A stretch of 36,586 nt of DNA from IMG/VR virus record IMGVR_UViG_3300042090_000130, positions 1 through 36,586 of that record; one strand, given 5' to 3'. The notes beneath the pieces were generated by a model. The model was not told the origin of the DNA, did no database searches, and saw only the letters and a list, made by a program, of their open reading frames with translations. Each line of letters starts with the position of its first letter. Within the stretch, counting starts at the first letter, position 1. This stretch comes from a virus. The translations under genes were made by a program, and so were the position numbers. Of the stretch, positions 1 to 36,586 are shown piece by piece.

Positions 1-2
1 CC

Positions 3-200
3 GCCGCCGCACGCGCCGCCTACGCCGCCTCACGCGGCGCCACCGCCTACGCCGCCAACGTCGCACGCGCCGCCGCCGCCTACGCCGCCGACGCCGCCAC
101 CGCCTACGCCGCCATCGCCGATAAAATACTTGGCGACTTTGCTGAGCGTGTCGTGCAAATCCTAATTGAGATGAAGACGCCAGGTAGTTTATGGCTGTAA
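3..200 (+). CDS. Ala-rich repeat protein, C-terminal part (5' end outside window)
   Basis: The open frame enters the window already coding, so the start lies upstream. The first ~40 visible codons are GCC-rich and encode an imperfect Ala-Ala-x repeat with Tyr/Arg/Asp spacers (AARAAYAA, AATAYAA). A non-repetitive end follows, DKILGDFAERVVQILIEM, finishing at a TAA. Such Ala-rich repeats followed by an FAExVVxIL-type tail recur in phage proteins of unknown function and probably form long helices. The stop overlaps the ATG of the next gene (ATGGCTGTAA), which implies translational coupling and supports this frame. The strong GC bias of the repeat contrasts with the AT-richer genes after it. The function is unknown. 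Confidence 0.7.
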   Translation, partial: AAARAAYAASRGATAYAANVARAAAAYAADAATAYAAIADKILGDFAERVVQILIEMKTPGSLWL

Positions 201-403
201 AGGAAGCAAATCGAAGTGTCTACGATATCCCGGCAGAGAATGAATGCCCTGATTGCAACGGTAGAGGCTATACCCGAGCAACTGCGCAACTTGGTGCTGT
301 CAATAATCGCCACTATCAAACTGAGGAACTAGGCTATGGTTGTACTACGTGTCTTGGCATTGGCCGTATTGCTGAGCGGCTGTCACGCAGAACGCGGCTA
401 TAA
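191..403 (+). CDS. Small zinc-finger protein with DnaJ-type CxxCxGxG motifs
   Basis: A 70-residue protein. It has CPDCNGRG near residues 17-24 and CTTCLGIG near residues 51-58, two halves of a DnaJ-type cysteine-rich zinc site (CxxCxGxG repeated). This predicts one zinc-binding module and little else. Its ATG lies inside the last codons of the preceding Ala-rich gene, so the two are probably coupled. A second reading frame with a lipoprotein signal begins inside its 3' part (position 336). Small stand-alone CxxCxGxG proteins are frequent in phage early regions and their partners are unknown. The frame and start are well supported; the role is not assignable. Confidence 0.7.
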   Translation: MAVKEANRSVYDIPAENECPDCNGRGYTRATAQLGAVNNRHYQTEELGYGCTTCLGIGRIAERLSRRTRL

Positions 404-515
404 TTGGGCTATACAGGGCCAGGACGCAGCTATCGAAGGCTGTCCTGGGCAGTACCCGCAATACGCGAATGTCGATGATAAATCATGGCTTATAGGCTGT
501 TGGGGGAAGAAATGA
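336..515 (+). CDS. Short lipoprotein overlapping the zinc-finger gene
   Basis: A 59-residue frame starting at ATG 336 inside the preceding gene and ending at TGA 513-515. The N-terminus is a compact lipoprotein signal: a short basic start, a hydrophobic run (LRVLALAVLL) and a lipobox LSGC with the cysteine at residue 16. The mature part is about 44 residues with two more cysteines and several aromatic residues (GYNWA, QYPQYAN, DKSWLIGCWGKK). The architecture recalls Rz1-type outer-membrane spanins, but there is no Pro-rich region and no inner-membrane partner in the alternate frame, so a spanin role is only one possibility. The stop overlaps an ATG (ATGA) at 512, consistent with a coupled gene string. 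Confidence 0.5.
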   Translation: MVVLRVLALAVLLSGCHAERGYNWAIQGQDAAIEGCPGQYPQYANVDDKSWLIGCWGKK

Positions 516-552
516 CAGACAAGGACAAGATCGCGCTAGCAGGGCTCTACAT

Positions 553-663
553 GTGAGCTACGAGGGATACACCGAGAAGCTGGCGTATCTGCGACTGCGA
601 TTAGCCGCTCATGCCGCAGCGAAGCGCCCCCGCTCACCTCACGAGGGAGAAGTGCATGGATAG
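553..663 (+). CDS. Very short ORF, possibly the 3' part of a frameshifted gene
   Basis: A GTG-started frame of 36 residues (begins VSYEGYTEKLAYLRLR) that overlaps the stop of an upstream 14-residue frame (ATG 512, MTDKDKIALAGLYM). Read together with a one-base shift at the ATGTGA junction near 551-556, the two pieces give a plausible single small helical phage protein. Alternatives are genuine stop-restart coupling of two mini-ORFs or a frameshifted remnant. Its stop TAG (661-663) overlaps the well-supported ATG at 656. There is no clear Shine-Dalgarno sequence ahead of 553, so confidence is low. Confidence 0.25.
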   Translation: MSYEGYTEKLAYLRLRLAAHAAAKRPRSPHEGEVHG

Positions 664-844
664 CTGTGCTGGATGCCAGAGTTATCGGACACCGATCGCG
701 CAAAGCAATATATGCGCCGATGGGTTCCCGCAGATCACCTACAAGGGCGGCGTGCCGTTTTGTTGCGTGGAAGCGGTCTGCGCCCGGCTCTTTCCTCAAA
801 CCGGCGCTCCCTCATTCACGAACAGCGGAGAGGCGAAGCCATGA
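656..844 (+). CDS. Small Cys-rich protein
   Basis: A 62-residue protein starting MDSCAGCQSYRTP. The cysteine pattern is CxxC near residues 4-7, a single Cys near 19, CC near 36-37 and another near 42. That spacing suggests a small metal site or disulfide-stabilised fold. ATG 656 is chosen over an upstream in-frame ATG because it follows GAGGGAGA at good spacing and overlaps the previous stop. Its own TGA overlaps the next ATG (ATGATG at 841). I do not recognise the family. Confidence 0.55.
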   Translation: MDSCAGCQSYRTPIAQSNICADGFPQITYKGGVPFCCVEAVCARLFPQTGAPSFTNSGEAKP

Positions 845-1089
845 TGGGTCATCAGCTATATATTTTTGAAGTCAAGACGACCGTCAAATGGTATCCGCGC
901 AACCAGGATGGTGACGCGATTGGCGATCTGAGGCGTTCGCCGCACGAGCAAAAAGTTTTCGTGGTCGGTCCCGAGTACGATCAGGTAATGATGGAGGCGT
1001 GGGTGCGCGATCAATTCAAATTCGACTATGAGGATGTAGAAATAAAACTGCTCTCTCGCGAAAGGGTTTTTGTGATCCAAAAGTTATGA
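841..1089 (+). CDS. Conserved-looking small early protein, unknown function
   Basis: An 82-residue protein beginning MMGHQLYIFEVKTTVKWYP. The composition is that of a small alpha/beta protein with alternating strands (LYIFEVK, KVFVVG) and an acidic helix, ending in a strand-like RVFVIQKL. The start at 841 is favoured over the longer in-frame start at 673: it forms an ATGA-type overlap with the preceding gene, is preceded by GGAGAGG, and avoids reading the 656-844 gene out of frame. I do not recognise a domain. It sits just upstream of the replicative helicase and may be co-transcribed with it. Confidence 0.55.
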   Translation: MMGHQLYIFEVKTTVKWYPRNQDGDAIGDLRRSPHEQKVFVVGPEYDQVMMEAWVRDQFKFDYEDVEIKLLSRERVFVIQKL

Positions 1090-1129
1090 GCCGCTCACAG
1101 TCTGATGCCGCAGCAGAGAGCAATGAACG

Positions 1130-2359
1130 ATGCAATTAGATCAGCAAATACTGGCAGCTATCATATCTTCGAGGCACGCATACGACCGTATCAAGGATTA
1201 TCTCAATGATAAAGATGCGTCTCCCAGTGTGGCCTTTTGGTTGTCCATTGTCCGCGAATACTATGGAAGGGATGGAGGCGTACCCGCTATCCAAATGCAA
1301 ACCCTTCGAGCCTTGGGCGAACAGCGGATTACTAATCCTAAGCATGCCCCTGCCATTCTCGAAGCGCTGGATAGTGCGACGGCATCGCCCGCTTCTCCAG
1401 CGAACATTGTGGAGTATGTGCTTAATCTACGCAGGTATAATCTTAGCGCTGAGTTCGCTGCTGCTAGCATGTCGAATGATCGCAAGAAAGCTGATAAGTT
1501 ACTTGCGGAACTGAATGAGATATGGTGCAAGACGGAACTTAAGCAGGAATCGGAGATAGAATATGCACGAGATTGGGATACGCTTGACGAAGCTGTTGGC
1601 TCACACAATCGGATCAAATTGGGCATTCCTAGTCTTGATTCCCGTATTGGTGGCGGTGTGCTACCTGGTCATCATGTACTAATATTTGGTCGAACTGAAA
1701 TAGGAAAATCATGTCTCACGATTGCACTTACCGCAAATCTTTTAAAGCAGGGGAAGTCTGTATTGTATGTGGGGAACGAGGACGAGATAAACATATTGAA
1801 GTCTCGGATGCGCCTCAGTCTCTTGAATCAATCGCAGGAGTGGGTGGACACACATCCCAAGAAAGCAGCGCGCCTACTGGCGGAAATGACAGCAGATCGC
1901 CTGACTATGGTCAAAGCCACGCCGGGTTCCATATCCGAGTGCGAGGACCTGGTGGCGAAGCATTCTCCCACAGCATTAATCTTGGACCAAATACGCAACT
2001 TAGCTGGTCCAGAGGATGGCATGACACAGAGGATGGAGGCCAATGCTATCAGATTCAGATCACTCTTAAGCCGCAACCATCTAGTGGGGCTGTCAGTTAC
2101 CCAAGCGGGGGACCGCAGCCAAGGCCACAACCAGCAAGGGCCAATATACCTGACAGCAGGGGACGTGGATTCATCCAGAGTGGGCCTGCCGGGGACCGTG
2201 GATTTAATGCTTGGCGTAGGAGCTTCGACGGAGATGCTGTCCCGCGGTTTGCGGATGATTTCTTTCGCGAAGAACAAACTACACAGCGGAGCGCAGAGCA
2301 GGGAACCTTTGATGCTGCGCTTCAATACTGAACGATCAATTGTAACGGATGGAGGATAA
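1130..2359 (+). CDS. DnaB/RecA-type replicative helicase
   Basis: A 409-residue protein. Residues 1-140 look like a helical DnaB-type N-terminal region. From about residue 160 there is a RecA-fold ATPase: GIPSLDSRIGGGVLPG, Walker A GRTEIGKS (187-194), VLYVGNEDE after strand 2, Walker B TALILDQ (281-287), then an LSVTQAG-type sensor segment and a basic C-terminal stretch. Length and order fit phage DnaB-family 5'-3' helicases that unwind the fork ahead of the polymerase encoded just downstream. No primase domain is fused and no primase gene is visible in the window, so priming may come from the host or from a gene outside it. The stop abuts the next gene, which has its own GGAGG. The family call is firm at the ATPase-core level. 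Confidence 0.85.
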   Translation: MQLDQQILAAIISSRHAYDRIKDYLNDKDASPSVAFWLSIVREYYGRDGGVPAIQMQTLRALGEQRITNPKHAPAILEALDSATASPASPANIVEYVLNLRRYNLSAEFAAASMSNDRKKADKLLAELNEIWCKTELKQESEIEYARDWDTLDEAVGSHNRIKLGIPSLDSRIGGGVLPGHHVLIFGRTEIGKSCLTIALTANLLKQGKSVLYVGNEDEINILKSRMRLSLLNQSQEWVDTHPKKAARLLAEMTADRLTMVKATPGSISECEDLVAKHSPTALILDQIRNLAGPEDGMTQRMEANAIRFRSLLSRNHLVGLSVTQAGDRSQGHNQQGPIYLTAGDVDSSRVGLPGTVDLMLGVGASTEMLSRGLRMISFAKNKLHSGAQSREPLMLRFNTERSIVTDGG

Positions 2360-2608
2360 ATGGCACAGCAGACTATCGAAGCAGCGGTACTGATCGCAGA
2401 GAATTGCGCTAGGGCTAAGCGCATCGCCGGACACCTGGCGGATGTACCGTACAGCCAAGCACAGCTTTGCGAAGTGATCGCAACCCTACTGGACCAGTTC
2501 AAGGTACTGCGGGAAGAAGCCGCACTGGCTAATCGCCGCTACGCGGCAGCTAACGCTCGGGCAACCAAATATGCGAAGCAGCTTGGCAAAGCGACAGACG
2601 AAGAATGA
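2360..2608 (+). CDS. Small helical protein between helicase and polymerase
   Basis: An 82-residue protein (MAQQTIEAAVLIAENCARAKR...) that is almost entirely helical and rich in Ala, Lys, Arg and Gln, with heptad-like spacing in its second half (LDQFKVLREEAALANRRY). It starts at ATG 2360 right after the helicase stop, with GGAGG at 2351-2355. Its stop TGA overlaps the ATG (ATGA) of the mini membrane ORF at 2605. A replication accessory or coiled-coil adaptor role is possible from position only. I do not recognise the family. Confidence 0.65.
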   Translation: MAQQTIEAAVLIAENCARAKRIAGHLADVPYSQAQLCEVIATLLDQFKVLREEAALANRRYAAANARATKYAKQLGKATDEE

Positions 2609-2694
2609 TCGATTACCCGAATTTATTGCAAGCCCTGATCCTGATCGGTATATGGGCAGCAATTACCTTGTGGTGGACGTTGAGACGGAGGTAG
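2605..2694 (+). CDS. 29-residue single-TM peptide ORF overlapping the polymerase start
   Basis: ATG 2605 overlaps the stop of the preceding gene (ATGA). The frame encodes a short N-terminus (MIDYPNLLQ), a hydrophobic helix (ALILIGIWAAITLWW) and a C-terminal TLRRR, then TAG. That is one membrane span with a positively charged cytoplasmic-type end. It overlaps the first codons of the DNA polymerase (ATG 2652) in another frame. Its end carries a GGAGG that serves as Shine-Dalgarno for the second membrane ORF at 2698. The frame could be fortuitous, but tight coupling on both sides argues for translation. Confidence 0.45.
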   Translation: MIDYPNLLQALILIGIWAAITLWWTLRRR

Positions 2695-4532
2695 GCGATG
2701 GACGATTTGGTTCAAGTATTGATGACCGCAACCATCTTATGCTCGCTTGCGCTCGCCTGCCTGGGGGTGGCTATTATAGTCATTGGGGTGGCGAGTACGA
2801 TCAAGTGGGCCTACTGGAAGCTATTCAAAGCGTAGATTTCATTGTCGCACACAATGCCAAATATGAACTTGGTTGGCTTACTCGCTGTGGCATGGATATC
2901 AGTAAGTTGCTGGTATTTGACACAAAGCTTGCGGAATATGTCCTCCTGGGGAACCTGGTATCTGGCGACCGTGATAATGGCGTCAAGCCTATTGGGATCA
3001 GCCTTAATGATTGCGGTATTAGACGCGGCAATGCTCCTAAAGATGCGATTGTAGACATCTGGATGCAGCATGGTATTAAAGTATCACAAATGCCCGCTAA
3101 GTGGGTCCTGGATCGCTGTCAGACAGACGTGGATACGACGCATCGTATCTTCCTCGATCAAAGGAATAGGCTACAGCGTACTAATAGGCTGGGAGTATTA
3201 TACACTCGCTGTATGTTTACTCCTGTACTTAGCTCGATAGAAAAGGAGGGAATGCATCTTGACAAAGAAAGAGTTGCTAGCACAACTGAAAAATACAGAG
3301 CACAGCTTAAGGAACTTTCGGCTGAATTTGATACGCTCACCGGCGGTATTAACTTCCGATCCCCCAAGCAAGTCGCAGGATACCTCTACGACACCCTTGG
3401 ATTTGAAGAACCTAAGAACCGCGACGGAACGCCTAGACGAACAGCTAAGGGCGGGCGGCTGGCGAACAAGCGCATACTCGACAAACTGCATCCAAGTACT
3501 GATGCCCAACGCGCCTTCCTCAGCCTTAAGCGACGTATTGGAAGCGTTAGCAGTGCTCTTTCAAAAAACCTAGAGTACTTCAAGGAAATATGTGATGAAC
3601 GAGACGGAACATTCCACGCTGAATTCAATCAAGCAATTACAGCAACACATCGACTCTCATGCACTGGAATCAAAGAAGTTTCTGAAAAGTCCGTACAACT
3701 CCAGAACGTACCGAGAGATTTCAAATGTCTCTTCAATGCTAAGCGCCCTGGTTGGCTTATTGGTGAAGCAGATGGAGCGCAGCTTGAGTTCCGAGTCGCC
3801 GGCCACTGCGGCAACGATAATCAAATTAAGCGAGACATTGCCGACCCAACATTCGACGCCCACTGCGTAACAGCGAGTGAGATGTATGGTAAAGACTATA
3901 GCAAGCTTAGAGCAGACTACCTGGCCGGAGATAAGAAGGCAAGTCAGCTACGGCAACTGGCGAAACCGTTCACTTTCCAGCCGCTTTATGGCGGTAAGGG
4001 AAGCACTAAGGAAAGCCAGCGATGGGCAGAGGCATTTAAGAAGCGCTACCACGAGCTAGCAAAGACACAGGAGAGTTGGGTATATGAAGTTCTGGCATCG
4101 AAGCGACTTGTCACTGAATGGGGAATGCGTTACTACTTCCCAACTGCCCGCATCTCGTCTACAGGCTACGTTAATGTTGGCAATGCTGTTTACAACTATC
4201 CTATACAGGCTCTGGCGACAGCCGAGATTATTCCCGTATCGGTTAGTTACTTTTGGCATCACATCAAAGCGCAGGGCCTGGACCAGTACATTGTACCTGT
4301 CTCCACCGTACACGATTCATTGATCTGCGAAGTAGAGCCGAACCATGTGGAAGATTTTATACGAATTGCTCAGTTGGCTTTTGGACCTAACACTTTTGAT
4401 TATCTTCGGACTGTTTACGGGATGGATTATACGGTCCCTCTGGGCATTGGCATAAAGATAGGTGAACACTGGGGCGAGGGAAAGGAAGAGATTTACGAAT
4501 ATTTTAACGGCAAGACAGAGAGGAAATCATGA
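2652..4532 (+). CDS. Family A DNA polymerase with 3'-5' exonuclease domain
   Basis: A 626-residue phage replicative polymerase. The N-terminal DnaQ-like proofreading domain is shown by VVDVETE (Asp9, Glu11) followed by FIVAHNAKYELGWL and DTKLAEYVL. The C-terminal half carries family A motifs: A (EADGAQLEFRVAG, around residue 372), B (RQLAKPFTFQPLYGG, around 435, a variant of the usual Lys...Phe-Gly...Tyr-Gly finger helix) and C (TVHDSLICEV, around 550). An in-frame ATG at 2571 exists but lies inside the preceding gene. ATG 2652 sits just before the exonuclease motif and is preferred, although its Shine-Dalgarno is weak, so initiation probably depends on coupling. The stop overlaps the next start (ATGA at 4529). 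Two small membrane-peptide frames overlap its 5' end. Confidence 0.92.
   Translation: MGSNYLVVDVETEVGDGRFGSSIDDRNHLMLACARLPGGGYYSHWGGEYDQVGLLEAIQSVDFIVAHNAKYELGWLTRCGMDISKLLVFDTKLAEYVLLGNLVSGDRDNGVKPIGISLNDCGIRRGNAPKDAIVDIWMQHGIKVSQMPAKWVLDRCQTDVDTTHRIFLDQRNRLQRTNRLGVLYTRCMFTPVLSSIEKEGMHLDKERVASTTEKYRAQLKELSAEFDTLTGGINFRSPKQVAGYLYDTLGFEEPKNRDGTPRRTAKGGRLANKRILDKLHPSTDAQRAFLSLKRRIGSVSSALSKNLEYFKEICDERDGTFHAEFNQAITATHRLSCTGIKEVSEKSVQLQNVPRDFKCLFNAKRPGWLIGEADGAQLEFRVAGHCGNDNQIKRDIADPTFDAHCVTASEMYGKDYSKLRADYLAGDKKASQLRQLAKPFTFQPLYGGKGSTKESQRWAEAFKKRYHELAKTQESWVYEVLASKRLVTEWGMRYYFPTARISSTGYVNVGNAVYNYPIQALATAEIIPVSVSYFWHHIKAQGLDQYIVPVSTVHDSLICEVEPNHVEDFIRIAQLAFGPNTFDYLRTVYGMDYTVPLGIGIKIGEHWGEGKEEIYEYFNGKTERKS
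2698..2835 (+). CDS. 45-residue TM protein overprinted on the polymerase exonuclease domain
   Basis: ATG 2698 is preceded by GGAGG (2687-2691) at ideal spacing, a better ribosome site than the polymerase itself has. The frame gives MDDLVQVLMTATILCSLALA, then a long hydrophobic helix (LGVAIIVIGVAS) and a basic/aromatic end (TIKWAYWKLFKA), then TAG 2833-2835. This is one long or two short membrane spans. It lies wholly inside the polymerase gene in another frame and follows the 2605-2694 mini ORF in the same frame after TAG plus one codon. Small hydrophobic early phage proteins often act on the host membrane. No family is recognised. Chance hydrophobicity of the alternate frame cannot be excluded. 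Confidence 0.45.
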   Translation: MDDLVQVLMTATILCSLALACLGVAIIVIGVASTIKWAYWKLFKA

Positions 4533-5152
4533 TTTTTAAAGGATTTATTGCGAAGATTAGTAAGAAGGAAGGCCGCTCCAGCAAGGGCCGCGCCTGGTCG
4601 TTGTATTCTATCAAGCTGGAGAAGGAAGATGGCAGCGAGTACGACAAGTGGATCAGCGCGGGGTTCGATCCCCCGGACGCGAAGGAAGGCGACTACGTTA
4701 AGATCACGGCGGAAGAGAACGATCAGGGCTACATCAACGCCACTGACATTAAGCGTCTCAAGAACGCTCCTGCTCGGAGCGGCAAAGCGGCTACTGGCGG
4801 AGCCGGTAATAATGTAAGCAATACTACGCAGAAGTCGATCCACTACCAGTCTGCGCGCAAGGATGCCATCGAGGTCTTGAAGCTGCTGGTATCGCAGGAT
4901 GCCCTGCCGCTGACGGCGGCGAAGGGTAAGGCTGGGGAAGCTAAGCGCTACCTGGAACTGATGGCCCTGGTCGATAAGCTGGCTATCCGCTACTTCTTCG
5001 ACGCTGAGACGCATCGGCTCCTGGAAGCCGTCGTAGACGAGGGTGCGGTTAAGGCTGACGTGGGCAAACTCCCGGAGGACTCAGACGATGACGAAGAGCA
5101 AGACGACGAAGAAGGTGAGGACGACTCCGACGACGAGGAAGATGACGAATAA
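4529..5152 (+). CDS. Single-stranded DNA-binding protein-like, acidic tail
   Basis: A 207-residue protein. Residues 1-75 look like an OB-fold (FKGFIAKISKKEG...WSLYSIKLEKEDGSEYDKWISAGF...GDYVKITAEENDQGY), a linker follows, residues ~105-170 are helical, and the last ~25 residues are nearly all Asp/Glu. An OB-fold with a strongly acidic tail is the layout of phage SSBs of the T7 gp2.5 functional class, in which the tail contacts polymerase and helicase. It sits directly after the polymerase (ATGA overlap), which supports a fork role. The acidic-tail codons also contain the start of the next gene. The call rests on fold-like pattern and context, not on a diagnostic motif. Confidence 0.65.
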   Translation: MIFKGFIAKISKKEGRSSKGRAWSLYSIKLEKEDGSEYDKWISAGFDPPDAKEGDYVKITAEENDQGYINATDIKRLKNAPARSGKAATGGAGNNVSNTTQKSIHYQSARKDAIEVLKLLVSQDALPLTAAKGKAGEAKRYLELMALVDKLAIRYFFDAETHRLLEAVVDEGAVKADVGKLPEDSDDDEEQDDEEGEDDSDDEEDDE

Positions 5153-5432
5153 GTATTTTCCACTGACTGGCCTGGGCTATACAGAGACCAAAGACTTTGA
5201 GTTGGTCATACAGGAAGTCTGTAACGATATGCTGCCGTCCGGATTGGATACAATGTACGCACTGCGTAATAAGATAACGGGCATTATAGAGGCGAGGGGT
5301 ATGTCCCTCGCCCTCTCCGTGGTCGTGCTACAGAATCAGCAGCAGATGTTCGACAAGGTGCTGAGTGGGGAGTTGAATGGGTATGCTTCTCCGCAGGGTA
5401 AGACGGCGCTGGGCGATATAGGAGATATCTAG
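5142..5432 (+). CDS. Small early protein, unknown function
   Basis: A 96-residue protein starting MTNKYFPLTGLGYTETKDFE, with start at 5142 inside the last codons of the SSB-like gene. The longer upstream in-frame extension is only the acidic tail read in another frame and is discarded. The protein is mostly helical (VIQEVCNDMLPSGLDTMYAL, a Leu/Val helix and a Gln-rich helix near LQNQQQMFDKVL). Its TAG (5430-5432) overlaps the GTG of the next gene. No motif is recognised. Confidence 0.6.
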   Translation: MTNKYFPLTGLGYTETKDFELVIQEVCNDMLPSGLDTMYALRNKITGIIEARGMSLALSVVVLQNQQQMFDKVLSGELNGYASPQGKTALGDIGDI

Positions 5433-5815
5433 TGCGCTTACTAGTATGTGGTGGTCGGGATTACTCGGATTATACCAAAGTCTACACGGAGATTGCTCGC
5501 GCATTGGATTGGGTGTCCAGCGGAGATGAACCCAACGACAGCTGGCTGCCTCCAAAGGACACGGTTATTATTTCAGGTGGTGCTACAGGAGCAGACAGTA
5601 TTGCTGTAGATTGGGCAGTGATTCACTGGGTTCCACGTGAAGTGTACAAAGCTGACTGGGAGAGGCACGGCAAGGCAGCAGGGCCTATCCGTAACAAGCG
5701 CATGCTTGTGGAAGGAAAACCAGATATGGTGCTAGCGTTTCCGGGGGGACCTGGCACGGCGAATATGGTAGATCAGGCTCTAAAAGCAGGAGTACCAGTA
5801 CGATGCATCTCATAA
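5432..5815 (+). CDS. DUF2493 / YspA-like SLOG-superfamily protein
   Basis: A 127-residue Rossmann-like protein. The pattern is MRLLVCGGRDYSD at the N-terminus, then VIISGGATGADSIA (residues ~47-60), VYKADWERHGKAAGPIRNKRM (~74-94) and MVLAFPGGPGTANMV (~100-114). This matches the DUF2493/YspA (cpYpsA-related) family of the SLOG superfamily, whose members bind nucleotides or nucleotide-derived ligands; catalytic activity is generally unproven. It starts with GTG overlapping the previous stop (TAGTG). It sits between SSB-like and exonuclease genes, a common place for such proteins in phages. A role in nucleotide sensing or salvage, or against nucleotide-signalling defences, is inference. Confidence 0.85.
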   Translation: MRLLVCGGRDYSDYTKVYTEIARALDWVSSGDEPNDSWLPPKDTVIISGGATGADSIAVDWAVIHWVPREVYKADWERHGKAAGPIRNKRMLVEGKPDMVLAFPGGPGTANMVDQALKAGVPVRCIS

Positions 5816-6858
5816 TCGACTCAGATCCGATAGTCTACCGCTGTGGCTTCGCTGCGGAGAGAACGGACCATCACCTGGTAGTGGAGTCTCCCGGAGGGGA
5901 GATACGGGAACTCCACTTTACCCCTAAGCCTAAGCAGCACGCTGGCGCGCAAATGCAGGCATGGGTAAAGGCGCACCCTGAGTGGACGATACTCGACAAG
6001 AGCAGAGATATACATCCTGACAGTGAGGAAGAAGCACTTGCAGCAGTTAGAACTCAACTTTTCTCCATCGAAAAAGAGTGCAAGCAGCACTACGGATTGG
6101 ACGACTTTTCGCAGCGAACTGTTGTCTTGTCTGGACCTGGCAATTACCGAGAACGACTGGCAACGATTGCACCCTATAAAGGAAATCGAGATTCAGATCA
6201 CAAGCCATACTGGTACCAGTCAATCCGTAATTATCTCACTTCCGAGTGGGGAGCCGTCGTAGTACATGGGAGAGAAGCAGATGACGAATGCAGTATCCTG
6301 GCCGCGAATCGCCGCCACGCGAGCGGACATAGTAGTGAGGGACGCGATCGATTGGTTCGAGGGTCCGCTCGACTTCGAGGGTCCGCTCGGCAGAGGGATT
6401 TGCGAGTGTCCGGCCTGCCGAAGGATGCGAGAGATTACCAATACATCATCGCCACCATCGACAAGGACCTTGACCAAATCCCAGGACCGCACTATAACTA
6501 TCTCAAACAGGTATTCTACAGTCAATTGGAGGATGCCGCCCGCCTATTTTTCTTCCAGCAATGCCTCTCAGGCGATCCAACAGATGGAATCCCTGGGTGC
6601 TGGAAGGTGGGAGAGGGTAAGGCCGCCGCCTTTATTTCCAAGCACGCTCGACGATCTGATGGACTCATTTGGGAGGGAATCTGTCGTGAGTACGCAGCTA
6701 GCCAAAAAGTCGCCGGTTGTCCGTACGTGGGTAGTGACCCCTCTGCCGTTGCCCTAGAGACTGCTAGACTGGTTTACTTACAGCAGAAAGAGGGCGAACT
6801 GTGGAATCCCCCTGGGACGCCACACGGACAAGTGGAGGCAGATGATGGCGATACTTAA
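5803..6858 (+). CDS. FEN-type 5'-3' exonuclease (T7 gp6-like role)
   Basis: A 351-residue metal-dependent 5' nuclease. Acidic site residues are visible in order: IIDSDPI (Asp6, Asp8), GREADDE (158-161), ATIDKDLDQIPG (~217-228) and the helix-3-turn-helix-type CLSGDPTDGIPGCWKVGEGKA (~254-275). Proteins of this class remove 5' ends and flaps, providing recombination ends and RNA-primer removal. Between EADD and TIDKDL it carries an Arg/Ser-rich stretch of about 40 residues (~168-211), longer than I expect for phage FENs and containing an 18-bp tandem duplication. The start follows GCAGGAG and overlaps the end of the SLOG gene. The stop is overlapped by the next gene. The family is secure. Confidence 0.9.
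   Translation: MHLIIDSDPIVYRCGFAAERTDHHLVVESPGGEIRELHFTPKPKQHAGAQMQAWVKAHPEWTILDKSRDIHPDSEEEALAAVRTQLFSIEKECKQHYGLDDFSQRTVVLSGPGNYRERLATIAPYKGNRDSDHKPYWYQSIRNYLTSEWGAVVVHGREADDECSILAANRRHASGHSSEGRDRLVRGSARLRGSARQRDLRVSGLPKDARDYQYIIATIDKDLDQIPGPHYNYLKQVFYSQLEDAARLFFFQQCLSGDPTDGIPGCWKVGEGKAAAFISKHARRSDGLIWEGICREYAASQKVAGCPYVGSDPSAVALETARLVYLQQKEGELWNPPGTPHGQVEADDGDT
6356..6389 (+). repeat. Short tandem duplication inside the FEN gene
   Basis: A 16-bp unit, TTCGAGGGTCCGCTCG, occurs at 6356-6371 and again at 6374-6389, an 18-bp period. In the exonuclease frame it yields the repeated peptide RGSAR; in the +1 frame it yields FEGPL twice. It keeps the reading frame open and lies in the unusual insertion between two catalytic motifs. 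Confidence 0.8.
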
Positions 6859-7051
6859 GAACAGCGCTAAGTGCGACAAATGCGGCGTAGAGATAGAATC
6901 CACGAATAGGCACGACTTTCGCGTACATCGCTGCAAGCCGGAAGATGCTGACTGGCATTTTGCCGTAGATGGCGGTAAGGCATACATTCGCCGCGTGGGG
7001 ACAGGATTTACAGATACATCAGTTTTTACGGAGAACAGCGATGGAGAATGA
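6842..7051 (+). CDS. Small zinc-binding protein of phage CxxC...VDGGxxYxRR type
   Basis: A 69-residue protein. It has CDKCG at residues 11-15, a His-rich/Cys segment (RHDFRVHRCK) and then FAVDGGKAYIRRVG. Small phage proteins with a CxxC pair, a conserved HDF and a C-terminal VDGG-x2-Y-x-RR signature recur in replication regions (I associate them with DUF7695); the function is unknown. Usually a second CxC/CxxC precedes VDGG, whereas here only one Cys (HRC) remains, so the metal site may use His or be degenerate. The start at 6842 or 6845 follows GGAGG and lies inside the end of the FEN gene. The stop overlaps the next ATG. Confidence 0.7.
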   Translation: MMAILKNSAKCDKCGVEIESTNRHDFRVHRCKPEDADWHFAVDGGKAYIRRVGTGFTDTSVFTENSDGE

Positions 7052-7265
7052 CGATCACGCAGAAGTATTTGAGCAGATCATGCAGGACTACAACTTCATG
7101 CTCTCTATGGAGCAGTGGGCTACGAGCGACCTGGTGAAGCTGGCTAACCTGATTGACATTGAGTTGCAGCAGAGGGCGGAGGCTGAGCAGACCCTGCGAG
7201 AGCAGGAGGCCAACTACAATGCGGAAGTGCGGGCGGCTATCAGTGTCCTGGAAGGTCACTACTAA
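7041..7265 (+). CDS. Small acidic helical protein, unknown function
   Basis: A 74-residue protein beginning MENDDHAEVFEQIMQDYNF. It is predicted nearly all helical, with a coiled-coil-like second half (LQQRAEAEQTLREQEANYNAE). ATG 7041 overlaps the previous stop and follows ACGGAGA at correct spacing, so the longer upstream in-frame start at 6969 is rejected. The stop is one base before the DUF4406 start. No family is recognised. Confidence 0.6.
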   Translation: MENDDHAEVFEQIMQDYNFMLSMEQWATSDLVKLANLIDIELQQRAEAEQTLREQEANYNAEVRAAISVLEGHY

Positions 7266-7266
7266 G

Positions 7267-7680
7267 ATGGCTACCATCTACATCGCAGGACCCATGACCG
7301 GGTATCCAGCGTTCAACTTCCCTGCGTTCACAGAGGCAGCGGCTACGCTGCGTAGCCAGGGACTTAAGGTTATTAGTCCGCATGAACTTGACAAGGAACA
7401 CGATGCAGCAGACGCGGCCACCGCAGCGGCAAGCAAGACAGGTAACATCAGCGACCTTAAGCAGACGTGGGGAGATTTTCTCAGCCGAGACGTTAAGGTC
7501 GTGGCTGATGAAGCTACGGGGGTCGCGCTTCTACGCAACTGGGAGCGAAGCAAGGGAGCTAAACTTGAGGTTACTGTTGCTCTATTGGGAGGGAAGCCTA
7601 TCTACCAATACCATGAAGCAGCTGGGCTTACAGAACTGGATAGAACATGGGTAAAAGACGTACTGTACGCCAACTTGTAG
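7267..7680 (+). CDS. DUF4406 protein (nucleoside deoxyribosyltransferase-like fold)
   Basis: A 137-residue protein with the DUF4406 signature at its N-terminus: IYIAGPMTGYPAFNFPAF (residues ~4-21), then GLKVISPHEL, and later DVKVVADEATGVALLRNWERSKGAKLEV. The middle acid/Asn motif and the GA-K-E-type segment correspond to the nucleoside 2-deoxyribosyltransferase/SLOG-related fold. Proteins of this group are common in phages and are thought to act on nucleotides or deoxyribosides; activity is unproven. ATG 7267 is chosen because it directly precedes the conserved strand. It is the second Rossmann-like nucleotide-binding protein in this cluster, after the DUF2493 gene. The stop is overlapped by the resolvase gene. 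Confidence 0.88.
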   Translation: MATIYIAGPMTGYPAFNFPAFTEAAATLRSQGLKVISPHELDKEHDAADAATAAASKTGNISDLKQTWGDFLSRDVKVVADEATGVALLRNWERSKGAKLEVTVALLGGKPIYQYHEAAGLTELDRTWVKDVLYANL

Positions 7681-8195
7681 GAGTTATACCAGGGCACCGC
7701 AGCGGAACTAAGCGCGGTGACAGGCATTGGATCGATCCAGAGGGGAATAAATGGGATTCACGCTATGAGTACGCAGTTTACGCCGCCTACACAAAAGCTG
7801 GCTTCAAAGTCAGACGCACGACCAAAAGTGATACGATGGCCTTCATTCTGCCCATTAAGGGGGGAAAGTGCGGAGATTGTGGATCAACTGAAGTTGGTCA
7901 ACAGCGGACTTATACGCCGGATCTATATGTTGATCCCGATCATACCAAACGTAAAACCATCGGTTATTACATCGAGGCTAAGGGCTACTTACGGGCTAAA
8001 GAACGTGCGCTTCTCCGTGCTTTCTATAAAGCGCACCCGGATTCTGCTGTCCGTTTCTTACTCCAAAGGGACTTCCCCTCCGGAGCCAAGTCCAAAGTCA
8101 CGGGTAAACGCAGCAGCATAACGCAGTGGTTTAGGAAGTTCTTACCCAATGCTAAAGTGGAAATTTGGAATGGGCAGCCGCCCAAAGGATGGTGA
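7647..8195 (+). CDS. T7 endonuclease I-type Holliday junction resolvase
   Basis: A 182-residue PD-(D/E)xK-type nuclease. The active-site pattern is Glu41 in RYEYAVYAA, Asp92 in YTPDLYVD, and Glu110-Ala-Lys112 in YYIEAKGYL, the same order and spacing as the Glu/Asp/Glu/Lys set of phage T7 endonuclease I, which resolves branched DNA before packaging and helps degrade host DNA. A CGDCG pair (75-79) suggests a small zinc loop inserted between strands. It starts 34 bases before the DUF4406 stop. The family assignment is well supported by the catalytic residues. Confidence 0.88.
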   Translation: MGKRRTVRQLVGVIPGHRSGTKRGDRHWIDPEGNKWDSRYEYAVYAAYTKAGFKVRRTTKSDTMAFILPIKGGKCGDCGSTEVGQQRTYTPDLYVDPDHTKRKTIGYYIEAKGYLRAKERALLRAFYKAHPDSAVRFLLQRDFPSGAKSKVTGKRSSITQWFRKFLPNAKVEIWNGQPPKGW

Positions 8196-8197
8196 GC

Positions 8198-8650
8198 ATG
8201 CTTAGCTTTATTCAGCGGCGCAGAGCCGCATTCGAGCAATGGCTTGATGGCAAACGAGAAGCAACTAGGCGGCGCAATCTCAGCGCAGAAGCTGCTGATA
8301 TTGAGGGGCAGATCCGCGCGCAGTTGAATCAGCAGTATCGTCAGCGGGAGGCCGATGCTGAGCGTCGCGGGTTCGATCTAGGTGTGCAGCGCACGCGGGA
8401 CACCTACACAGCGGAGTATGCCAAACTGCGTGCCGAGTTAGCTTTAGCCGCTGAGAAGAACTATACGTGGGTGAATGATCGCGGTATCAAGTCTGGCGAT
8501 ATCGTTCAGGACGCTAACGGAGTCAACTTCGTAGCCTTATCACAGGAACATATTGATGAACTCAAAAAAGGCCAAGGCGCTGCGGCAGGGACTCAAAGAG
8601 TACAGCAAACGCGCAAACCCCGAACGCGCGGCCGAGCTAAAAGGAATTGA
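8198..8650 (+). CDS. Coiled-coil early protein, unknown function
   Basis: A 150-residue protein. The first ~100 residues form a long charged helix (FIQRRRAAFEQWLDGKREATRRR..., IRAQLNQQYRQREADAERR, AKLRAELALAAEKN). A small beta-rich element follows (KSGDIVQDANGVNFVALSQEHI), then a basic tail (RKPRTRGRAKRN). The basic tail suggests nucleic-acid contact. ATG 8198 is preferred because AGGAT lies 7 bases upstream; ATG 8189 and GTG 8192 are alternatives. The gene's 3' end is overlapped by the frames at 8556 and 8656. No family is recognised. Confidence 0.6.
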   Translation: MLSFIQRRRAAFEQWLDGKREATRRRNLSAEAADIEGQIRAQLNQQYRQREADAERRGFDLGVQRTRDTYTAEYAKLRAELALAAEKNYTWVNDRGIKSGDIVQDANGVNFVALSQEHIDELKKGQGAAAGTQRVQQTRKPRTRGRAKRN

Positions 8651-9017
8651 GCACTATGGAATCAACAGCGAAACAGGCGAGCAGTTTCTTGCTAGCGTCA
8701 CAGCAGTACTCTCCCCTACATGTCCACGGGGGCTATACCAGCGGACTAAGCGGCTCATTAAAGCCGCAGTCCACAGAAGCCGACCCCAATGGGCTGACTT
8801 CAAGCTCTCCAGGGGCGAAATTAGACGCCGGAAAGGTGGACATACTCCGCGGAGCATTCCTCTACTTTCCGAAAGCACTGGAGGCAGTGGCACAAGTATC
8901 GGAGATAGGAGCGAAAAAGTACGCTTGGGAGGGGTGGAGAACGGTGCCGGATGGCGTGACGCGCTACGGCGCCGCATTGAGCAGACACTTGATGCACAAG
9001 CCGGGAACGCGGGATAA
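8556..9017 (+). CDS. Small basic phage protein with CPRGLYQRTK motif, overlapping DUF5664
   Basis: ATG 8556 is preceded by AGGA (8544-8547) at 8-base spacing. The first ~75 residues look like a genuine small phage protein: MNSKKAKALRQGLKEYSKRA, then HYGINSETGEQFLASVTAVL, then PTCPRGLYQRTKRLIKAA. To my recollection a P-x-C-x-R-x-x-Y-x-x-x-K end recurs in small basic phage proteins of unknown function. Beyond residue ~75 the frame continues open but runs opposite the strongly conserved DUF5664 frame and has shadow-like composition, so the conserved unit may be only the N-terminal half. Overlap with 8198-8650 and 8656-9117 makes this a three-gene overprint. Confidence 0.45.
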   Translation: MNSKKAKALRQGLKEYSKRANPERAAELKGIEHYGINSETGEQFLASVTAVLSPTCPRGLYQRTKRLIKAAVHRSRPQWADFKLSRGEIRRRKGGHTPRSIPLLSESTGGSGTSIGDRSEKVRLGGVENGAGWRDALRRRIEQTLDAQAGNAG

Positions 9018-9117
9018 TGGTCCTGGCGGTACGGGTTGCCTGCACGCTGCACAGGTAGCCTGGAATGCCCTGGCCATACTTGAATTACTTATTGAGCAAA
9101 ATAACAATGCCGTTTAG
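8656..9117 (+). CDS. DUF5664 dATP/dGTP pyrophosphohydrolase-like protein
   Basis: A 153-residue protein whose C-terminal ~100 residues carry the DUF5664 pattern: GAKLDAGKVDILRG (53-66), FPKALEAVAQVSEIGAKKYAWEGW (71-94), RYGAALSRHLM (103-113) and CLHAAQVAWNALAILELL (128-145). This all-alpha family is annotated as dATP/dGTP diphosphohydrolase-like and includes MazZ-type enzymes that reshape the purine dNTP pool in 2-aminoadenine phages. No PurZ-like gene is visible here, so a general dNTP-pool role is the safer inference. The first ~52 residues are low-complexity Ser/Gly and overlap the 8556 frame. ATG 8656 is used with AAAGGA upstream; a TTG at 8647 is possible. Confidence 0.8.
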   Translation: MESTAKQASSFLLASQQYSPLHVHGGYTSGLSGSLKPQSTEADPNGLTSSSPGAKLDAGKVDILRGAFLYFPKALEAVAQVSEIGAKKYAWEGWRTVPDGVTRYGAALSRHLMHKPGTRDNGPGGTGCLHAAQVAWNALAILELLIEQNNNAV

Positions 9118-9400
9118 TGATATACGCCGACATAGAAGCGCCTACTATAAGCGCACATATGGTATCACCATTGATGAATACGACGCGCAACTAGCAGCAC
9201 AGAATGGCGTGTGCTTTATTTGTAAAGCGCCGCCAAAAACACGCAAGCTTAGTGTAGACCATAACCACGCGACTGGCGAAGTGAGGAAGTTACTTTGCCA
9301 GCGCTGTAACCTGGCCGCTGCAATGGCTGAGCGAGAAGGAAATTATATGTGGAATATAATTCAGTATGTAGGAGGAAACTATGACAGCATCGTCTCCTAA
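9107..9400 (+). CDS. Endonuclease VII-like HNH/His-Me nuclease
   Basis: A 97-residue protein with the recombination endonuclease VII layout: YGITIDEYDAQLAAQNGVC (residues 18-36), CFIC (36-39), LSVDHNHATGEVRKLLC (48-64) and CQRCN (64-68). Cys36, 39, 64 and 67 would hold zinc, and DHNH with the following Asn68 forms the beta-beta-alpha-metal site. Endonuclease VII cuts branched DNA; many small homologues in phages may be nicking or homing-type enzymes. Together with the T7 endonuclease I-type gene this gives two branch-type nucleases in one cluster. The start at 9107 is adjacent to the DUF5664 stop. The 3' end overlaps the next gene by about 20 bases. Confidence 0.88.
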   Translation: MPFSDIRRHRSAYYKRTYGITIDEYDAQLAAQNGVCFICKAPPKTRKLSVDHNHATGEVRKLLCQRCNLAAAMAEREGNYMWNIIQYVGGNYDSIVS

Positions 9401-10157
9401 AATACTGCTACTTGATATTGAGACAGTTCCGCTGGAGTCCTGGACGTGGGGACTCTGGGACCAGAATGTCGGCTTAGACCAGATCAAGACTGAGTGGTCT
9501 ATCATCAGCTTCGCTGCGAAGTGGTTTGGTAAGCGAGAGGTTATCTACCACGACACAAAGGGTGACGTGCGTAACGACTGGAAGCTGTTGGGGGAGATAT
9601 GGAAGCTGCTGGACGCGGCCGACATTGTTGTTGCACAGAACGGGAGGCGCTTCGATGTAAAAAAGATCAATGCGAGGCTTATAATGTCTGGTTATGGCCC
9701 GTACTCCCCTGTCCGAATTGTGGATACGCTGCTGGTGGCGAAGAAGCACTTTGCTTTCACCAGCAACAAGCTGGCCTGGACCAGCAAGTATCTCACTGAT
9801 GCGCCGAAGTCCGAGCATAAAAAGTTCCCTGGCTTCGAGCTATGGGCAGAGGTTATGAAAGACAACCCCAAGGCGTGGGCGGAGATGAAGAAGTACAACA
9901 TACAGGATATCAGGAGCCTGGAGAAGCTATACAAGAAGCTGCTGCCCTGGATCGATAATCATCCGAATGTAGGTGCCTATAACTTCAAAGCCACACCCAG
10001 TTGCCCGAAGTGTGGCTCCGCTAAGATGCAGCAGAGAGGTTTCGCTGTACTGCAGCAGGGTAAGTATGCTAGGTATCAGTGTCAGAGTTGCGCTGGATGG
10101 AGTAGAGGTAAAGTTATGTTACTGGATAAGGACAAACGAAAGAGTATGCTGGCATGA
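9381..10157 (+). CDS. DEDD-type 3'-5' exonuclease (RNase H-like) with C-terminal zinc ribbon
   Basis: A 258-residue protein. The exonuclease core shows ILLLDIETVP (Asp12, Glu14), IVVAQNGRRFDVKKINARL (motif II region), IVDTLLVAKK and KKYNIQDIRSLEKLYKKL (motif III region, the Asp of QD). The C-terminus has a zinc ribbon: CPKCGS then CQSC about 25 residues later. This resembles YprB/DnaQ-like ribonuclease H-fold phage exonucleases. Because the polymerase carries its own proofreading domain, this enzyme more likely acts in recombination, RNA or host-DNA degradation. The start has a strong GGAGGA at ideal spacing. The stop overlaps the next ATG. Confidence 0.88.
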   Translation: MTASSPKILLLDIETVPLESWTWGLWDQNVGLDQIKTEWSIISFAAKWFGKREVIYHDTKGDVRNDWKLLGEIWKLLDAADIVVAQNGRRFDVKKINARLIMSGYGPYSPVRIVDTLLVAKKHFAFTSNKLAWTSKYLTDAPKSEHKKFPGFELWAEVMKDNPKAWAEMKKYNIQDIRSLEKLYKKLLPWIDNHPNVGAYNFKATPSCPKCGSAKMQQRGFAVLQQGKYARYQCQSCAGWSRGKVMLLDKDKRKSMLA

Positions 10158-10975
10158 GTAAACTAGCAGCCGGTGTATCTAGCACGAAGCGAGAGGATCT
10201 AGAGGCCCTTGTGGCTATGGGGGATACCAGTGTTCCAGGCGTCGAAATGTCCGACCTTAATGATGGGGATATTCTCGCCCGCACTCGGGAGAATGTCAAT
10301 CCTAACGGACAATTTCAATTCGTATATGTTCCTGAAACGGGTGATCCCATCACGTCAGACTGGGTTGGCCAGGATTTCAAAAAACAGGTACTCAGAGGAT
10401 GGGTGGACGGCGTTAAGTCTGCTATCATTGGCAGGGGGCACGCTGGAATACAAGCAGCCAACGAAGCAGCGGCGGAAGCCAAGCTAAAGCGGCTACAGCA
10501 AGAGCAGATGGAGGTAGAGGAAGATGACGCAGCAATCCCCAGTGATGACGGAGTGGGAGTGGATACTAGCGCGGCGCCAGTGGGAACGGGAACAAAACTT
10601 CGCGGAGCGGTACAACAGAGCACTCGACCTGCACAACGAGTCAGTGCGCCGAGCGCAGACCCCTCCACCTACGTCGAAGATCAATTAGAGTTGGCACGAG
10701 AACGCCTGCGTGCTGCCGAACAGGCACAGCAGGATATCACACGAGAAGTATTGACAGCACGGAGAGATTATGACAAATGGCAAGCGCTTTCTGCCGCTCT
10801 TGGCGGCATTGGTGATGATGGGCTGCGCGGTACAGACGGACCCAGCGGAAGCAACATTGAAACAGCAAAATCGCTGCGCGGAGTTGAATACGTGGAGCGA
10901 GTACTTCCAAGCGTGCGCGAGCAGTCAGGGAAGCTGCGTACTCAGCCTGGACAACCTCAAGGAGTACGACGCTAA
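10154..10975 (+). CDS. Coiled-coil protein of unknown function, hosting two overlapping ORFs
   Basis: A 273-residue frame starting at an ATGA overlap. Residues 1-95 look folded (EDLEALVAMGDTSVPG, GQFQFVYVPETGDPITSDW, FKKQVLRGWVDGVKSAIIG), a charged helix (AAAEAKLKRLQQEQMEVEE) and a low-complexity linker follow, then a coiled coil (YVEDQLELARERLRAAEQAQ...ARRDYDKWQALSAAL). The coiled-coil block ending in a KW-x-ALSxAL motif resembles small phage coiled-coil proteins. After about residue 215 the frame overlaps the lipoprotein ORF and its sequence is shadow-like (Gly/Gln/Arg-rich). A W-rich ORF is embedded in the linker portion. It is the last large early gene. Confidence 0.55.
   Translation: MSKLAAGVSSTKREDLEALVAMGDTSVPGVEMSDLNDGDILARTRENVNPNGQFQFVYVPETGDPITSDWVGQDFKKQVLRGWVDGVKSAIIGRGHAGIQAANEAAAEAKLKRLQQEQMEVEEDDAAIPSDDGVGVDTSAAPVGTGTKLRGAVQQSTRPAQRVSAPSADPSTYVEDQLELARERLRAAEQAQQDITREVLTARRDYDKWQALSAALGGIGDDGLRGTDGPSGSNIETAKSLRGVEYVERVLPSVREQSGKLRTQPGQPQGVRR
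10524..10688 (+). CDS. 54-residue Trp/Arg-rich ORF embedded in the coiled-coil gene
   Basis: ATG 10524 is preceded by GGAGGT (10510-10515) at 8-base spacing, a near-consensus ribosome site. The product begins MTQQSPVMTEWEWILARRQW, continues with EQNFAERYNRALDLHNESVRRAQ and ends PPPTSKIN. It looks like a real amphipathic helical protein. In the host frame the same bases encode a Gly/Ser/Ala/Pro linker, which is typical of a segment constrained by another frame. It may be the true product here with the longer frame a fusion, or both may be made. No family is recognised. Confidence 0.45.
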   Translation: MTQQSPVMTEWEWILARRQWEREQNFAERYNRALDLHNESVRRAQTPPPTSKIN

Positions 10976-11090
10976 GAAAAAGGAATATCTGGCTAGCTGC
11001 CTCACGCCTGAGCAGAAGTTGCAACTGCTTGCGCCTAAGCCGGAAGTAAAGCCAATTCACCATCAGGGTGAGACTACGGCGCAAAACTAG
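10770..11090 (+). CDS. Lipoprotein, last early gene
   Basis: A 106-residue frame with a lipoprotein signal: MTNGKRFLPLLAALVMMGC, with the lipobox cysteine at residue 19. The mature part is soluble and helical with four further cysteines (RCAELNTW, QACASSQGSCVLS, LASCLTP) and a Pro/Lys-rich C-terminus. GGAGAG lies just upstream of ATG 10770. The 5' two thirds overlap the 10154-10975 frame. It ends about 10 bases before the convergent terminator. It could be an outer-membrane spanin subunit given its size, or a superinfection-exclusion lipoprotein, but no inner-membrane partner is visible and the lysis genes are on the opposite strand. Confidence 0.6.
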   Translation: MTNGKRFLPLLAALVMMGCAVQTDPAEATLKQQNRCAELNTWSEYFQACASSQGSCVLSLDNLKEYDAKKKEYLASCLTPEQKLQLLAPKPEVKPIHHQGETTAQN

Positions 11091-11101
11091 CGCCCATAAA
11101 A

Positions 11102-11123
11102 AAGGCCCTCTTCGGAGGGCCTT
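11102..11123. terminator. Bidirectional intrinsic terminator with UUCG loop
   Basis: A perfect 9-bp stem AAGGCCCTC / GAGGGCCTT closes on a TTCG tetraloop. It is preceded by a run of A (from 11098) and followed by a T-rich CTTCTT, so it can terminate in both directions. It lies exactly between the last rightward early gene (stop 11090) and the last leftward late gene (stop 11127). Confidence 0.9.
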
Positions 11124-11126
11124 CTT

Positions 11127-11354
11127 CTATGCGAGCACTTCGCGCTTTACTATCATCCCTTTCGGGATTCTACCCCTAGTATGGGTATCTCCATCATCTG
11201 CTAGATCCATTGCCAGTGTAACGTTATTCTCCGTCTCTTTGACTACCCAGCCCACGGACTGGACTATAGGATTATCATCATCTAAATCGTCTGTGGCTAT
11301 CCATCCGTCCTGTTCGCCTCCAGCATCCCGCCAAGTTATGCGCTCGATTTTCAT
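11127..11354 (-). CDS. Small late protein after the holin, unknown function
   Basis: A 75-residue protein beginning MKIERITWRDAGGEQDGW. The ATG at 11354 overlaps the holin stop (ATGA), so the longer upstream frame is discarded. The pattern (K-x-E-x-ITW-x-DA, then SVGWVVKETENNVTLAMDL, then RIPKGMIVKREVL) matches a small beta-rich protein often found in phages near lysis or structural genes, with no known function. It is the last gene of the late operon and ends at the terminator. Confidence 0.7.
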   Translation of the reverse strand: MKIERITWRDAGGEQDGWIATDDLDDDNPIVQSVGWVVKETENNVTLAMDLADDGDTHTRGRIPKGMIVKREVLA

Positions 11355-11755
11355 TTCTTGAAAGCAGCGGCAATGATCGGAACAACCTTCTCCACAGAGC
11401 GACCAGCGGTATACCCACCTATGCCTATCTGCAGCAGCGTCCAAGCTTGAGGCGCCAGCGGATTAGGTAGCCACTTAAAGCTATCACAGACCACCAGAGC
11501 AAGAAACACAAGCATAGTAATCCGGCGCCAGATAGCAGCAAGGAAATTGCTGGATGATGCCTCTGCTGCGATGATCTTAGTCTGTCCATCTAGCAGGCTC
11601 TGTTCGTATTGTAGTGTGGCCGTCTGCGCGGCCATCCCCGCTTGCAGTTGTGCTAGCTGCAGCTTTACTTTATCGTCACCGGATACCGTTATATGGTCTA
11701 TAACATCTGTTATAGGCTTAAGGATTCCTGCGACTATATCACCCACCACTGCCAT
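11351..11755 (-). CDS. Holin, three-TM (GTA-type) family
   Basis: A 134-residue membrane protein. The N-terminal third is amphipathic (AGILKPITDVIDHI), a Gln/Ala-rich helix follows (LQLAQLQAGMAAQTATLQYEQS), and hydrophobic segments lie at ~74-92 (ITMLVFLALVVCDSFKWL) and ~105-130 (LLQIGIGGYTAGRSVEKVVPIIAAAF). The pattern ending in GIGGY-x-x-GRS-x-EK is typical of the PF11351 'holin of 3TMs' family found in gene-transfer agents and phages. It overlaps the endolysin gene by 17 bases, a classic lysis cassette. It should control membrane permeabilisation to release the signal-less endolysin. Confidence 0.85.
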   Translation of the reverse strand: MAVVGDIVAGILKPITDVIDHITVSGDDKVKLQLAQLQAGMAAQTATLQYEQSLLDGQTKIIAAEASSSNFLAAIWRRITMLVFLALVVCDSFKWLPNPLAPQAWTLLQIGIGGYTAGRSVEKVVPIIAAAFKK

Positions 11756-12152
11756 ACGTCTCTCCTAATACGCTTAACAATCTGTTGATCCAGCCTAGGC
11801 CGTACTTGCTGAACTCTGCCGCGGCAAGGTAGTGCTTGGCTCTGTGCTGCGCATAGATCACTGGATCTTGCGTTATTTGTCCAATGGCCTTTGCGAGGCC
11901 AGGTCCCTGGTTAACAGCACAATCAAATCCCATGAGCTTACAGTTCTCAGGGAGAGAATCTGCATTAATCGCGTCCCAATAGGCTTTTTGATACAGCGGA
12001 GCAACAGTCTCAGGAGTAAGAGACGCAATATCCAAATCCGGATACGCACGTTTTGATATGCCCAAGTTCGTTTCACCACCTGGATCATTTGGGTCATTGA
12101 CATACCCTCCCTCGAACTTAAGGAGTATTGTCAGGGCTTGACTGAACTCCAT
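11739..12152 (-). CDS. GH108 endolysin (muramidase)
   Basis: A 137-residue protein. The N-terminus has the GH108 catalytic motif KFEGGYVNDPNDPGGETNLGI (Glu14), followed by LTPETVAPLYQKAYWDAINAD and FDCAVNQGPGLA. The C-terminal segment (RAKHYLAAAEFSKYGLGWINRLL) resembles the PG_binding_3 module that usually follows. The protein is somewhat shorter than common GH108 lysozymes (about 170-180). It has no signal peptide, so it needs the holin to reach peptidoglycan. It hydrolyses the murein glycan backbone at the end of infection. The 3' end overlaps the holin and the 5' end overlaps the preceding virion gene. Confidence 0.9.
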   Translation of the reverse strand: MEFSQALTILLKFEGGYVNDPNDPGGETNLGISKRAYPDLDIASLTPETVAPLYQKAYWDAINADSLPENCKLMGFDCAVNQGPGLAKAIGQITQDPVIYAQHRAKHYLAAAEFSKYGLGWINRLLSVLGETYGSGG

Positions 12153-13554
12153 TGGGGTCTCCGCTATTCAACTCTCTTCCTAGCTGGGCTGCGAAGCCTG
12201 GCACGTTGACAAACTTGCGCAGAGCAGGCTTTAGGCCGTTCTGTATGACATACTGAGCGCCACCTGGAACGGTAGCGGCTGCGGCGCGAGCTACTGCCAG
12301 CGTCTTGCTGTGAATGGGCGCAGTAGCATCCAGCGGCGTACCAGCCATACCCTCAGACTTCCGAAGTACCTGATATAGCGGGCTAGTGTTCACACCCTCA
12401 CTATAGCCGATAGGATCAGTCATCTTGAAATACCGGGTAAGCTTCGGCGTATTAATTTCCCCAGTAGCCGCATTTAGCGTATTGTCCCGGAGTTCAGCGA
12501 ACAGACCATAGCGCTTGCGTGCCTGGTCGTAGCTCTGCTGCACAGGTGCAGGTAAACCATCTTTGACCAGCGTCTCGACGTGATCTTTAACGCCATCCAG
12601 CGCCTTACTTAGCTGGTAGGAATCCCCACGAATCTTGCTGGCAGCGCTGCCTAAATTGGAGGATATCTGTCCGAGTGCCGCCCCGTTGGTGTGCCCATTA
12701 TCCACAGCGTCCATCAAGTCTTTAATGACTGGATGGTCCATCAGCGCGTCGCTGTTAGGGGTAAACTTACGATTTAGCGCAGCTATTGTTCCCGCAGTAT
12801 TGCTAGGATCAACTATGATAGTGCGCTCTGGATCACGTACAACATCCAGAAAGCCGCGTATCTGCTTACCTATGGCATTAAGAGCCGTAGGCGTCATCTT
12901 AGTATTGGCATCCAGACCCATCTCGCGGCCTACTAGTGTACCCAGTACATCCTGGTTGACTGAGCCGTTGACTGATGCCCAGCCGTTGTAATCCGCTGCC
13001 TGTAGCGGCGGGCGCTTAAGCCCAGCGCCAGATACGCCGCCCGTAGCCAATGTGGAGCTAATAATGCCGGCAGTGCTTTGTAGAGCACGCTCCCCTATGG
13101 TATCAGCTTTAGGCACGCCAGCCTTGTCCAGGGCCTTATTAGCCATCTGGTCATAGGTATCTTCTGGCAGCCCAAGCTCATGCTTGATCCAGGTAATCAC
13201 AGGGTTGGTCAGAGCGGCGTCGGCCGTCTGTGCTAGCCCCTGGGCGGCTCCCCTACCCAATATACCTACCTGGCGCCCTGTGGGGCTGGACTCCCCCATT
13301 TGCCCTTCAAAATCGTCGCCTGGCGACGGAGCAGGCGCAGGCGCGGCTTTCGGTTGGGGGGGCGCTACCTGGGTAGCGGGTAGGTCCATATCTGGCACAA
13401 ATCGACTACCAGCCCTTGGGACGATGATAGGGGCGTTAGCCCTAGTCTTGGCGTCCAGCGTACTAGGATCGATATCCCCTTGATTGAGCTTGGCTCCCTG
13501 CGCGTCGTTAGGGAATACCGGATACTGACCAGGGGGATCGGCCACGAAGCCCAT
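12118..13554 (-). CDS. Putative internal virion (ejection) protein
   Basis: A 478-residue protein. It has a Pro/Ala-rich disordered segment (PPQPKAAPAPAPSPGDD, around residue 68), then a Gly-rich hydrophobic region (GRGAAQGLAQTADAALTN, STAGIISSTLATGGVSGAG) and a long helical C-terminal half (LMDAVDNGHTNGAALGQISS, YQLSKALDGVKDHVETLV). It is the last of three consecutive large genes downstream of the tail fibre genes, the usual place of internal core or ejection proteins in podoviruses. No catalytic motif is seen. ATG 13554 abuts the preceding gene's stop. Confidence 0.55.
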   Translation of the reverse strand: MGFVADPPGQYPVFPNDAQGAKLNQGDIDPSTLDAKTRANAPIIVPRAGSRFVPDMDLPATQVAPPQPKAAPAPAPSPGDDFEGQMGESSPTGRQVGILGRGAAQGLAQTADAALTNPVITWIKHELGLPEDTYDQMANKALDKAGVPKADTIGERALQSTAGIISSTLATGGVSGAGLKRPPLQAADYNGWASVNGSVNQDVLGTLVGREMGLDANTKMTPTALNAIGKQIRGFLDVVRDPERTIIVDPSNTAGTIAALNRKFTPNSDALMDHPVIKDLMDAVDNGHTNGAALGQISSNLGSAASKIRGDSYQLSKALDGVKDHVETLVKDGLPAPVQQSYDQARKRYGLFAELRDNTLNAATGEINTPKLTRYFKMTDPIGYSEGVNTSPLYQVLRKSEGMAGTPLDATAPIHSKTLAVARAAAATVPGGAQYVIQNGLKPALRKFVNVPGFAAQLGRELNSGDPNGVQSSPDNTP

Positions 13555-15086
13555 TATTGCCAGGTCCCAGGCTTGCCGCCCACTGTAATCTTATCCCCGG
13601 CCTGGAATTTTTTATCCTTAAATGCCTGCTCAGCTTCGGCTTCCGATGCGAAACTCATGGGTATCTGTTGTGCCGTGCCATTAGCACGCTGGTCTAAGCC
13701 AAACCCAACTAGGGAGTTAAATCCCAGTAGATTGGATATCTTCGTAGCTGTCGGATAGTTCGTAGGATTGCGCAGCATCTCTAAGGCTATAGGACCCGCG
13801 CCTTTAATGGCGTCCAGTTCCTTGCCGCTCAGCAGCTTAAGTGTGGCCTTCACGGCCTCTGGATTATCTGCCTTACTGAGCAAAGCATGCGCCTGCTGAC
13901 GCGCCGCGTCTGACGTAATATTCTGGCCGCCGCTGATGACGCGGGCATACTCGTTGACATACCCTTGGATAGCCGCGCTGTAGGCACGTTCCTCTGGGCT
14001 ACCGGAGGCATCTTTACCTATAATGATAGCGTGATTGAGCAGCGGAAACCGCGTGCGGTCCACCTTATCCATAGTATCAAGAACGTTCTGCCCCAACGCA
14101 GGAACTGAGGCGGCTAGGAACGCTACGTTACCTTCGCGCCGCCCCTGCGCCGTCGCATTGGCATTCAGCGCCTTAATCTCTGCCTGAGCAGGCACGCCGT
14201 CAAACGGCGACAGCCCCTGTGAAGTCATATAGCTTAGGGTAGCGTCCCTCTCTTCCTTGGGAATATTGCGCATACCCGTGGGACCGTACAGCAGCGCATT
14301 GGCTACGTTGGCTTTCAGTACGTTGGGATCGCTGACAGATTCAGCTTGCTGCTTAGCCGCTAGCCGCGCATTGGTCGCATCTATCTGCGCCTTTGCTCTT
14401 GTGTCCGCTACCATTCCCTTACCGTTGGTATAGGAATCAGCTGGCAGATACAGCGGATTAGCTGCGCCATCTTCCTTGGCTTTCTTAATAGCCGCTGCAA
14501 TATTAGTATGGAAGTCAGGATCTAACGTACCATCATCCTTATACATGGAGATAGGATCGCCATACTGTTTCATCGAGGGAAGCTTGTCGTCCCCCGGACC
14601 GCTGTCAAATACGACGTAGTTAGCACTGGCTTTCTGCTGAGCAAGCTTAAGCTGCCCTTCCTGCGCTAGTGTATTCTCCTGGCTAGTACGGGCATCTAGC
14701 AGCCCCTGCTGCTTCTGTGCTTGCTGTAGCTTGACCATCTGTGCGTTAGCTTGCATAGCTACTTGCGGCGCAATAGGCGCCATCTGCGTAGCCATAGCAC
14801 GCGCAACACGCATCTGTGTGGTCAGTGGGTCCTCGTTGGGGTCAGCCTGTGCTGACGTTTCCCCGAGGATAGCCTTCATCTGGTTCTGTACGGCTTTGGC
14901 ATGATCCATTTGCGGACCACCGCCGAACATGCCCTGCACACCGGCGCGGATGTTACTCAGCGCCCTTTGGGTGGCATTGCCATTAGCCTGCTCTCTGTCG
15001 TATTGCGTCTGCTGCTGGTTATAGATATCTTCTGGCGTGGTTATATCATACCCGCCGTAATCATCTGATTGCTGTGTCTGTGCCAT
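13554..15086 (-). CDS. Putative internal virion / ejection protein
   Basis: A 510-residue protein rich in Ala, Gln and Asn. The N-terminal ~170 residues are mostly Gln/Ala helices (TQMRVARAMATQMAPIAPQV, AQMVKLQQAQKQQGLLDART). A mixed region follows with SMYKDDGTLDPDF and a long helical block (SVPALGQNVLDTMDKVDRTRFP, GSPEERAYSAAIQGYVNEYARV) that I have seen in phage virion proteins of unknown function. The C-terminus (EAEQAFKDKKFQAGDKITVGGKPG) resembles a short SH3-like tail. It is probably part of the DNA-ejection apparatus, judged by size and order. It starts immediately at the stop of the 844-residue protein. Confidence 0.55.
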   Translation of the reverse strand: MAQTQQSDDYGGYDITTPEDIYNQQQTQYDREQANGNATQRALSNIRAGVQGMFGGGPQMDHAKAVQNQMKAILGETSAQADPNEDPLTTQMRVARAMATQMAPIAPQVAMQANAQMVKLQQAQKQQGLLDARTSQENTLAQEGQLKLAQQKASANYVVFDSGPGDDKLPSMKQYGDPISMYKDDGTLDPDFHTNIAAAIKKAKEDGAANPLYLPADSYTNGKGMVADTRAKAQIDATNARLAAKQQAESVSDPNVLKANVANALLYGPTGMRNIPKEERDATLSYMTSQGLSPFDGVPAQAEIKALNANATAQGRREGNVAFLAASVPALGQNVLDTMDKVDRTRFPLLNHAIIIGKDASGSPEERAYSAAIQGYVNEYARVISGGQNITSDAARQQAHALLSKADNPEAVKATLKLLSGKELDAIKGAGPIALEMLRNPTNYPTATKISNLLGFNSLVGFGLDQRANGTAQQIPMSFASEAEAEQAFKDKKFQAGDKITVGGKPGTWQ

Positions 15087-17620
15087 TAGGTGGTGCCGCC
15101 ACTTAAATCATAATTATTGTTTAAGAAAGCTGTCGGATCATAGCCGCTGCTGGTATCTGGTGCATTGGAAATCGAATTAGGTGCGCCATACGAGTTAAAG
15201 TTATTACCCGTGTAGATGCCTAAATTGCTTGTATCGCCGTTGGATCCAGGGCTATTAAAGTTGCTCATGGAGTTAAAGCCACTGCCGCTGTTGCTGCCAT
15301 TCAGATAGTTACCGACCGCTCCGCCGACACCGCTTAGCATTCCGGTATTGCCGCCAGTGAGCATATTACCGAAGGCACCGGCTATAGTTGATCCAGCGCC
15401 AGCAGCACCGCCATTCCAGGTATTAGCAATCTGCCCCTGCGTACCAGCGGCTTTATTCATCTGGTTGCCCATATTGGTCGTACCAGCAAGGCCGGCACCC
15501 GCGACAGCCGTCGCTCCCTGGTTGATGCCATTAAAGCCATTAACGGCGTTTATAGCATTCGTGTTGTATGCGCCAGCAAGCTGCGGACTGTACATATTAT
15601 AGTTCATTGCCGCCGTCTGCCCTTGCTGACCAAACCCGGCACCTGCATTGTTAAAGTTGCCCAGCTGCCCAGCCCCAGTATTGAACATACTCGTACCGGC
15701 ATTGATAGTGCTATTGTAGATGCTGTTTGCCTGGTTGAAGGCGTTAGACTGGTTCTGTAGTTCAGCCGTGTTAAAGCTATTCTGCAGGGCCTGTGTCTGC
15801 AAAGCACCACCGGACGTGCCAGACATACCACGCTCGAAGTTGCTATTCAGCAGCGCATTTGATTGCTGTTGTATTTGCGGGTTAAGAGCTTGCTGTCCAG
15901 CGGTGAGGGCTGTGTTGTAGGCTCCGCTAAAGTTTGCATTCGCTTGTCCTAGCTGATTGGCGCCCATATTCATCACGCCAGCGCTGGTCCCTTGGCCCAT
16001 GCCATTGAACATCTGCGAGGTATTCAACTGGTTGTTGTAGTTGTTGAATCCCTGCGTAACATTACTGGGCACATTACCATTACCGAACATATTAGCCATG
16101 TTCGTCTGATTAGTGCCGAACTGCCCGAAGCCGTTGGCAGTGCCAGTCATGGCTCCGCCATTTAGCGTAAGCGCGCCGTTGTTGAACATTCCACCGACGC
16201 CACCTACTCCCGTAGCGCTGTAGTTGTTACCAGAATTACCCGCCTGCCCCGCCAAGTTGTATGCTCCGGTCTGCATACCGGACTGCTGCGTAGCGGACAG
16301 ATAGCCGAGACCGGCCTGCGCCGCATAGCCCAACCCGCCAAGCAGGTTGCTATTGCTTATGCCCGGAAGAATTCCGCCTTGACCTGTACTGTCCATCATA
16401 GTGCTATTTCCTGCTCCGCTGGCCGCTAAGGCCGCTCCTGCTGTCGCGCCTACAGCGATACCCGCCGCAGCGCCGGGACTAGTGCCCTGCTGTGTCTGTT
16501 GTCTTTGTTGACTAACCTGCGCTGCTGCCTGCGGCGCTTGTGCTACCTGTTGCGGAGTAACCCCTGCCTGTGCCGTCTGCTGCGGTGGAGCAGCGGCTGC
16601 TGCCTTCTGCAGATATTGCATGGTCAGCGGATCAGCACCTTCGGCAATACCATTAGCTAAGTTAATAGCCGGATTGCTTGTGTTAGTAGGCGCTAACCCC
16701 GAGATATCCTGATAGTTCTTATAGGGAACTGTCCCAGAGCTAGAACCCATAATGGGTTTACCCTGCTGATAGTTGCTTATAAGGTCTGTAATCAAAGCGC
16801 TCTGCGCGCCTTGCTTAGGATCTTTACTCCACTGCTGCCCACCAGGCATGCTCGATAGCCACGGCTGCACTACCTGGCTATACATCTGCTGCGGAGTGGC
16901 ATTAGCTGCAATCTTACCGGAGTCAACAGCAGCATCTATCTGCTTCGTCATATCTCCGGTGAACTGGTTGCTACTTTGGTAGTTAGCCAAACCAGGGAAG
17001 CTGTTGTCGCCAGACTTCCAGAGACCAGAGACTGTGCTAGCTAAGGTGTTGGGATTCTGAGCCGCAGCTGACTGGCTGCCCTGCGTGAAGCTATTCCATG
17101 CTGTCGTATCTGGGTTGGTCTTACTGCCGCCGAAGAGTGAGGATATAGCTCCCACTACTCCGCCGATCACACCGCCAACTACCGTACCTATTCCGGGTAC
17201 GATCATGCTGCCTATGGCAGCGCCTGATTCCGCGCCCCTTAGCGCATCTCCACCAGTATCCCCTGATTTCCAATCAGCGAAGAAGTTGTACGTACTAAGT
17301 GCGGCACCCAGGACTGGTACAGCATCGGAAGCCGTGCCACTCAGTAACCCAGCGTTATTAGCCAGCTGTGCTGCACCATTAACAGCGGTTAAGTCTCCGC
17401 GTACGCCGCCTTGCTGTAGTCCGCTGTAGATGCTGTACGCAGCGAGTACATCCCCTGCCCCTTTGCCTAGCCCAGCAATATCTGAGTTAGTACCGTTCCC
17501 GGATAGCTTGCTAATGCCATTGTATACAGATGCGCCGGTTTTAGCATACCCGACGTCCGTCATGGCCTGCTGCCCCGCGCTTGGCTGATAGTCTGTCGGG
17601 GATTCGTAGGTTACGGCCAT
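15086..17620 (-). CDS. Large Gly/Asn/Gln-rich internal virion protein
   Basis: An 844-residue protein. Around residues 135-165 it has a glycine-zipper-like hydrophobic stretch (GSMIVPGIGTVVGGVIGGVV) that could insert in a membrane, and the following several hundred residues are low complexity (Gly, Asn, Gln, Ala, Ser), with AQAPQAAAQVSQQRQQTQQ and many NG/GN repeats. This combination fits large podovirus ejection proteins that form a conduit through the cell envelope. It is the largest protein in the window. There is no lytic transglycosylase motif. An 86-bp gap separates it from the small holin-like gene upstream. Confidence 0.6.
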   Translation of the reverse strand: MAVTYESPTDYQPSAGQQAMTDVGYAKTGASVYNGISKLSGNGTNSDIAGLGKGAGDVLAAYSIYSGLQQGGVRGDLTAVNGAAQLANNAGLLSGTASDAVPVLGAALSTYNFFADWKSGDTGGDALRGAESGAAIGSMIVPGIGTVVGGVIGGVVGAISSLFGGSKTNPDTTAWNSFTQGSQSAAAQNPNTLASTVSGLWKSGDNSFPGLANYQSSNQFTGDMTKQIDAAVDSGKIAANATPQQMYSQVVQPWLSSMPGGQQWSKDPKQGAQSALITDLISNYQQGKPIMGSSSGTVPYKNYQDISGLAPTNTSNPAINLANGIAEGADPLTMQYLQKAAAAAPPQQTAQAGVTPQQVAQAPQAAAQVSQQRQQTQQGTSPGAAAGIAVGATAGAALAASGAGNSTMMDSTGQGGILPGISNSNLLGGLGYAAQAGLGYLSATQQSGMQTGAYNLAGQAGNSGNNYSATGVGGVGGMFNNGALTLNGGAMTGTANGFGQFGTNQTNMANMFGNGNVPSNVTQGFNNYNNQLNTSQMFNGMGQGTSAGVMNMGANQLGQANANFSGAYNTALTAGQQALNPQIQQQSNALLNSNFERGMSGTSGGALQTQALQNSFNTAELQNQSNAFNQANSIYNSTINAGTSMFNTGAGQLGNFNNAGAGFGQQGQTAAMNYNMYSPQLAGAYNTNAINAVNGFNGINQGATAVAGAGLAGTTNMGNQMNKAAGTQGQIANTWNGGAAGAGSTIAGAFGNMLTGGNTGMLSGVGGAVGNYLNGSNSGSGFNSMSNFNSPGSNGDTSNLGIYTGNNFNSYGAPNSISNAPDTSSGYDPTAFLNNNYDLSGGTT

Positions 17621-17705
17621 GAACTTACTCTAAGGGTGGGATACAAGTGGTAACGGGGGAGAGGCACCGTTAGCAGTGTATCCGCACCCGGCCCCGGAGG
17701 GCCAA

Positions 17706-17879
17706 CTATTTACCCTTAAGGTAATTCTTGATTGCTATAACAGCGACTATGATCCCGGAGACGATAGCGACAGCCGAGGCGCCAATGCGGAGCCAAACAT
17801 CGAGCGTGTCAATCCAGGTCACTGCGAGCGCCCCCACTGTTATAGATGATGTATATTGTATGTTGTGTGAAGGTGTCAT
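17706..17879 (-). CDS. Small one-TM membrane protein, possible second holin
   Basis: A 57-residue protein beginning MTPSHNIQYTSSITVGALAV. It has an amphipathic helix (WIDTLDVWLRIGAS), a strong membrane span at ~31-50 (AVAIVSGIIVAVIAIKNYL) and a basic end KGK. The ATG at 17879 is one base from the stop of the preceding fibre gene; the longer upstream frame is antisense-like Val/Pro filler and is rejected. Size and topology resemble small phage holins encoded among tail genes. Since a clear three-TM holin is adjacent to the endolysin, this could be an antiholin or accessory pore. The ribosome site is weak. Confidence 0.6.
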   Translation of the reverse strand: MTPSHNIQYTSSITVGALAVTWIDTLDVWLRIGASAVAIVSGIIVAVIAIKNYLKGK

Positions 17880-17880
17880 G

Positions 17881-18477
17881 TTATCTATAATGAAAGTTAA
17901 TCCAACCATCGCCGCCAGCACTTCCAGCGTTACCTGTACTACCACCGGTGCCACCGCCACTTCCGGGACTAAGATAGGTTCCGGCGGTCCACTGACCTTG
18001 CGCACCGCCAGAACTACCAGAAGCATTGCCGCCAGCGCCGCCTGGCGCGTTGGTGATATTGCCGCCAGTGCCTATTGTTCCGCCTGCGCCGCCAGCGCCA
18101 GTCGAGTTACCGTTGACTCCGCCACTGCCGCCAGGAGCATTCATCGCAGTGATGGTTAATGTACCAGAAGTCACGCTAGAAGCCGATCCAGAAGCGCCGT
18201 TGGCGCCTGCCGCGCCGCCATTGCCGTGTGCTCCGCCGGAGTAGTTAAGTGTTTGCCCGCCAACGCAAGCGTAACTAGAGTAACTATACGCTCCAGCGCC
18301 GCCGCCGCCGCCACCTGCTCCGGCACCACCACCGCCACCACCAGCAGCGCCTCCCCATATTTCTATATCAATAAAGCTGCAATTGGCCGGCGTAGTTTCA
18401 GTGCCAGTAATTGCTCTGTATGTATTAGAGAACGGCGTAAAACCAAAGGCCATCAGTAGTTGCTGTTGACCACTCAT
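17881..18477 (-). CDS. Glycine-rich tail fibre tip / adhesin
   Basis: A 198-residue protein. It has a short N-terminal part (SGQQQLLMAFGFTPFSNTYR), a conserved-type core with DIEIWGGAAGGG, then long polyglycine blocks interspersed with Ala, Asn and Ser, ending GGDGWINFHYR. Gly-rich motifs of this sort form polyglycine-II-like sandwiches in receptor-binding tips (as in the T-even Gp38-type adhesins) and occur at the ends of many phage fibres. The start at 18477 gives a TAATG overlap with the fibre gene upstream. It is probably a host-recognition element attached to the fibre encoded just before it. Confidence 0.65.
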   Translation of the reverse strand: MSGQQQLLMAFGFTPFSNTYRAITGTETTPANCSFIDIEIWGGAAGGGGGGAGAGGGGGGAGAYSYSSYACVGGQTLNYSGGAHGNGGAAGANGASGSASSVTSGTLTITAMNAPGGSGGVNGNSTGAGGAGGTIGTGGNITNAPGGAGGNASGSSGGAQGQWTAGTYLSPGSGGGTGGSTGNAGSAGGDGWINFHYR

Positions 18478-19157
18478 TAGGTTAATCCAGCGCCGCTGAT
18501 GATCCACTTAGTGGTAGTGATCTTATACGCCGTAGCCAGGCCATTCGCAGCTAAGCTACGCGTTCCTGTCGTAGCGGAGTTAACCAACTGCAGCGTATCC
18601 GTAGTAATCGCGATACTCATTGTGCCGCCGCCATTATTCTCGAATGTGAGCATAGTACCTACAGTGAAGGGCACGGAGGCGTTAGCTGGGATTGTGATCG
18701 TAAGACCAGAGGCACTACTGACAAACCCCGTATTAGCTGCACTGAGCGCTATCGTGGGATTGCTCGCGCCAAAGGATGTTACAGGAGCACCTTGATAAAT
18801 GGGAAAGCCATTTATAAAGAGACCAGTCACATTGATAGTTCCCGCGCCCTGATCGCCGCCTGTCGGCGCACCAATAATAACGCCGTTCTTAAACGTAGCG
18901 ACATTGGTAGTGTTAGCTGAAATACCGACGCTATTGGCCGCTGGCAGGTATAACCCATTAACTGGGACAGTGCTGCTGGTAACTGTGAGATTACCCACAG
19001 ACTCGCCAGTCGATGCGCTGTCAATCTTACTGGCTATGGCAGTGGAGATGTTTCCAAACTCTACGTCATAAGCAGCACCATAGATGACTTTAGACGGATT
19101 GCCAAGAGGCAGAGAGTCCTTTGGTGTGAAAAAAGTCGTCTGTGAATAATTGCTCAT
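18477..19157 (-). CDS. Tail fibre protein
   Basis: A 226-residue protein. The N-terminus SNYSQTTFFTPKDSLPLGNP followed by KVIYGAAYDVEFGNISTAIASK is a recurrent phage tail-fibre attachment segment. The rest is Thr/Ser/Ala/Gly-rich beta-repeat sequence typical of trimeric fibre shafts (VPVNGLYLPAANSVGIS, ALSAANTGFVSSASGLTITIP). It is short for a main fibre and probably works with the Gly-rich tip gene that overlaps its stop. It lies directly after the nozzle gene, the expected position for fibres in T7-like tails. Confidence 0.75.
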   Translation of the reverse strand: MSNYSQTTFFTPKDSLPLGNPSKVIYGAAYDVEFGNISTAIASKIDSASTGESVGNLTVTSSTVPVNGLYLPAANSVGISANTTNVATFKNGVIIGAPTGGDQGAGTINVTGLFINGFPIYQGAPVTSFGASNPTIALSAANTGFVSSASGLTITIPANASVPFTVGTMLTFENNGGGTMSIAITTDTLQLVNSATTGTRSLAANGLATAYKITTTKWIISGAGLT

Positions 19158-20746
19158 TAGGCTATGCGTCCGATCTTTGCTGTGAACTGGGCTTGCTGTA
19201 GAGCCAACACGCCAGTCACGTTAGAAGAGAATCCGAGTTGATAGTACTGTCCGCGTATATGCGCGGCATACTTGAAGTTGTATATACCTTGGCCAGTAGC
19301 ACCATATTGGTCGTAGCCGTACTGTGATACGCCATATTGCGTAGTAGTGCCAAGCGCCGGAACTATCTGCGTTACACTGCCAGTAGAAGCGCCGAAATCT
19401 ACTCCCCAACTTAAGGTGAAGCTTTCAGTACCTGCTGTATACAGAATCAATACTATGCGCTTGAGTAGTTTGAGTCGCTGCGCTACCTGCTGTCCCAGTG
19501 TCATCCACGGAGACAGATATGTCATCGTGTATGTAGAGCCTTCGTCTGCATATAGTTGATATTGCGTTAGGGTACCCTTGCCACTGCGCGCTATAAATAG
19601 CCCCTGCAGATGGTTGCTATAACACGCTGTAGTGATTACTGACCATTGCGTGGTAATCGCGCAGAGTTCGCCTACTGAGTCCTGATAGAGGCGGCGCATA
19701 TCAAAGCACCACGTAATCTGACTGTTGGGTAATCCCAGTATATAGAAGCCAGTAAGAGCGTTAAAACAGCCGCTTACTAGGCTAGGTGTCTCTGTTGCCA
19801 GCTGCGTCAGCAGCGTATCCCGATTGTATTTACTTAAGGTCTCTATCGGGTTATTACGAGCGGTAGTAAGCCGCTGTAATGATTGTAGTCCGTTGGGACC
19901 AAGAAACACAACGTCGGTTTCTCCGATGTGATCCACCGTCCACTGGGATACGCAACCTGTGCCAAGAATGACGTCGAAAACATATGCTTGCGTAGGGTCC
20001 ATACCGAGCATGGAGCCGCGGCCGTCTGTGAAGAAAATAATGTGCTTGGTGCCGCAGACGACCAGGGATGCGTTAAATGCAAAGATCGCTGTAACCTGGT
20101 CAGTCCCATCTGACCAGATAGTATGCATGTCAATAATGCCTGCATTACCATCTGTCGTAGACCAGTCAGTTTCATCTAGCAATCCGCTGTATTGGATGGT
20201 TTGGAGGTCGGACTGCACAGCCCATACCCGGCCAAACGCAGCTGTTCCGATACCGCCCGTTGGCGCAGTACCCGCGCTCTCGACAACCGTATTAAACGTT
20301 CCTGTGCCGTTGTAGACGATTGGCTTCTGTCCAGCTTGGAAGCCGATGACCTTATTGTTAAAATTGGCAAAGTACCACCGGCCATTTGTATACGTACCTG
20401 TTCCGACTAAACTGCCCGTATTGGGGTTTGTCACATTGTTTGAGATGCCGCCATTCCATGCGACTATCTGCTGATATGTGCCAGCACCCTGGTTGTACTC
20501 AAAAGCGCTTAAGATACTGGGCGTGCCAGTAATCGGCGTCGTGGTTACTGGGTTGCACCCAAGTCGCGCCGCCAGACGGCCCGCAATATCGATCACACAG
20601 TTGGTCGCCTGCGTACAGTACGCCGGGTCCATGAGCATCCCCGACTCTACTGTGTTCAGTCCCCGGAAACCAGGCGAAACGAAGTCCAGCGGTTGAAGCT
20701 GGTCCGAAGGCGGGATAATTGCTAGAGACTGCTGCGGCCATGCCAT
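19157..20746 (-). CDS. Tail nozzle protein (T7 gp12 / tail tubular B-like)
   Basis: A 529-residue protein rich in beta-strands. The opening (DFVSPGFRGLNTVESGMLMDP...CTQATNCVIDIAGRLAARLG) matches the start of podovirus nozzle/stabilisation proteins, where a beta-propeller-like body follows. Visible repeats include YNGTGTFNTV, FGRVWAVQSD and VVFLGPNGLQSLQR. The C-terminus has SQYGYDQYG-type aromatic repeats. In T7-like tails six copies form the tail tip below the adaptor ring. It starts one base from the adaptor gene stop. The call depends on family pattern and gene order and is reasonably firm. Confidence 0.75.
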   Translation of the reverse strand: MAWPQQSLAIIPPSDQLQPLDFVSPGFRGLNTVESGMLMDPAYCTQATNCVIDIAGRLAARLGCNPVTTTPITGTPSILSAFEYNQGAGTYQQIVAWNGGISNNVTNPNTGSLVGTGTYTNGRWYFANFNNKVIGFQAGQKPIVYNGTGTFNTVVESAGTAPTGGIGTAAFGRVWAVQSDLQTIQYSGLLDETDWSTTDGNAGIIDMHTIWSDGTDQVTAIFAFNASLVVCGTKHIIFFTDGRGSMLGMDPTQAYVFDVILGTGCVSQWTVDHIGETDVVFLGPNGLQSLQRLTTARNNPIETLSKYNRDTLLTQLATETPSLVSGCFNALTGFYILGLPNSQITWCFDMRRLYQDSVGELCAITTQWSVITTACYSNHLQGLFIARSGKGTLTQYQLYADEGSTYTMTYLSPWMTLGQQVAQRLKLLKRIVLILYTAGTESFTLSWGVDFGASTGSVTQIVPALGTTTQYGVSQYGYDQYGATGQGIYNFKYAAHIRGQYYQLGFSSNVTGVLALQQAQFTAKIGRIA

Positions 20747-20747
20747 T

Positions 20748-21809
20748 TTACGCTACTATCATTACCAGGTCGCCCTGGTTAGCTCTGTCTTTGGTTGCCA
20801 GGTCATCCATAGCCCTGCGATACTTATCCTCGGAGAACATGGATGCTGTGCCCAGGTTCTCTCCACGCTCACTCAGTGCGTACCAGGCGGCTCCTAACTC
20901 GACTATGCGGCTAGGTACCTGGATAGGGCTATCTGCCCCTATACCGCCGCTCAGGAAGCCCTGGACGTACACTACGGCCCCAAATGATGTATTATTGATG
21001 CTGGCGCTGAACGCTGTAACAGCCGTGGAGCCGTTGGTAAAGGTAGCTGTCAGCGTCTGGTTGACTACCCCAGTCCCCAGGGTCACTGGGTTCGGTCCAG
21101 TGAATGTCACCGTATACGTCCCCGAGGCATACGGCCAGGGGACGAGTAGGGTACCCGTAGTTGCCCCGAAAGTCGGCGGCGCATTGAAACTGATATTCGT
21201 GGCCCCTGTGTTCCATACGTCTACCTGGTTACCACCACCATTGGTGGGATCAATATACTGCTGTGGGTTATAGAGGGTAAGCTGTATGTTCCGCGTGCTA
21301 TTAGCGCCCGGATACATAATCAACTGCACGTTATCGTTGCCTATGTCGTTGACACAGAAGTTTGTGCTGTAGGCTACCGGCGTCTGATTGAGCACGGTAT
21401 TGTAATACAGGATATCCGCCTTTGGCATCTCGTCTAATACAAACGGTATGCCAAAAGTGGTTATATCAAATACCAGAGCAACTTCTCTGCCCATCTTGGG
21501 ATTGTGCTGACGCACGACCTGGCAGTCGCTATAGGGATAGGCACCGGCTGGCAGGAAGAATCCGCCCTGGTCATATATCTGCTGTGTGGTGTTACCGGAG
21601 ACGTAGGACATAGTGTACGTCTGCCAACGATTCGACCACTGATGCTCTTGCTCGGCCTCTTCCTTCGCATGGTTGATGAAGTTGCAGATTTGCAGCTGAT
21701 ATGGGTCTGTGATGGCATTACCCACTGCCGGAACGTTGGTCGCCTGTGTGGGCTCCCCGATGTTGATCAGGGTCCGTACGAGCATTTGTCTAAGTGTAAG
21801 TGTTGCCAT
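20748..21809 (-). CDS. Head-to-tail adaptor / tail tubular protein A (T7 gp11-like) with beta insertion
   Basis: A 353-residue protein. The helical ends typical of adaptors are seen: N-terminal LTLRQMLVRTLINIGEP and ICNFINHAKEEAEQEHQW, and C-terminal IVELGAAWYALSERGENLGTASMFSEDKYRRAMDDL. Between roughly residues 210 and 280 sits a Thr/Gly/Asn-rich strand-forming block (TGTLLVPWPYASGTYTVTF, LTATFTNGSTAVTAF) that looks like an added beta-sandwich, making the protein longer than the ~200-residue T7 gp11. It should form the ring between portal and nozzle. The ATG at 21809 lies two bases beyond the previous stop. Confidence 0.75.
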   Translation of the reverse strand: MATLTLRQMLVRTLINIGEPTQATNVPAVGNAITDPYQLQICNFINHAKEEAEQEHQWSNRWQTYTMSYVSGNTTQQIYDQGGFFLPAGAYPYSDCQVVRQHNPKMGREVALVFDITTFGIPFVLDEMPKADILYYNTVLNQTPVAYSTNFCVNDIGNDNVQLIMYPGANSTRNIQLTLYNPQQYIDPTNGGGNQVDVWNTGATNISFNAPPTFGATTGTLLVPWPYASGTYTVTFTGPNPVTLGTGVVNQTLTATFTNGSTAVTAFSASINNTSFGAVVYVQGFLSGGIGADSPIQVPSRIVELGAAWYALSERGENLGTASMFSEDKYRRAMDDLATKDRANQGDLVMIVA

Positions 21810-21811
21810 AA

Positions 21812-22591
21812 TTAGGCTGCTATAAAACCGAAGTTTTTGAGGACGATCAATATCTCGGCAATGCTTTCAGAGCATTGTACTAAAGTTGCCGTGGCTCCAG
21901 GGAAGTTCGTAATCTGCGCGTTACCTGTTGGCGTGCCAAACCCGGATGTCGTCGCTACAGGTGACTGCCCATTCATAGCGAATTTGGTTGTCTGTAGCCC
22001 GCCAGCGCCCGTGATCGTGGTTGTACCTGCTACCGTCAGCGCGGTTCCGCTCGACGGTGCTGCGATAGTGACTGCCCCCGTAGTAGCTATACTAAGGCTA
22101 GCAGTTGTACCATTATAACCTAGCGTAGCGGAGCCGTCGTTATTGGCAGCCAGTACTACGTTACCTCCGGTCGTAGTTACGGTAAACGGAGCTGTAACAG
22201 AAGTAGAACCACTCGATACTGTGATACCATCTGTAAACACATTACCAGACACTACTTCCCAGAAATTTGCTACGATACATTCTAGCTGGACAAACTGTCC
22301 TACAGTGGTCAGTGTCAGAGAAGCAGAGGCAGCTAACCCGCGTATAGTGTCGCCTGTCTTTGGCGTAATAACTATATTGTGTGCGGAAGCTACCAGAAAC
22401 TGAAACATCAAACCGCTGGTTACAGCGGTGAGTCCAACAGCTGCCTTGGGCAGTGTGAACGTAATCGAGGCAGTGGCGTTCGTATTGGTGAACGCACAAC
22501 CCGCATCCGTACCCGTTAGTACCTTCGACGCTGTCATGGCCTTTGGCGTGACTAGCGGAGTTTTTAACAGTGGGGTACTTGTGGATGCCAT
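21812..22591 (-). CDS. Head decoration / fibre-like beta-rich virion protein
   Basis: A 259-residue protein of Thr/Ser/Ala/Val beta sequence: ASITFTLPKAAVGLTAVTSG, IVITPKTGDTIRGLA, a fibre-like central repeat (VTTTGGNVVLAANNDGSATL) and a helical C-terminal tail (CSESIAEILIVLKNFGFI). It is located between capsid and adaptor genes, where decoration or head-fibre proteins are often found. The C-terminal helix could be a trimerisation or attachment element. No specific family is assigned. Confidence 0.55.
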   Translation of the reverse strand: MASTSTPLLKTPLVTPKAMTASKVLTGTDAGCAFTNTNATASITFTLPKAAVGLTAVTSGLMFQFLVASAHNIVITPKTGDTIRGLAASASLTLTTVGQFVQLECIVANFWEVVSGNVFTDGITVSSGSTSVTAPFTVTTTGGNVVLAANNDGSATLGYNGTTASLSIATTGAVTIAAPSSGTALTVAGTTTITGAGGLQTTKFAMNGQSPVATTSGFGTPTGNAQITNFPGATATLVQCSESIAEILIVLKNFGFIAA

Positions 22592-22598
22592 AATAAGT

Positions 22599-22661
22599 GC
22601 AGACTATGCAGGGTCATCCTGCATTCCGGGAGTCCCGATCTTCCTTAGATGAATAGTCTGC
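22599..22661 (-). other. Nested hairpins (three-way-junction-like) after the capsid gene
   Basis: An outer 9-bp inverted repeat, GCAGACTAT (22599-22607) with ATAGTCTGC (22653-22661), encloses two smaller hairpins: GCAGG/CCTGC (22608-22622) and CGGG/CCCG (22627-22637). On the late transcript this folds as a three-way junction immediately 3' of the major capsid gene and just before the next start. It has no T-run and is not an intrinsic terminator. It may protect the abundant capsid mRNA or be a processing site. Confidence 0.6.
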
Positions 22662-22668
22662 TAATCAA

Positions 22669-23718
22669 TTAAGCGTCGAGAAGGTTATTGGTCACGATGC
22701 CGACAGCAGAGCCGCCGCGCAACATACCAGTACCATAGATCATGTCCGCAGTGAACAGGTCGGCAAGGAACTCTTGCTTGTACTGTTGCTGCGTACGAAT
22801 CCCCATCTGCTCAACCAGAACCGCCGCATCGCGCTGGAGCAACCAGGCAATCGACCCACCAACCGTACCATTGTTATTGAAAATGTTCGGAAGGTTGTTG
22901 GACACGTACACTTCCACAGCGTACACATTACCAACGAGGCCGTTACGGATCGAGTTACCAGGACCCGCTTCGCCGGTGAAAGCTTGCTGCGTGAACCGGG
23001 CAACACCCAGGAGCAGCGCCTTCGCGACAGGCGGGAGAATCAGGTAACGAGCCGCCATCGGCGCATCCACCTGATCGAGCTTCAGGATTGAACGACGAAT
23101 CCCCAGATCCGTAAGATCCGAGGCATTACCCGCACCGGCGTTAGCCGAAGGCGAGTAGATCGTCTGACCGTCACCGACATACAGCGACGCAGTGCTGGAA
23201 GCCAGCACGTTGCCAGTAGCCGGATCTTCAATGAAGGTACCAGCAGCGCCCGCAACGGTCGTGCCCGATCCCAACTGGAAGAAAATGTCACGGTCAACGC
23301 GCTTCGCAATCGCATAGCCAGAGTCGTCGGTATAGAACCGGCGCAGGCTGGGCAACGCTTGCACGTCAACGATATCTTCGATCAAGCGGCTGTATTCTTT
23401 GTGCTTGTTGATCGTGATGGTGATACCACCAACGCCGCTCTGGTCAACAAACGGCTGCAACGTAACCACGCTCTGAGCAACCTTGTTCACGGCGGTGCCG
23501 CGAGCAGGAGTCGGAATGTGGATAGTATCGCCTTTCTTGCCTCTGTGATTCAGCTTACGAATAAGGTTGGCAAGAACCAAATTCGATTTGTATACTGCGA
23601 CTACTTCATCCGACCACAAGGCCGGGACGAAATTAGCGGCATGGACGTCGTTCGGAGAACCAGGTCCACCCGTTAGACTTGTCGCAATATCATTGCTAAG
23701 AACTAATGCTGTAGCCAT
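22669..23718 (-). CDS. Major capsid protein (T7 gp10 / HK97-fold type)
   Basis: A 349-residue protein. It shows the N-arm/E-loop to P-domain pattern of podovirus capsid proteins: FVPALWSDEVVAVYKSNLVLANLI (start of the body), KKGDTIHIPTPARG (E-loop region), ITINKHKEYSRLIEDI, DRDIFFQLGSGTTVAGAAG, LILPPVAKALLLGVARFTQQ and IRNGLVGNVYAVEVYVSNNLP near the end. It is flanked by scaffold upstream and adaptor downstream, the canonical order. It assembles the icosahedral head around the scaffold. The upstream gap carries AT-rich leader sequence, and the downstream RNA forms the nested hairpins. Confidence 0.9.
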   Translation of the reverse strand: MATALVLSNDIATSLTGGPGSPNDVHAANFVPALWSDEVVAVYKSNLVLANLIRKLNHRGKKGDTIHIPTPARGTAVNKVAQSVVTLQPFVDQSGVGGITITINKHKEYSRLIEDIVDVQALPSLRRFYTDDSGYAIAKRVDRDIFFQLGSGTTVAGAAGTFIEDPATGNVLASSTASLYVGDGQTIYSPSANAGAGNASDLTDLGIRRSILKLDQVDAPMAARYLILPPVAKALLLGVARFTQQAFTGEAGPGNSIRNGLVGNVYAVEVYVSNNLPNIFNNNGTVGGSIAWLLQRDAAVLVEQMGIRTQQQYKQEFLADLFTADMIYGTGMLRGGSAVGIVTNNLLDA

Positions 23719-23751
23719 GTTATTGTTATCTCAAGTATCTAAGTGTTTGTT

Positions 23752-24618
23752 TTATTGATCGCGAATTACCCGACCTTCAAGATAAGCTTTCACAATCTCA
23801 GCTTGCATGGCAGGGGATTCATATTTATCCGGATCACGCGCTCGCAGTGCCTGCAAGTCGCTGGATCGGAACTTCTTACCCCCGCCATCTCTACGGCCCG
23901 TGGCTGCTTCTGTACCGGTGTTGCTGCTTTCAAGCGTAACACTGCGGGCAAGCTCCTGCGCACGACTGCGGCTGTTGGTAGGCCGACTCTCCCCTTTATC
24001 CTGCGTATGCTGCCACTCTTTCAAGAGTAGATCAGCATCTGCGAGGTTATTCTGGGCTGCACTCTGGGCCAATCGCATCCGCAGCGGCGTCTCGCGAACC
24101 CAGGCTGCAAACTCCGGATTCTGCGTAACATCCTCTGCTTTAGGATGATTCATGGTGAATGTAGTTTGAGTCAGCTGTTGCTCCAGCTGCTGTAACCGCT
24201 GCTGTAACGCGCTAACCTCTGGATTGCTCCGTGAGGACAGATAGCGATCAATAGCTTCGGTGGGGTTAACCATCAGATCAGCAGGCTGGATTTCAGCCTT
24301 TCCGCCGTTCTGACGTAGATCGTTTTCTCTCTTCCCTAGAATTAGCTGGTTAATCTGCTGTTGGACGTTGCTATAGTTGTTTTCAACTTGGCCCAGTCTG
24401 TTAGCCAATCGGCCACTGTGACTCTCAAGATTACGATACATCTCAACAATTTCCGCCGTCGATTTGCCCGCAAAGCGCGGATCGTCTGTCGGTTGTTTAG
24501 TCGTCGTGGTAGTCTGAGAAGTCGGCTCATTACGTGACTGCGTAATGGCTTCTTCAATATCAGTAACCGCCCGTGAGGCGTTACCGGCGTCTAGGGGAAC
24601 ATCAACGAGTCTAACCAT
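23752..24618 (-). CDS. Scaffolding protein
   Basis: A 288-residue, highly charged, Gln-rich helical protein with no hydrophobic core. Visible features are a Thr-rich linker (TSQTTTTTKQPTDDP), coiled-coil stretches (VEMYRNLESHSGRLANRLG, ALQQRLQQLEQQL) and a basic/acidic C-terminus (GKKFRSSDLQALRARDPDKY...VKAYLEGRVIRDQ). It is directly upstream of the capsid gene. This is the standard profile and position of an assembly scaffold whose C-terminal helix contacts the capsid protein. Scaffolds diverge rapidly, so the call is by profile and position. Confidence 0.8.
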   Translation of the reverse strand: MVRLVDVPLDAGNASRAVTDIEEAITQSRNEPTSQTTTTTKQPTDDPRFAGKSTAEIVEMYRNLESHSGRLANRLGQVENNYSNVQQQINQLILGKRENDLRQNGGKAEIQPADLMVNPTEAIDRYLSSRSNPEVSALQQRLQQLEQQLTQTTFTMNHPKAEDVTQNPEFAAWVRETPLRMRLAQSAAQNNLADADLLLKEWQHTQDKGESRPTNSRSRAQELARSVTLESSNTGTEAATGRRDGGGKKFRSSDLQALRARDPDKYESPAMQAEIVKAYLEGRVIRDQ

Positions 24619-24652
24619 ATTGGTATCTCCAAGCGTCTCATATAATGTACTT

Positions 24653-24671
24653 TAGACTAGTGTATAGTCTA
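24653..24671 (-). other. Perfect hairpin upstream of the scaffold gene
   Basis: TAGACTA (24653-24659), a GTGTA loop and TAGTCTA (24665-24671) form a 7-bp perfect stem in the 96-bp gap between the zinc-ribbon gene and the scaffold gene, the longest gap inside this part of the late operon. Its arm (TAGTCT) resembles the arm of the post-capsid structure (ATAGTCT). It overlaps a TATAAT (minus strand, 24676-24671) that lacks a good -35, so either an internal promoter or an RNA processing element is possible. Confidence 0.45.
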
Positions 24672-24714
24672 TTATACGTTACAAAGCTTAGCTTATTTGA
24701 GGCGAGAAAGTCGA

Positions 24715-24999
24715 TCAATCGCAACCTGCGGGTTTGCCATAGTCTCCATGGTCCCGCATTGCTTTTTCTTCGATTCTCTTTCTCTGTTGGTGCATCCTAT
24801 CCCATTTGTCAATACTGGTTGGCGTAGCGCCACTTTGCGTGGCGAAAGCCGTATTGTCTATGCGGACAGGTGTTATTTCACGTCGTGCGTTCGCACCACA
24901 GTCGGGGCACTTGCTCCAGTACATATCTGGTTTGGCGAGGTCCTCGAATGAGTTGCCACACTTGGTGCATGCAAATTGCCACAGGATTAGCTTTGACAC
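24715..24999 (-). CDS. Zinc-ribbon (FmdB-like) small late protein
   Basis: A 94-residue protein starting with GTG (VSKLILWQFACTKCG). CTKCG at 11-15 and CPDCG at 31-35 form a zinc ribbon of the FmdB-like type. A helical Arg/Lys-rich C-terminal tail follows (DRMHQQRKRIEEKAMRDHG). The GTG is two bases before the stop of the preceding gene; the longer upstream frame overlaps that gene entirely and is rejected, and an internal ATG would remove the first CxxC. FmdB-like ribbons next to portal and scaffold genes are common in phages with unknown function. Confidence 0.7.
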   Translation of the reverse strand: MSKLILWQFACTKCGNSFEDLAKPDMYWSKCPDCGANARREITPVRIDNTAFATQSGATPTSIDKWDRMHQQRKRIEEKAMRDHGDYGKPAGCD

Positions 25000-25000
25000 G

Positions 25001-25315
25001 CTACTCTTCTGTGCCGTTCTGCAACTCGTCAAGCTCGTATTTGGTCTCCAGTGCATCTTGTGCATAACCGGCAAATTCTTGCTCGACTTGTACTTCAAAA
25101 TTGACTACGGCGTTAAAGGCGAACCTTGCGCCGGTATGGAAGCAGTGCTGATCCCAGGTCTGCGCCGTCAACACCCGCTGGGTGTGGTCGGCTTCTTCCT
25201 GCTTAGCCCACTCCATAAAATACTTAAAACTAGGATGCTCGAACAACTTCTCAAGCGCCATATAGCGCGTTTTCTTAGCGTTGTCGAGCAGTTGAATCTG
25301 CTCTAAATCTAACAT
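25001..25315 (-). CDS. Small helical protein between portal and scaffold
   Basis: A 104-residue acidic helical protein (MLDLEQIQLLDNAKKTRYMA, HPSFKYFMEWAKQEEADHTQ, FEVQVEQEFAGYAQDALETK). It lies 19 bases after the portal gene, with an AGGAGA-type ribosome site in between. The position between portal and scaffold and the helical nature could suit a head-assembly factor or chaperone. No family is recognised. Confidence 0.6.
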   Translation of the reverse strand: MLDLEQIQLLDNAKKTRYMALEKLFEHPSFKYFMEWAKQEEADHTQRVLTAQTWDQHCFHTGARFAFNAVVNFEVQVEQEFAGYAQDALETKYELDELQNGTEE

Positions 25316-25334
25316 CGTCCTCTCCTACGGTGCT

Positions 25335-27437
25335 TTACTTGGATGCCGCTTTCGGCGGGTGTTTAGCTTTGTGCATGGCTGCCTGGGCGCTTACCATTCG
25401 CGCCTGGGCCGTGAGCCACTCCAGCGGTAGCCTGGCGGCAGCAATCTGGTTCTGTTCAGCGAACTGTTGCTGCTCCTGGGCCTCTTGTGCCAGGCGCTTC
25501 TCGTCCAACTGGTGCTGCTGTTCCTTCATGTCTGCCTCGTGGCCGCGCATGATAGCCTGCGCAGTGATATTCTTAATCTCTGCCGCGGTCTTTTGGTTGG
25601 TCAAGTGGAAGCCCTCAAGCTGTGCCTGTAGGCCAGCAACCTGTACCTGCTGAGCCAACTGCTGCATCTGCTGCTGCTGCTGGACAACCTTGGGATCGGG
25701 CGGCTGCAGGGCCTTCTGAATGGCTTGCAATAGCTCCGCCTTATTCGACAGAGCAGTATGCTCAATGATGCCCTGCGCTAGCAGCAGTTGTACCTGGTGG
25801 TACTCCTGTGGCATCATTCCCATCAACTGGGTCATCTGCCCAGCTTCTACTTCTCGTGCAACAATTCCGAGAGTAGGTTTGAGTTTGATATCGAAGTCCT
25901 GGGGATATCGGATAGGGTCAAATTGCATGTACCGCCAGATAACTTTCTGTAAGAGCGGGCCAATGAAATTTCTCGATATGTTCGCAATCGACCGCTTAGA
26001 GCGCTTAACAAACGCTCCCATAAGCATGCTATTCGATGACATACTATTGGAGCCAGACTGAGACTGATTTTTAATAGCAGATGCAACATCGAGAGCGCCC
26101 GTACCCATCTGAACCATGCGCTCCATTTCAGACGCCTGCTCAAAGGTCATAGTATTGAAATTCAAAGCGGGGAAAGGACGGAGTACCTCGTCTGGGTTGC
26201 CTTGTGTCGTCCAGACCTTGCCAGGCTTGATTTCCATTTTGAAACCACGCGGAATACGACCGGAGTCCACACCTAACATGGGTGCGGAGATGTATCCCAA
26301 TGCGTCCATTCTGGACCGAATCTCGGCGTCTAGAGCTTTCTGCGGGTTATAGCCTTTTTCTGCTACGCCCCTTCCCCAAAACCGTGCGGGCACCTTCTCA
26401 AACTGCGCAGCTACAATGCAGCGATCCGTCAGTGTGAACGGATTCGGCATGGCGCGCAGGAGTACACCCTGATTAGCGATTGTAACAATGGCCTCTATCA
26501 TAGGGCCATTGCCACTCGTGTAACTATCTTCAAGGTCAAGCTTTAATAGCTCGTCAGCGATATTCTTCGCTTCCTCGACTTCCATAAGAAAATGAGCAGG
26601 GACTTTACCGTGGTATTCGATAATGTCAACCTGCTCACTTTCGTATGTCGTATTGATAGACATGGGATCTTCCTGATCCACGTCTGAATTCTTGAGTCGC
26701 CGCGTGGGCATTACCTGCGCTAGTGCCGCCTGATTATACACACCTTGTTGGCATTTTTCCTGAATATACTCCAGGGTTCTTTGTACACGATGAGCACATC
26801 CCAGCATCTGCTGAATAGTCTTACCGACAGGATCAGGTATAAACTCGTCAGGCCGGATTGACTCAATTGCCACCTGTACTTGCTTTTTGCTGGTAGCTTT
26901 AAGCTCCCATGTCACTGGATCGCGCTTAGGCGAGTGCTCCGTCTGTAGGCTAGTATTTACCTTAGCAACCATCGTGCCAAATATGGCGCCATTGAGAACG
27001 GCTTCCATAATTTGATCGGCGGCATTGACCTTATCCAGGTCGCTGAGAAGCTGGTCTCTTGAAGCCAGCTGAGCCATATCTTTTGCAGTTTCCACAGCAA
27101 CATCAAACCATTCCGCCTTGCTGAATACGGCCTCTTCAATCTCGGAAACAGTTTGCTCAATAGCTTGCGCAAGTGCAGGAGCGATAAGCTTAGACCGCTC
27201 GGAGAGTCGATTAATCTCCTGGACTGACCACTTACCGCGCCACATGCGCCAGTATTCGCCCCACAGTTGCTGGTATCCACGATTGCGCACATCTTCCCAA
27301 ATGTTGACGCGCTGGAACACCCAGCCGCACAGCGATGAAGCTTTCTCGTATGGCTTATCGAAGTACTTACGGTCAGCAGCCAGGCTCTCGGGCGTCTCAA
27401 CTAGAATAGATTGGCCGCGAGTGGGGAACACTGACAT
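25335..27437 (-). CDS. Portal protein (P22-like size)
   Basis: A 700-residue protein. The N-terminal half carries portal-type features: GYQQLWGEYWRMWRGKWS, AIEQTVSEIEEAVF, IESIRPDEFIPDPVGKTI, IIEYHGKVPAHFLMEV, VPARFWGRGVAEKGYNPQKALDAEIRSRMDAL and PGKVWTTQGNPDEVLRPFP. The C-terminal ~150 residues are a very Gln-rich helix (QQQQQMQQLAQQVQVAGLQ...KEQQHQLDEKRLAQEAQEQQQ) like the barrel helices of long P22-type portals. Twelve copies form the DNA entry/exit ring and dock TerL and the adaptor. It lies immediately downstream of TerL with a 3-bp gap, strong support from order. Confidence 0.88.
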   Translation of the reverse strand: MSVFPTRGQSILVETPESLAADRKYFDKPYEKASSLCGWVFQRVNIWEDVRNRGYQQLWGEYWRMWRGKWSVQEINRLSERSKLIAPALAQAIEQTVSEIEEAVFSKAEWFDVAVETAKDMAQLASRDQLLSDLDKVNAADQIMEAVLNGAIFGTMVAKVNTSLQTEHSPKRDPVTWELKATSKKQVQVAIESIRPDEFIPDPVGKTIQQMLGCAHRVQRTLEYIQEKCQQGVYNQAALAQVMPTRRLKNSDVDQEDPMSINTTYESEQVDIIEYHGKVPAHFLMEVEEAKNIADELLKLDLEDSYTSGNGPMIEAIVTIANQGVLLRAMPNPFTLTDRCIVAAQFEKVPARFWGRGVAEKGYNPQKALDAEIRSRMDALGYISAPMLGVDSGRIPRGFKMEIKPGKVWTTQGNPDEVLRPFPALNFNTMTFEQASEMERMVQMGTGALDVASAIKNQSQSGSNSMSSNSMLMGAFVKRSKRSIANISRNFIGPLLQKVIWRYMQFDPIRYPQDFDIKLKPTLGIVAREVEAGQMTQLMGMMPQEYHQVQLLLAQGIIEHTALSNKAELLQAIQKALQPPDPKVVQQQQQMQQLAQQVQVAGLQAQLEGFHLTNQKTAAEIKNITAQAIMRGHEADMKEQQHQLDEKRLAQEAQEQQQFAEQNQIAAARLPLEWLTAQARMVSAQAAMHKAKHPPKAASK

Positions 27438-27440
27438 TAC

Positions 27441-28799
27441 TTAATATCCTGATATTGGGTCAAGCGCAGTCCACTCTTCTACGTCAGAGGCGTCAAAGTA
27501 GGAAGCTTCGCTAAGTTGGTCAACGTAGGCGACTGCATCGAGTCCGTCATCGTGGGCGAGGGGATCGGGAAAGTCAGCCACTTGGTCAAGGAACCATCGG
27601 TTCCAGGGTTGGATTTGGGGTCCTTCGTAGTCGTCCGGTTCATCTGTGAGAAGTTGGATGAGTCCGCGTTCGCTACGTCCGCTAAGCGCCCAACTGATGC
27701 GATCCTGTTTCCGTGCATTGTGGTGCTTTAGCGGCTCTATGTTGATGTAGCGGCTGTACTGCCGCATCATTTCTTCAAGGTAGGGACGTACTGCCGCTTC
27801 TAGGGCGCCTTCCTCGATGCCTAGACGGCATCCTGGGAAGGCTTTGCAAGCTAGCAGTATCTGCGTAGCTGTTTCTCTTACTTCCCAGTGGCCGTGTCTA
27901 ATACGCAGGACAGTCCATGTGTCATCATTGACTGCTGTAACTGCGACGACACTTTCGTCGGTCCGTAGTACTTGATTTCCGTCAGCTTTTTTGAATCCGG
28001 CAAGATCCACAGTGACGAAGTACCGTGCCGTTCTACTGTTAAAGCCCTTAACGACTGGGAAGCAGTCAGGGCGGAGTATCTTACTGCCTCCGGAGATAAA
28101 GTCGGCTTCAATTTCTTGGCGATTTCTATCTCTGGGGTCAAGACCTTCGGCTCCCTTGCTGCGAGAAACGATGCGCTTGAGTTCTCGTTCCTTGAGGAAC
28201 GGATTATCATTTGATTTGAAATGAAAGGCTTCCCAGTCATTCCAGTATGGCTCTGGATGCGTCAGAGCATCCATAAACAGACGATAGAAGTGATTTTTAC
28301 CCTTTGGCGTTCCTATAAAGAGAGCATCGCCCTCAACGTCCATAAGAGTAGGCTCAAGAATCTCAGGCCATACATGCGGAGCCATGGATGCGTATTCATC
28401 CAGAACCACCAACCTGTTGCCTTCGCCTCGGAGAGCGTCATCGTTCTCCGCCCCTTTTAGATAGATTTTGACGCCGTTGAGTAGCTCGATCCAGCCGTTG
28501 TTGATGTTTTCATTGGTAATGAAACCACCATCTTTCGCCCACCCGAGAAGTCGGATAAGCTTTGGTCGCATTGTTCTAACAGCTTGGTCAAACGTTGGAG
28601 CGACGTAGTAGACTGGTTGCTCTGGAGTAAGCTTGTGACCAAATCTATTTTCACTGGCTAGGGCTGCGACCCCGAGCTTTACGCTCGCGAACCACGACTT
28701 GCCGAATCTGCGGCCTGCCGCTACTACCAGGAAGCGCTTTGTGCTGTTGAAAATTGCTGCCTGCGCGGGATGCAGACTTATGCGTAAAGTCGGTTCCAA
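27441..28799 (-). CDS. terL: Terminase large subunit (DNA-packaging ATPase/nuclease)
   Basis: A 452-residue protein. The ATPase domain has Walker A GRRFGKS (29-35), the YYVAPTFDQAV adenine-type motif and Walker B LVVLDE (130-135), followed by FIGTPKGKNHFYRLF (coupling motif). The RNase H-like nuclease shows FVTVDLAG, LGIEEGALEAAVRP and HDDGLDAVAYV. It drives genome packaging through the portal. It begins with TTG: an in-frame TGA at 28823-28821 excludes any ATG upstream, and GGAG (28809-28806) sits 6 bases ahead of the TTG. No internal ATG precedes Walker A, which confirms the unusual start. Confidence 0.93.
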   Translation of the reverse strand: MEPTLRISLHPAQAAIFNSTKRFLVVAAGRRFGKSWFASVKLGVAALASENRFGHKLTPEQPVYYVAPTFDQAVRTMRPKLIRLLGWAKDGGFITNENINNGWIELLNGVKIYLKGAENDDALRGEGNRLVVLDEYASMAPHVWPEILEPTLMDVEGDALFIGTPKGKNHFYRLFMDALTHPEPYWNDWEAFHFKSNDNPFLKERELKRIVSRSKGAEGLDPRDRNRQEIEADFISGGSKILRPDCFPVVKGFNSRTARYFVTVDLAGFKKADGNQVLRTDESVVAVTAVNDDTWTVLRIRHGHWEVRETATQILLACKAFPGCRLGIEEGALEAAVRPYLEEMMRQYSRYINIEPLKHHNARKQDRISWALSGRSERGLIQLLTDEPDDYEGPQIQPWNRWFLDQVADFPDPLAHDDGLDAVAYVDQLSEASYFDASDVEEWTALDPISGY

Positions 28800-28832
28800 C
28801 AGCCTCTCCAGGTTGCCGAATCAAGTAGCCCA

Positions 28833-29036
28833 TCAATACTGGTTCATTGCGTCCGTAGACTGATTCTGCCGCTTACCTTGTCCATCATCACCGGACAGAC
28901 GATCAGCAGTCTCCATCGGCGTTTCTACCGAAGGACCGTCGTCAGTATCCACGCGATGGCGCATCTGACCGCCCTGTGAGTCACTGTCAACAACAGTCCC
29001 CTTACGGGGACCGCTGAGAATAGTTACCTTACCCAT
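28833..29036 (-). CDS. Small hydrophilic protein before terL
   Basis: A 67-residue protein (MGKVTILSGPRKGTVVDSDS...HRVDTDDGPSVETPMETADR), very hydrophilic and rich in Asp/Gly/Gln, ending TDAMNQY. The opening VTILSGPRKGTVV suggests a small beta-barrel-like element (KOW/SH3-like), but this is weak. The start overlaps the previous stop (TAATG), and the gene ends 33 bases before the TTG of terL. It is probably a disordered virion or packaging-associated protein; function unknown. Confidence 0.5.
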   Translation of the reverse strand: MGKVTILSGPRKGTVVDSDSQGGQMRHRVDTDDGPSVETPMETADRLSGDDGQGKRQNQSTDAMNQY

Positions 29037-29386
29037 TACGAGATAATCGTAGGCGTAGTACGATAAGCGACTATTTTGTATGCAGAACTAGCCACGGGCG
29101 TAATTGATCCACCAGTGTTGTTCTGGAAATACAAACCTACCGTACCTGCTGTAGCAGTAGGAGCAGCCGTGACGCTAATACCGTTCGTACCCGCGGTAGA
29201 CGCCGGATACACTTGTAGCCAATCACCGATAGCAAACGTCGCGGCAGGGCCGCTAGTTCCGCCGATAGTACACGCTGCGGTCACATAGACCGTCGTGCCG
29301 TTACCTACGGCGCCAGGAGACGCTACACACGCGCTGACTTCAGCCAATGGCTGTATTTCATTAATTTGTCGTTGTGAAAAAGCCAT
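29036..29386 (-). CDS. Small beta-rich virion-type protein
   Basis: A 116-residue protein beginning MAFSQRQINEIQPLAEVSAC. The rest is Thr/Gly/Ala/Val strands (GTTVYVTAACTIGG, ATFAIGDWLQVYPAS, GTVGLYFQNNTGGSI) ending YKIVAYRTTPTIIS. Composition fits a small single-domain beta-sandwich such as a decoration or fibre-base protein. Starts and stops are packed with both neighbours. No family is recognised. Confidence 0.55.
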   Translation of the reverse strand: MAFSQRQINEIQPLAEVSACVASPGAVGNGTTVYVTAACTIGGTSGPAATFAIGDWLQVYPASTAGTNGISVTAAPTATAGTVGLYFQNNTGGSITPVASSAYKIVAYRTTPTIIS

Positions 29387-29754
29387 TACACGCTCCCAAT
29401 GGGGCGCAAGGTGCTCTGATTAGCGCCTTGACCTGACTGTCCCTGAAAGTCAGGGACCATATAAATGTCTGCATCGACCTCATTCGCAGGCCATGCGATA
29501 TTGACTTCATCGTAGTAATCCGTTCCGCCTTCCGAGGCGAACTGACGATTAGCCATCTTGCTGGTATCACCCAGCCAGGCATCATCGCTATACCCGCCAG
29601 TCCAGCCCTTGTGGCCGCCTGTCGCAGGACCGCTGCGTTCCATATACTTGCCCGAAGGACCAGAGGCGCTGGGGGACTCACGTCCACCTGCCGCCTTGTC
29701 GCTCGTCGGGGACGTGAAAGCCTTCCCCATTACTTCTTTCGCTGCACTTGCCAT
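29386..29754 (-). CDS. Small Gly/Ser-rich late protein
   Basis: A 122-residue protein (MASAAKEVMGKAFTSPTSDK, then GGRESPSASGPSGKYMERSG), disordered and Gly/Ser-rich in the first half. A more ordered end follows (YYDEVNIAWPANEVDADIYMV, PDFQGQSGQG). The start and stop abut its neighbours. It belongs to the run of small low-complexity proteins upstream of terL. The function is unknown. Confidence 0.5.
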   Translation of the reverse strand: MASAAKEVMGKAFTSPTSDKAAGGRESPSASGPSGKYMERSGPATGGHKGWTGGYSDDAWLGDTSKMANRQFASEGGTDYYDEVNIAWPANEVDADIYMVPDFQGQSGQGANQSTLRPIGSV

Positions 29755-29755
29755 T

Positions 29756-30172
29756 TTATTGCTCCGCCACTACGTCAGTGACTTGTACGTCTATTGTTTT
29801 ATGCTCAGGCTGCTGTTTAAGCGCCTGTAGCGTTGCATTCTCTATAACTATTGTGAAACCTGATTTACCAGAACTCTGCTCTTGTACGTGCGCTTTGCTG
29901 ATTGCCATATTGAGTACGACTTTAGCAGCGGCTACTGCCGCCTGCTCGTCTAAACTCTCTGTAGCTATCTTAACCATGCGGTTGACAACGCTGGAGACAG
30001 CCGTCTTTGAGAGTTTCTCTCGGACGGCTAACTCCAGGTCGTTTTTCAGAACAGCGATGGTGCGCTGATCTTTCGGTCGTCCCTTTGGGTTCCCGGATTT
30101 ACCCGGTTGCCATTTGGTAACGGCTTTAGCCACCGTTATGGGTCGCGCCGTTCGCGTTGTAGTGTCCACCAT
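29756..30172 (-). CDS. DUF5681-like DNA-binding protein, candidate small terminase
   Basis: A 138-residue protein. The N-terminal basic signature KWQPGKSGNPKGRPK is the hallmark of DUF5681-type proteins, which are frequent beside terminase genes. A helical region (RTIAVLKNDLELAVREKL, SSVVNRMVKIATESLDEQAAVAAAKVVL) follows, with a beta-rich acidic tail. A small-terminase (DNA recognition) role is plausible because no other candidate is visible upstream of TerL, but three genes separate it from terL and there is no classical HTH. ATG 30172 overlaps the end of the preceding small gene; a longer in-frame start exists but would overlap more. Confidence 0.6.
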   Translation of the reverse strand: MVDTTTRTARPITVAKAVTKWQPGKSGNPKGRPKDQRTIAVLKNDLELAVREKLSKTAVSSVVNRMVKIATESLDEQAAVAAAKVVLNMAISKAHVQEQSSGKSGFTIVIENATLQALKQQPEHKTIDVQVTDVVAEQ

Positions 30173-30329
30173 GGTAGTTGGCTTGGCCAGGAGCCGCATG
30201 CTTCGCACGGGCTATAGCCCCAATCACTCCACCAGGTACGCCTTGAGCTTTCAGTTGAGCAGCCCTGCCCCCGTGACCGAGGGCATTGCTTTTTCCCTGA
30301 AAAGTTCCAGTATGCTTGGTTTCGCTCAT
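30126..30329 (-). CDS. Small His/Gly-rich basic protein
   Basis: A 67-residue protein (MSETKHTGTFQGKSNALGHG, AAQLKAQGVPGGVIGAIARA, ending in a YHGGHYNANG block). It is rich in Gly, Ala and His and has a basic middle. It overlaps the start of the DUF5681-like gene by about 46 bases. The Gly/His composition links it to the other small proteins at 31903-33040, possibly a set of flexible virion components. No family is recognised. Confidence 0.5.
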   Translation of the reverse strand: MSETKHTGTFQGKSNALGHGGRAAQLKAQGVPGGVIGAIARAKHAAPGQANYHGGHYNANGATHNGG

Positions 30330-30332
30330 AGT

Positions 30333-31169
30333 TTAGTGCAAGCTGTACGTAAAGGTTGAAGTCGGGAAGCCGTTGACAACCGAAGTCGTAAACGTGCCGC
30401 TCAGCGTCGAGCCTTGCTGCAGTGTGAACGTACCAGTCGAGGTCGGCGTAGCGCCAGCAGTGACCACAACAGCACCGAGAACGTTGGCGCCGTTGGAAAC
30501 GACGATAGCGGGTACAGTCTGCGTGGTAACATTGGTGAGGTAAGCCGGAACACCAGTCAACACAGAAGTCGTGCCAGCGGTTGAGTTGGTCAACGCGGCC
30601 GGGAAACTGATTTGCACTTCGCCGTTGCTGGAGACCTTGTAGTTCACCGGACCAGTAGTTGGCGTGCCGCCGTTCGTGATCGAGCCAGTGAACGAACCCT
30701 GCATGATATCTTCGGTGATGCCGCCATCTTGCGCAGAGCTAGCGGAGTTACCAGTGAAGTTCGGGAAGCGTTGCTGATACGGGGTGACTTGCGAGAGCAA
30801 CGAGGGGTTGCTATACAGGTTGGCCGTACCGGCTGCCAGGTTAGTGAAGTTACCAGTAGACGTGCTAATCAGCGCCGGAACGTACGGAGCCGTAGTGTTG
30901 CTCACACCCGAGAAAACCACGAAGTCGCGCGTGAAGTTCGTGGCAGAAGTCAGCGTACCGTAGCCCGCTTCGATGTTGCCAGAGGCGTCGATCAGCGCGT
31001 AGAAAATGTTAGCAACGGGATACACGCCAGTCGGAGCGAAAGCTGCGGCGAAAGTCGTGGAACCAGCGGGAGCGCCAGCAGGAACGCTATTGACAATCGT
31101 CAGTGCGCCCGTACCAGTCGTAGTCGTGGTGCTTTGTGCAGCACCGGCAATCAATGGGCCTGCGGCCAT
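30333..31169 (-). CDS. Beta-rich virion protein (decoration or fibre-like)
   Basis: A 278-residue Thr/Ser/Gly/Ala/Val-rich protein made of repeated strands (IAGAAQSTTTTTGTGALTIV, TTFAAAFAPTGVYPVANIFY, GTLTSATNFTRDFVVFSG, VVVTAGATPTSTGTFTLQQG). The style is that of phage head or tail decoration proteins and fibre shafts. It lies upstream of terminase rather than with the fibre genes, so a capsid-surface role is a reasonable inference only. Shine-Dalgarno-like AAGGATAA lies before the ATG at 31169. Confidence 0.55.
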   Translation of the reverse strand: MAAGPLIAGAAQSTTTTTGTGALTIVNSVPAGAPAGSTTFAAAFAPTGVYPVANIFYALIDASGNIEAGYGTLTSATNFTRDFVVFSGVSNTTAPYVPALISTSTGNFTNLAAGTANLYSNPSLLSQVTPYQQRFPNFTGNSASSAQDGGITEDIMQGSFTGSITNGGTPTTGPVNYKVSSNGEVQISFPAALTNSTAGTTSVLTGVPAYLTNVTTQTVPAIVVSNGANVLGAVVVTAGATPTSTGTFTLQQGSTLSGTFTTSVVNGFPTSTFTYSLH

Positions 31170-31188
31170 GTTATTATCCTTTGTTTAG

Positions 31189-31497
31189 TTACGGAAGCGT
31201 CTTGTTGTTCAGGAGATAGTGCAATTGCCCTGAAATCAGTGTAGAGTACACCATCACAGCCTTGTCGAGCAAGGCAATCTCGTCAAGCGTCCAGTCCGTA
31301 TTACTGTCCGCTGACCGCAATTTTAGGAATATATCAAAGCGCTTGACCTTCTCGTCAACCGGAATAGGCTGACCAGCAGGCGTAGCGTCGGCCAAAATGG
31401 CCCGTTTCAGTACCGTTTTGATAGTTACAGGGGCGTCCTCTTCGAGGACAGTCTTACCCTCTGAATCCACCAATTGGTGGGTAAAATCAATCTTCAT
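31189..31497 (-). CDS. Small late protein, phage-type, unknown function
   Basis: A 102-residue protein beginning MKIDFTHQLVDSEGKTVLEE. The layout is a strand pair, then a helix with TIKTVLKRAIL, a linker with GQPIPVDEKVKRFDIFLKLR and a C-terminal helix (TLDEIALLDKAVMVYSTLISGQLHYLL). Proteins with this MKID-x2-x-L...KxKRF-x-L...YxxLxxGQ pattern recur in phage structural regions without known function. GGAGAGG precedes ATG 31497; the upstream extension MGEA is rejected. A domain-swapped or assembly-chaperone role is possible. Confidence 0.65.
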   Translation of the reverse strand: MKIDFTHQLVDSEGKTVLEEDAPVTIKTVLKRAILADATPAGQPIPVDEKVKRFDIFLKLRSADSNTDWTLDEIALLDKAVMVYSTLISGQLHYLLNNKTLP

Positions 31498-31519
31498 AGC
31501 CTCTCCCAAGGTTATATGG

Positions 31520-31903
31520 CTAGTTTGGCCCGTTTCCGTCGCCTTTGGTCACATACACGATGCTAGGGCCAGCAGCCGAGCCAAAAGCTACGAAACTGTC
31601 AGATGCGCCGACACCGTCAATGAATGCAACCGTGCCCTTGGCTACAACCGTCGAAGGCTGACCAGTAGGCGGACTGCCTGTGACTGGAAATACCAGTGTA
31701 GGGTCAGCACCCGCTAGATTAAGCCCCGGTGTGCCGTTAGCAAAGCTATAGAAGGCGATAGCAACGTCAGTTGCGCCTGAGTTATAGACACGGGCTACCT
31801 GCCCGCCATTGAACCCTACTGGCTGCCTGGCTGGCGTATTAGAGTTAGCCACGCTCAGCGCATAGGTCAGCGTATTAGGCTTAAATGCGGATGCGTAAGC
31901 CAT
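31520..31903 (-). CDS. Small beta-rich virion-type protein
   Basis: A 127-residue Ala/Gly/Thr/Val-rich protein (AFKPNTLTYALSVANSNTPA, GGQVARVYNSGATDVAIAFY, PSTVVAKGTVAFIDGVGASD, AAGPSIVYVTKGDGNGPN). The pattern of alternating hydrophobic strands with NSG/GATD turns suggests a small beta-sandwich. Its start overlaps the stop of the gene upstream. It probably belongs with 29036-29386 and 30333-31169 as small virion surface proteins; unproven. Confidence 0.55.
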   Translation of the reverse strand: MAYASAFKPNTLTYALSVANSNTPARQPVGFNGGQVARVYNSGATDVAIAFYSFANGTPGLNLAGADPTLVFPVTGSPPTGQPSTVVAKGTVAFIDGVGASDSFVAFGSAAGPSIVYVTKGDGNGPN

Positions 31904-32190
31904 TAATTGCCACCCATCCCCGTGCCACCACCTGGGTGCATGGAGATATGCGGAACACCGCCAGAGCGCTGCTCGTGGGTGATCTTGGGCGCCATAGCGC
32001 CATTATACGCCGCAGCGTGCATAGGCGTAGCAAAGGAAGCTACCCCAGCCTTGCTATGCGGCGTGCCGCCTACGGCGGAGCCGCCATGAAACGTAGTGAG
32101 GGGCTTTGCGCCGTTGAGACTCATGTTGAAAGGATTCCTTACTGGAGAAGAGGTATTGCCCGAGGCTACTTCCGGGGTATATGCTTTCAT
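31903..32190 (-). CDS. Small His/Met/Gly-rich low-complexity protein
   Basis: A 95-residue protein (MKAYTPEVASGNTSSPVRNP, then HGGSAVGGTPHSKAGVASFA, TPMHAAAYNGAMAPKITHEQ, ending HPGGGTGMGGN). No predicted compact hydrophobic core is visible; His, Met and Gly dominate, which may suit metal binding or a flexible linker. The ends overlap both neighbours by 1-4 bases, showing it is part of the coupled late string. Confidence 0.5.
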   Translation of the reverse strand: MKAYTPEVASGNTSSPVRNPFNMSLNGAKPLTTFHGGSAVGGTPHSKAGVASFATPMHAAAYNGAMAPKITHEQRSGGVPHISMHPGGGTGMGGN

Positions 32191-32546
32191 GGCCTACCCT
32201 CCGTGCCGCCAAAGACAGTTTGCATGCCCTGCCTGTGGTCTAGGGCGTCCGGCTCCCAAAGACCTTTTGGCGGATGGTGCTCAGCCGGCTTGTCACGGCG
32301 GCCATGCATGATGTGTACAGCTTCAATACCGTGGTTTTCGTAGCTGCTACCCATTGGCGAATCGTGGTAGCCAACTGAGTGACTGGTGTGAGGATGGGCA
32401 TTGTGAAGAGTCACCTTATCGTTGCGATGTGAACCAACCATGTCCTTGTCATCAAGAACCTGGTTGTTATTGTGCTTTCCGTGGATAGGCCAAGCCTTCT
32501 CCAGCGGCGTATTACCGGCTGTGGGTACCTGACTGAACGCCTGCAT
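32187..32546 (-). CDS. Small His/Asp/Asn-rich protein
   Basis: A 119-residue protein with extreme His content (HNNNQVLDDKDMVGSHRNDK, TLHNAHPHTSHSVGYHDSPM, HIMHGRRDKPAEHHPPKGLW). It is hydrophilic and disordered-looking. His clusters separated by Gly/Asn suggest metal or pH-sensitive behaviour, but nothing specific is recognised. Start and stop overlap the flanking genes. Confidence 0.5.
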   Translation of the reverse strand: MQAFSQVPTAGNTPLEKAWPIHGKHNNNQVLDDKDMVGSHRNDKVTLHNAHPHTSHSVGYHDSPMGSSYENHGIEAVHIMHGRRDKPAEHHPPKGLWEPDALDHRQGMQTVFGGTEGRP

Positions 32547-33040
32547 TAGATATACCTCCGGTTGATGATACCTACCGGGTAGGCTTCCGCAGTGGGGCTA
32601 GACGCCTCTTCATTGCCTGCCTGTCCAACGACACCATGCGCATGCCCAATGGCTGTGGGAAACCCACCATTGTCGTCATAATCGTTGTCGTGGTATTCAT
32701 AGCCGTTCTGGTAGCCATGGATGCGGGAGTCAGGCCCGCAGCTATTCTCGAAGAACTCACGATAGTCGTCGTTCTCCTTCCAGCCGTCGAGCTTACCAGC
32801 GAGCCAGGTATAGCAGTCCTCTGTCGGGGTCATCCCCGAGATATTGGGATCCTGCGGCGGAGCCACATCCTGCAGGTCATCATCCTGCTGTGCGTGCGTA
32901 TCCGCATTGGGAGCAGAGTGCTGCGTAGCAGGGGTAGAGGAAGAGTGATTGGCCGCAGCGCCAAGCTGCGCGCGGCTGAATGTCGGGTTCTGACGATCAA
33001 ATCGCCGCGCTTGCGGACCCGTGTATCCGGGTTGAGCCAT
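32546..33040 (-). CDS. First late-operon protein, disordered N-terminus and acidic Tyr/Asp/Asn-rich middle
   Basis: A 164-residue protein. Residues 1-65 are low complexity (Gln, Ala, Ser, His). The middle is more ordered (MTPTEDCYTWLAGKLDGWKE, YREFFENSCGPDSRIHGYQN), followed by an acidic Tyr/Asp/Asn run (YEYHDNDYDDNGG) and a tail with GHAHGVVGQAGNEEASSP. It is the first gene downstream of the leftward leader and candidate late promoter; the leader repeats end at its start codon. No family is recognised. Confidence 0.55.
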   Translation of the reverse strand: MAQPGYTGPQARRFDRQNPTFSRAQLGAAANHSSSTPATQHSAPNADTHAQQDDDLQDVAPPQDPNISGMTPTEDCYTWLAGKLDGWKENDDYREFFENSCGPDSRIHGYQNGYEYHDNDYDDNGGFPTAIGHAHGVVGQAGNEEASSPTAEAYPVGIINRRYI

Positions 33041-33079
33041 ATCTGGATATACCTATCTGGATGTTATGCGTATCTGGAT
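33040..33079. repeat. Three TATCTGGAT direct repeats at the late-gene start
   Basis: The 9-bp unit TATCTGGAT occurs at 33040-33048, 33054-33062 and 33071-33079, immediately upstream of (and touching) the start codon of the first late gene. The third copy lies inside a perfect hairpin. The copies could be protein- or RNA-binding repeats controlling translation of the first late gene. Confidence 0.7.
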
Positions 33080-33129
33080 GATACGCAGAATACACTGTTC
33101 ACAGGACGAAGTTTGCCGCTGTGCGGCAA
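33067..33129 (-). other. Two perfect hairpins in the proximal late leader
   Basis: TGCGTAT / ATACGCA (33067-33087, 7-base loop) and TTGCCGC / GCGGCAA (33113-33129, 3-base loop) are both perfect 7-bp stems. Neither is followed by a T-run on either strand, so they are not simple terminators. They lie 27-90 bases upstream of the first late start codon. Confidence 0.6.
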
Positions 33130-33234
33130 CCGAGGACTGTGCAGTGCTTGTTATTCTTAGCGCCGAGAGCGTAGCCCCAAAGCGGAGCGTAGGCGCATAT
33201 TGATGTAAGTTATTGATTTATAGTAGGAAGCAGA

Positions 33235-33316
33235 GGTATCTACTAGGAGATACCGTTTCTTCGTAGGCGACTCTTGGTTGAGTCGCCGGAGAAGAACTGC
33301 TGACTACTATCAGCAG
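33235..33316 (-). ncRNA. Tandem array of three perfect 6-base-loop hairpins (structured late leader)
   Basis: Three consecutive perfect stems, each closing a 6-base loop: GGTATCT/AGATACC (33235-33254), GGCGACTC/GAGTCGCC (33266-33287) and CTGCTGA/TCAGCAG (33297-33316), with centres about 31 bases apart. The linkers flanking the middle hairpin (GTTTCTTC and GAAGAAC) are complementary with one bulge and would extend its stem. No open reading frame or T-run accompanies them. They lie just downstream of the candidate leftward promoter, so they should be transcribed as the 5' leader of the late mRNA. The strand is inferred from that promoter. Confidence 0.55.
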
Positions 33317-33352
33317 CACCCCTTCAAAAAAACTAACAAAAAAGTTTCCCCT

Positions 33353-33380
33353 ATACTACAATAGTAGCGCTTTTTGGCAA
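33353..33380 (-). promoter_or_regulatory. Candidate leftward sigma-70-type late promoter
   Basis: On the minus strand TTGCCA (33380-33375) is followed after 16 bases by TAGTAT (33358-33353). This is a 5/6 match to the -35 and a 4/6 match to the -10. It points into the hairpin-rich leader and the late operon, and nothing better is seen upstream of 33040. Poly-A/T tracts (33326-33346) lie just downstream. Confidence 0.4.
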
Positions 33381-33405
33381 GTGATGTGAGCGATTTTTAA
33401 AAATA

Positions 33406-33498
33406 GGTGGAATCCACCAAAATTTGACCCTTTTTTAGTGGAATCCACCAATCTGTCATTTCCCTAGCTGTTTGGTCGATTTCGCTTTCCGGAATCCG
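33406..33498. promoter_or_regulatory. Phased palindromic operator-like sites (TGGAATCCA family)
   Basis: GGTGGAATCCACC (33406-33418) and GTGGAATCCACC (33438-33449) are perfect palindromes around a central A with centres 31 bp apart, about three helical turns. A related CGGAATCCG (33490-33498) is centred 51 bp further, about five turns. All lie on the same face, upstream of the candidate leftward promoter. This is typical of a dimeric regulator binding cooperatively. Confidence 0.6.
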
Positions 33499-33662
33499 CC
33501 GAACGCTTTCGACGAAGATCGACGCAGATATCAGGATAGGTTAATAGGTCGCAGGAATTTGGTTGCTGCATCACAGCATTCTTACTTTTTTCCCTTTTGG
33601 CGTGGGAGTCCGGCACCCAGCCCAGCGAGGAATTCTTTTACCCGGGTACCCCTAGGTCGCAC

Positions 33663-33842
33663 TATGTTACCAAACATTAAGATTATGTAATGTTAAGCAA
33701 ACTTAATGATGCAATGCAATATAACATAACATATCGAGAAGCAGCCGCGCATGTTTAACATATTAAACACATTATGTAATGCATAAATATGCACTGAAAG
33801 AGTGCGGGTACACCATAGGCTAGGGGGCGTAATATGTTACCA
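33663..33842. repeat. AT-rich inverted/direct-repeat tract, candidate origin or control region
   Basis: A gene-free, AT-rich stretch. Inverted repeats: AACATTA/TAATGTT (33673-33694), CATTAAG/CTTAATG (33675-33708), TGTTTAA-CATA-TTAAACA (33752-33769), TGCATA/TATGCA (33780-33793) and GCACT/AGTGC (33791-33805). Direct repeats: ATTATGTAATG at 33682 and 33771, and TATGTTACCA at 33663 and 33833. Iteron-like repeats in an AT-rich gene desert next to a divergent promoter region are compatible with a replication origin or multi-site control region; neither can be shown from the sequence alone. Confidence 0.5.
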
Positions 33843-33899
33843 CTATATAATAGGTGCACAGCATAGCACAAATATTAACAGCTTGTAATGCTAGTGCTA

Positions 33900-33928
33900 T
33901 TGACATGGAGTGACAGGTATGTCACTAT
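33900..33928 (+). promoter_or_regulatory. Rightward promoter with embedded 7-4-7 operator
   Basis: A consensus -35 TTGACA (33900-33905) is followed at 17 bp by a weak -10 (CACTAT). A perfect dyad AGTGACA-GGTA-TGTCACT (33909-33926) fills the spacer, so a bound dimer would block RNA polymerase. It lies 35-60 bases upstream of the Fis-type HTH gene, suggesting autoregulation or host/phage repressor control. The 7-4-7 geometry equals that of the dyad at 33752-33769. Confidence 0.5.
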
Positions 33929-33962
33929 TACGTCACTACTAGACAAAACAGGACTACTGATT

Positions 33963-34154
33963 ATGAACAAGAGATTACGCGCAGCTATACTGAGACAGTC
34001 AACGACTGCTGAAACTGAGATAGTAGAAGCATTACGTAAGACTGGTAATAATTGGACACAAGCTGCTGATTTACTTGGAATAACGTTTAGACAGTTCAGG
34101 TATCTAATGAAGCAGCGGGGGCATGCTGTCGATGCTAGATTGTTTCACGGTTAG
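33963..34154 (+). CDS. Fis-type HTH (HTH_8) DNA-binding protein
   Basis: A 63-residue protein starting MNKRLRAAILRQ. The second half is a Fis/NtrC-type helix-turn-helix: EIVEALRKTGNNWTQAADLL followed by GITFRQFRYLMKQRG. HTH_8 domains are the DNA-binding ends of Fis and of sigma-54 enhancer-binding proteins; here it stands alone with no AAA+ or receiver domain. ATG 33963 is used because AGGA (33950-33953) precedes it; the longer frame from 33888 runs across the promoter/operator. It is the first gene of the rightward unit. It probably regulates the divergent control region or its own promoter. Confidence 0.75.
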   Translation: MNKRLRAAILRQSTTAETEIVEALRKTGNNWTQAADLLGITFRQFRYLMKQRGHAVDARLFHG

Positions 34155-34157
34155 CAA

Positions 34158-34174
34158 TTGGCACGCAGCGTGCA
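34158..34174 (+). promoter_or_regulatory. Sigma-54-like (-24/-12) promoter match
   Basis: TTGGCACG-CAGC-GTGCA keeps the invariant GG and GC with exactly 10 bases between them and matches the TTGGCACG-N4-TTGCA consensus at all but one position. It points to the gene at 34213. The same bases form a GCACGC-A-GCGTGC palindrome, so a regulator site is the alternative reading. No full enhancer-binding protein is encoded in the window. Confidence 0.5.
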
Positions 34175-34212
34175 TATACTCAGATAGGATCAATCAATAG
34201 GAGTACACAGAT

Positions 34213-34371
34213 ATGACGCAATACAAGGTAACATTACAGTTTCTGGATGGGGCACACGTGTCGTACACGATCGCCAGCGAACTTAACCTATCCGACTACA
34301 GCGCGCGGGCTACGCAATACTACGATACGGGTAGACTCTCATACATACTAGTGGAGCAATTAACGTGGTAG
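34213..34371 (+). CDS. Small soluble protein, unknown function
   Basis: A 52-residue ORF beginning MTQYKVTLQFLDGAHVSYTI and ending SYILVEQLTW. AGGAG (34199-34203) lies 9 bases upstream of the ATG. The beginning looks like a beta-hairpin (YKVTLQFLDG, HVSYTIA) and the middle like a helix (SDYSARATQYYDTG). It is the first gene after the sigma-54-like site and immediately precedes small membrane ORFs and the amidoligase. No family is recognised. Codon use resembles that of its neighbours. Confidence 0.6.
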   Translation: MTQYKVTLQFLDGAHVSYTIASELNLSDYSARATQYYDTGRLSYILVEQLTW

Positions 34372-34433
34372 CCTTCGCATTCGTTTGCATCTGGTTAACC
34401 CTATTAATCGCGGGGGATTATTATGTTAATTGA
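34365..34433 (+). CDS. 22-residue hydrophobic peptide ORF (tentative)
   Basis: A GTG-started frame overlapping the end of the previous gene, encoding VVAFAFVCIWLTLLIAGDYY plus VN and TGA. It is one short membrane helix. Its 3' end overlaps the ATG at 34423, and GGAG lies about 10 bases ahead of the GTG. Too short to be certain; it could equally be leader sequence that couples translation to the next gene. Confidence 0.25.
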   Translation: MVAFAFVCIWLTLLIAGDYYVN

Positions 34434-34656
34434 TCTAATCGTCCTGGTAGCCGGCATTTGGATGCTGTTAGTAGCCGTAGGACTGATAAGCTTGATCGTT
34501 CAGGCAGCTAATAAGGCATGCCGTGGCGTAATTGACTATAGGCCGCAAGCGGACGGTGATAGCCTGCTAAAACGTGCTATACTAGACGCCGAGTTACAGG
34601 AAATGCGCAAGCAGCGCATTGTGAATCTGTTTAATCGTTTAACCCATAGGAGCTAA
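34423..34656 (+). CDS. Small single-TM membrane protein
   Basis: A 77-residue protein: an N-terminal membrane span (LIDLIVLVAGIWMLLVAVGL, continuing ISLIVQ), then a basic juxtamembrane stretch and an amphipathic cytoplasmic-type helix (SLLKRAILDAELQEMRKQRI) ending in a basic tail. GGGGGA lies just before the ATG. It sits directly before the amidoligase, so it may anchor or regulate that module at the inner membrane. This is positional inference; no family is recognised. Confidence 0.6.
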   Translation: MLIDLIVLVAGIWMLLVAVGLISLIVQAANKACRGVIDYRPQADGDSLLKRAILDAELQEMRKQRIVNLFNRLTHRS

Positions 34657-34660
34657 TTAT

Positions 34661-35794
34661 ATGACTACGCAAGTAGAATTACCGGACGATGATAGCTTTA
34701 TCTGTCCGCAATGTGCGGAGATATCCGAGGATACTGCCCTACTTGAAGATGGCACTACATGGTGTCAAGGTTGCGCCGAAACCAGCTACGTATATTCTGA
34801 GATACAAGAGTGTTGGATAGAAGCTACCAGGGCATGCTCACTAATCGATTCTGATAGCTATGTGTCGCGGCCCTATCGCGATCGTAACTGCTACCGGAGT
34901 GAGGCGGGCGACTGGTACGAGGATGAACACAACCGCGACGAGGCAAACGACAGCTACTACGCGGACGCAGAAGTAAATGCCGATTACATCTATAGCTATC
35001 ACGCTACTACGCCGTTCGTTGTACATGGCGGATGGCCGACTGCTACGCCTAAGAATGGCTTGTGTTTTGGCGTTGAACTGGAAATGGAAAATGCCGCGTC
35101 AGATAGTCAAAGCGGCGGCGAAGACTTAGCGGCTAGATTGGGCGGTTGCGCCGGTTCCGCTAGCTTCGGGGATGGACGCTATATTCTCATGTCAGATGGC
35201 AGTCTATCGGCCAGCGGTGTTGAGCTAATCACGCTTCCCTATACATTGGAGTTTCATCAAGCTAAGTTCGGCTGGCAGAAGCTGCTAGCCAGCATTAAGA
35301 GCATTGGTAAGTCGGGCGCCGGGACAAGCAATTGCGGGATGCACGTCCATTGCAATCGTAAGGCTATTAGCGCGCTTAACTTAGGTAAGCTGTTGGTATT
35401 CGTTAACAGCAAGGCTAATGAAGAGCTAATGAAGCGAATAGCTCAGCGCGATCCGGAAGAGTGGGCGGCATTCCATCCCAAGACTATTGCGGATGGAAAG
35501 CAGATTAACGGGGACAAGTACGAGGCCGTACACCTCGGCAGGGAGACTATTGAATTCCGCATATTTAGAGGTAACTTGCGTCCAGACCGCGTACTCAAGA
35601 ATATTGAATTCTGCCATGCGGCTATCTTGTACACGCGGCAAGCCAGCATTAAGGCAATTAACACTACTACTGACTTTATCGCGTGGTTAGGCAAGAATCG
35701 TAAGACATACCCTAACCTGGTAGCGTTTCTGGCTGAGGGTAACTTTAGCAAACGCATGTCATCTAAAAACTACCCGCAGCCGGAGGAAATTTAA
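34661..35794 (+). CDS. Amidoligase (glutamine-synthetase-like fold) with N-terminal zinc ribbon
   Basis: A 377-residue protein. Residues 1-40 contain a zinc ribbon (Cys15, 18, 35, 38). A hydrophilic Asp/Tyr-rich region (~45-110) and YSYHATTPF come next, then the catalytic domain: FGVELEME (136-143), LMSDGSLSASGVELITLP (~176-193), NCGMHVHCN (224-232) and GRETIEFRIFRGNLRPDRV (293-311). The order ExE, DGS-GxE, GxHxH, ExR-x-FRG is that of the putative amidoligase family related to glutamine synthetase (PF12224), predicted to form amide/isopeptide bonds using ATP. Its pairing with a downstream glutamine amidotransferase is a known theme for the family. Substrate unknown. Confidence 0.85.
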   Translation: MTTQVELPDDDSFICPQCAEISEDTALLEDGTTWCQGCAETSYVYSEIQECWIEATRACSLIDSDSYVSRPYRDRNCYRSEAGDWYEDEHNRDEANDSYYADAEVNADYIYSYHATTPFVVHGGWPTATPKNGLCFGVELEMENAASDSQSGGEDLAARLGGCAGSASFGDGRYILMSDGSLSASGVELITLPYTLEFHQAKFGWQKLLASIKSIGKSGAGTSNCGMHVHCNRKAISALNLGKLLVFVNSKANEELMKRIAQRDPEEWAAFHPKTIADGKQINGDKYEAVHLGRETIEFRIFRGNLRPDRVLKNIEFCHAAILYTRQASIKAINTTTDFIAWLGKNRKTYPNLVAFLAEGNFSKRMSSKNYPQPEEI

Positions 35795-35795
35795 T

Positions 35796-36586
35796 ATGTG
35801 CCTAATTGCTTATGTAAAACAAGGGCTTGAGATGCCGGAAGCTAATTTCCGCAGTGCAGCTAAGGATAACTCTGACGGTATTGGCTTCATGTCGCAGGAT
35901 GGCGTAGAGAAGTTCCTAGGGCGCAAAATGGTAAAGCGGGCATGGCGCTACGCCAGAGAATTGCATGACGCGGGAAGGGAGTATGCCGTGCATTTCCGCT
36001 TCGCTACGCATGGCATTGTGTCACTGCGTAACTGTCATCCGTTCAAGACGCCAGACGGTAACGCCTATGTCATGCATAACGGCATTCTGAGTCAGTACAC
36101 GCCGACTGATCGCAATGGCAATATGTCAGATACCGCTAACCTGGTAAGCGTAATGGTAGGCGTAGATATTGGTGACCATGAGTATTGGGAACAGATGGAA
36201 AAGCATATCGGCTATGCGAATAAGCTATGCGTTATGTCGCCGGATGGGCAATTCCGCATTGTCAATGACAAGGCTGGCGACTGGATTGATGGCGTATGGT
36301 ATTCGCAGACATATAGCTTACCGGGATACGGGATGCATTGGCGCTACAGTGCGGAATCCGATGATACCGCTACGGCAGTCTATGGCAGTCGCGTATATGA
36401 CGGTGGCTACGGGCATCTGGTAGAAGCAGCCTTGGAGCGCCGCTATGGTGCGGCTAGCACTAGCTGGAAAGAAACCAGCGTAGACCGGGACTATGATCGG
36501 ACGGATATCTACGAGACTGAGGCCGAAGAGCTAGACAAGGCATTAGAAGAGCATCTGTCAGATGACGATGAAGCAGACTGTATTTG
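35796..36586 (+). CDS. Class II (Ntn) glutamine amidotransferase, 3' end outside window
   Basis: At least 263 codons; the frame runs off the window end without a stop. Start ATG 35796 follows GGAGGA at ideal spacing, directly after the amidoligase stop. Met-Cys2 provides the N-terminal nucleophile (MCLIAYVKQG), followed by SDGIGFMSQDG, VHFRFATHGIVSLRNCHPF and YVMHNGILSQY, the usual GATase-II site pattern. After residue ~150 the sequence is Asp/Tyr-rich with an acidic helical tail. Such enzymes hydrolyse glutamine to deliver ammonia to a partner synthase or ligase; here the obvious partner is the amidoligase. The acidic C-terminus is unlike standard GATases. Confidence 0.85.
   Translation, partial: MCLIAYVKQGLEMPEANFRSAAKDNSDGIGFMSQDGVEKFLGRKMVKRAWRYARELHDAGREYAVHFRFATHGIVSLRNCHPFKTPDGNAYVMHNGILSQYTPTDRNGNMSDTANLVSVMVGVDIGDHEYWEQMEKHIGYANKLCVMSPDGQFRIVNDKAGDWIDGVWYSQTYSLPGYGMHWRYSAESDDTATAVYGSRVYDGGYGHLVEAALERRYGAASTSWKETSVDRDYDRTDIYETEAEELDKALEEHLSDDDEADCI

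Follow-up and report, generated by a model that had tools for sequence, protein, structure and literature searches.

Gene content of the locus and layout of the viral genome

The window analyzed here is the whole virus record IMGVR_UViG_3300042090_000130 (36,586 bases), whose ends are linear according to IMG/VR. The genome is podovirus-like in gene layout, with the late genes (capsid, portal, terminase) on the minus strand and the replication genes (helicase, polymerase, exonucleases) on the plus strand. Its last part encodes, on the plus strand, a 377-amino acid glutamine synthetase (GS)-like amidoligase of the Amidoligase_2 family (PF12224; 34661..35794) and a class II (Ntn, Cys2) glutamine amidotransferase (GATase; 35796..36586), the 3' end of which is missing. 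Both genes were found where the initial annotation had placed them: the amidoligase contains the segments FGVELEME, CGMHVHC and EFRIFRG, and the GATase starts after a gap of 1 base with its own GGAGGA ribosome-binding site (35782..35787, plus strand), which lies within the 3'-terminal part of the amidoligase gene and encodes Glu-Glu near the amidoligase C terminus. The GATase reading frame begins with MCLIAY and continues for 263 codons without a stop before the window end, the gene being cut by the end of the contig.

Two small plus-strand ORFs stand ahead of the pair, namely a 77-amino acid membrane protein directly upstream (34423..34656), with one strong hydrophobic stretch (Kyte-Doolittle maximum 2.75), and a 52-amino acid soluble protein without a Pfam or PHROG match (34213..34371). 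The existence of both ORFs agrees with the initial annotation, but their proposed membership in the module does not hold: neither has a homologue in the loci of the relatives, and the small ORFs beside the pair in relatives are hydrophobic in 3/20 cases, which is about the 10% baseline. They were rejected as module parts on these grounds and probably lie outside the module. The membrane association proposed for the pair also fails, because conservation is lacking for the small ORFs upstream, the membrane protein among them. By inspection, no obvious signal peptide or membrane segment was found in the amidoligase or the GATase.

Comparison with two related loci (L002 and L003) indicates that the early region spans the contig ends, in the order helix-turn-helix gene, amidoligase, GATase, a 208-amino acid protein, primase, helicase and polymerase, where 'primase' is a label taken from the MEP401 homologue. 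The Fis-type helix-turn-helix gene that opens this region (33963..34154, plus strand; PF02954, E 2.2e-9) is given as context only; it is 81% identical in L002 and precedes the amidoligase there too. Judging from this gene order, the GATase tail and the primase lie in a piece absent from the contig, whose length between 36586 and 1 is estimated at 2-4 kb from L002 and L003. The contig starts with a CCGCCG-type repeat (window 1-120), one frame of which reads as Ala/Tyr-rich repeats, and this repeat probably made the assembly break here. In L002 and other relatives the pair sits after a divergent intergenic region and ahead of primase, helicase and polymerase, and it is likewise early in MEP401 and MW202733.

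Two other genes of the window encode a protein of the dATP/dGTP diphosphohydrolase N-terminal family (8647-9117; PF18909, E 2.8e-18) and, amid the replication genes, a YspA/SLOG-family protein (5432-5815; PF10686, E 7.3e-16). The Z-genome biology hinted at by the diphosphohydrolase was discarded, no PurZ being present in the contig, and a role in anti-phage defence was set aside after PADLOC gave no match.

Folds, catalytic residues and zinc ribbons

The amidoligase matches PF12224 at E 3.9e-7 (30.6 bits, above the curated cut-off of 22), and the same profile matches 54/56 members of the alignment built from the window protein and 55 relatives. Its AlphaFold2 model (mean pLDDT 90) has a glutamine-synthetase fold, with Z 12.5 over 215 residues against YbdK and Z about 10-12 against many glutamine synthetases. 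The catalytic core of this fold comprises residues 130-364 (35048..35752, plus strand), as given by the VIA-align range against YbdK and the glutamine synthetases. Loss of ATP- or metal-site residues would have spoken against an amidoligase; nine residues (E139, E141, D179, E188, H228, H230, R263, E298 and R300) are invariant in all 56 aligned sequences, and these acids, histidines and arginines we take, from family knowledge, to form the metal/ATP site.

Zinc-ribbon knuckles (C15-x2-C18 and C35-x2-C38; 34703..34774, plus strand) are present at the amidoligase N terminus. Cysteines C15, C18, C35 and C38 are kept in 49, 53, 54 and 54 of the 56 sequences, respectively, and both knuckles are missing in L026 (the same contig as L008) and L087. 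The ribbon had been described as an extra element of this phage; its presence stands, but given this conservation, with C18, C35 and C38 in 53-54 of 56 sequences, the aligned sequences mark it as ancestral to the amidoligase family. Many CxxC knuckles occur in the amidoligases of L030-L032 and L047, the relative in L047 (L047:7479-8726) having an N terminus with about 42 cysteines in CxxC runs.

The window GATase falls narrowly below the Pfam cut-offs (GATase_6, 23.5 bits against 27; GATase_4, 20 against 23), and the GATase_4 profile matches 46/54 members of its family at E 0.01. Nevertheless the Cys nucleophile at position 2 and the R, N-G and D of the glutamine pocket are all present: C2, N25, G28, H66, R68, S111 and D112 are invariant in 54/54 sequences, and N95 and G96 are kept in 53/54. 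The AlphaFold model has an Ntn-hydrolase fold, matching EgtC at Z 13.0 and the glutaminase domain of GlmS at Z 12.7. Its C-terminal part is variable across the family and poorly modelled. A CxxC...CxxC motif ends the GATases of L002, L003 and L004, and by comparison with these the absent C terminus of the window protein may carry one as well. Structure prediction and fold search recovered a GS-type ligase fold and a class II glutaminase fold, and both enzymes look intact and are probably active.

Occurrence of the pair and relation to known systems

Scanning IMG/VR returned 295 stretches that encode amidoligase relatives, of which 79 loci were kept (55 distinct at 90% identity). A GATase adjoins the ligase in 54/54 distinct loci whose contig runs past the ligase; L063 stops directly after it. 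By profile, the GATase was detected in 77/79 loci. L073 has an HNH-like insert after the ligase, then a GATase start and then the contig end. Spacing between the two genes is mostly 0-60 bp, phage contexts are varied, and the gene order is swapped in three distinct loci (L050, L064 and L087/L088). The distance matrices of ligase and GATase correlate with a Mantel r of 0.87 (n = 52); in the 22 genomes that have a terminase-like gene in common, r is 0.90 between ligase and GATase, compared with 0.72 and 0.81 between either of them and that gene. This agreement fits inheritance of the pair as a unit, which does not by itself prove a complex. The pairing is near-obligate and not absolute: Clostridioides difficile phage AR1086-1 has a ligase with no GATase within the 12.6 kb examined, and Bifidobacterium phage BP677P8 has a GATase but, within the part examined, no recognisable ligase, the gene just before the GATase included. 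Residues, folds and co-occurrence together support the earlier proposal that a GS-fold amidoligase and a class II GATase form one functional pair.

A conserved third partner was looked for among the neighbours and rejected. The recurrent ones are a terminase-like family, assigned by eye and not by profile, and a family of 344-446 amino acids that is adjacent or close to the pair in just 14/55 loci, and neither is general. The absence of a conserved third gene suggests that two genes suffice, and a two-gene form that is widespread, almost never broken up and different from the larger cassette described below would offer a clean route to the chemistry with two proteins. A cellular origin was also rejected, since a scan of bacterial genomes gave only four weak matches, each on a piece of Clostridia DNA that was short or lay at a contig end.

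Phage amidoligase-GATase pairs have been reported before. They are known from LUZ24-like phages (PMC3890496); for the pair of MEP401/402, PMC10580990 suggests cell-wall modification or secondary metabolites, citing Iyer 2009 and the Marvin paper; and in RIO-1-like podoviruses a related set was named the peptidoglycan modification cassette (PMC5498523). In the literature found on such pairs a function is only suggested, with no function or substrate demonstrated. The closest counterparts of the window pair are gp105/gp106 of mycobacteriophage Marvin and the pairs of the Methylophilales phages MEP401/402, in which a homologous ligase is followed directly by a homologous short GATase. The N-terminal CxxC knuckles are clear in the Marvin ligase, as in the window ligase; MEP401, unlike the window protein, has a long extra N-terminal region, and the Marvin and MEP401/402 proteins are only about 25% identical to those of the window.

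The cassette of phiEco32-, LUZ24- and RIO-1-like podoviruses shares an early-region PF12224 amidoligase adjoining a class II GATase. However, its amidoligase has no zinc ribbon and begins directly at the core, its GATase is much longer, and the cassette additionally contains a COOH-NH2 ligase, an ATP-grasp protein and a gamma-glutamyl cyclotransferase. A phmmer search with the cassette amidoligase recovers 0/79 loci. Across these 79 loci ATP-grasp was found in 1, cyclotransferase in 4 and COOH-NH2 ligase in 0, the last absence resting on a family search without a positive control and also on phmmer searches that used the proteins of LUZ24 and phiEco32; none of the three was found in the window, which is an incomplete contig. 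As the extra cassette genes are absent, the window pair is not counted as a member of the peptidoglycan modification cassette.

More distantly, YbdK and glutamine synthetase on one side and EgtC and the GlmS glutaminase on the other have the same folds and conserved catalytic residues as the window proteins, but identity is 10-20% and the window enzymes are separate subunits with zinc ribbons. MurT, a Mur ligase, and GatD, of a different amidotransferase class, resemble the window pair in the proposed kind of reaction, as an analogy only. This ligase and glutamine amidotransferase act in peptidoglycan amidation in Staphylococcus aureus (PMC3267633).

The window pair is a further member of a kind already reported (Marvin, MEP401/402, LUZ24, phiEco32). 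What is new here is modest: a two-gene form distinct from the LUZ24/phiEco32 cassette, and a GATase fused to a gamma-glutamylamine cyclotransferase. The fusion joins a GATase of the same family to a PF06094 domain in phages C75C1 and MW202828 (E 2.7e-21 and 7.5e-18; L105:3501-4397 and L108:4001-5218). About 850 bases ahead of the fusion gene, C75C1 also encodes a PF12224 amidoligase, and four small genes separate the two. At the level of sequence the fusion ties the GATase family to gamma-glutamyl chemistry, and it would narrow the likely chemistry toward gamma-glutamyl compounds.

Proposed function and alternative explanations

We lean towards a reading of the pair as one early-made, two-subunit, ATP- and glutamine-dependent enzyme of amidating (or gamma-glutamyl) type. 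The Cys2 GATase would hydrolyse glutamine and pass the ammonia on, presumably from subunit to subunit; the GS-fold amidoligase would convert a carboxylate into an activated acyl phosphate at the expense of ATP and then build a new amide on it; and the zinc ribbon may help to hold the substrate or the other subunit in place. As target, a small host molecule that is peptide-like or contains a gamma-glutamyl group would be likeliest. Cytoplasmic peptidoglycan precursors are the leading candidate, and the purpose would most likely be to exclude competing phages or to alter host metabolism. Modification of peptidoglycan has been proposed for the related cassette (PMC5498523). The idea is thus borrowed from another cassette, of which the window and almost all relatives lack the remaining genes (COOH-NH2 ligase, ATP-grasp and cyclotransferase).

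The main rival to an amide-forming pair, which we hold to be doubtful, is a pair that first forms gamma-glutamyl linkages and afterwards trims them, with the Cys2 enzyme cleaving the product and not supplying ammonia. The model for this would be ergothioneine synthesis, in which EgtA is a gamma-glutamylcysteine ligase and EgtC an Ntn hydrolase. In structure, the GATase is matched best by EgtC and the ligase by YbdK, itself a relative of gamma-glutamyl ligases, and the GATase-cyclotransferase fusion in C75C1 and MW202828 points the same way. However, the Z values of EgtC and GlmS are tied, and the two have glutamyl-binding residues in common, so that sequence cannot tell them apart; the tight gene coupling is equally expected from an ammonia-channelling complex.

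The alternatives to a small-molecule target concern macromolecules and DNA. The zinc ribbons of the ligase N terminus, and those of the GATase C terminus in several relatives, could recognise a macromolecule of host or phage (RNA polymerase, a ribosomal or a virion protein) that the enzyme modifies. We consider this quite unlikely, although the ribbon is kept in nearly all 56 ligases, knuckles are multiplied in L030-L032 and L047, and the GATases of L002, L003 and L004 carry CxxC pairs at their C termini. The enzyme persists in L026 and L087 without either ligase knuckle, the pair has no linked precursor or target gene, and the ribbons may serve only to join the subunits. Distinctly improbable, in our judgement, is the more specific form of this idea, by which the zinc ribbons on both subunits of a widespread two-gene module, apart from the LUZ24/phiEco32 cassette, recognise one specific host macromolecule for a glutamine-dependent amidating complex; if true, phages would gain a new post-translational modification. 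Modification of phage DNA bases with amino acids or amides is very improbable. A part in DNA hypermodification has been discussed for amidoligases and GATases of phages, and the contig encodes the dATP/dGTP diphosphohydrolase-like protein, but the early ORFs scanned include no base hydroxylase, base kinase or thymidylate-synthase-like gene, the contig has no PurZ, and no base-modification gene was recognised among the recurrent neighbours of the pair.

The divergent intergenic region of the window (33406-33500) contains short repeats. The motif GGAATCCACC occurs there exactly at 33409 and 33440, the copy at 33409 being part of the near-palindrome GGTGGAATCCACC, with a one-mismatch copy at 33491, and the window as a whole has 6 matches to it against 1.6 expected. 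These repeats are candidate operators.
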